Positions 1 through 36,289 of a stretch of DNA of 36,289 nt are shown here, piece by piece (within the stretch, counting starts at the first letter, position 1; each line of letters starts with the position of its first letter). Under the pieces are notes generated by a model that was not told the origin of the DNA, made no database searches, and saw only the letters and a list, made by a program, of their open reading frames with translations. A program made the position numbers and the translations under genes. Origin of the DNA: an uncultured Bacteroidia bacterium. GTDB taxonomy: Bacteria; Bacteroidota; Bacteroidia; Bacteroidales; Prolixibacteraceae. The DNA lies in NCBI GenBank assembly GCA_903854235.1, contig CAINVV010000112.1:1-36289 (forward strand). Reading direction: 5' to 3'.

Positions 1-47
1 CGCCGTCTTTCTTCAGTGCTCAATTGAAACTGTTGTCTTTTTGCCAT
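1..47 (-). CDS. 5' end of a leftward gene, truncated by the window edge
   Basis: An ATG at 47-45 opens a reading frame that runs off the window after about 15 codons and reads MAKRQQFQLSTEERR. The bases just before the ATG are A-rich (aaaaag), as is usual for Bacteroidota starts. The start resembles the beginnings of some small DNA-binding or transposase proteins, but fifteen residues are not enough to assign a family. A 9-bp inverted repeat lies directly upstream in the leader. The alternative is that this is a chance frame; the basic, hydrophilic N-terminus and leader dyad make a real gene somewhat more likely. Confidence 0.45.
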   Translation of the reverse strand, partial: MAKRQQFQLSTEERR

Positions 48-53
48 CTTTTT

Positions 54-89
54 ACCGTTTAAAAAATTAATTTTAACTCTTTAAACGGT
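54..89 (-). promoter_or_regulatory. Inverted repeat in the leader of the truncated left-edge gene
   Basis: ACCGTTTAA at 54-62 is repeated inverted as TTAAACGGT at 81-89, with 18 bases between. It sits 7 bases upstream of the ATG of the left-edge gene. It may be an operator, a leader hairpin or the terminal repeat of an element; the sequence alone does not decide. Confidence 0.4.
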
Positions 90-135
90 CAACATATTTC
101 AGGCTCTGACAGGATGGTGATGGGGGCTGCAGTAG

Positions 136-155
136 AGACGTTGCATGCAACGTCT
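136..155. repeat. Perfect 20-bp palindrome (REP-like element)
   Basis: AGACGTTGCATGCAACGTCT at 136-155 is its own reverse complement over all 20 bases. It lies 27 bases past the stop codon of the leftward aldo/keto reductase, so it may help end that transcript, although no T-run follows on the minus strand. The form resembles short palindromic intergenic repeats dispersed in many Bacteroidota and cyanobacterial genomes. I see no second copy in this window. Confidence 0.55.
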
Positions 156-182
156 TTCACTTTCCATTTTTCACTTTTCATT

Positions 183-1673
183 TTATCCTTTGGCTTCCGC
201 TATTCTGTTTTTCTTGTCAACCACCATCACCGAATAAGTAGCCGTTCCCTTTCCTTTTTGTTTGTCCTCAAACTGGTAAGGAGTTTTTGTCGTTTGCGGC
301 TGGAAGGGGATTTCTGTCACCAGGAACCCATTCCTCCAGATTTCATAGCGGTCTATTGCCGCATCGCCGGCGTAGGCGGTATGCCACGTGATCACGGCAT
401 TCTTGTCATTTTGGGTCACCCTGACCTCCCTTGGCGGGGTCAGACCCTGAAACGACTTTTGAAAATAGTTGGTCTTTCCCTCCTTGGATTTGGAGGCGAG
501 TAGTTCGATCTCTTTCCGTTCGGTCTCATTGAGTGCATTTTGGCTTACCTGAGCGTGTTTCAGGTTGAAGGAGAGCTGACACTGAGTTGGATCTTCGCTG
601 ATTTTCCCAATCCCGATGATGGCGGTATGAATACCGGGTGTACTCAGTGAATATTTGATCAACTGATTGGCCGGAAGCTCCTTGCTGCCAACCTCCAGTA
701 CCACATGGGATACATTGTTAGACCATTCTGCCTTTTTGGTATACATGGCTCCATCGGCAAAGACCTTCATGGCAATGATGCCCATGTTCTTGGCCGCAGC
801 CACGGGAATGACATTGTGCTGCATGTTGAAATAAAGCTGGTCGTTGGCATTGATGGCCACCAGCATACCTTCCAGCAGATCCTCGCTGTCGCGCTGGATC
901 ATCTCGATCATAACAGATGTGTCACTGTGGCCAGAGAAGCCAACGTGACGGATCAGTTTTTCTTTTTTTGGATTGAGACCGGTGCGGTTGGTGCCATCCC
1001 TTACATCCCTGAGAGCAGCCAGAGCACCGATGGTGGCTGCTTTAGGATCGGGATGCGCATATCCCTCATAGAGGGCATCCACCTCTTCCATTCTGACCAG
1101 ATTATGAATCAAGACCATATCCAGATAGGCATCTTTCGGATAGTTTCCTGTACCATCACCAAAGATCTGGGTCAGAGAGCGCCTGACATCGTCCAATGCT
1201 TTTGAGCCGGCCGGTCCGTTGGAATGCCCGACGACATTTGGTTTATCATCACCCCCTTTGCCAAAACGAAGCATGGTTTTGGAGGTCAGGAAGATGGCTT
1301 TGCGTTTTGAAGCCTGAAAATTGGGTTTACCAGGAACCAGTCCAAGGTTGCTGAATGCTTTACCGTAATTTGCCTGACTGGGGCCGTATACATTGGAGGT
1401 ATCAAAATAATTAAGGCCCAGACGATAGGCTTTTTCAACAATGGCCACTGGGTCTGTATTTTCCGGTGTCCATTGGAGGGAAGATTGTCCTCCCAGCCCA
1501 AGGGTAGTGACCTTGAAGCCGATGCGTCCGAAAGATCTTTTCATAAGTGGAGTCATAGGAGACTGATCGCCGGAGGCAAAAAGTGCCGGGGCAAAAGTGG
1601 CGCCCGCCGCAAGTAAAGCAGTTGTTTTGATGAACTGACGCCGTGATTTGGGGGAGTGATTCTCGCTTTTCAT
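183..1673 (-). CDS. Tat-exported aldo/keto reductase with C-terminal Fn3-like domain
   Basis: A 496-residue protein. Residues 1-34 form a twin-arginine signal (SRRQFIKTTALLAAG, then a hydrophobic stretch ending near FASGD), so the enzyme should be exported folded, consistent with a cofactor-binding enzyme. Residues about 45-395 match the aldo/keto reductase barrel: GLGGQSS near the start of the barrel, the catalytic Asp/Tyr stretch NYFDTSNVYG, the catalytic Lys in LTSKTM, and the His in LIHNL. The family reduces aldehydes or sugars with NADPH. The last ~85 residues (TPPREVRVTQ onward, with ITWHTAYAG and RYEIWRNG) look like a fibronectin type III or related beta-sandwich, which is not a standard part of the family. 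It is transcribed alone, divergently from the ABC operon. The substrate is unknown. Confidence 0.85.
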   Translation of the reverse strand: MKSENHSPKSRRQFIKTTALLAAGATFAPALFASGDQSPMTPLMKRSFGRIGFKVTTLGLGGQSSLQWTPENTDPVAIVEKAYRLGLNYFDTSNVYGPSQANYGKAFSNLGLVPGKPNFQASKRKAIFLTSKTMLRFGKGGDDKPNVVGHSNGPAGSKALDDVRRSLTQIFGDGTGNYPKDAYLDMVLIHNLVRMEEVDALYEGYAHPDPKAATIGALAALRDVRDGTNRTGLNPKKEKLIRHVGFSGHSDTSVMIEMIQRDSEDLLEGMLVAINANDQLYFNMQHNVIPVAAAKNMGIIAMKVFADGAMYTKKAEWSNNVSHVVLEVGSKELPANQLIKYSLSTPGIHTAIIGIGKISEDPTQCQLSFNLKHAQVSQNALNETERKEIELLASKSKEGKTNYFQKSFQGLTPPREVRVTQNDKNAVITWHTAYAGDAAIDRYEIWRNGFLVTEIPFQPQTTKTPYQFEDKQKGKGTATYSVMVVDKKNRIAEAKG

Positions 1674-1815
1674 ACTTCAATGATTAAACAATTGATTTTA
1701 CGAATCTTGCAATATCTGGTTTCGTTCCAACTCCTAATAATTTAACATGATTGGATATGACATGCCCTAAACTAATTTTTCTATTTTTACGATTATTAAA
1801 CCAACCTTCATTTTA

Positions 1816-1838
1816 AACATACCGGCAGCAAGTATGTT
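1816..1838. promoter_or_regulatory. Dyad, possible operator of the ABC exporter operon
   Basis: AACATAC at 1816-1822 and GTATGTT at 1832-1838 form a perfect 7-bp dyad with 9 bases between. An overlapping outer pair (ATACC/GGTAT) extends the symmetry. It lies in the 245-base divergent gap, 80 bases before the ATPase start. Small ABC exporters in Bacteroidota are often controlled by GntR/YtrA-type repressors binding such dyads, but no regulator gene is adjacent here. Confidence 0.4.
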
Positions 1839-1918
1839 GGTATATCAAAAAAAAATACAGAAATACGTCATCAACAAACATATATTTTACTGAAAATGTG
1901 AGTTTTAAATAAATTATA

Positions 1919-2668
1919 ATGATTCAAATAACAGACCTGACAAAAAACTACGGGAAAAACTGCATTCTGGACAAGATTAACCTGAATTTGAATTTCGGGC
2001 AAGTATATTGTTTACTCGGAAAAAATGGCGCGGGGAAAACTACCCTTATTAACCTGATGTTGGATTTGATTCTGCCTGATCAAGGCCGAATTACCCTGTT
2101 TGGCAAAGATCACAATACATTGGACCATCTTGACAAAAGAAAACTGGGTGTCATCATTGAAAATCTGGCTTTGATTGAGGAGATCAGTGGGTTTGATTTC
2201 CTGATGTTGGTTGGCAAAATATATGAGATGCCGGCCGAAACACTTATGAAAAGGATTAAAGATCTATTCAGCTATTTCTTTGAGGAGGAGTCTGACCTAA
2301 AAAAGAATATTTCAAGATATTCCACAGGAATGAAGAAAAAGATAGCCTTTTGTGCAGCAGTAATTCATGCTCCGAATATTCTGATCATGGATGAACCTTT
2401 TTCGGGCCTGGATCCTATGGTAGCAAACCAAATGGCGCAATTTATAAAGAAATATCAGCGCGAGGACAGGCTTGTCCTGATCTCCTCCCATGACCTGACT
2501 TATGTTGAGAAGGTGGCCACCCACATTGGAGTGCTAAACGATAAAAAATTGATGTTCAATGCTTCACTGCAAGAGTTTACGGAAAATGGAGAGAAAGAAC
2601 TGGATTCCGCCTTGCTAAAAATTCTGAAACCAAACGAAACCGAACTTTCAAAAATGGATTGGATATGA
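1919..2668 (+). CDS. ABC transporter ATP-binding protein
   Basis: A 249-residue nucleotide-binding subunit of an ABC exporter of the simple two-gene (CcmA/YtrB-like) type. Motifs in order: Walker A GKNGAGKTT at about residue 35; a Q-loop region around GVIIENLAL; the signature in a divergent form, YSTGMKKK, at about 134; Walker B ILIMDEPFSGLDP at about 155; and the H-loop in SSHD at about 190. Length is normal for the family, with a short C-terminal tail after residue 225. The stop overlaps the permease start as ATGA, so the two are surely co-translated. No substrate can be read from the ATPase. Confidence 0.93.
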   Translation: MIQITDLTKNYGKNCILDKINLNLNFGQVYCLLGKNGAGKTTLINLMLDLILPDQGRITLFGKDHNTLDHLDKRKLGVIIENLALIEEISGFDFLMLVGKIYEMPAETLMKRIKDLFSYFFEEESDLKKNISRYSTGMKKKIAFCAAVIHAPNILIMDEPFSGLDPMVANQMAQFIKKYQREDRLVLISSHDLTYVEKVATHIGVLNDKKLMFNASLQEFTENGEKELDSALLKILKPNETELSKMDWI

Positions 2669-3996
2669 TAGGATATCTGTTGTGGATTAGAATGAAGGGA
2701 TTCTTTACCGGGTTAAGGAATCCCTGGAAGATCGTTTTGCACCTGGTTTTACTCTTGACGGTTTATGCTTATGGAAGGCTTTTTGCTCATGTAATAAACA
2801 AGGCCGGCAATGGGGAAATCGAGACATTTTCGCCTGAAAAAATGATTTCAGTTATATGGGTTTTGATTGCCGGCTTTACAATAGTCAAGATGTTCTTCCC
2901 AACTTATACACCCATAAGGCAAATTTTTCCCAAATATCTTCCTGTCCCAAAATTCCAAAGATATTTGCTGTCGGTTGTCACGGAGTTGACAACAAGCTAC
3001 TTTTTCTACCTCTTCTTGTTTTTACTATTCGGTTGTTGGTATCTTGACTATTCAAAATACTGGTTTTTGTATTCATGCCTGACTGCCCTGATTACGTCCA
3101 TCCTTTTCAAAAGGATTCTTCAATACTTCATCGATTTCAGATTAAAAAGATATAGTCTGATCATGTTGGGGATAACTGCAATCCTTATTTTGACTCTCTT
3201 TTACATCGGCAATTTCTTGTTGCTTTCCTTTGGATACCTATGCGGACTCTTGCCCCTGCTCCTTTTTCTGATCGGTTTCAAACTTGACTGCCAAATAATA
3301 GAAAGTAAAAAAATTGATCTTCAGCCAATAACCAAAAATGCAAATGTCTACTTAAAGTTACTGATTAACAATCGGCAGGCACGACTCCTTCTGTTGGTAG
3401 GCATTCTTTTTAAAAGCTTGCTTCTTATTGGCGATTATGGCCTGTTCAAAGGCAAGGGGAAACATCTTTTTGACGGCCAGATTATTTACTGGATGTTTGC
3501 CTCACCATTAATCCTATTCACCTATGTTTTCAACAATATCTGGGGATTTTGGACGAATGTATGGATGAATGTTGAATTGCGTTCAGGCAAATCCAAACAC
3601 CTGATCAATTTCACCTTAAAATTGTTGCTCCTTCCTCTGATCATCGATGCGTTTATCACCCTCCCTATCCTGCTCTTTACCTGGGACAACCACCAGTTCA
3701 TACTCCTTTTCTACGCTGTCTCGTTGATATTTCTGGTTTGTTCCTCCTTCTTGTGGTCCATCCTATTTCCGATCACAATCAACTCCTATTTTCAAATGAA
3801 AGGCAGCAGCTCATTTGTAAGTTCCCTTAGTGCGATGGTTTCAGTGATAGCTCTTTCCCTGATCAAAATAAATTATTGGTTCTACATCCTGATCCCACTG
3901 TTTTTGTTGTTTTCATTTGCGGGTTACAGGTTGGCCTTAGATGTTTACAGGGAGAAGAAATATCAGATTTATAAAAAGTTAAACAAAGGATATTAG
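2665..3996 (+). CDS. ABC transporter membrane subunit (DUF5687-like exporter permease)
   Basis: A strongly hydrophobic protein of 443 residues from the ATG at 2665; a TTG two codons upstream (2659) is also in frame, but the ATG overlaps the ATPase stop as ATGA, which is the better start. About ten to twelve hydrophobic segments are visible, in two clusters (residues ~15-210 and ~240-435) separated by a polar linker around ESKKIDLQPITKN. No extracellular MacB-like domain or ATPase motif is present. Together with the ATPase it should form an inner-membrane exporter. The layout resembles Bacteroidota permeases annotated DUF5687; that assignment is by resemblance only. Confidence 0.8.
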   Translation: MIGYLLWIRMKGFFTGLRNPWKIVLHLVLLLTVYAYGRLFAHVINKAGNGEIETFSPEKMISVIWVLIAGFTIVKMFFPTYTPIRQIFPKYLPVPKFQRYLLSVVTELTTSYFFYLFLFLLFGCWYLDYSKYWFLYSCLTALITSILFKRILQYFIDFRLKRYSLIMLGITAILILTLFYIGNFLLLSFGYLCGLLPLLLFLIGFKLDCQIIESKKIDLQPITKNANVYLKLLINNRQARLLLLVGILFKSLLLIGDYGLFKGKGKHLFDGQIIYWMFASPLILFTYVFNNIWGFWTNVWMNVELRSGKSKHLINFTLKLLLLPLIIDAFITLPILLFTWDNHQFILLFYAVSLIFLVCSSFLWSILFPITINSYFQMKGSSSFVSSLSAMVSVIALSLIKINYWFYILIPLFLLFSFAGYRLALDVYREKKYQIYKKLNKGY

Positions 3997-4008
3997 CACC
4001 AGAATAAG

Positions 4009-4091
4009 ATTTAAAATTGGATCTACGTTTCCGCTATTTCAAGGACATAAATCGACAAGGCTTCTGAATTTTAAATGCTTAATCCAATTTT
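4009..4091. terminator. Convergent-gene spacer with two competing inverted repeats
   Basis: Between the permease stop and the beta-barrel stop lie AAAATTGGAT (4013-4022) and its exact inverse ATCCAATTTT (4082-4091). An overlapping pair, ATTTAAAATT (4009-4018) with AATTTTAAAT (4067-4076), uses the same left arm, so only one can form at a time. There is no clean GC-rich stem with a T-run. A weak bidirectional terminator is possible; AT-rich chance pairing is also possible. Confidence 0.25.
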
Positions 4092-4157
4092 CATTAAAAA
4101 TCCCCTATGAACTTAAAAAAACCACTTTTTAGCAATAGACTGCTTTCTGATCCGAAT

Positions 4158-5003
4158 TTACTTTTGAACAGGTTTCGCTTCCTTATTATTGTTCCCAAAA
4201 TGCCAGACTATTCCAGCCTTTAGTCCCAGTGCGATCGTTCTGGCGCTATGTGTCTGGTCGGATGCCAGTACACCATTGTATATGCCATTCTGCTGGTAAA
4301 CCAGCTTGCCTGCACTTTTTGCCACATTGTTCAATCCATAATCCACGTATCCTCCTGCATACAAACCGAGTTGGTCCAACAAAGCATATTCGGCCCCCAA
4401 ATCCGCAAAGGCGGAAAAGGAACTCCTGACCGAAACGGGACCTGTCAATCGCTCGGAAATGTTGCTAAACCCGTGACGTGGAAGATCTTGCAGCTCTACA
4501 TTGTACTGGCTGTAGAAGCCAGTTGTGCTAATTTCTCCTCCAATCGACCGATAGGTGGTCTTTAAAGGGATCGAAACCTTCATCCCAGCCGTAGCCAGGA
4601 TCTGAATCTTATCCTTCAGATGGAACCGATATTGCAATCCAAGTGGCAGATCTAAATACAACAATTGCTGTTTTTCTTTCCAGTTGAGGTAGTTGGTTTT
4701 GTAATCATAGGCAGTACCGTCGGCATCGACCGATGGTGCGACCGTCAGGTAATTCAGGGTTGCAACCGGATTAAACGACTGCAACCCGATACCTGTTTGC
4801 AATCCCCAATGATTGGAAAAATTGAATCCATATCCGGCCAGGAAAGAATATCCTAAACGGCCCTGTTCGTTGCCGTTTTTCAGACCATAGGAGAGATTGT
4901 GGAAACCTCCGCCTACATTCGCGTAAAGGTAAGAACCATTCTCCTGAGCCTTCAGATTTGAACTCAAGAATAGAGTCAATGCTATGATTAAATGTTTTTT
5001 CAT
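4158..5003 (-). CDS. Outer-membrane beta-barrel protein
   Basis: About 281 residues from the ATG at 5003, which gives a clean signal peptide MKKHLIIALTLFLSSNLKAQ; an ATG five codons upstream (5018) is in frame but would put acidic residues before the signal. After cleavage the chain has alternating hydrophobic strands ending in aromatic residues (YLYANVGGGF, RLGYSFLAGYGF, WGLQTGIGL, LYLDLPLGLQYRF, LGLKAGIVWHF), typical of porin-like barrels with outer-membrane-beta-barrel annotation. A short charged tail (GNNNKEAKPVQK) follows the last strand, unusual because barrels commonly end on the terminal aromatic residue. It starts 30 bases after the giant secreted protein and is presumably co-transcribed, so it could be its outer-membrane partner. 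Confidence 0.8.
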   Translation of the reverse strand: MKKHLIIALTLFLSSNLKAQENGSYLYANVGGGFHNLSYGLKNGNEQGRLGYSFLAGYGFNFSNHWGLQTGIGLQSFNPVATLNYLTVAPSVDADGTAYDYKTNYLNWKEKQQLLYLDLPLGLQYRFHLKDKIQILATAGMKVSIPLKTTYRSIGGEISTTGFYSQYNVELQDLPRHGFSNISERLTGPVSVRSSFSAFADLGAEYALLDQLGLYAGGYVDYGLNNVAKSAGKLVYQQNGIYNGVLASDQTHSARTIALGLKAGIVWHFGNNNKEAKPVQK

Positions 5004-5033
5004 TTCCGGAAAATTCAAATTTGTTTGCTACAA

Positions 5034-8000
5034 TTATTTAACCAATACCATCCGATAGGAATAATCATTGCCGTTCGAAGTGATAACGTGACCGACATAA
5101 ATTCCATCCTGATTCTGCAGATTCAGACTGTTGAGCAGTTCCACCTTTTTTGTTGAGTAGATCTGTACCCCCTGAATGTTGAAGATGCTCATCACAGCTC
5201 CCTGCAACTCCTCATCACTCAATCCATCTATCTTAACCATACTGGTTTGATTTACCTTTAAAGGATTTGGGTAAACACTTACCGTCACCTTCTTCTTCAA
5301 CGGAATATTCAGCACCTTTGGACACGTATTGAAGGAGATGCCATTGTTTGTGGTCAGTTTCACGGAATAAGCCCCCACCAAACCGGCTGGATCACTGTAA
5401 TATTGCTTGGTTGCTCCATCGATGATGGTACCATTTTTGTACCATTGGAAGCCGGTGAAGGTATTGGATTCGTTGTTGCACAGGATCACATCGTCGAATT
5501 TGGCTACGATGTAGTCGGAAGGTACATTGACCACAAACTGGAAGTTGTACAAATCACTGGCAACACCCAGCTCATTTCGGAACTGGATAGATGCCGGATA
5601 AGTTCCATAGGGAGTTCCGGCAGGAATAGGAATGGTCACAGTACCACTGGTACCTACAGAAGGTAAATTGGTGTAACCACTGTTCTGAAATCCCTGAGCA
5701 AGTGCAGCTGAGCCATACAGAACCTGAAATTGGACAGGATTACCGCTCAAAACCGTATAGGAAAGATCCAGACTGGATCCTTGACATCCCGAAGTAGTAG
5801 AAAGTACGGCATTGAATATCACCACCTTCTCAGATATTTTCGCTCCGGTTATCAGCAAGTTTGCAGGAACGAGGTAGTTGGTCGCAGCGCTGCCGCCAAG
5901 CGTGTAAGCCACTGTAATGGTTTTTCCTGTACCTGCCGATGCATCGTTGAAGTTGGCAATGGCCGAAACACTGATGTTGCCAGCATCATCCGGTTCGACT
6001 CCTGACAAGCTTCCCGCCGATACGACCACTGCTGTCGTATTTCCATCTACCATTTTATTGGATGTAACGAGCGTATTGCTGATTGACAATTGCTTAGGTA
6101 CAATTTCCCCATTGGGAACCACCGCATCAGTTGGCCGGATGTAATTCCCACTAGCAGGTCCGGTCAGTGAATAAGCAATGTTGATCGTTTTACCCTTTTC
6201 CACATTTTTACTGCTGTAATTGGCAACCACCACAGGAGTCACGAAATTTTCGTCACCTGGTGCAAGACCCTGCAAGAGACCCGGACCAACATTTGCCTTG
6301 GTGGAACCGTCGTAGATTTTTAAACCCGTCACCACCGGATTGCCAATTGTCAGGGATTTGGGCGTGATCGTCAGGGACTTGCCTACAAACGAAATCGTGT
6401 AGTTTGGTCCGGCACTTAGGTAGCCAATGTTGATAGCATAAGTACCTACTGCCTCTCCCTGCAACCTGGCCAGCGCTCCTGTAAAATGATCGGAGGCTAA
6501 CAGTGCCGGGGTTGCGGCATAGGTCAACTGTGGATCACTTGTCCCATACGTTTTGGATTGGCCATCTGCGGCAACCACTATGGCAGCAGGATTTATTGTC
6601 AAGATTGCCGGAGCATAGCTGATGGTATAGTTTGGATCCGCTGCTCCATAAAGTGAGATTGGATAGATGGCCACCGGACTTGATGAGGTTGCAAATGTGC
6701 CGATGGTCGGCAGCGTCTTTGGAGCCTTGTCGCCATTCACCAATCCGGAATAGGTCACAGTAAAAGCAGGTAGCGCTGCGCCATAAACTTTCGATTTATT
6801 TTCGGCAGTTATCAGCAGGTTTCTCTTACTCACATATCCATAGAATGGAAAGTAGGTGACTGCATAGTTGCTTTCCTTGAATCCATTCGCTCCTGTTGCT
6901 TTGGAAGGCATCACTACGTAACTTGCACCTGCAGGTGCATAGGCATCACCTCCTGTAGCATCCGGAGTCAGGGTCACGTCAGTCACAACTTCCTTGCCCC
7001 CTCCTGTGGCATTTGAAACAAAATAGTTGGAGTATTGACCTGGAATCAGTTCAGAACCAAATTCCCTGAAAGGACCCGTAGCCGTCACAAACAAGGGTCT
7101 TCTGACGATGTCCATGTATCCTGTTACAAAAGTGATGTCATAGTTTCCGGAAGTTAAACCGTCGGGAGTAATCGAATAGCTTACTCCGACGTTCACAGCA
7201 GTCAAAGCGGTCCCACTGAAAATCAGGGCTCCGCCCAACACAGCTTCATTTTCCCCGGCAATAAATCCATTGTAGGTAACTGTGAAAGGATTATACACAA
7301 CGCCATTGTAGATTTTTGCTTTATTGTCGGCGGTGACAAGCAGCGTTTTTCGTTTGACTACGATGCTGATCGGATTGGCATATGCTTCTGAACATAAACC
7401 ACTTTTCACGACAGCTCTATATGACCAGGTGCCCGCTGATGTAGGAGTCTCACTGTAAGTAGTTGAGGTAGAGACAATGTCCATCCAGGATCCCGAACCC
7501 ACCATTTTTTGCCACTTAACGACTGTGCCTACTTGTCCGGCAAGTGTCATATTACCAGTGGCATCGCCATAGGTGATCGGACTGACACCTCCGGTAATAC
7601 TTCCACCAACGGATGCAGGGAATACCGTCATCCTGACTGCATTCGACTCGGCAGCTCCGCTCCAGTCGCTCATGCAGGCAACTCTTGCAAGCCGCTTGTA
7701 CCAGGATGTTACCGTGATCGGGCCTGGATCATAGGATGCGGAATTACTGCCGGCCAGGTCTGAAAAACCCGTAGTGCCACTTGTGGAGGAGACCTGCCAT
7801 TTGTATTCCAGAACGCCGGTATGTCCGGAGGGAAGAAGGGCGCTTGTCAGCCCAAGCGGATCAAATGGTGTGCATCCGTTTTGGTCGGATGAGATGGTAC
7901 CACCGTTGGTCGGATTGATACAGAAGAGTGTTATCTGACTTCCCGGATTGTTGGAAGAGGTTGCAGCCATATATTTTTCAGAACCAGCCGGACCGTTGTA

Positions 8001-11000
8001 TTCAAATACTTCAGCGAGGTAACTGGTCCCCATCGTTAATCCCGTTATGGTAACGCTTGTACCGGTACCATTGTAGACACAGTACCATCCGGAACCTACT
8101 AGTGAGCCATTGGCAAATACTGGGCTGGCAGTATAAGTGGTATTGATTGCCGGAGTTACTGTCCCGGCATTGGAAGCCTTCACAAAAACGACCCTTTTGC
8201 TACCATCTCCAATGGTCCAGCTTATGTTCATCTGATAACATTGAATCGCGGAGAATACCACCTCTGAGGCCTGGGTCGATGGAGTGGCAATAGCATCCAC
8301 CTTTACACCTGCCAAACTGCCAACATTATTCAAGGACATTACAGCGCCGTTTCCGGCAGCATCCCTGATCGTGCTTCCGTTCGGACTGATTGAAGCTCCT
8401 ACAGCAATCCCATCCGTATCCAGATCGCCTGCGACGGTGGTATAACGGAAAACAAGGCTTGATGTTCCCGATCCGGAGATGTTTACAGCATGAACAAGGT
8501 TACCTCCAATGATAAGTGTCAGGTAAGGAGTTCCTCCTGATAAAAAAACCATTTCACTGAAATTAACAGTAAAATCAAGATTTTGCCCTACCGTGAAGGT
8601 CCCGTTTGCAGGCACCGATACCGAGGAAACTGATGGTGGAGTAGTATCTATGGTTAGACTGATATTACCGGACCCGGCACTGTTGTTACCGGCCGCATCC
8701 GTACAAATGGCTCTGAGGGTATGGGGACCGTCGCCCAAATTTACAGCAGGGGTGTAGGACCAGTTTCCGGCGGCATCGGCTGTTGTCGTTCCGTTTGCAA
8801 CACCATCGACAAAGATGGTGACTGTGCTGTTTGCTTCAGCCATACCATTTATTGCTGGAGTATTGTCGTTGCTGCTGAATCCATTGGAGGGAGAAGTGAT
8901 GGCTGGAGGTACAGGTGAAGAGATATCTGCAGTAAAAGCCGTATCCGACATCAGGGAGATGTTCCCTGCACCATCTATGGCATAAACATTATAGGAAGTT
9001 CCATCCGTAACACCAGCATTGTTGGCAGAAATGGAGATGGTCGTATTGACATTGGCACCCGCAGAAGCGGCACTACCGATGGATGCAGCAGTGATAGCCG
9101 CCAGAGTGTTTGCCGTCGACGAGGGGACCACATAAAGCCTGCCCGTCGCCTCGCTGCTTTGCGCTACGACGTTAAAACCGGCAGTCCTTTCTGCAACATT
9201 GACAAAAGCATCTCCACCGGCTGTTCCAGCCGGAACAAGGGTGACAACAGGACTTTTTGTGTCAATGCTGAAATTTGGAGAGTTGACTGATCCACTCCCA
9301 CTGTTCCCTAACTGGTCAGCTATACCTGAATAGTTGAGTGTGATTTGATTGACTGCATTTTCCACATTGGCCGAAGGGGTAAAGATTCCTGTCCAGGTGA
9401 GAGACCCATCTGCTGAACTCATTGTATTCAGCGCACCATTTGGTACCGTGAGGTTTGCATTGGAAAATCCGGTTGCTGCTTCGGAGAAGGTAATGGTCAC
9501 TACCGTTGATTCCCCTATTTTCAGTGCATTGCTCCCAAACGAAAACAGGGCAGTCGGAGCTACGCCGTCCACTCTCACGTTGGCAGTACTTCCGACACCG
9601 GCAAGTACCAGACTCGCATCCATGCCCAAATTACTTTTCATTGTTCCACCATTTCTCGCTATGGAGGATCCTATAGTAATACCATTTGGATCCAGATCCC
9701 CTGCAGCCACGGTATACCTGAATAAAAGGGCAGTGGTGCCGCTGCCACTGATATAGCTTGCATTTACAGTTCCCGAATTCAAAATAAGAGGAAGAGTCGG
9801 CACACCACTCCCTGTATTAACGAAAACATTTTCGCTGTAATTGACAATAAAGTCTAGATTATCCCCCGGTTTGTAGGTTCCGTCGGTTGGTACCAATGCG
9901 GATGAAATGGTTGGAGTAGGCAAGATTGTCCAGATGAACCCAGCCTTCGTTGCCGTGCCTCCCGGGGTGGTCACACTGACATTTCCTGAGGAACCTGCTC
10001 CTACTACGGCAGTTATGCTTGTAGGAGAATCCACGGTGAAGGATGTTGCCGGAGTGCCGCCGAAAGTAACTGCGGTTACTCCGGTGAAATCTGTACCCGT
10101 AATGGTTACCGTTTGTCCGTTGGAGGCTATTGCAGGTGCAAAATCCGTCACTGCAGGGATCCTGTTTACCGTCACTTTAAATGTAGCAGATTTGGAATTT
10201 CCGAGTCCGTCGGTAACGGTATAGGTAACCATGGTAACACCCAGTGGAAAGTTGGCACCACTGGCCAGACCAGCAGTTCTGGTGGTATTTGGAACACCGC
10301 CAAGCGTATAGCCGATGGTTGCATAGCCGGAACCACTGTTTGATCCCTGCGTTCCGGCAGTCGGATAATTGCTTCCGCCGCCACCGCCACCCCAGTAACC
10401 TCCGCCACCGCCATAGTATCCACCGCCGCCGCCACCACCCGGATTACCTGGTCCATTCCCATTACCGGGTGTACTTCCACCATCGCCACCTATGCCTAAT
10501 GTTCCGGCGGTGGTACCCGGACATACGCCTCCACCTCCGGCAATACCGCCGGCAATTTGCGAACCACCACCACCACCGTTTGTAGGTTGGCCGTAACCGG
10601 CTGCTCCGGAAAGGCCTCCACCTGAACCGCCACCTGTGTAATAACTGCTTGGTGAGGCTCCACCGCCTCCGCCACCACCGCCTCCGGCAACCACGACCCT
10701 GTCTGTTAACGCTGTACCACCGATACGAAGATCCGTAGCACCCCCGCCGTGACCACCAAAAGCATAGAGATTACCCCCCTGGATAGCACCCATATTCCCT
10801 CCGCCATTGTAACTGGATCCTGAATTACTGTAGTGTGGGGATTGACCCCTGTCACCAACAAAAACATTGATGGCTGTACCAGGTGTAACGGCAAATGTTC
10901 CTGTAATATTTCCCCCATAGCCTCCGGGGATATCATAATATATACCCATGTACTGTCCGGTATTTGGATCAGAATAAGGCCAGATTCCTGATCCACCAGC

Positions 11001-12923
11001 CCCTCCGCCCAGATCGTAATTAATTGAATAGATGCCTTCAGGAACGTAATAGGTTTGCCCTGAACCTGTGTATCCAAAATTTTGGTAGTAACCGCAGGGA
11101 TTGGTTCCGACGGGGGTAGAATAGTTCACGACGGCTCCATTGATTCCGGAAGCAACATTCACTGTAATATCCGCTGGCGCGGTAATCTGCAGGCAGGGGT
11201 TGAAAGTGAATCCCGTTTTGCTGGCCGAGCCACCCAAAGTAGTTACACTTACACTTCCTGAGGTACCATTTGCCACGACAGCAGAAATGCTGGTTGAAGA
11301 GACGACCGTAAAGGAGATCGGAGCTGATCCTCCAAAAGTTACGGAAGTAGCTCCTGTAAATCCGGTTCCGGAAATTACGACCGTTTGTTGGGTGGTCGCC
11401 GATGCCGGCGTGAAGGAGTTGATAACTGGGGACGGTAGGAAGGTGAACCCGGAACGTGAAGCGGTTCCGCCTGGTGTGGTAACACTAATGCTGCCAGATG
11501 CCCCGGCGGCTACGACAGCAGTGATACTCGTGGTTGAAACCACATTGAACGAAGTCGCCGGAGTGCCACCAAAACTTACAGCAGTTGCCCCTCCAAGATC
11601 GGTTCCGGTAATGGTTACCGTAGCCCCTGCAGCTGCCGTTAACGGAGCAAAGGAAGTGATAACAGGTGGTACCAGCGTGGTCACATCGATGACATTGCTT
11701 TCATCACTTGAACCACCAGCATTCACAGCTTTCAACTTGTATTTATAGGCCGTTCCGGATGCCAAACCTGTTATAATTTTAGTGGCCGTCGGGGCGGAAA
11801 TGGTAAAGGGAGATCCTGCAACTTGATTGACAAAATTATCGGACGAAACGTAGAGTGAATAACTCGAGGCGCCGGACACTGTATTCCAGTTGGCCGTGAA
11901 ACCACCCACGGCAATACCTGTTGCAGCAGAAGCAGTTGGAGCTGCTGGTAGGGTAGTTACACCTACTACATTGCTATATCCTCCAGTTCCTTTGGCATTG
12001 ACAACTTTAACCTTGTATTGGTAGCTGGTTCCCGGACTCAGACTGGCTATGACCTTGTTAACACCGGGAGGTGCAACCGTAAATGGAGAACCAGTAATTT
12101 GGGTTGCAAAATTATCGGCCGAAACTTCAAGGATATAATTGGTTACATCGGATTCTGAACTCCAGTTGGCAGTAAAACCCGCCGTGCTTATCGCGGAGGC
12201 TGCAGTTGCAACGGGTACAGGAATGGATGAATAGATAAAAACCAATCCATTGGGCGGATATACTGTTGCAGAAAATGTGCAATAGGCAGCACTGACTGTA
12301 CTGGTTGTGGTGGTCCAGTTATTCCCTGTCGTACGACAAACTATGTCCGAATTCGAACTTCCCGCAAGACCAACCTGGGTAGAACTGGTAGACCCCATAT
12401 TGCTTTCAGATCCATAACAATACTTTATTTGGTTGGTAGTTTCGAACAACTTAATTTGGAAATTGAGAATCGCACTTGGGTCACCCAACAAGGTGAAATT
12501 CTTGTATTGCACGGTTAATATCCTGAACGGGGCAATTCCTTCCGTTTTGTAGCTAAATTCACTCGTTGGGATCACATAAAGATCAGCTCCGAAGGCACAC
12601 AGGACCCTACCCGTGGCAATGGACTCTAAAGGATTATAATAATAAGGAATCAGATTTTCAGATCCTAACCCAATAAAACCATTGGTGCTAGCTCCGAAAG
12701 TAGTATAATCCAAACCATTGTATCCAAAGGTAAAACCAATAGGAAGTGTGCTGTAATAACTATCATCCTCGTCCAATCCCGACAAAACGGTTCCGCCGGT
12801 AATGTTTGTATAAATCTGTCCGGTTTGCTGGCTGAATGAGTAATTGCTTATCTGGGCATTTAACGGACTGCTAAAAATTGCCATAAGCAACAACATCAAA
12901 AAACCATAATGAATCTTTTCCAT
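5034..12923 (-). CDS. Giant multidomain T9SS-secreted surface protein with glycine-rich insertion
   Basis: A 2629-residue secreted protein. Signal peptide at 1-24 (ends PLNAQ). Approximate order: N-terminal beta domain 25-235; two Fn3 domains 237-417; two IPT/TIG domains 418-580; first half of a HYR domain 580-608 (APADITVNV); a glycine-rich domain 608-873; the HYR second half (VTYTVTDGLGNS) to ~920; a third IPT/TIG 921-1003; Ig-like adhesin repeats 1003-1548, including two copies of a block with NLDF.VN.SE and GDLD..GI; Fn3/PKD-like modules to ~1850; MBG/YDG repeats ~1858-2350 (KIYNG, KVYG, KTYG, KIYDG); and a type A Por secretion tail at ~2547-2629 beginning VSVYPNPL. The tail should direct export by the type IX system and attachment or release at the surface. 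The domain set suggests adhesion; no catalytic domain is seen. The beta-barrel gene follows in the same unit. Confidence 0.9.
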   Translation of the reverse strand: MEKIHYGFLMLLLMAIFSSPLNAQISNYSFSQQTGQIYTNITGGTVLSGLDEDDSYYSTLPIGFTFGYNGLDYTTFGASTNGFIGLGSENLIPYYYNPLESIATGRVLCAFGADLYVIPTSEFSYKTEGIAPFRILTVQYKNFTLLGDPSAILNFQIKLFETTNQIKYCYGSESNMGSTSSTQVGLAGSSNSDIVCRTTGNNWTTTTSTVSAAYCTFSATVYPPNGLVFIYSSIPVPVATAASAISTAGFTANWSSESDVTNYILEVSADNFATQITGSPFTVAPPGVNKVIASLSPGTSYQYKVKVVNAKGTGGYSNVVGVTTLPAAPTASAATGIAVGGFTANWNTVSGASSYSLYVSSDNFVNQVAGSPFTISAPTATKIITGLASGTAYKYKLKAVNAGGSSDESNVIDVTTLVPPVITSFAPLTAAAGATVTITGTDLGGATAVSFGGTPATSFNVVSTTSITAVVAAGASGSISVTTPGGTASRSGFTFLPSPVINSFTPASATTQQTVVISGTGFTGATSVTFGGSAPISFTVVSSTSISAVVANGTSGSVSVTTLGGSASKTGFTFNPCLQITAPADITVNVASGINGAVVNYSTPVGTNPCGYYQNFGYTGSGQTYYVPEGIYSINYDLGGGAGGSGIWPYSDPNTGQYMGIYYDIPGGYGGNITGTFAVTPGTAINVFVGDRGQSPHYSNSGSSYNGGGNMGAIQGGNLYAFGGHGGGATDLRIGGTALTDRVVVAGGGGGGGGGASPSSYYTGGGSGGGLSGAAGYGQPTNGGGGGSQIAGGIAGGGGVCPGTTAGTLGIGGDGGSTPGNGNGPGNPGGGGGGGYYGGGGGYWGGGGGGSNYPTAGTQGSNSGSGYATIGYTLGGVPNTTRTAGLASGANFPLGVTMVTYTVTDGLGNSKSATFKVTVNRIPAVTDFAPAIASNGQTVTITGTDFTGVTAVTFGGTPATSFTVDSPTSITAVVGAGSSGNVSVTTPGGTATKAGFIWTILPTPTISSALVPTDGTYKPGDNLDFIVNYSENVFVNTGSGVPTLPLILNSGTVNASYISGSGTTALLFRYTVAAGDLDPNGITIGSSIARNGGTMKSNLGMDASLVLAGVGSTANVRVDGVAPTALFSFGSNALKIGESTVVTITFSEAATGFSNANLTVPNGALNTMSSADGSLTWTGIFTPSANVENAVNQITLNYSGIADQLGNSGSGSVNSPNFSIDTKSPVVTLVPAGTAGGDAFVNVAERTAGFNVVAQSSEATGRLYVVPSSTANTLAAITAASIGSAASAGANVNTTISISANNAGVTDGTSYNVYAIDGAGNISLMSDTAFTADISSPVPPAITSPSNGFSSNDNTPAINGMAEANSTVTIFVDGVANGTTTADAAGNWSYTPAVNLGDGPHTLRAICTDAAGNNSAGSGNISLTIDTTPPSVSSVSVPANGTFTVGQNLDFTVNFSEMVFLSGGTPYLTLIIGGNLVHAVNISGSGTSSLVFRYTTVAGDLDTDGIAVGASISPNGSTIRDAAGNGAVMSLNNVGSLAGVKVDAIATPSTQASEVVFSAIQCYQMNISWTIGDGSKRVVFVKASNAGTVTPAINTTYTASPVFANGSLVGSGWYCVYNGTGTSVTITGLTMGTSYLAEVFEYNGPAGSEKYMAATSSNNPGSQITLFCINPTNGGTISSDQNGCTPFDPLGLTSALLPSGHTGVLEYKWQVSSTSGTTGFSDLAGSNSASYDPGPITVTSWYKRLARVACMSDWSGAAESNAVRMTVFPASVGGSITGGVSPITYGDATGNMTLAGQVGTVVKWQKMVGSGSWMDIVSTSTTYSETPTSAGTWSYRAVVKSGLCSEAYANPISIVVKRKTLLVTADNKAKIYNGVVYNPFTVTYNGFIAGENEAVLGGALIFSGTALTAVNVGVSYSITPDGLTSGNYDITFVTGYMDIVRRPLFVTATGPFREFGSELIPGQYSNYFVSNATGGGKEVVTDVTLTPDATGGDAYAPAGASYVVMPSKATGANGFKESNYAVTYFPFYGYVSKRNLLITAENKSKVYGAALPAFTVTYSGLVNGDKAPKTLPTIGTFATSSSPVAIYPISLYGAADPNYTISYAPAILTINPAAIVVAADGQSKTYGTSDPQLTYAATPALLASDHFTGALARLQGEAVGTYAINIGYLSAGPNYTISFVGKSLTITPKSLTIGNPVVTGLKIYDGSTKANVGPGLLQGLAPGDENFVTPVVVANYSSKNVEKGKTINIAYSLTGPASGNYIRPTDAVVPNGEIVPKQLSISNTLVTSNKMVDGNTTAVVVSAGSLSGVEPDDAGNISVSAIANFNDASAGTGKTITVAYTLGGSAATNYLVPANLLITGAKISEKVVIFNAVLSTTSGCQGSSLDLSYTVLSGNPVQFQVLYGSAALAQGFQNSGYTNLPSVGTSGTVTIPIPAGTPYGTYPASIQFRNELGVASDLYNFQFVVNVPSDYIVAKFDDVILCNNESNTFTGFQWYKNGTIIDGATKQYYSDPAGLVGAYSVKLTTNNGISFNTCPKVLNIPLKKKVTVSVYPNPLKVNQTSMVKIDGLSDEELQGAVMSIFNIQGVQIYSTKKVELLNSLNLQNQDGIYVGHVITSNGNDYSYRMVLVK
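10160..11100 (-). other. Region coding the ALK/LTK-like glycine-rich domain inside a HYR domain
   Basis: This part of the giant gene encodes residues ~608-921. It starts GYTGSGQTYYVPEGIYSI, the usual entry strand of the glycine-rich domain found in ALK/LTK receptors and bacterial secreted proteins (PF12810-like), then runs through many Gly tracts (up to nine in a row, GGGGGGGGG) interspersed with Tyr/Ser/Asn, and ends in SGYATIGYTL. The HYR sequence resumes straight afterwards. The DNA is correspondingly rich in CCN repeats on the plus strand and so creates long spurious frames. Confidence 0.75.
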
Positions 12924-12996
12924 TCCAATAAATATTTACCTTCCTACTCTATTAAAGGATTTTCGGAAACTCCTGAGGGGGTCAATCTTCTTCGGG

Positions 12997-13004
12997 CAAA
13001 ACTA
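12997..13004 (-). promoter_or_regulatory. -7 box for the giant surface protein
   Basis: On the minus strand this reads TAGTTTTG followed by C, matching the Bacteroidota -7 consensus TAnnTTTG. It lies 74 bases upstream of the ATG at 12923. A well-spaced TTG at -33 is not evident. The rest of the 335-base gap up to the TPR regulator holds that gene's terminator and nothing else recognisable. Confidence 0.45.
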
Positions 13005-13176
13005 ATCCCCTCTTGCCAATACCTACAGAAAACCCAATGGGACAAAAAGTGGACAATTTCTAAATAATTAAAACATTTGCTATATTTATTTGTTATTAAG
13101 CCCTTTAATAAATATCATAGCTTTTTTCTAAAGTCAGTTTTCTCCAGAGCAAAGGCTAAACCAACTTCTTCGTTAT

Positions 13177-13220
13177 AAAAAAACACCCCCTGGAAAATCG
13201 AAAACGGTTTTCCAGGGGGT
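13177..13220 (-). terminator. Intrinsic terminator of the TPR-PAS-LuxR gene
   Basis: ACCCCCTGGAAAA (13185-13197) pairs with TTTTCCAGGGGGT (13208-13220), a 13-bp stem with a 10-base loop. On the minus strand a run of T follows the stem at 13183-13177 after GT. It stands 38 bases past the stop codon at 13259. Confidence 0.85.
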
Positions 13221-13258
13221 AAAGCAAGGAGAGCTTGCGCTCTTGCGGAGAAAATCAG

Positions 13259-15763
13259 CTAGATGTTTTGCAGGAAAGTCACCAGGTTGGTCTCCCGATC
13301 AATTTCGAGTTTCTGCCGAAGGCGCAGGCGCGCCTTTTTAAGGGCTTCATCCGACTGAAAAGTGATTTGAGCAATTTCCTTGCTGCTCATGTTCAGCTTT
13401 AGAAACGCACAAATTTTTCTGTCATTGGCAGTAAGGGTTGGAAATTGGGTGTTCAACTTTTCGTAGAAAGAGTTGTGTACTTTTTCAAACAGGATCTCAA
13501 ATTCATCCCAGTTGGAATTGTATGACAATCGCTTGTAATCTGAAATCAACGAATTGATCTTTTGTCTTCCTTCGGCATCGGCATTTTTTTCAATATCCTG
13601 CAAACGTTCGATTGTTCTGGCATCCCTTTCTGAGTTTTGAATCAATTTTAGCGTTGCTGCCGTTACCGATTTCTGGTTGGATTCCAATTCCCTGCCAATT
13701 CTAACTATTTCCAATTCCATCAGTTTGGCTTTCTCTGCCTCCACCTCTTTCAGGGCGAGTTCTGCCTTGCGGCGTTCGGTGATGTCATCGCTGCAAACCA
13801 ATACTCCTTCAATTTTGTTCTTTTGATAATAAGGGAGGTAGGTTGTTTGGAGCAACCGATGACTGCCATCCATTCTCAGCAGCGGATTTTCAAAAGTTAC
13901 CGATTTGCCTTCCAACGATTTGAGAAGGTTTGGATAGGCAAGTTCGAAATTTTCATAGGCCAGAATTTCTTTTGGATTTTTGCCATAAATTTCAGTTTTC
14001 CGCTTGCTGAAGATCTCTGCGTATCTGCCATTGGCAAAAACGTATTTCAAATCGGTATCAAGCAGGGAGATGAATACAGGGATATTGTCTGTAATCTGAA
14101 TCAACAAATTTTCTCTTTCTTCCACCTGGTTCTTGGCAATATGAAGTTGTTCATTGGATTGCAACAGCTCTTCATTGATCGCATGATACTCCTCGTTCAA
14201 TTCTTCTATATCATGTTTTTGTTGGGTCAAAATTAGGTTGGTCTTGTTTTTAAACCGGGAGGACCGAAACAGAAAAATGGCCAGAAAAAGCATGAGTAAA
14301 AAACCAATGATCAGGGCAAAAATAACAATCGTCTGCTGTCTCGATCTGGCCGCATGCAACGCTTCGTCCTTTTGATACTGAAGTTCAGTTGCCTGCTTCT
14401 CTTTTTCAAACTCATAGGTAAATTCGAGTTCCGTAATCTTCTTAATATTCTTCTCGCTGAAAATACTGTCATTCAAGGCATGAAACTGTTGGTTGTGAAG
14501 GAGTGCATTTCTAAAATCACCGCTGGCAGCATAAATTTCCGAAAGTTGCTTATGTTCCTCTTTTTGAAAGTCCAGTGCCATTAATTCATCTGCAAGTGCA
14601 AGGCTTTTCAGGGTGTAACTCAAGGCTGCCGGATACTTTTTCTGCTTCAGGTAAATGGCTCCAATCTGGCTCATCGCCTCACTGGTCTGACGCCTGTTCC
14701 CAGTTTCCTCTGCCATTTTTTGTGCCTTGGTGTAGTTGAACATCGCTTTCTCCAATTCACCCTGTTGCTTGTAAAAGTCCCCGATAAACACCAAGATATT
14801 GACCGTTAATGGCTTGTCCTTGATCTCTTCACAAATGGTCAGCGCTTTTTGAAAGAAGGTGATCGCTTCCAAATTGTTTGTTTTCTGGTAAGTGGTTCCA
14901 ATATTCCCCAAGCTGGTGGCAATCTTAGCTTTATGATTCAGTTCTTCTGCAATTTTTAGTGCTTTTTGGTAATTTTCAAGCGCTTTGGGATAATCCAATT
15001 GGGCAAGGTAGATACCTCCAATATTTGTCAGACCCGAAAAAATGTAAGGTTTATCCATTTTCTCCTCTTTGTTTTTTAAATATTTCTGAAAATTCTCCAA
15101 AGCCAGTGGGTAATTTCCCTGATAGGCATAGATGATGCCCAAACTATTTAAACAGTTGGCCATTTCCGAATCATCTTTCAACTCTTCATACAATTGATAG
15201 GCTTTCTGGTAACCATCGATCGACTGCAAATATTTTCCTTCACTGCGGTAGAGGGCCGACAGATTTGTGAACACCTTGGCTAGCTCTTGTCTGGCTTTCA
15301 GCTCCGTATATAGATTGATCGCCCTTTGAAAACTTTCGATGGCTCTAGAATTTTCTTCATGTGCTTTGTAGGTAATTCCCAACCAATTCAAATATTTTGC
15401 CATTGCAGCCTTGTCGTTGCCCTCACCTGCCATTTTAATGGCTTTTTGCATGTATTCAATGGCAAGTCCCTTGTCACTTTTGGTACAGGACATACCGATC
15501 AGCCATAAACTTGCCGCATTTCCCTTCAAATAATGAATCTTTTCGGCCATTTCATTCGACCGGGTGGCATATTCCTTCATCTTACCGGGATCCTTGCTGT
15601 AGCTATTGGCTATCTTGTTTAGCAAATTTACTTTGGCTGAATCATCCAACTGATGAGTCTTTAAAAGATTGATAAGGCTGTCGGTCTTTGCATTTTGTCC
15701 ACACAAAGTCCCAGTTGCAAAAAAAATTAGGAGGAGCAACAAGAATCTCATTCGCCTGTTCAT
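13259..15763 (-). CDS. Membrane-bound TPR-PAS regulator with LuxR-like output
   Basis: An 834-residue sensor-regulator. An N-terminal signal/hydrophobic stretch (MRFLLLLLIFFATGTLCGQ) leads to about nine tetratricopeptide repeats (residues ~40-420; e.g. YLNWLGITYKAHEE, LNSLGIIYAYQGN, YQKALKIAEEL) expected in the periplasm. One membrane helix follows at ~478-500 (IVIFALIIGFLLMLFLAIFL), then a coiled coil, a PAS domain at ~551-664 closing with the typical DDITERRKAE, a second coiled coil, and a C-terminal module at ~752-834 with a helix-turn-helix (LTANDRKICAFLKLNMSSKEIA). The same C-terminal module ends the regulator at 20169-21161. It is likely a one-component regulator whose output domain binds DNA at the membrane. 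The targets are unknown; the giant surface-protein gene lies immediately downstream but has its own -7 box and a terminator in between. Confidence 0.85.
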   Translation of the reverse strand: MNRRMRFLLLLLIFFATGTLCGQNAKTDSLINLLKTHQLDDSAKVNLLNKIANSYSKDPGKMKEYATRSNEMAEKIHYLKGNAASLWLIGMSCTKSDKGLAIEYMQKAIKMAGEGNDKAAMAKYLNWLGITYKAHEENSRAIESFQRAINLYTELKARQELAKVFTNLSALYRSEGKYLQSIDGYQKAYQLYEELKDDSEMANCLNSLGIIYAYQGNYPLALENFQKYLKNKEEKMDKPYIFSGLTNIGGIYLAQLDYPKALENYQKALKIAEELNHKAKIATSLGNIGTTYQKTNNLEAITFFQKALTICEEIKDKPLTVNILVFIGDFYKQQGELEKAMFNYTKAQKMAEETGNRRQTSEAMSQIGAIYLKQKKYPAALSYTLKSLALADELMALDFQKEEHKQLSEIYAASGDFRNALLHNQQFHALNDSIFSEKNIKKITELEFTYEFEKEKQATELQYQKDEALHAARSRQQTIVIFALIIGFLLMLFLAIFLFRSSRFKNKTNLILTQQKHDIEELNEEYHAINEELLQSNEQLHIAKNQVEERENLLIQITDNIPVFISLLDTDLKYVFANGRYAEIFSKRKTEIYGKNPKEILAYENFELAYPNLLKSLEGKSVTFENPLLRMDGSHRLLQTTYLPYYQKNKIEGVLVCSDDITERRKAELALKEVEAEKAKLMELEIVRIGRELESNQKSVTAATLKLIQNSERDARTIERLQDIEKNADAEGRQKINSLISDYKRLSYNSNWDEFEILFEKVHNSFYEKLNTQFPTLTANDRKICAFLKLNMSSKEIAQITFQSDEALKKARLRLRQKLEIDRETNLVTFLQNI

Positions 15764-15797
15764 GGGTGTAAATTTTGTTTTTTTGTTGGCAAGGAAA

Positions 15798-15836
15798 ACC
15801 CTCGATGATCAAGCATTCGAGGGTAAAGGAACCCTC
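15798..15836 (-). promoter_or_regulatory. Leader repeats (three GAGGGT copies) upstream of the TPR regulator
   Basis: ACCCTCGA (15798-15805) and TCGAGGGT (15817-15824) form an 8-bp dyad, and a further ACCCTCG lies at 15831-15837. On the minus strand the result is CGAGGGTTCCTT and CGAGGGTTTTCCTT flanking an inverted copy, 35-75 bases upstream of the ATG. It may be an autoregulatory operator or a leader hairpin. The rest of the 284-base gap to glmS shows only the -7 box noted separately. Confidence 0.35.
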
Positions 15837-15888
15837 GCTTCCAATCATCGAATATTTCTCTAAGTGCAGGATTTCAATGGTTATTCAG

Positions 15889-15896
15889 CAAAATTA
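15889..15896 (-). promoter_or_regulatory. -7 box for the TPR regulator
   Basis: The minus strand reads TAATTTTG followed by C, matching TAnnTTTG. It is 126 bases upstream of the start at 15763, which places the dyad at 15798-15824 inside the transcribed leader. No clear -33 TTG was found. Confidence 0.4.
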
Positions 15897-16047
15897 ATTC
15901 ATTTAGTGAAATAGCCTTGGAATAAGGAAAACAGATGCTGAATAATCACAAAAATTTAACGAACTGCAGTTGAACATGAGCGAGAATGAACCGGGAAAGC
16001 CGAAATTACTCATTTTCAGAAATATATTAAAAGGATTGACGGACCGA

Positions 16048-17886
16048 TTACTCGACGGTAACGGATTTGGCGAGGTTCCTGGGTTGGTCTACATCGCATC
16101 CGCGCATCACGGCTAGGTAATAGGCAAACAACTGCAGCGGAACGATGGCGAGTAAAGGGGTGACTGCAGGATGGGATTCAGGAATTTCAAAAATATCATG
16201 GACCATCTCTTTCAGGATTAGGTCACCTTCTGTCACTACCGCGATGAGATTCCCTTTTCTGGCTTTAACCTCCTGAATGTTGCTGACAATTTTTTCGTAA
16301 TAGTGGTCTTTGGGAGCAACCACCACCACAGGAAGATTGTCGTCGACCAAAGCGATCGGACCGTGTTTCATCTCTCCGGCTGCATATCCCTCAGCGTGGA
16401 GGTAGGAGATCTCCTTGAGCTTGAGCGCCCCCTCAAGTGCAACCGGGAAGAGCACTCCCCTGCCAAGATAAAGGGCATTGGTGGCATCCTTGTATTTCGC
16501 GGCAATCTCCTTGATTTTCAGATGACCTTCCAGAATCGTTGAAATTTTTCCAGGAATAGCAGCCAATTCCGCGATAATTTCGTGGTAAAGTTCTACATCC
16601 AGCTCTCCTTTGGCAAAGGCCAGTTTGATGGCAAAAAGGGTTAACACAGTGACCTGTGCAGTAAAAGCCTTGGTAGAGGCAACCCCAATTTCAACTCCTG
16701 CGTGGGTATAAACCCCAGCATCCGTCTCCCGGGCGATGGATGATCCCACCACATTGCAGACGCCCAGAATGGTTGCACCCTTCTCTTTGGCCATCCTCAG
16801 TGCCACCAGGGTATCCGAGGTCTCTCCACTCTGACTGATAGCAATTACCACGTCATCCGAGGAGAGGATCGGGTTGCGGTAACGAAATTCGGAGGCATAC
16901 TCCACCTCAACCGGAATCCTGGCATAGGTCTCAATCAGGTATTCTCCAACCAGCGCCGCATGCCATGAGGTTCCGCAACCAATCAGTATGATTCGTTTTG
17001 CTTTCACAATTTGAGGGAATACATCCAGCAAACCACCGAGTACAATGGATTCCCGGTTGGCAGAAACACGCCCCCTGAACGTATCTTCAATGGTAATAGG
17101 CTGTTCAAATATTTCCTTGAGCATAAAATGTTCGAAATCGCCTTTTTCGATTTCGCCCAGAGTGCGATTGACCCTCGATATCTGAAAGGATGCCGGCTTG
17201 TCTTCTGCGGTTTTCAGAACCAAGCTATTTTTTGAGATAATGGCCAGATCATTGTCATTCAAATAAATAACATTTTTAGTATGACCAATGAGCGGTGTTG
17301 CATCTGACGCCACAAAATATTCTCCTTCGCCAATGCCAATCACCAATGGACTTCCGCGCCTCGCAACGATCAGTTCCTCTGGCACATCGTTACAAAGGAC
17401 CGCTATTCCAAATGCACCTACTACACTGGAAAGTGCCAACCGGATGGCCATCTCCGGACTTACTTCCTCACCTTTTCCATAATAGAATTCAATCAGGTTG
17501 ACCAAAACTTCCGTATCTGTTTCGGACTGAAAGGCATAACCTTCTTTGACCAGTTCAGACTTTAACAAAGCATAATTTTCGATGATCCCATTGTGAACCA
17601 GGGCAAATTGTCCGTTCATAGACCGATGAGGATGGGCATTCGAATCATTGGGTTCGCCGTGGGTGGCCCATCGGGTATGGGCTATTCCGACACTTCCTTC
17701 TGCCTCTTTTGACAACAGGTGAGCCTCCAGGTCCGAAACCCGTCCCTTGCACTTGTGAATTTGGAGGCTTTTGCCTGCCAAGGCAATTCCGGCCGAATCA
17801 TATCCTCTGTATTCCAATCGCTTAAGTCCCTGAATCAAGAATGGGAGGGCATTATTGCTCCCGGCATATCCAACTATTCCACACAT
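16048..17886 (-). CDS. glmS: Glutamine--fructose-6-phosphate aminotransferase
   Basis: A complete 612-residue GlmS. It converts fructose-6-phosphate and glutamine to glucosamine-6-phosphate, the first step to UDP-GlcNAc for peptidoglycan and lipid A, in the cytoplasm. The N-terminal glutaminase domain (1 to ~230) begins MCGIVGYAG, leaving Cys2 as the nucleophile after Met removal, followed by GYDSAGIAL and HTRWATHG. Two SIS domains follow (~285-430, with GCGTSWHA and SQSGETSDT; ~455-600, with LGRG and EGALKLKEISY). The C-terminus DQPRNLAKSVTVE is the strongly conserved family ending. It starts 11 bases after the DUF4954 gene and is evidently in one operon with it. There is no sign of a glmS ribozyme upstream, as expected outside Firmicutes. 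Confidence 0.98.
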   Translation of the reverse strand: MCGIVGYAGSNNALPFLIQGLKRLEYRGYDSAGIALAGKSLQIHKCKGRVSDLEAHLLSKEAEGSVGIAHTRWATHGEPNDSNAHPHRSMNGQFALVHNGIIENYALLKSELVKEGYAFQSETDTEVLVNLIEFYYGKGEEVSPEMAIRLALSSVVGAFGIAVLCNDVPEELIVARRGSPLVIGIGEGEYFVASDATPLIGHTKNVIYLNDNDLAIISKNSLVLKTAEDKPASFQISRVNRTLGEIEKGDFEHFMLKEIFEQPITIEDTFRGRVSANRESIVLGGLLDVFPQIVKAKRIILIGCGTSWHAALVGEYLIETYARIPVEVEYASEFRYRNPILSSDDVVIAISQSGETSDTLVALRMAKEKGATILGVCNVVGSSIARETDAGVYTHAGVEIGVASTKAFTAQVTVLTLFAIKLAFAKGELDVELYHEIIAELAAIPGKISTILEGHLKIKEIAAKYKDATNALYLGRGVLFPVALEGALKLKEISYLHAEGYAAGEMKHGPIALVDDNLPVVVVAPKDHYYEKIVSNIQEVKARKGNLIAVVTEGDLILKEMVHDIFEIPESHPAVTPLLAIVPLQLFAYYLAVMRGCDVDQPRNLAKSVTVE

Positions 17887-17897
17887 TTCTCTGATTA

Positions 17898-19910
17898 TTA
17901 AATGGTACTCAGGAGCATTACTTTCTCCATTTTGGCAATTACTTCCAGGCCTAAAGCCTCTTTTTTTGCCATGTGTTCGCGGATGGAATTTACCTCCGCG
18001 TGGGTTTCAAATTCACCCCTAACCTCATCAAAATCGAGCTGACGGACCAGATTATCCCCATCAATGCCAAATCCAGTTTGCTTGATCAGTGAGAACTCCT
18101 TCTTTGCATCGTTGTACAGCAACAGATCGATCTCCTGAACTGCCTTCATCCACAATTGCGTCACTTTGATGACGTCAGCCGGCAAAAATTCAGCGACCTC
18201 TTTTCCATAAAAATGGGTAAGGACATCCATGGCCCAGGACCATTCATAGGTATAATAGTTTCTATGGATCAAACGAAGGGAAGAATGCACCTCTTCAAGC
18301 GAATGAACCCGCTTGTTTTCTATCGAGTCCAGCAGTTGATCAATCACATCTGAGGGGCAAATCATCCCCGTCAGATCGAGCCACCGGGTATGTCCTCCCA
18401 ACGGAGTATCTCTTTTAAGCGCTTCACCAATGTCGCCGGCAACATGAATTCTCATTCTTTGTATTCTGGATATCAATGAATTACCAAGAAATTTCCAGAT
18501 TGCCTTTTCATATAATTCGATTCCCCTAAGTAGGGCACTGTTTTTAATGATCATCCCCTTGTAAGTATAATAAGGAGCTGTTTCGCCTGAAGCGTGCAGC
18601 AACTCCAACAGAATGGATCGTCCGTTAATCATCTTCTGGATCGTATAGGGACTCAGTAGGTTAAAGTTGATGGAATCGAGCAGGTTGGTATCTTTTCTGC
18701 GGTCGCGTTTGGGCCACTTTTGCGAATCGCGGATCGTCCCAATACTCTGGAGATTGATTCCTGGTATCAGCCTGCTTTCATCGTGTTCCTCTATCAGGTA
18801 GGAAAAAGGAAAGTCCGTCGTATCGGAATGCCTGTAATGCCTGCCGATGACCAGTGAAAAGGCTCCTATCCTTGAGGGCCACAAGATGTAGGAATCGCTG
18901 GTGGTTTTTGCGCCCCGTTCGATGACTCCCTGGTGAATCGGACCCAGTTTGTAAAGATGATTGCTTTGGTTGGAACCACTACCGGCATTCATAAATGAAA
19001 ACAATCCGGCAATAAGGAGGGAGGACTTGTGGTGGGAAACTGTATAAGGACCTGCAAAAATGGAACAAGCTTCGCCGTGCAGTCCCTGACAATTGGCAAA
19101 AAAAACAGACTCTACTGCCGAATAATGCTTGTCAAGGATGCATCCCTGACCAATGAAGCAATTGGATACCAGGGTAGAATCGGTAATTCGGGTACCAGAA
19201 CAGACAATGAAATTCTCGAGGATGCATCCCTGTCCAATGACAACCGGATCGGCTGCAGTGCTGTTGATGCTTCCGTTTTCCAGCTTCGAGACACCTTCCA
19301 GCATGGCATAGGGACCAATATTAACGTTTCTGACAGACCCGCAATTGATCATTTGAACCCCTTTGCTCACGGTCCCAACTGTCGAGGTGATGAACCTGAC
19401 ATATTCAGCGATCAATCGTTCCAGTTCATTTACAGCATTCATTCGGTGGCGGTAAAGCGCCAAGACATAGGCCACCTGGGCGGATAGATGATCGTAAATC
19501 GGGATCTCCCGACCTCCGGATTCGTTGATCACTTTCACCCTGATTCCGTTCCCGAAGGAGGTTTCACCTTCAACGGCCAACTGGTCGAGGTTATGAATGA
19601 TCACATTGGGGCCAATCGAATAATTGGCGATGTAGCTTTTTACACTACTGATCAGGGCATTATCTCCGATGGTACAGTTGTGTATGTGTGCATTCACCAG
19701 ACCTGTTTTCATTCTCACTCCACCAAAAAGGGTAATCTCTTCATCGAAACGCCCCAACTTGTTGAACCCCGAAAATTTGGTAAACCTGACCTGTTCGGGC
19801 AGAAAATCGGAGGTTACTTCAATCAGATTCCAGTCTTCGCAAAAGCATCCCTGCACAATCAACTGACCAATCTCCTCATTTGTCAGTTTGCGGTATACGG
19901 TAATTTCCAT
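17898..19910 (-). CDS. DUF4954 family left-handed beta-helix protein, upstream partner of glmS
   Basis: A 670-residue cytoplasmic protein matching the DUF4954 family of Bacteroidota. The first ~330 residues carry irregular hexapeptide repeats of the left-handed beta-helix kind (TGLVNAHIHNCTIGDNALIS, NVNIGPYAMLEG, VVIGQGCILENFIVCSGTRI, CFIGQGCILD), as in GlmU and LpxA-type acyltransferases and nucleotidyltransferases. A conserved His-rich stretch follows (GPYTVSHHKSSLLIAGLFSF) and the C-terminal ~300 residues are helical with no known domain. No Rossmann nucleotidyltransferase domain is present. The stop is 11 bases before glmS, so the two are co-transcribed. A role in hexosamine or nucleotide-sugar metabolism is inferred from that position only; the reaction is unknown. 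Confidence 0.85.
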   Translation of the reverse strand: MEITVYRKLTNEEIGQLIVQGCFCEDWNLIEVTSDFLPEQVRFTKFSGFNKLGRFDEEITLFGGVRMKTGLVNAHIHNCTIGDNALISSVKSYIANYSIGPNVIIHNLDQLAVEGETSFGNGIRVKVINESGGREIPIYDHLSAQVAYVLALYRHRMNAVNELERLIAEYVRFITSTVGTVSKGVQMINCGSVRNVNIGPYAMLEGVSKLENGSINSTAADPVVIGQGCILENFIVCSGTRITDSTLVSNCFIGQGCILDKHYSAVESVFFANCQGLHGEACSIFAGPYTVSHHKSSLLIAGLFSFMNAGSGSNQSNHLYKLGPIHQGVIERGAKTTSDSYILWPSRIGAFSLVIGRHYRHSDTTDFPFSYLIEEHDESRLIPGINLQSIGTIRDSQKWPKRDRRKDTNLLDSINFNLLSPYTIQKMINGRSILLELLHASGETAPYYTYKGMIIKNSALLRGIELYEKAIWKFLGNSLISRIQRMRIHVAGDIGEALKRDTPLGGHTRWLDLTGMICPSDVIDQLLDSIENKRVHSLEEVHSSLRLIHRNYYTYEWSWAMDVLTHFYGKEVAEFLPADVIKVTQLWMKAVQEIDLLLYNDAKKEFSLIKQTGFGIDGDNLVRQLDFDEVRGEFETHAEVNSIREHMAKKEALGLEVIAKMEKVMLLSTI

Positions 19911-20168
19911 CCTTCAGCATTATGTTACCTCACAAAGAAAAGGGATTTACTTTTGCCACACACAAAAAAATCGATAATATAACCTAACATATAAATATTT
20001 ATCCTATCATTTTATTGGATCTAATTATATAATAACTAATTAGAATATATCATATATATACCAATATTTCAATTCTGTTTTTCATTGAATTTGGAAATCC
20101 CAATTGCAGCCTGAAAAGCGGCCGAAAAATCATATCTGATGCCAATTGAAGTGGATGAATCGTCAAAA
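19911..20168. other. AT-rich spacer between DUF4954-glmS and the PAS regulator
   Basis: This 258-base stretch should hold the promoter of the DUF4954-glmS unit, but no good minus-strand TAnnTTTG box is visible. A clean box on the opposite strand (TACTTTTG followed by C, 19948-19955) points rightward, where no plus-strand gene exists. Nothing else is recognisable; there is no T-run terminator after the PAS regulator. Confidence 0.4.
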
Positions 20169-21161
20169 TCAAATGCCCTGAAGGAAATTTGTCAAATTGT
20201 CGGAGCGGTTCAATCCGAGTTTACGCCTTAGCCTAATCCGGCCAATTTCAGCGCTCTCCGCAGTCACGTTGATCAGTCCGGCCAACTCCTTGGTCGACAA
20301 TCCCAAGTGAAGATAGGCACACATCCTTTGATCCTTTGCCGTTAATTTTGGAAATTTGCCGTTTAATCTGGTGAAAAATCCCTGATGAACCTTCTCAAAA
20401 TGAAATTTGAATTCTTCCCAGTTAAACAGCTGTAAGCGCTGGTGCTCCTCAATTTTTTCTATGACCACTACCACCTTCTGCTGCATGGGCAGAGGAATAG
20501 TTGTTTTGATAACTGACAAATTCTTTTTGACATAGGAAATGAGCTCGTTCTTCTGCGCCAAACGGATGAGGGAGCTCACCAGTTCACGTTCCTTTGAGGC
20601 AATTTCATCCCGGTAGCGTTGTTTGGCTTTAGTCTCCCAAACCTGGGTCTCCTGAATTTCACGAATGTAACCCAACGCCGTTTTCAAACGGGAAACGTCC
20701 CGGATCGAACAACGTTGTCCCAGGTAGCTGCCTCTTTTATCAAACACGCCCCTAATATTCATTTCGCACCAGCGAAGTTGTTTGGTTTTGGTTAATATCC
20801 TGAATTCCACAGACTGTCCTACTTGCATGAACCCATTGGAATCGTGAATACACCTCCTCACCTCCTGCTCATCCTCTTGATAGATCAGTTCATACAAGAG
20901 AGAAGGATTCTTAAAAAATTCGTCAGGGGTATAACCAGTCAGATCATTGGAGGAGGGAGACATCCAGACAATTCCGGCTTTGGAATCCAGCAACAACTCC
21001 CAATCACAGGCATAATCGGCAATCAACTGGTACGTATCCTTTTCTGTTATTGCTTTTTTAAGGTCGGTCTCGAGAAAGTAATACTTTTCTCGAAGAAGCG
21101 ACAACTCATTTTCAAGCGTCTGCATGCGTCCTTCCGGGGTAGGCGACAAAGAATGATTCAT
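20169..21161 (-). CDS. PAS-domain regulator with LuxR-like output module
   Basis: A 330-residue cytoplasmic regulator. A short coiled coil (~8-40) precedes one PAS domain (~43-165: ADYACDWELLLDS, NDLTGYTPDEFF, ending SIRDVSRLK), then a helical linker, then a C-terminal module (~245-330) with WEEFKFHFEKVHQGF and a helix-turn-helix LTAKDQRMCAYLHLGLSTKE. The module is a clear relative of the end of the TPR regulator at 13259-15763. There is no membrane helix, so the PAS domain probably senses a cytoplasmic ligand or redox state. A -7 box (TATTTTTG) lies at 21194-21201. It stands alone between the oxidoreductase terminator and the DUF4954-glmS unit. Confidence 0.82.
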   Translation of the reverse strand: MNHSLSPTPEGRMQTLENELSLLREKYYFLETDLKKAITEKDTYQLIADYACDWELLLDSKAGIVWMSPSSNDLTGYTPDEFFKNPSLLYELIYQEDEQEVRRCIHDSNGFMQVGQSVEFRILTKTKQLRWCEMNIRGVFDKRGSYLGQRCSIRDVSRLKTALGYIREIQETQVWETKAKQRYRDEIASKERELVSSLIRLAQKNELISYVKKNLSVIKTTIPLPMQQKVVVVIEKIEEHQRLQLFNWEEFKFHFEKVHQGFFTRLNGKFPKLTAKDQRMCAYLHLGLSTKELAGLINVTAESAEIGRIRLRRKLGLNRSDNLTNFLQGI

Positions 21162-21193
21162 GTATTTTCAGATTTCAACATTTTACCTAACAT

Positions 21194-21201
21194 CAAAAAT
21201 A
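21194..21201 (-). promoter_or_regulatory. -7 box for the PAS regulator
   Basis: The minus strand reads TATTTTTG, matching TAnnTTTG, 33 bases upstream of the ATG at 21161. It implies a short leader. No convincing -33 element was found. Confidence 0.4.
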
Positions 21202-21261
21202 CACAATTCTTATAGATAACACTTTATAAATATATTGCACCTAGCTAATCCCTGTTCCCAA

Positions 21262-21287
21262 CAAAAAAAAAGAGTGCCGAAGCACTC
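21262..21287 (-). terminator. Intrinsic terminator of the Gfo/Idh oxidoreductase
   Basis: On the minus strand GAGTGC, loop TTCG, GCACTC is followed by a run of nine T. The UUCG tetraloop and T-run make this a textbook terminator, 50 bases past the stop at 21337. Confidence 0.92.
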
Positions 21288-21336
21288 CTCAGTTATCGTT
21301 AACCTTGAAGGGTTTAAAAATCTTCAAGGCATAATA

Positions 21337-22641
21337 TCAGACGTTCTCGGGGACAATGTAAGGAGCCCTGTAGTTCCGGCTCAACATTCTGTCGGCTTCA
21401 GGATCATTGACGAATGACTCCGAAGTAGGATTGAAGGTTAGGACCCTACCGGTACGATAGGCAATGTTGCCCAGATGTGCAAGGGCAGACGATAGATGTG
21501 CACTCTCTACCGGAGCGTGCAGCATAGAAGCATCGTGTGCGCGTACTGCATCGATGAAATTCTTGAAGTGGTCACCACCCTCCTTGCCTTTCTTCCCGGG
21601 AGTCTTGTCGTTGCCCAGATAGGTCTCATAGGTATCGTAGCCCTTGATCACCATGTATCCCTTGTCTCCGTAAAAAATATTTCCGACGGAGGAACCATCT
21701 TCTGCATTCGTATACCAGGGTCGGACTTCAAACTGGATGATCTTTTTCTGATCGGGATAGTGGTACATCGACGAGAGTACCTCAGGAGTCTCCTTACAGT
21801 CATCCCATAAGAATTTACCTCCCATGGCTGTAATTTTGGTAGGCAGACCAACATTTAATCCCCACATACACAGATCTGTCTCGTGAATTCCCTGATTTCC
21901 GACATCACCATTGCCGTAATCCCAATGCCAGTGCCAGTTGTAATGAACGATGTTTTTTGTAAACGGTCGCTTTGGGGCCGGACCCGTCCAGATATCATAA
22001 TCCAGTCCGGCTGGAACCGGTTCCATGGGTTTATTCCCAATGTCCGGCCGGCTCCGGAACACGAGTCCCCTGGCCATATACACATTCCCAATGTACCCGT
22101 CACGCAACAATTGAATCGCCTCCCGGATGGCCACTGAACTTCTCAATTGAACACCGTGTTGTACAATTCGGTCGTATTTGTGTACAGCCTCAACCATTTT
22201 ACGGCCTTCCCAGATGTTGTGGGATCCCGGCTTTTCTACATAAACATCTTTACCTGCCTGGCATGCCCATATGGTGGCCAGCGTATGCCAGTGGTTGGGG
22301 GTGGCTACCGTCACTACGTGCAGTTCCTTGTCGTCGAATGCCTTGCGCATATCCTGCACCACCTTCACCTTCTTTCCATATTTTTTCTGAAACTCCTCGG
22401 CACGCTGGTTCCCGACATTGAGATCAGGATCCACGAAGGTGGTAATTTCCAAATTTTTTTGTGCCATTAATCCTTCAATGTGACTCTTTCCGCGCCCGTT
22501 GACCCCCAGTACCGCAGCATTTACCCGGTCGTTGGCCCCGAAGGCCTTTGCCGGAATGATACTGGGAATGGTGAGCAATGCAGATGCTGCAGCAGTTTTC
22601 TGAATGAAACTCCTGCGTGAATGATGGTTATTTTCTTCCAT
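21337..22641 (-). CDS. Tat-exported Gfo/Idh/MocA family oxidoreductase
   Basis: A 434-residue protein. The twin-arginine signal (HHSRRSFIQKTAAASALLTI, cleavage near PAKAFG) predicts export with bound cofactor. The N-terminal Rossmann domain begins VNAAVLGVNGRGKSHIEGL, and VATPNHWHTL and VEKPGSHNIWEG carry the family EKP motif. The C-terminal beta-sheet domain (~175-400) has HYNWHWHWDYGNGDVGNQG, typical of the large Bacteroidota subgroup of secreted sugar dehydrogenase-like or glycosidase-like members. The reaction is NAD(P)-dependent sugar oxidation/reduction or a redox-assisted glycoside cleavage; the substrate is unknown. It is a single-gene unit ended by a strong terminator, with a -7 box at 22695-22702. 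Confidence 0.9.
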   Translation of the reverse strand: MEENNHHSRRSFIQKTAAASALLTIPSIIPAKAFGANDRVNAAVLGVNGRGKSHIEGLMAQKNLEITTFVDPDLNVGNQRAEEFQKKYGKKVKVVQDMRKAFDDKELHVVTVATPNHWHTLATIWACQAGKDVYVEKPGSHNIWEGRKMVEAVHKYDRIVQHGVQLRSSVAIREAIQLLRDGYIGNVYMARGLVFRSRPDIGNKPMEPVPAGLDYDIWTGPAPKRPFTKNIVHYNWHWHWDYGNGDVGNQGIHETDLCMWGLNVGLPTKITAMGGKFLWDDCKETPEVLSSMYHYPDQKKIIQFEVRPWYTNAEDGSSVGNIFYGDKGYMVIKGYDTYETYLGNDKTPGKKGKEGGDHFKNFIDAVRAHDASMLHAPVESAHLSSALAHLGNIAYRTGRVLTFNPTSESFVNDPEADRMLSRNYRAPYIVPENV

Positions 22642-22694
22642 AGAGGGTAAATTATTAGTTGTTGAAAGGAATCGTTCTTATGTTCAGCCTATGG

Positions 22695-22702
22695 CAAATT
22701 TA
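22695..22702 (-). promoter_or_regulatory. -7 box for the Gfo/Idh oxidoreductase
   Basis: The minus strand reads TAAATTTG followed by CC, matching TAnnTTTG, 54 bases upstream of the ATG at 22641. The rest of the 156-base gap to prfB holds nothing else that I recognise. Confidence 0.45.
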
Positions 22703-22797
22703 TCAAAAATTCCGGGCAAATCTTCTGGTTGCAAATCTTGCATTAAAAGAAATGGTGAATTCTGAAATCGGCATTTTTTTGGGAACCAGCCGTAAAT

Positions 22798-23899
22798 CTA
22801 ATCCCTCTTTTCTCGCTCCGAAAACTCCATCAAAAATGCCTTGATGAATCCGTCAATGTCGCCATCCATCACGGCTTGTACATTGGATGTTTCAAAATCG
22901 GTACGGTTGTCTTTCACCAGCTTGTAGGGCTGCATTACATACGAGCGTATCTGTGAACCCCATTCAATCTTCATTTTAGTCGCCTCCAGTTTGGTCTGGG
23001 CCTCCATTCTTTTCCGAAGTTCCATTTCATACAATTGGGATTTCAGCAACCGGATGGCATTTTCCTTGTTTTGTAGCTGTGAGCGAGATTCCGTATTCTC
23101 GATGATGATCCCGGAAGGAGCATGCTTTAGCCTTACTCCGGTCTCCACCTTGTTGACATTCTGTCCTCCTGCTCCGCCGGACCGGAAGGTGTCCCAGGAT
23201 ATATCGCCGGGGTTGACCTCAATTTCAATGGTATCATCCACCAACGGAGAGACGAAAACGGAGGTGAAGGAGGTCTGGCGCTTGCCCTGTGCATTGAAAG
23301 GAGAGATCCTGACCAGCCTGTGCACACCATTCTCACTCTTGAGGTATCCATAGGCAAAATCGCCTTCAATCTCCAGCGTAACACTCTTAACCCCAACATC
23401 TTCTCCAGGAAGAAAGCTGGCTTCTCTTACCGTATATTTGTGTTTTTCCGCCCAGCGCAGATACATCCGCATCAGCATATCGGCCCAGTCGTTCGACTCC
23501 GTTCCGCCGGCACCCGCATTTATTTTTAAGACGGCTCCCAGACGGTCCTCTTCCCTTCTGAGCATATTCTTCGTCTCCAGGTCCTCAATGGCAGTCCGGG
23601 CCTCCGTAAAATGGCTCTCTACTTCCGCATCAGTGGCTTCACCGGCTTCACTGAATTCAAAAATAACCTGTAGCTCCTCGACCATGTTGTTGACGGTACT
23701 GAAACCATCCGTCCACTGTTTGATGGTTCGAATCAGCCGCATATGGGCTTCTGCCTCTTTGGGATTGCCCCAGAACTCCGGATCCTGGGTTTTTAGCTCC
23801 TCCTCCTCTACTCGGATAAGTTTACTATCGATGTCAAAGATACCTCCTCAGCGCATCCCGGCGCTCAACTAGCTCTTTGAGTTGCTCTTTCAATATCAT
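22798..23899 (-). CDS. prfB: Peptide chain release factor 2, programmed +1 frameshift
   Basis: RF2 releases finished proteins at UGA and UAA. The gene starts at the ATG at 23899 (MILKEQLKELVERRDALRRYL), meets an in-frame UGA at 23836-23834, and continues in the +1 frame from 23835 (DIDSKLIRVEEEELKTQDPE...). The sum is 21 + 345 = 366 residues, the normal RF2 length. The later ATG at 23742 is internal and would lose 52 residues. The SPF stop-codon recognition tripeptide lies at ~199-201 (RISPFNAQGKRQTSF) and the catalytic GGQ at ~244-246 (SGGAGGQNVNK). Frameshifting at the early UGA lets RF2 regulate its own level. A -7 box lies 31 bases upstream of the start. Confidence 0.97.
23833..23848 (-). 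promoter_or_regulatory. prfB: prfB +1 frameshift site with internal Shine-Dalgarno
   Basis: On the minus strand AGG AGG TAT CTT TGA C: a full Shine-Dalgarno hexamer, then the slippery CTT and the in-frame UGA followed by C. The spacing and the TAT CTT TGA C core are the same as in the classic E. coli site. The zero frame ends at TGA (23836-23834); the +1 frame resumes with GAC at 23835-23833. Confidence 0.96.
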
Positions 23900-23929
23900 G
23901 GCTGTTGCGGTTATGTTAAACGTTGCGCA

Positions 23930-23937
23930 AAGGTAAG
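23930..23937 (-). promoter_or_regulatory. -7 box for prfB
   Basis: The minus strand reads TACCTTTG followed by CGC, an exact TAnnTTTG match, 30 bases upstream of the prfB ATG. A TTG lies upstream with 25 bases between, slightly longer than the preferred spacing, so it may or may not be the -33 element. Confidence 0.5.
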
Positions 23938-24083
23938 AATTAATGTGGTTGACGGAGGGTCAATGTCTGATGGTGTGATTTACGACAAACGATATCGGCT
24001 AATCGTTATCAAGCCGCGCTGCCGAGAAATAAGGAGAACCTCCTTCCACCATAACCAAACAGGATTCTTTCCGTATTGAACTC

Positions 24084-24557
24084 CTATTTGATTCTCTCCA
24101 ACAACTTCACAGCCAGATCGACCTCAAAACCTCTGCCCTGGGCAAAAGCAAGCAACTTGCCCTTTCTTGTATAGGCCTCTTCCGCCCCTAACGATTTCGC
24201 TTTCGCGGAAAGCAGATCGAGCAACACCTCCTGGTAAGCCTGCTGTGGCAAATTGGCCAGTGCTTGCCTGATACAATTTTCTTCTACCTGCTTCATTCGA
24301 AGGGAATAGGCCAGCTTAATCCTGCCCCATTTGTTGAATCTGAATTTGTCGTTTACAAAACTGTTGGCATACCGCTGCTCATCAATGAATTTTTCCTGCT
24401 GCAAATATTCGATGAGTCTAGAGGTTTCTACATCGGATAACTGCCATTCCCGGCATTTTAATTCCACATCGAAGCTGCATTTCTCCGCCTTGCTGCAAAT
24501 CTCGGTGGCTTTTACGAGGGCTTCCCTGTAGGTTAACGATGTCCTGAAATGATCCAT
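24084..24557 (-). CDS. recX: RecX family regulator
   Basis: A 157-residue RecX-like protein from the ATG at 24557 (MDHFRTSLTYREALVKATEI). An upstream in-frame start at 24617 would add 20 residues (MHCLSRIILNGRIC...) that do not fit the family, so the shorter form is chosen. The family binds RecA filaments and limits their growth. Three-helix repeats are visible: CREWQLSDVETSRLIEYLQQ with EKFIDEQRYANSFV, then RFNKWGRIKLAYSLRMKQV, then a C-terminal repeat. The FIDEQRYA stretch and the WG-R-KI-like stretch are family hallmarks. It lies 184 bases upstream of prfB in the same direction, and RecA is not in the window. Confidence 0.87.
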   Translation of the reverse strand: MDHFRTSLTYREALVKATEICSKAEKCSFDVELKCREWQLSDVETSRLIEYLQQEKFIDEQRYANSFVNDKFRFNKWGRIKLAYSLRMKQVEENCIRQALANLPQQAYQEVLLDLLSAKAKSLGAEEAYTRKGKLLAFAQGRGFEVDLAVKLLERIK

Positions 24558-24959
24558 TTGGCTATATTTTTGCTGGCAAATTCTGCCGTTTAAAATGATT
24601 CGGCTTAAGCAATGCAACTTTGTCCTTCATAAATGGTCTCCACTGCAAAATTATCCTCCCTTGCGACAAAGACAAAAATACCATTTTCCTGCCGTGAAAT
24701 AAAGCATTCAATTGTAAAGTAATTACCTGAACTTCATCCCATCGACCAAACTCAAGGACACTTTCTCCCCCCCCCACAATGATATCAGGGAAAGGCGTGA
24801 TATCCAATACCTTCCAGAAAAATTAAATCCAAAAAATGAAATTAATCTATTTTCAAAACTATTCTAAGAATTACCACCAATCATCAATATCTCAGATATT
24901 TGTTTAAATTTGAATAGGTGCTAAAAATGGAGTCATATTTTTTGTAATAAAATCAGAAT
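24558..24959. other. 402-base divergent intergenic region
   Basis: No convincing gene. It contains a run of nine C (24767-24775), a 7-bp perfect dyad GATATCA (24781-24787)/TGATATC (24798-24804), and near the right end a probable promoter for the first histidine kinase. A minus-strand open frame across it (24562-24807) lacks an ATG near its beginning and resembles no family I know. Confidence 0.5.
24909..24944 (+). promoter_or_regulatory. Probable promoter of the first hybrid kinase
   Basis: TTTG at 24909-24912 and TATTTTTTG at 24936-24944, 23 bases apart, approximate the Bacteroidota -33 TTTG and -7 TAnnTTTG (here with one extra T). The -7 box ends 15 bases before the ATG at 24960, so the leader would be very short. 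Confidence 0.4.
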
Positions 24960-27900
24960 ATGGAGCAAAGCTTAATCCGGAATTTAAATACATACAATCT
25001 GCTCACATCCTTACAAGCTGAGTTAAGCACCTTACCCTCCGAAATAAAAATCAGCGAATTCATATACAGTTCCTTTAAGAAAATTGAATTTATTTCAGAT
25101 TGCAGGGTCTGTCTTTTGACTGAAAGTAATCCCACTGGCGATCTTATCAATATTATTTGTAATAATTGCATTTATTACAAAAATCCAGAGGAAATTTTAA
25201 CATTTGACTGTGCTTTGATGCACGAAAAAGGGATCAACATCCTACCCTTGAAAACGGAAAGTAGTCTCTTTGGATCCATTTCATTTCGAATTGACGGAGA
25301 GATGTCCTCTCATTTGTGGAATGCACTGACCAATTTTGGACATACGCTTGCCTTGCAGCTTGAAAACAGGCGACAAAAAGAGCAAATAGAAGTCTATCAT
25401 TCTGAAATAGAAAAATATAAAAACGCACTTCATCAACGTAATCAACCTCAAACCGTTCAATTCAGGAACACTATGCGGCCCATCGACAAGCATTTTGCCG
25501 AGATGGAAAGATTCAAAACAGCACCTGAAGAAAAATTTTCCGCAGCATTCAGGAATAGTCCCGTATCGATCGTACTGTCAACGCCCGATGAAGGTACAAT
25601 TCTGGATGTTAATGATTTTTTTCTGAATTACCTGGGATACGAAAAGGAAGAGCTAATTGGGCGAACCATTTCAGATCTGGGTATATATCAAGACCCCTTT
25701 GAGCGGGATAGCCTGATGGAGGAGCTCAGAACGAACCATTTTGTTTTGGGTCGGGAGTGCCGTTTTAAAACCAAGTCCGGTTCAGTTACGACGGGTCTGG
25801 TTTCCATCACTTTTTTGAAAATTGGTGACCAAACCATTCAACTCTCGATTGGTACCGATATCACCGAAAGAAAAATGGTCGAAGATTCCCTGAAATTGAG
25901 CGAAGAACTTATCAGGAAGGCGTTCCTGATAAGCCCGGATTCCATCAACATCAACAGGCTGGCTGATGGATTGTATGTCAACATCAACAGGGGGTTTACT
26001 GAAATAATGGGCTATGCAGAAAAGGACATTATCGGCAAAACTTCTTCCGAAACAAATATTTGGGTCGATCCCGTAGACAGGGAATATCTGGTGAAAGGGC
26101 TTAAAAATGAAGGGTATGTAACCAACCTAGAAGCCAAATTCAGGAAGATGGATGGATCCTTTACAACGGGTCTGATGTCGGCTTCCATCATTGAACTCGC
26201 AGGTGTACCCCATATTCTGTCTATTACCAGGGATATCGGCCATCTTAAAAAGATACAGGAGGCTTTGCAGGAAAATGAAGAGCGGTTCAGAAGAATATTC
26301 CAGGAGGGAAAGATCAGTATGGCCCTCTTCGGGAAGGAATCAAATTTACTGAAGATCAACGATGCCTTCTGCAAAATGACAGGATATTCAGAAGATGAAC
26401 TGCTTGAAATGAATTTCACAGATATCTCCCAACCAGCCGACAGGGAAGATACAATGAACAGGATCAAGGATTTGTACAACAATCACATCCCGGTCTATCA
26501 GGCTGAAAACAAATATATCAGGAAGGATAAATGCGAGGTGTGGGGATCTGTCAGTATAAGCGCCATGCGGGATCAGTCTGGAAATTTTATCTATTTCATT
26601 GTGGTCATCAACGATATCACCGAGCGAAGAATGGCCGAAGAAGCCCTGATCCAGAACAATCTTAGGCTGGAACTTGCCATGAAATCGGCAAAAATGGCCT
26701 GGTGGGAGATGGATTTCGATACCGGCAATATGATCTTTGACAAACGTAAATCCGAAATGATCGACTTTCCTCCGGAAAAATTCAAACACTACAATGATTT
26801 TCTTCAATTGGTCCATCCGAATGATGTGAAAGGCATCCTCACTTCCATGGAAGGACATATGGCAGGAACCACTGAAAAATATGAGGCGGAATACAGGTTA
26901 ATGACCCACTCGGGAAAATACAAGTGGTTTTACGACATTGGAACCATCATTCGGGACCCACAGAATAACCTCCCGGTAAGGATCAGCGGCCTGGTTATCG
27001 ATATCTCTGAACTAAAACAAAACGAAGAGGAACTAATCAAAGCCAAGGATCTTGCAGAACAAAGCGACCGTTTAAAGACTGCTTTCCTCGCCAACATGAG
27101 TCACGAAATCCGGACCCCGATGAACGGCATTCTCGGATTCGCCAGTCTCTTGAAAATACCCAATCTATCGGGCGATGAACAACAATCGTACATTGCACTG
27201 ATTGAAAGAAGCGGCGTACGGATGCTCAACATCATCAATGACCTGATAACCATTTCCAAAGTTGAATCCGGGCTGATGGACCTTGCTGTTTCGACTACCA
27301 ACATCAACGATCAACTTGATTTTCTTTACCACTTTTTCAAGTCAGAAGCCAATCAAAAAGGCATTCAACTGACTTTTATCTGCCCCCTTCCATTGAAGGA
27401 AGCGGTTGTTTCGACGGATCGCGAAAAACTATATTCCATTCTCAGCAACCTGATCAAAAATGCCCTAAAATTCACAAAAAAAGGAAGTGTGGAATTCGGA
27501 TACCACTTCAAGAATGAGTCCTTTATTTTCTATGTCAAGGATACAGGCATGGGGATTCCCAAGGAAAAACACGAGGCTGTTTTTAATCGGTTTGTCCAGG
27601 CCGATTCAAGTTTATCAAGGGGTTATGAAGGTGCAGGATTGGGCCTTTCCATCTCCAAGGCCTATGTTGAGATGCTTGGGGGAACCATCTGGATGGAGTC
27701 GGAGTCCGGCAAGGGCACCCTGGTTTCTTTCTCCCTGCCGCGTAACCTGGGATCTTCCATTGAATTGCCTTCAATGGAAGAAGATGAGGTGGTTCACCAT
27801 CCAAAATCAATGAACAATGTCATTCTGGTGGCAGATGATGACGAGGATTCAATGCTCTACCTTAGCATCATTCTGGGAAATACCGGAAGCAAAATCTACA

Positions 27901-28172
27901 AGGCAACAACAGGAGAACAGGCAGTGGAACTCTGCCGCAATCATGACGACATTAACCTGGTTCTGATGGACATTAAAATGCCTAAAATGGATGGCCATAC
28001 TGCTGCCAAATTAATCCGGGATTTCCGTCCCGATCTGCCCATCATCGCACAGACTGCCTACGCCCTGGACAAGGAAAAGACCAAGTATGGCGGAATATTC
28101 AATTCCTACCTAACCAAACCGGTACGCGCAGATGAGCTCAAACAAAAAATAAAAAAATACTTACTAATTTGA
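24960..28172 (+). CDS. Hybrid histidine kinase with four PAS domains
   Basis: A 1070-residue cytoplasmic hybrid kinase without membrane helices. Residues 1-~180 form an alpha/beta region that may be a degenerate GAF domain, followed by a coiled coil. Four PAS domains follow at ~191-306, 317-432, 442-560 and 566-690, three of them closing with the usual D.TERK/R.MAE linkers. The HisKA domain has phospho-acceptor His715 in NMSHEIRTPMNGILGF; the HATPase has NLIKNALKF, DTGMGIP and GYEGAGLGLS. The receiver (~948-1070) has the acidic pair in VADDDEDS, phospho-acceptor Asp1004 in LMDIKMPKMDG, and Lys in YLTKPV. No DNA-binding output or Hpt domain is present, so the phosphate must pass to another protein. 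A near-identical core recurs in the next gene. Confidence 0.93.
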   Translation: MEQSLIRNLNTYNLLTSLQAELSTLPSEIKISEFIYSSFKKIEFISDCRVCLLTESNPTGDLINIICNNCIYYKNPEEILTFDCALMHEKGINILPLKTESSLFGSISFRIDGEMSSHLWNALTNFGHTLALQLENRRQKEQIEVYHSEIEKYKNALHQRNQPQTVQFRNTMRPIDKHFAEMERFKTAPEEKFSAAFRNSPVSIVLSTPDEGTILDVNDFFLNYLGYEKEELIGRTISDLGIYQDPFERDSLMEELRTNHFVLGRECRFKTKSGSVTTGLVSITFLKIGDQTIQLSIGTDITERKMVEDSLKLSEELIRKAFLISPDSININRLADGLYVNINRGFTEIMGYAEKDIIGKTSSETNIWVDPVDREYLVKGLKNEGYVTNLEAKFRKMDGSFTTGLMSASIIELAGVPHILSITRDIGHLKKIQEALQENEERFRRIFQEGKISMALFGKESNLLKINDAFCKMTGYSEDELLEMNFTDISQPADREDTMNRIKDLYNNHIPVYQAENKYIRKDKCEVWGSVSISAMRDQSGNFIYFIVVINDITERRMAEEALIQNNLRLELAMKSAKMAWWEMDFDTGNMIFDKRKSEMIDFPPEKFKHYNDFLQLVHPNDVKGILTSMEGHMAGTTEKYEAEYRLMTHSGKYKWFYDIGTIIRDPQNNLPVRISGLVIDISELKQNEEELIKAKDLAEQSDRLKTAFLANMSHEIRTPMNGILGFASLLKIPNLSGDEQQSYIALIERSGVRMLNIINDLITISKVESGLMDLAVSTTNINDQLDFLYHFFKSEANQKGIQLTFICPLPLKEAVVSTDREKLYSILSNLIKNALKFTKKGSVEFGYHFKNESFIFYVKDTGMGIPKEKHEAVFNRFVQADSSLSRGYEGAGLGLSISKAYVEMLGGTIWMESESGKGTLVSFSLPRNLGSSIELPSMEEDEVVHHPKSMNNVILVADDDEDSMLYLSIILGNTGSKIYKATTGEQAVELCRNHDDINLVLMDIKMPKMDGHTAAKLIRDFRPDLPIIAQTAYALDKEKTKYGGIFNSYLTKPVRADELKQKIKKYLLI

Positions 28173-28186
28173 TTCGTCTTCTTCTC

Positions 28187-28227
28187 TATCCAGGGGAAAT
28201 ACCCCGTATGTGCATTTCCCCTGGATA
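28187..28227 (+). terminator. Strong hairpin after the first hybrid kinase
   Basis: TATCCAGGGGAAAT (28187-28200) pairs perfectly with ATTTCCCCTGGATA (28214-28227), a 14-bp stem with a 13-base loop, 15 bases past the stop. No T-run follows directly; the nearest is at 28245-28251. It likely ends the first kinase transcript or protects its 3' end. Confidence 0.75.
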
Positions 28228-28300
28228 ATGCCATTTGCAGTACTATTTTTTTCTGTACCCCAGTTCTCTTTCGCTTCAAAAAAAAAAGCGACCTAACCTA

Positions 28301-28332
28301 TTTGATTTGTTACTATTAAATTATTACATTTG
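28301..28332 (+). promoter_or_regulatory. Promoter of the second hybrid kinase
   Basis: TTTG at 28301-28304 and TACATTTG at 28325-28332, separated by 20 bases, fit the Bacteroidota -33 and -7 elements and their spacing closely. It is the best promoter match in the window and gives a leader of about 90-95 bases before the ATG at 28432. Confidence 0.65.
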
Positions 28333-28419
28333 GCTAACCTTTTTGTGCCTATACCTTTTTGTTACCTGTTTTTTTAATTACCTATACCTTTTTGTTGCCT
28401 ATCCCTTGTTTGCCTAACC
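28333..28419 (+). repeat. Pyrimidine-rich repeated leader of the second kinase
   Basis: Imperfect repeats of the form CTA(TA)CCTTTTTGTTGCC: CTAACCTTTTTGTGCC from 28335, CTATACCTTTTTGTTACC from ~28349, CTATACCTTTTTGTTGCC from 28382, CTATCCCTTGTTTGCC from ~28399, and CTAACC at 28414. Lying just past the -7 box, they would be transcribed as a leader nearly free of purines. Function unknown. Confidence 0.6.
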
Positions 28420-28431
28420 TTAAAAAAATCC

Positions 28432-30540
28432 ATGATTGATGAAAAAATTAATTACCGTGAGCACCTTGAATTTTTAGAAAAAGAAAATGCCCTCCTTCGG
28501 GAAAGCTGCAAAAAATTCAATCTGCTGAATGAGTGGTTCTTAGATATGATGAATTTACCTGATCTGGAAAGCATCTACAGGAATATTCTTACTTGTCTGG
28601 AAAAACACATTCCCAATACCATTTTGCTTTTCAATGTGATCAATGAATTGCACAATGAGTCCACTCTGGTCGAGGTTGCAGGAATTACCAATGGCCTGTT
28701 GCAAAGACTCATCCATGTCGCGGGGTTCAACCCCATCGGCAAAGTCTACAAACTTATACCGGAACACAACGATTACTGCCGTACCGGAAAACTCGTTGAA
28801 TACAAGGATGGCCTGGCACAGTTTTCGGCTTCGGAACTAAGCCACCCGTTGGCCAGCATCATCGAGAAACTAATTGGCCTTCGCCAAATTCATACCATCG
28901 GCATCCTCAATGAGGGGAAACTGCTGGCAACCATTCACTTTTTCACCTTTGGCAACAAGGGCAAAATTGACAGGGAATTTATTGAATCACTGGTCAACCA
29001 TGCAGCGCTCGTCATTCAGAAAAAATTAACTGCACGGGAATTGAAAGAGAGTGAGATCCGTTTTAAAGCACTCCACAATGCCACATTTGGCGGTATTGCC
29101 ATCCACAACAATGCAATCATCCTGGATTGCAACCAGGGTTTGTCTGAATTGACAGGATACCCAATGGAGGAATTAATCGGAATGAACGTGTTGCAACTCG
29201 TAGCGGAATCCTCCAGAATTTTTCTGTCCGAGCGGATAAAAAATCCTGACGACAAACCCTATGAAGCGTTAGGATTGAAGTTGGATGGTAAAGAATTTCC
29301 ACTGCGAATGGAAGGCAGAAACGGTCCCTACAAAGGTAAAATAGTCAGAACCCTTGAGTTAAGAGATATCTCGGAACAGAAAAGAAACGAAATCGAACTA
29401 TTGAAAGCCAAGGAACGGGCCGAAGAGAGCGATCGTCTCAAGTCTGCCTTTCTGACCAACATGAGTCACGAAATTCGTACCCCTATGAACGGGATACTGG
29501 GATTTGCAAGCCTGCTGAAAAATCCGAAACTCACTCCCTCAGAAGTGCAGGAGTATTTCAACATCATTGAAAAAAGCGGTCTGAGAATGTTAAATATCAT
29601 CAATGATCTGATTACCATTTCGAAGTTGGAATCCGGCCTGATGGACCTGATCTTCTCCTCCACAAACATCAATGCCCAGATGGACTTTATGTTGAACCTG
29701 TTTAAGGCTGAAGCTTACCAGAAGGGCATCCGACTGACTCTGAACAATTCATTCCCATCAGAGGAAACGGTGCTAACAACAGATCGCGAGAAATTTAATG
29801 CCATATTGGTTAACCTGATAAGAAATGCCTTGAAATTTACGCAAAAAGGCACGGTCCAGTTTGGGTACCAGGAGAAGGGCGACAAACTGGAATTCTATGT
29901 GACGGATACAGGAATAGGTATCGCGGAGGAAAAGCAGAAGGCCATCTTCGAACGTTTTATCCAGGTAGATTCAAGTTTGTCAAGAGGCTATGAAGGTGCC
30001 GGACTGGGCCTATCCATTTCAAAGGCATACATTGAATTACTTGGCGGGGAAATGTGGCTCAAGTCAGAATTGGGAAAAGGAACTACTTTCTATTTTACCC
30101 TACCTTACCGGAAACACTTAATGACCACGTCGGCCAAAGAGTTTCCTGTTTCATCCGAAAACGGATCAAAATTCAAAAACAAAACGGTATTGATTGTAGA
30201 GGACGACGACGACTCACTCATGTATCTCTCCATTTTACTTAGAAACACGGGATGCAAAATATTCAAGGCAAGTACCGGCGTACAGGCAGTAGAACTTTGT
30301 CACCACTATGACGAAATCAACCTGGTGCTGATGGATATCAAGATGCCACAAATGAACGGATACCTGGCGGCAAAACTGATCAAGGAGTTTCGTCCAAACT
30401 TGCCAATTATAGCGCAATCTGCCTATTACCTCGATATGGGAAAATATGGCGATATTTTCAGCTCTTTCCTGTCAAAACCAGTCAGACCGGAGGAGTTGAA
30501 ACAAAGGATTGAAGAGTGTCTCTATTCAGAGATTTATTAG
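28432..30540 (+). CDS. Hybrid histidine kinase with GAF and PAS domains
   Basis: A 702-residue cytoplasmic hybrid kinase. The order is a GAF-like domain (~25-198: LESIYRNILTCLEKHIPNTILL ... ESLVNHAALVIQKKL), one PAS domain (~205-320, closing RDISEQKRNEIE), HisKA with His346 in NMSHEIRTPMNGILGF, HATPase with NLIRNALKF, DTGIGIA and GYEGAGLGLS, and a C-terminal receiver (~582-702) with DDDDDS-like acidic residues, Asp635 in LMDIKMPQMNG and Lys in LSKPV. From the HisKA to the end it is very close to the preceding kinase, while the sensory halves differ, pointing to a tandem duplication and sensor replacement. It has its own promoter and terminator. No partner regulator is adjacent. Confidence 0.93.
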   Translation: MIDEKINYREHLEFLEKENALLRESCKKFNLLNEWFLDMMNLPDLESIYRNILTCLEKHIPNTILLFNVINELHNESTLVEVAGITNGLLQRLIHVAGFNPIGKVYKLIPEHNDYCRTGKLVEYKDGLAQFSASELSHPLASIIEKLIGLRQIHTIGILNEGKLLATIHFFTFGNKGKIDREFIESLVNHAALVIQKKLTARELKESEIRFKALHNATFGGIAIHNNAIILDCNQGLSELTGYPMEELIGMNVLQLVAESSRIFLSERIKNPDDKPYEALGLKLDGKEFPLRMEGRNGPYKGKIVRTLELRDISEQKRNEIELLKAKERAEESDRLKSAFLTNMSHEIRTPMNGILGFASLLKNPKLTPSEVQEYFNIIEKSGLRMLNIINDLITISKLESGLMDLIFSSTNINAQMDFMLNLFKAEAYQKGIRLTLNNSFPSEETVLTTDREKFNAILVNLIRNALKFTQKGTVQFGYQEKGDKLEFYVTDTGIGIAEEKQKAIFERFIQVDSSLSRGYEGAGLGLSISKAYIELLGGEMWLKSELGKGTTFYFTLPYRKHLMTTSAKEFPVSSENGSKFKNKTVLIVEDDDDSLMYLSILLRNTGCKIFKASTGVQAVELCHHYDEINLVLMDIKMPQMNGYLAAKLIKEFRPNLPIIAQSAYYLDMGKYGDIFSSFLSKPVRPEELKQRIEECLYSEIY

Positions 30541-30569
30541 AACCAGCATCAATCCCTTCAATATAATTC

Positions 30570-30590
30570 GGGTACTTCACGGAAGTACCC
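30570..30590 (+). terminator. Hairpin terminator after the second hybrid kinase
   Basis: GGGTACTTC (30570-30578), loop ACG, GAAGTACCC (30582-30590): a perfect 9-bp stem 29 bases past the stop, followed by TTGCCAGATTTTTG, a weak T-run. Confidence 0.75.
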
Positions 30591-30604
30591 TTGCCAGATT
30601 TTTG

Positions 30605-30618
30605 ACAGAACGTTCTGT
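30605..30618. promoter_or_regulatory. 14-bp perfect palindrome upstream of the DUF1697 gene
   Basis: ACAGAACGTTCTGT is its own reverse complement and lies 84 bases before the DUF1697 start. The GAACGTTC core recalls LexA-type and other repressor sites of several phyla. It may be an operator for DUF1697; a homologous site elsewhere in the window was not seen. Confidence 0.4.
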
Positions 30619-30701
30619 TGAATTGAAAAAATTATTGTTAATTAGTTCCTGAATCCCGCAGCAAATTTCAATCCAAATTTACCAACAGTTAACCATTCAG
30701 A

Positions 30702-31265
30702 ATGCAAACCTACATTTCCATACTCAGAGGAATCAACGTTGGTGGAAACAGAATCCTTCGGATGGCGGATCTTCGTGACTGGTATGCCAATCTTGGATTC
30801 GAACAAGTTCAATCCTTTATTCAAAGTGGAAATCTCCTCTTCAGGTCCGTCCTGCAGGAAACCTCAAATCTGGAATCGGCCATTGCCAGGAAGATTTTTG
30901 ATGAAAGTGCGCTCCAGGTGCCTGTCGTCGTTTTGGAAATGGACCAGCTCAATAAAATAGTTGATTTAAACCCTTTTCTGCTCCAAACGGGAATAAATCC
31001 GGAGAGCCTGCATGTAACTTTCCTGTCAGAAACACCTTCCGGGGAGTTGCTGGATCGAATAATGGGTAACGACTATCTGCCCGACCAGTTCTACTTATCA
31101 GACAAACAGGTGTACCTTTATTGTCCAAACGGATACGGCAACACCAAGCTAAACAACCACTTTTTCGAATCTAAATTGAAAGTGACTGCCACTACCCGAA
31201 ACTGGAAAACACTTGTCCAACTTGTCAATCTGGCCAAAGAACAACAAAGCGGATCGGCAGACTAG
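30702..31265 (+). CDS. DUF1697 domain-containing protein
   Basis: A 187-residue cytoplasmic protein that spans the whole DUF1697 (PF08002) family. The N-terminus MQTYISILRGINVGGN and the segment FIQSGNLLFRS are the family's signatures, and the later VTATTRNWKTLVQL is the conserved C-terminal stretch. The family is widespread and its biochemical role is not established. It sits alone behind the kinase terminator, with a 14-bp palindrome in its upstream region. Confidence 0.9.
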   Translation: MQTYISILRGINVGGNRILRMADLRDWYANLGFEQVQSFIQSGNLLFRSVLQETSNLESAIARKIFDESALQVPVVVLEMDQLNKIVDLNPFLLQTGINPESLHVTFLSETPSGELLDRIMGNDYLPDQFYLSDKQVYLYCPNGYGNTKLNNHFFESKLKVTATTRNWKTLVQLVNLAKEQQSGSAD

Positions 31266-31309
31266 CTCCTTCAATGCAAAATAAACAGGCTCCTAATTAA
31301 CCTTAACAA

Positions 31310-31486
31310 ATGAAAAACAAGACGATTAAAATCATCGCCATTCTCTTAATACTCGTGGTCGGAAATTATTTATTTTTTGTGTACAAGGTGAGTCCAAATA
31401 AATTCGATTTTTTTTAAGGATTTGCAACGGGTATTTTGTCAGGGATATTAATCATTCGTTTGTTAAAAATTTCTCTTTTTAAGTAA
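31310..31486 (+). pseudogene. Two-helix small membrane protein interrupted by an in-frame stop
   Basis: From the ATG at 31310 the frame reads MKNKTIKIIAILLILVVGNY, then LFFVYKVSPNKFDFF and a TAA at 31415-31417. In the same frame the sequence continues GFATGILSGILIIRLLKISL, then FK and a second TAA at 31484-31486. The two halves are each one membrane helix joined by a short polar loop, exactly what an intact 58-residue two-helix protein would look like if one Leu/Tyr codon replaced the first TAA. A run of eight T directly precedes the stop. Either it is a nonsense-mutated gene, a true 35-residue single-helix protein, or a sequence error. Homology is not known to me. Confidence 0.5.
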
Positions 31487-31513
31487 ACGTCAGGATTTCC
31501 CTGTTTCCCTTGA

Positions 31514-31521
31514 TAACTTTG
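31514..31521 (+). promoter_or_regulatory. -7 box for the Rieske gene cluster
   Basis: TAACTTTG followed by GC matches TAnnTTTG and ends 28 bases before the ATG at 31550. No well-spaced TTG is present upstream. It would drive the Rieske gene and possibly the closely packed genes behind it. Confidence 0.4.
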
Positions 31522-31549
31522 GCAAGTAAAATTCAGTATAAAATAGATT

Positions 31550-32527
31550 ATGATCGAAAATCAATGGTATGTCATTCTCGAATCGAAAGAATTAAACTGC
31601 AGGCGTCCGCTCAGGATAAAAAGGCTGAACGAGCAACTAGTCTTGTGGCGGGATGAGACGGGTTCAGTCTGTTGTCTGGCCGATCGGTGCTGCCACCGCG
31701 GAGCTTCGCTGGGTTGCGGCAAATTGGTGAACGGCAAACTCGCCTGCCCGTTTCACGGTTTCCTGTTTGACAAATCGGGAGTCGTTAAACTGATTCCTGC
31801 CAATGGATCAATCGGAAAAATTCCGGAAACGATGAAAGTAAGGGCGTATTCCACTTTTGAGGCCTGTGGTCTGATCTGGCTGTGGTGGGGTACGGAAGAG
31901 CCACGCAGCAGGGAACCATTCTTTTTCAGAGAGCTGGCAAATTTTAGCTATTCCAGCTTCAAAGACCACTGGAAGGTGCACTATTCGAGGGCCATTGAAA
32001 ATCAGCTGGATGTGGTACATTTGCCATTCGTTCACGGAAACACCATCGGCCGCGGAAAAAAAACGGTGGTCAACGGACCAGTGGTCACACTCGAGCAGGA
32101 GCTACTTACCTTTTACGTGAACAATGTGAAAGACACAGGTCAAACGATTCCGTTAAGATCAGATGAGATCATTGACTACCAGAAACTTTTCCATCTTCAG
32201 TTTCATTATCCCAACATCTGGCAGAACTTCATCTCAGACAAAATAAGGGCTTTCGCAGCATTTGTCCCAGTCGACGAAGAGCAAACCATCATCTACATCC
32301 GGTATTACCAGCGAATGGTCCGGATTCCGCTCCTACGGCAATTGTTCAACTATCTGGGTAAAATATCAAGCATCATCATCCTCAGACAGGACAAAAGGGT
32401 CGTTGAGACGCAACTGCCCTCAAAATCAGAATACAAAATGAATGAACAGCTCATTCAGGGCGACAGACCCATCCTCATCTACCGGAAACACAGGCAGTTT
32501 CTGATGGATAACAAACACGAAAAATAG
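31550..32527 (+). CDS. Rieske [2Fe-2S] oxygenase (PaO/VanA-like alpha subunit)
   Basis: A 325-residue oxygenase. The N-terminal Rieske domain binds its [2Fe-2S] cluster through C47/H49 (CCHRG) and C66/H69 (CPFHG), with 16 residues between H49 and C66. The C-terminal catalytic domain contains NQLDVVHLPFVHG, which fits the 2-His-1-carboxylate site for mononuclear iron (the two His, with the Asp bridging to the Rieske centre). Such enzymes hydroxylate or O-demethylate aromatic or cyclic substrates using electrons from a reductase. No reductase gene is nearby, so electrons must come from elsewhere. The substrate is unknown. It heads a series of tightly spaced rightward genes. Confidence 0.9.
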   Translation: MIENQWYVILESKELNCRRPLRIKRLNEQLVLWRDETGSVCCLADRCCHRGASLGCGKLVNGKLACPFHGFLFDKSGVVKLIPANGSIGKIPETMKVRAYSTFEACGLIWLWWGTEEPRSREPFFFRELANFSYSSFKDHWKVHYSRAIENQLDVVHLPFVHGNTIGRGKKTVVNGPVVTLEQELLTFYVNNVKDTGQTIPLRSDEIIDYQKLFHLQFHYPNIWQNFISDKIRAFAAFVPVDEEQTIIYIRYYQRMVRIPLLRQLFNYLGKISSIIILRQDKRVVETQLPSKSEYKMNEQLIQGDRPILIYRKHRQFLMDNKHEK

Positions 32528-32554
32528 CAGGCTTTGGCAAAAGCCACCTTCAAC

Positions 32555-33109
32555 ATGGAAAAACCAAAAACATATTGCGAAGCCGTCGAAGGCTATTCCT
32601 CCACCAATGTCCACCGAATTTACCACGACAAAGCTTACGGATTTCCCATCGAATCGGACCATGAACTATTTGAACGGCTGATCCTTGAAATATTCCAGGC
32701 AGGGCTAAGTTGGAACACCATCTTAAACAAGCAGGGAAATTTCAAGGCGGCCTTTCACCACTTTCATCTGCAAACGGTCGCTTCTTACCAGGAAGCCGAC
32801 AGGCAAAGGTTACTGAACGATGCAGGAATCATTCGCAACCGTTTGAAAATAGATGCCTCCATTCACAATGCGACTGTGATCATTCAATTGCAAAAGGAAT
32901 TTGGTTCCTTCAAAAATTGGTTGGACCACCACCATCCCAAAACCAAACCGGAATGGGTGCTCCTTTTTAAGAAAACGTTTAAATTTACAGGGGGCGAGAT
33001 TGTCAATGAATTTTTAATGAGTACCGGCTATCTGCCTGGTGCACATACCGAAAATTGTCCAACCTACAGGGAAATTCTCATTGCCAGTCCGGCCTGGTTG
33101 AAAGGTTAA
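32555..33109 (+). CDS. tag: DNA-3-methyladenine glycosylase I
   Basis: A 184-residue base-excision glycosylase that removes 3-methyladenine from alkylated DNA. The ATG at 32555 (MEKPKTYCEAV) is preferred to the TTG at 32534 because the extra seven residues do not belong to the family. Matches include YHDKAYGFPIESDHELFERL, LEIFQAGLSWNTIL and the late H-T-E-N-C stretch (AHTENCPTY), which supplies two of the four zinc ligands (HxxxC); the early Cys (TYCEAV) and His (VHRIYHD) can supply the others. The usual MxRCxW start is replaced by KTYCEAV, a mild departure. It follows the Rieske gene by 27 bases. Confidence 0.88.
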   Translation: MEKPKTYCEAVEGYSSTNVHRIYHDKAYGFPIESDHELFERLILEIFQAGLSWNTILNKQGNFKAAFHHFHLQTVASYQEADRQRLLNDAGIIRNRLKIDASIHNATVIIQLQKEFGSFKNWLDHHHPKTKPEWVLLFKKTFKFTGGEIVNEFLMSTGYLPGAHTENCPTYREILIASPAWLKG

Positions 33110-33127
33110 ATTAAAACAGCGTTCACG

Positions 33128-33715
33128 ATGACAACAAAGGCAAAACCAGACTTGCCCATATTGGCCTTTTGCTCACTGGCAGACTGGGAAGTGTGGCTCG
33201 AAACGAACAACGGGGTTTCGCAGGGCATCTGGCTGCAATTTTTCAAGAAGGGGTCAGGCACGCCAACGGTTGTCTATGCGGAGGCATTGGATGGAGCGTT
33301 GTGTTACGGCTGGATCGACGGACAACTTAGGCGCGGAGATGAAAAATTCTATCTGCGGCGATTTACTCCGCGCCGGAAACACAGTACCTGGTCGAAACGA
33401 AACATTGACCATATCACCCGGCTCGAAAAATCAGGAAAAATGAGACCTCCCGGATGGAAAGCCATCGAAGATGCCAAAGCGGACGGCAGATGGGAAAATG
33501 CCTATGATTCACAAAGCAATATGAAGGTCCCTCCGGAATTGATTCAATCACTTTCCGGTGATCCCGGTAGCCTGACATTCTTCGAATCCCTGGATAAGGC
33601 AAACAAATATGCCATAGTCTGGAGAATCCAATCTGCAAAAACGGATAAAATAAGGGAAAAAAGAATGAAGGTAATTCTTGAAATGTTGGCAAGGGGAGAA
33701 AAAATACATCCCTGA
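33128..33715 (+). CDS. YdeI/OmdA family protein
   Basis: A 195-residue soluble protein of the YdeI/OmpD-associated (OmdA) family, annotated in some genomes as bacteriocin-protection protein. Family stretches: WEVWLETNNGVSQGIWLQFFKK, ALCYGWIDGQLRRGDEKFYLRRFTPRRKHSTWSKRN, LEKSGKMRPPGWKAIEDAKADGRW, and the C-terminal KRMKVILEMLARGEKIHP helix. The molecular role is not settled. It follows tag by 18 bases. No signal peptide. Confidence 0.88.
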   Translation: MTTKAKPDLPILAFCSLADWEVWLETNNGVSQGIWLQFFKKGSGTPTVVYAEALDGALCYGWIDGQLRRGDEKFYLRRFTPRRKHSTWSKRNIDHITRLEKSGKMRPPGWKAIEDAKADGRWENAYDSQSNMKVPPELIQSLSGDPGSLTFFESLDKANKYAIVWRIQSAKTDKIREKRMKVILEMLARGEKIHP

Positions 33716-33757
33716 CAGAATTTTCATCCATTCCTGATTACAAAACCAGTGGGTACC

Positions 33758-34234
33758 ATGAATTTGCAAACCAAGATCACGGATTTTCTTTTTCGCCGAC
33801 AAAAATTGCTCGGTATGATCATCGTATTCCTTTTCTTATCCCTCGTAGCTTTTCGATTTGACAGCCAAACTGTTAGTTTGATCTGGAACGACTATCCTGC
33901 CATTGCCCTTGCCATCGCCCTGATCATTTCCGTATTTACTTTTACCTGGTTGAAACTTGAAAAACGAAAAACACAATCCTTGATCCACGACCTGCAAAAC
34001 TTGCTTGCGAGACAGCATGGGACCACAAACAGCAAACTGGATGAACTAAGCAACCGACAAAAAGAGGTTTTCGATCTGATTCTCGAGGGAAAGTCTAACA
34101 AGGAAATAATGGCAAAACTGCACATCGAGCAAAGCACCCTTAAAACCCACATCAATCAGCTCTACAAAATCCTTGAAATCAAAAATCGAAAAGAGGTTAA
34201 ACGAATTGATAAAGAATTAATTAAAAAGCACTAA
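33758..34234 (+). CDS. Membrane-anchored LuxR-type HTH protein
   Basis: About 158 residues from the ATG at 33758 (MNLQTKITDFLF); a GTG three codons upstream is also open. Two membrane helices at the N-terminus (KLLGMIIVFLFLSLVAF and PAIALAIALIISVFTFTWL) are joined by a short loop FDSQTVSLIWNDY, followed by a basic/coiled stretch and a C-terminal LuxR/GerE helix-turn-helix (LSNRQKEVFDLILEGKSNKE, then TLKTHINQLYKILEIKNRKE). There is no receiver or PAS domain. It therefore looks like a DNA-binding protein held at the inner membrane, sensing through the two helices. The next small gene resembles its membrane half. Confidence 0.85.
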   Translation: MNLQTKITDFLFRRQKLLGMIIVFLFLSLVAFRFDSQTVSLIWNDYPAIALAIALIISVFTFTWLKLEKRKTQSLIHDLQNLLARQHGTTNSKLDELSNRQKEVFDLILEGKSNKEIMAKLHIEQSTLKTHINQLYKILEIKNRKEVKRIDKELIKKH

Positions 34235-34339
34235 ACCCACATTCAACCCTCTGCTCCACCCTTTTTCAACCCCAAATATTTTTTATCTGATGATTTTCGT
34301 CTGTAAGCTTGTATCGTTAATCAATAAAAACAATTTCAG

Positions 34340-34543
34340 ATGAAAAGGAAAAAACTTTGGATGAGTGCAACACTGATGTGTGGTTTCTGCGCAATAGCAT
34401 TTACTTTTGACAACCACGGGATTTACTGGCTCTGGGCCGATGCTCGTCCTGCCGCCTGGATTCTGCTGATGGCCACGATGCTCTTTGGAGCGATGTGGTA
34501 CGCTTCTGCAAAAAATGGAAAAGAAAGACAAACCCGATCCTGA
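34340..34543 (+). CDS. Small two-helix membrane protein resembling the LuxR membrane domain
   Basis: A 67-residue protein: basic start MKRKK, a first helix (LWMSATLMCGFCAIAF), a loop TFDNHGIYWLWADAR, a second helix (PAAWILLMATMLFGAMWYA) and a basic tail (KNGKERQTRS). The loop and flanks line up with the preceding LuxR protein: AF.FD, six residues, W.D, then PA entering helix 2, in both. The HTH is absent. It may be a paralogous partner or antagonist, or share an unrecognised family of two-helix membrane domains. Its 3' end overlaps the following acetyltransferase by 29 bases, so the two are probably translationally coupled. Confidence 0.75.
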   Translation: MKRKKLWMSATLMCGFCAIAFTFDNHGIYWLWADARPAAWILLMATMLFGAMWYASAKNGKERQTRS

Positions 34544-35135
34544 TTTTTCGAGTCAATTCACCGTTGAGCCGCTGACAAACGCCAACTGGTCAAAATTCGT
34601 GCGACTATTTGGAAACAATGGAGCCTGCGGAAATTGCTGGTGCATGTATTACCGGCTCAGCAAAGCCGATTACCTGGAAGGAAAAACCGATGGCGGAAAC
34701 AAAGCCGCCATGCATCGGTTGGTAATGGAGAGACTCCCCACCGGACTCCTCGCCCTTGTGGAGGATGAACCAGTAGCCTGGTGTGCCCTGGCCCCAAGAG
34801 AACATTTCTGCAAGCTCGAAAAATCAAGAGTACACAAACGAATCGATGACAAGGCGGTTTGGTCGATTCCCTGTTTCTTTGTCGCCAAAAAATACCGAAG
34901 AGCAGGCATTTCACTGGAACTGCTGAAAGGGGTCATCGGCTATGCCGAAGAAAATGGCATCCAATTCCTGGAAGCTTATCCAACGATTCCTACCACAGTG
35001 TCGCTTCCCGACTCTTTTCTATGGATTGGCTTGTACAAGACGTTTGAAAGGGCTGGGTTTAAAATCGTGGACAGAACTTCAAAGAACAGGCCAATGGTCC
35101 GATACGATACCAGCAGGAATGAAAATCCAAAATAA
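34515..35135 (+). CDS. GNAT family N-acetyltransferase (CWCMYxR type)
   Basis: About 206 residues from the ATG at 34515 (MEKKDKPDPDFSSQFTVEPL), which overlaps the small membrane gene; a start at 34485 would be deeper inside that gene and is less likely. The conserved NNGACGNCWCMYYRLS stretch near the N-terminus marks a GNAT subfamily common in Bacteroidota and Firmicutes, followed by AWCALAPREHF, VWSIPCFFVAKKYRRAGISLELL (acetyl-CoA-binding strand and P-loop) and LYKTFERAGFKIVDR (C-terminal strand). The acceptor is unknown. Confidence 0.85.
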   Translation: MEKKDKPDPDFSSQFTVEPLTNANWSKFVRLFGNNGACGNCWCMYYRLSKADYLEGKTDGGNKAAMHRLVMERLPTGLLALVEDEPVAWCALAPREHFCKLEKSRVHKRIDDKAVWSIPCFFVAKKYRRAGISLELLKGVIGYAEENGIQFLEAYPTIPTTVSLPDSFLWIGLYKTFERAGFKIVDRTSKNRPMVRYDTSRNENPK

Positions 35136-35144
35136 AGACGAAAA

Positions 35145-35567
35145 ATGGATCTGAGATTGCAATTTGACACTTCAGACATCGAATGGGAACTGGTGGCTGC
35201 CATACTTAAGGAGATTGGAATGGCTTATCATCTTGCAGCACTCCACAAACGAGCCTTTGAAAACAGTTGGGTGGTGGTTTTTGCTTTCAAGGAAACACAA
35301 ATGATTGGTTTTGGTCGGGCCATTTCGGACGGAGTCTACCAGGCAGCGCTCTATGACGTTGCAGTTTTGCCAGATTACCAGGGACTAGGCGTAGGGAAGA
35401 GGATCGTGGAGAACATCGTGAGCCGGTGTCCCGGATGCAACCTGATGCTTTATGCTGCTCCCGGGAAGGACAAGTTTTACGAGAAATTCGATTTCAGAAG
35501 GATGTTGACGGGAATGGCCCTGTTTACAAATGCACAGAAAATGAGGGAGCGGGGATTTACCGAATGA
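35145..35567 (+). CDS. GNAT family N-acetyltransferase
   Basis: A 140-residue single-domain GNAT protein. Strand beta-4 and the acetyl-CoA loop are in ALYDVAVLPDYQGLGVGKRI (Q-x-x-G-x-G), preceded by MIGFGRAISD and followed by LMLYAAPGKDKFYEKFDFRR. It is close to the small cytoplasmic GNATs often called YjaB/YitI-like, but the acceptor cannot be read. It follows the previous acetyltransferase by 9 bases and is unlikely to be its paralogue by recent duplication, given the very different lengths and motifs. Confidence 0.9.
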   Translation: MDLRLQFDTSDIEWELVAAILKEIGMAYHLAALHKRAFENSWVVVFAFKETQMIGFGRAISDGVYQAALYDVAVLPDYQGLGVGKRIVENIVSRCPGCNLMLYAAPGKDKFYEKFDFRRMLTGMALFTNAQKMRERGFTE

Positions 35568-35592
35568 ATTCGCCCTTCCCTAACAACCAAAA

Positions 35593-35958
35593 ATGATGAA
35601 CAGACGAAAAGAGTTGAAAGAGGAATACCGTCAGATGAAATTCAAAATGGGAGTATTCAAGCTAACCAATCTGGCAAATGGCAAGATCTTCATTGGTGGC
35701 AGCCTGGATCTGGTTGCCGCCTGGCATTCCCTTAAATTTCAACTGGAGCTGGGCACCTATCCCAACCATACACTTCAGCAAGATTGGAAGTCATATGGTT
35801 CGGAGAATTTTACCTACGAAATCGCTGAAGAGATCGAGCAGGAGGAAGAATCGAACCTGGATTGGGTCAAAGAGGTTAAAGCCCTGAAGGAATTGGTGGA
35901 AGAGCTGGTTCAACCCTATGAAGAAAAAGGATACAATCAGAGGAACAAACGATGTTAA
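35593..35958 (+). CDS. GIY-YIG-fold protein with degenerate active site
   Basis: A 121-residue protein. The GIY-YIG core is recognisable (GVFKLTNLANGKIFIGGSLD): GIY has become GVF (20-22) and YIG has become FIG (33-35), and the arginine normally found about ten residues later (R27 in I-TevI) is missing, the spot reading LVAAWHSLK (~40-48). The rest resembles the small Bacteroidota GIY-YIG family: FQLELGTYPNHTLQQDWKSYG, then EELVQPYEEKGYNQ. Nuclease activity is therefore doubtful; a DNA-binding or structural role is possible. It follows the GNAT gene by 25 bases. Confidence 0.8.
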   Translation: MMNRRKELKEEYRQMKFKMGVFKLTNLANGKIFIGGSLDLVAAWHSLKFQLELGTYPNHTLQQDWKSYGSENFTYEIAEEIEQEEESNLDWVKEVKALKELVEELVQPYEEKGYNQRNKRC

Positions 35959-36011
35959 AAACTGGTAACTTCATCAGCAAAAGGAATCTAACAAATTCAA
36001 ATGTACGAACA

Positions 36012-36289
36012 ATGACCGAATACTGGGAATCAAAATTCCAACAAGAAGGGGCACTTTGGAAATTTGAAGCGGCCGATTCGGTCAGGATGGCTTCGGAGTT
36101 GTTCCAAGCCGAGAATTTAAATCACCTTCTGATTCCCGGTATGGGTTATGGCCGGAATGCAAAATATTTCCTAGACCATCACTTCGAAGTAACCGGCATT
36201 GAAATATCAGCCTCTGCCATCGGTTTGGCCAGATCGAATGGACTGGATTGCAGGATTCACCACGGTTCAGTTACCGATATGCCTTTCGA
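36012..36289 (+). CDS. Class I SAM-dependent methyltransferase, truncated by window end
   Basis: The frame opens at ATG 36012 (MTEYWESKFQQEGALWKFEA) and runs to the last base. An upstream in-frame ATG at 35952, overlapping the GIY-YIG stop, would add 20 residues; the 36012 start matches the usual beginning of this group better. The SAM-binding motif I is LLIPGMGYGRNAKYF, and motif post-I is VTGIEISASAIGLA. The layout is TPMT/TehB-like (Methyltransf_25 group). About 92 residues are present; the substrate cannot be inferred. Confidence 0.85.
   Translation, partial: MTEYWESKFQQEGALWKFEAADSVRMASELFQAENLNHLLIPGMGYGRNAKYFLDHHFEVTGIEISASAIGLARSNGLDCRIHHGSVTDMPF

Follow-up and report, generated by a model that had tools for sequence, protein, structure and literature searches.

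The window, i.e. the whole stretch of 36,289 nt that was analysed, carries on its forward strand a luxR-type regulator gene at 33758 to 34234. The encoded protein of 158 aa is built from two membrane helices connected by a short loop, a long helix and a C-terminal GerE domain. Hydropathy analysis gives two hydrophobic stretches, with peaks at residues 16–32 for helix 1 (33803 to 33853) and at residues 49–65 for helix 2 (33902 to 33952). The AlphaFold2 model, which is of moderate confidence (pLDDT 71.7), shows a helix at residues 3–29, a short beta hairpin at 32–41 and a continuous helix at 47–94 that reaches the helix-turn-helix, with a 17-residue loop separating the modelled helices. The inter-helix loop FRFD...IWNDYP (residues 32–47, 33851 to 33898), in which the modelled beta hairpin lies, is conserved in the small partner described below. 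Since the modelled helix 47–94 is continuous, its membrane part, helix 2, could serve as a direct lever between the membrane and the DNA-binding domain.

The LuxR-type DNA-binding domain (GerE) is found at 34043 to 34198 (residues 96–147; PF00196, E 1.3e-12). Above the Pfam cut-off the regulator only matches DNA-binding families, namely GerE and, marginally, Sigma70_r4_2, and no Pfam match to an autoinducer-binding domain was retrieved up to E 1. According to Pfam and AlphaFold2, residues 1–95 are taken up by the hairpin and the ensuing helix. An initial annotation of this DNA, made by eye, had described a LuxR protein at this position with two N-terminal membrane helices and no further sensory domain; hydropathy and AlphaFold2 agree with the former, and the Pfam result with the latter.

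The partner gene (34340 to 34543, forward strand) starts 105 bp beyond the end of luxR and its 3' end runs into a GNAT gene whose ATG is at 34515. It encodes a stand-alone two-helix membrane hairpin of 67 aa, with two hydrophobic stretches in the hydropathy profile. In its AlphaFold2 model, again of moderate confidence (pLDDT 63.8), helices 3–24 and 36–66 are joined by an 11-residue loop and make up the protein otherwise, in line with the shared topology noticed by the initial annotation. None of the Pfam families matches the partner above the cut-off, and PF13858 is absent even among the weak matches. NCBIfam gave no match for the partner of the window, and across ten members of the partner alignment the best E was 0.014, in one member; among solved structures, the best match to the small-protein profile has an E of 0.58. 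The partner has no PADLOC match either, and the five PADLOC families matched by the regulator all fall on the stretch containing its helix-turn-helix; a link to defence systems was set aside on these grounds.

Homology of the two hairpins

The two membrane segments were compared as profiles, using a small-protein profile of 10 rows (A5) and a LuxR-hairpin profile of 11 rows (A7). By hhalign they match at 98.0% with an E of 2.5e-13, and with three rows each the match still stands at 96% (E 1.5e-9). The window pair alone matches weakly (E 0.32), so that it is the relatives that settle the homology. In whole-genome searches, the small-protein profile recovers the regulator hairpins of several relatives (G218 at E 1.6e-8, G202 at 3.8e-6 and G380 at 3.1e-5) as well as that of the window's own regulator (E 6.7e-4). 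Used as an HMM on ten LuxR hairpins, it scores 23.7–42.3 bits, compared to at most 5.0 bits for the same ten reversed and at most 18.5 bits for 500 residue-class-preserving shuffles. Two control comparisons with other hairpins remained at 0.3% (the LuxR hairpin against the hairpin of another two-helix LuxR group) and 0.2% (the small protein against the N-terminus of DUF4199).

At the level of sequence profiles, the partner hairpin is homologous to the hairpin of the regulator. That two hydrophobic hairpins should merely look alike by chance would suit the poor score of the window pair taken alone, but the profile-profile match, the reversed and shuffled controls, the unrelated hairpins and the co-occurrence of the two genes rule this out as extremely improbable. 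The similarity that the initial annotation had seen by eye is therefore upheld, whereas its loop signature stands in part: W.D and PA are shared, but seven rather than six residues separate FD from W, and D and PA lie one residue further apart in the small protein than in the regulator. The partner and regulator hairpins also diverge in step (r 0.78 over ten pairs, a value reached by 2 of 20000 permutations with kinship uncontrolled), which is also expected from shared descent alone.

Distribution of the pair

Of 393 genomes from the order, 7 carry the regulator clade according to searches with a LuxR profile; among 395 genomes from the phylum, 5 carry it, at six loci. As the genome of the window (G000) is counted in both samples, this amounts to 12 distinct regulator loci. 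The clade is sharply bounded in the phylum search, with all members at E 9.5e-47 or better and the next protein at 2.1e-21. Genomes were sampled at one per species and many are draft MAGs; in the first pass over the large samples, up to 9 (A8) or 15 (A1, A5) candidates were scored per genome. When all candidates were scored in the four genomes of the order of G435, the same four loci in three genomes were obtained.

A same-strand partner adjoins the regulator at 11 of the 12 loci. It is a single hairpin downstream of luxR at six of them (G000, G154, G202, G218, G380 and one locus of G435), a four-helix protein downstream at three (G430, G440 and the second locus of G435) and a four-helix protein upstream at two (G198 and G447). 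At the twelfth locus (G294), no partner or element lies within 4.8 kb, but upstream of luxR the contig runs out after about 210 nt. Five further pair loci came to light when the small protein was used as the query (G002, G007, L093, L094 and L096), bringing the total to 16; L092, being almost identical to L091, was left uncounted, and L090, L091, L095 and L097 repeat G154, G380, G002 and G007. Locus L096 is labelled Marinimicrobia and lies on a 23-kb MAG contig, which may be misbinned.

The initial annotation had raised the question whether both proteins always occur together. Starting from the small protein, the regulator was present at all five places that reached E 1e-20 among the 393 genomes sampled from the order, and at all eight loci on GTDB contigs, five of which are repeats or near-repeats of G154, G380, G002 and G007. 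Co-occurrence thus holds from both sides. The one clear exception is G671, where an unmistakable small protein (E 1.4e-13) has neither a LuxR of the clade nor the element within 15 kb. This orphan suggests that the hairpin may serve some function by itself. The orphan (L129/L199) is located downstream of a gene that, by eye, is flavohaemoglobin-like.

Matches of A5 in G665 (an anti-sigma-like protein), G667 and G746 (short hairpin proteins), with E values of 2e-6 to 2e-4, were excluded as members; no LuxR of the module clade is present at these loci, and the matches may be distant relatives or chance. In G665 (L131), the two-helix part matched by the small-protein profile (E 2.1e-6) belongs to a protein with, by eye, an anti-sigma-like N-terminus, which adjoins an ECF-type sigma factor.

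The four-helix partners match the small-protein profile at 76% (E 2.2e-5) across their first hairpin and the regulator hairpins at 54% (both by hhalign). Judged by these comparisons, they are weak relatives of the small protein, with a first half resembling the single hairpin. Since the profile matches are weak and confined to the first hairpin, an origin from two hairpins is likely, though short of proven.

Flanking genes differ among most of the loci examined, so luxR and its partner are taken as the unit, and GNAT, OmdA or other neighbours were ruled out as members on the same basis. The window and G002 both carry an OmdA-type gene upstream of the module. At L136 and L065, the partner directly precedes luxR in an operon-like manner. 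In three loci of one genus (L130, L132 and L134), a conserved gene that looks TPR-like by eye ends at the luxR start. Elsewhere in the window, at about 23680 to 24010 on the reverse strand, lies a gene named by eye as release factor 2, with what appears to be the usual programmed +1 frameshift: the short frame ends in CTTTGAC after AGGAGG, and the main frame comes next.

A conserved element upstream of the partner gene

Between the two genes of the window, a candidate operator of three direct half-sites, TCAACC-N6-TCCACC-N5-TCAACC, is located at 34243 to 34271 on the forward strand (half-sites at 34243–34248, 34255–34260 and 34266–34271). It is followed on the same strand by a -7-like box, TAAGCTTG (34304 to 34311), whose first base lies 38 bp beyond that of the third half-site. 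The -7 element of Bacteroidota has the consensus TAnnTTTG, from which this box differs by one mismatch.

All 16 loci have, upstream of the partner, between two and four TCMACC-like half-sites that fit [T/C]C[A/C/G][A/G]CC, at a spacing of 10–13 bp, mostly 12 and then 11, and in 14 of the 16 the array occupies the gap from luxR to the partner. A stricter three-site scan also retrieves 14 of the 16 loci, the exceptions being L096 with two sites and L138 with four, one of which is degenerate. Over ten single-hairpin loci, the array scores 22, compared to a mean of 0.057 for 1000 dinucleotide shuffles, none of which reached 22. The distance to the promoter-like box is fixed as well: at 15 of the 16 loci a box with at most one mismatch to TAnnTTTG begins 38–39 bp after the third half-site begins, where single-base shuffles predict 0.34 loci. 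For L061 and L138, the fourth half-site in the array was chosen by hand as the reference for this distance, and without both the count is 13 of 14. Of the five four-helix loci, four also have an inverted half-site (GGTKGA) that begins 14 nt ahead of the first half-site, which creates a palindrome. In L094, a long inverted repeat, perfect by eye and terminator-like, is placed between luxR and the half-site array and would separate the transcripts of luxR and the partner.

Upstream of luxR, ten loci were free of any CMACC array over 200 nt, or over about 33 nt in one case. Of the 25 other LuxR loci scanned, DUF4199 pairs included, none has the three-site array, and in 147 loci without regulator or small protein (450,376 bases, partly overlapping) the scan gave two matches, both at loci that had been retrieved by the pattern itself. 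Across 257 genomes of the order, the strict form of the element occurs three times, each time at the module (once each in G000, G154 and G218); the reversed control also occurs three times, elsewhere (G054, G131 and G195). As the control is equally frequent, it is the place of the strict element that counts as evidence, and not its number. G198 and G202, the other regulator genomes concerned within these 257, have arrays that depart from the strict form. In the genome of the window, the mismatch-free three-site pattern occurs nowhere but at the module; of seven genomes with the pair, five have it at the module, while G202 and G007 each have one copy elsewhere.

When up to one mismatch is allowed, three-site matches in the genome of the window are about equally common in the forward pattern and the reversed control (6 versus 4). 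Perfect TCAACC pairs occur four times elsewhere in this genome and once for the reversed control; the array of the window is missing from these pairs because its middle site is TCCACC. All four lie within long reading frames, and they were rejected as further targets of the regulator. To the observation of the initial annotation, the element adds a putative regulatory link between luxR and its partner.

A possible membrane switch and its relation to known systems

Half-sites that are spaced by one helical turn and lie directly ahead of the promoter box are where activators sit. Because the half-sites at the module have this activator-like position and the partner repeats the helix-loop-helix of the regulator, we infer that the regulator activates the partner gene and is in turn gated by the product. 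In addition, one operator plan serves both single-hairpin and four-helix partners in genomes that are distant within the phylum, which makes the regulator the likely reader of the site. Together, luxR and its partner could form a two-gene membrane feedback switch, a reading that we give an even chance. The regulator would be anchored in the inner membrane by its two-helix hairpin, with helix 2 extending as one long helix to the LuxR-type DNA-binding domain in the cytoplasm. It would bind the TCMACC-like half-sites, which recur about once per helical turn and directly precede the -33 region in the partner promoter, and thereby activate the partner gene. With its matching helices and the FxFD...W.W loop, the partner would then take its place next to the regulator, giving mixed complexes that are unable to dimerise productively on DNA, and would keep the switch steady at a set point until the balance is shifted by a signal from the membrane or envelope. 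Titration or gating of the regulator through such pairing had been put forward as a possibility by the initial annotation. The steps differ in strength: binding of the element by the LuxR of the module is very probable and activation of the partner is probable, while pairing of the two proteins is somewhat favoured and inhibition of the regulator by the partner might equally turn out true or false.

The same circuit could also run with the opposite sign, the partner being a co-sensor or stabiliser, as ToxS is for ToxR, within a positive loop. Adjacency, homology and the element would fit this equally well, and according to PMC9214523, ToxS is thought to shield ToxR from degradation and chaperone-like roles have been proposed for TcpP/TcpH. 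However, the partners of the ToxR superfamily described there have a lipocalin-like periplasmic domain (PMC9214523), whereas here only an anchor-related hairpin is present, and an array that is placed between luxR and the partner in 14 of 16 loci, and before luxR itself in none of ten, fits feedback a little better than a constant subunit; we regard a stabilising partner as rather unlikely. The partner might instead be an effector acting on the envelope, with the regulator sensing the same membrane state through a related hairpin and without direct contact. Since the strict element was found solely in front of the partner (at three of three places), the partner looks like the main output, and the orphan of G671 and the operon-like order at L136 and L065 point in the same direction. 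Such an effector would leave unexplained why a regulator and its target retain related hairpins that diverge in step, and is considered unlikely.

A membrane-active toxin or peptide checked by the tethered regulator, comparable to a toxin-antitoxin pair, would account for a small hydrophobic product, a two-gene unit and a patchy distribution (7 of 393 genomes). Against it, the half-sites are located upstream of the promoter box, at an activator's position, rather than over the box; moreover, the partner is without a PADLOC match, and its conserved loop and N-terminus argue for a specific fold, making a toxin very unlikely. If the feedback switch is taken further, the module may stand for a whole family of closed membrane circuits. 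In each of these, the target of the tethered regulator would essentially be a single protein, a relative of its own anchor that lacks the DNA-binding domain, and mixing with this relative in the membrane would gate the regulator, giving a bacterial microprotein loop in the membrane. The module would be a portable two-gene cassette carried across the Bacteroidota, with its own operator and with one- and two-hairpin versions of the partner; this broader proposal is tentative, with its chances somewhat below even.

In the co-component systems ToxR/ToxS, VtrA/VtrC and TcpP/TcpH, a membrane-tethered transcription factor is encoded beside a membrane partner (PMC9214523). The module is like them in that the tethered regulator adjoins a membrane partner, with a one-step path from membrane to promoter. 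As characterised in PMC9214523, co-component systems combine a CadC-like N-terminal DNA-binding domain and one membrane helix with a periplasmic sensor domain and a lipocalin-like partner. None of this was found in the module: its GerE domain is C-terminal, there are two membrane helices, a periplasmic domain is absent and the partner is a relative of the regulator's own hairpin. By analogy, the module would work like a co-component system while lacking those features of one that can be tested from sequence or models. The main text of PMC9214523 contains 0 occurrences of LuxR, and no published description of the module was found among the matches listed (titles and abstract starts, with subscription journals mostly outside the coverage). 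Going by PMC9214523 in part and by general background, tethered regulators that have a membrane partner are best described in Vibrio and enteric bacteria. If the feedback switch is true, the Bacteroidota would have a solution unrelated to these, made from very small parts: two helices that sense and gate, one DNA-binding domain and one operator. The conserved element offers a ready reporter, and signal transfer from a hairpin to a DNA-binding domain becomes directly testable with the module.

Quorum-sensing LuxR proteins carry their GerE DNA-binding domain at the C-terminus. The regulator shares this domain and belongs to LuxR/GerE by its PF00196 match, but it has a membrane hairpin in place of an autoinducer-binding domain. 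Microproteins, for their part, titrate transcription factors through a shared domain. Like these, the partner retains one domain of the regulator without the DNA-binding one; unlike these, the shared part is a membrane hairpin and the setting bacterial, and titration here would be a presumed role.

A separate arrangement in the Bacteroidota consists of a two-helix LuxR protein followed by a four-helix protein of about 180 aa, with 15 of 19 loci alike by eye (L146, L149–L152, L154, L156–L161, L163, L167 and L168). Two of these four-helix proteins were checked by Pfam and both are DUF4199; within the library searched, literature joining DUF4199 with LuxR was not found. The DUF4199 pairs resemble the module in having a two-helix LuxR protein of about 140–180 aa with an adjoining membrane protein. 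They differ in that their LuxR hairpins are without profile similarity to those of the module (0.3%) and in that the three-site element is missing from the 25 other LuxR loci scanned, these pairs among them, while the module partner has no PF13858 match and A5 compares with the DUF4199 N-terminus at 0.2%; DUF4199 hairpins are thus unsupported as relatives of the module hairpin. Within the separate arrangement, the LuxR protein and the four-helix protein resemble each other in their first helices, both of which begin with MKK..L.YG (55%, E 1.2e-4, across 19 columns).
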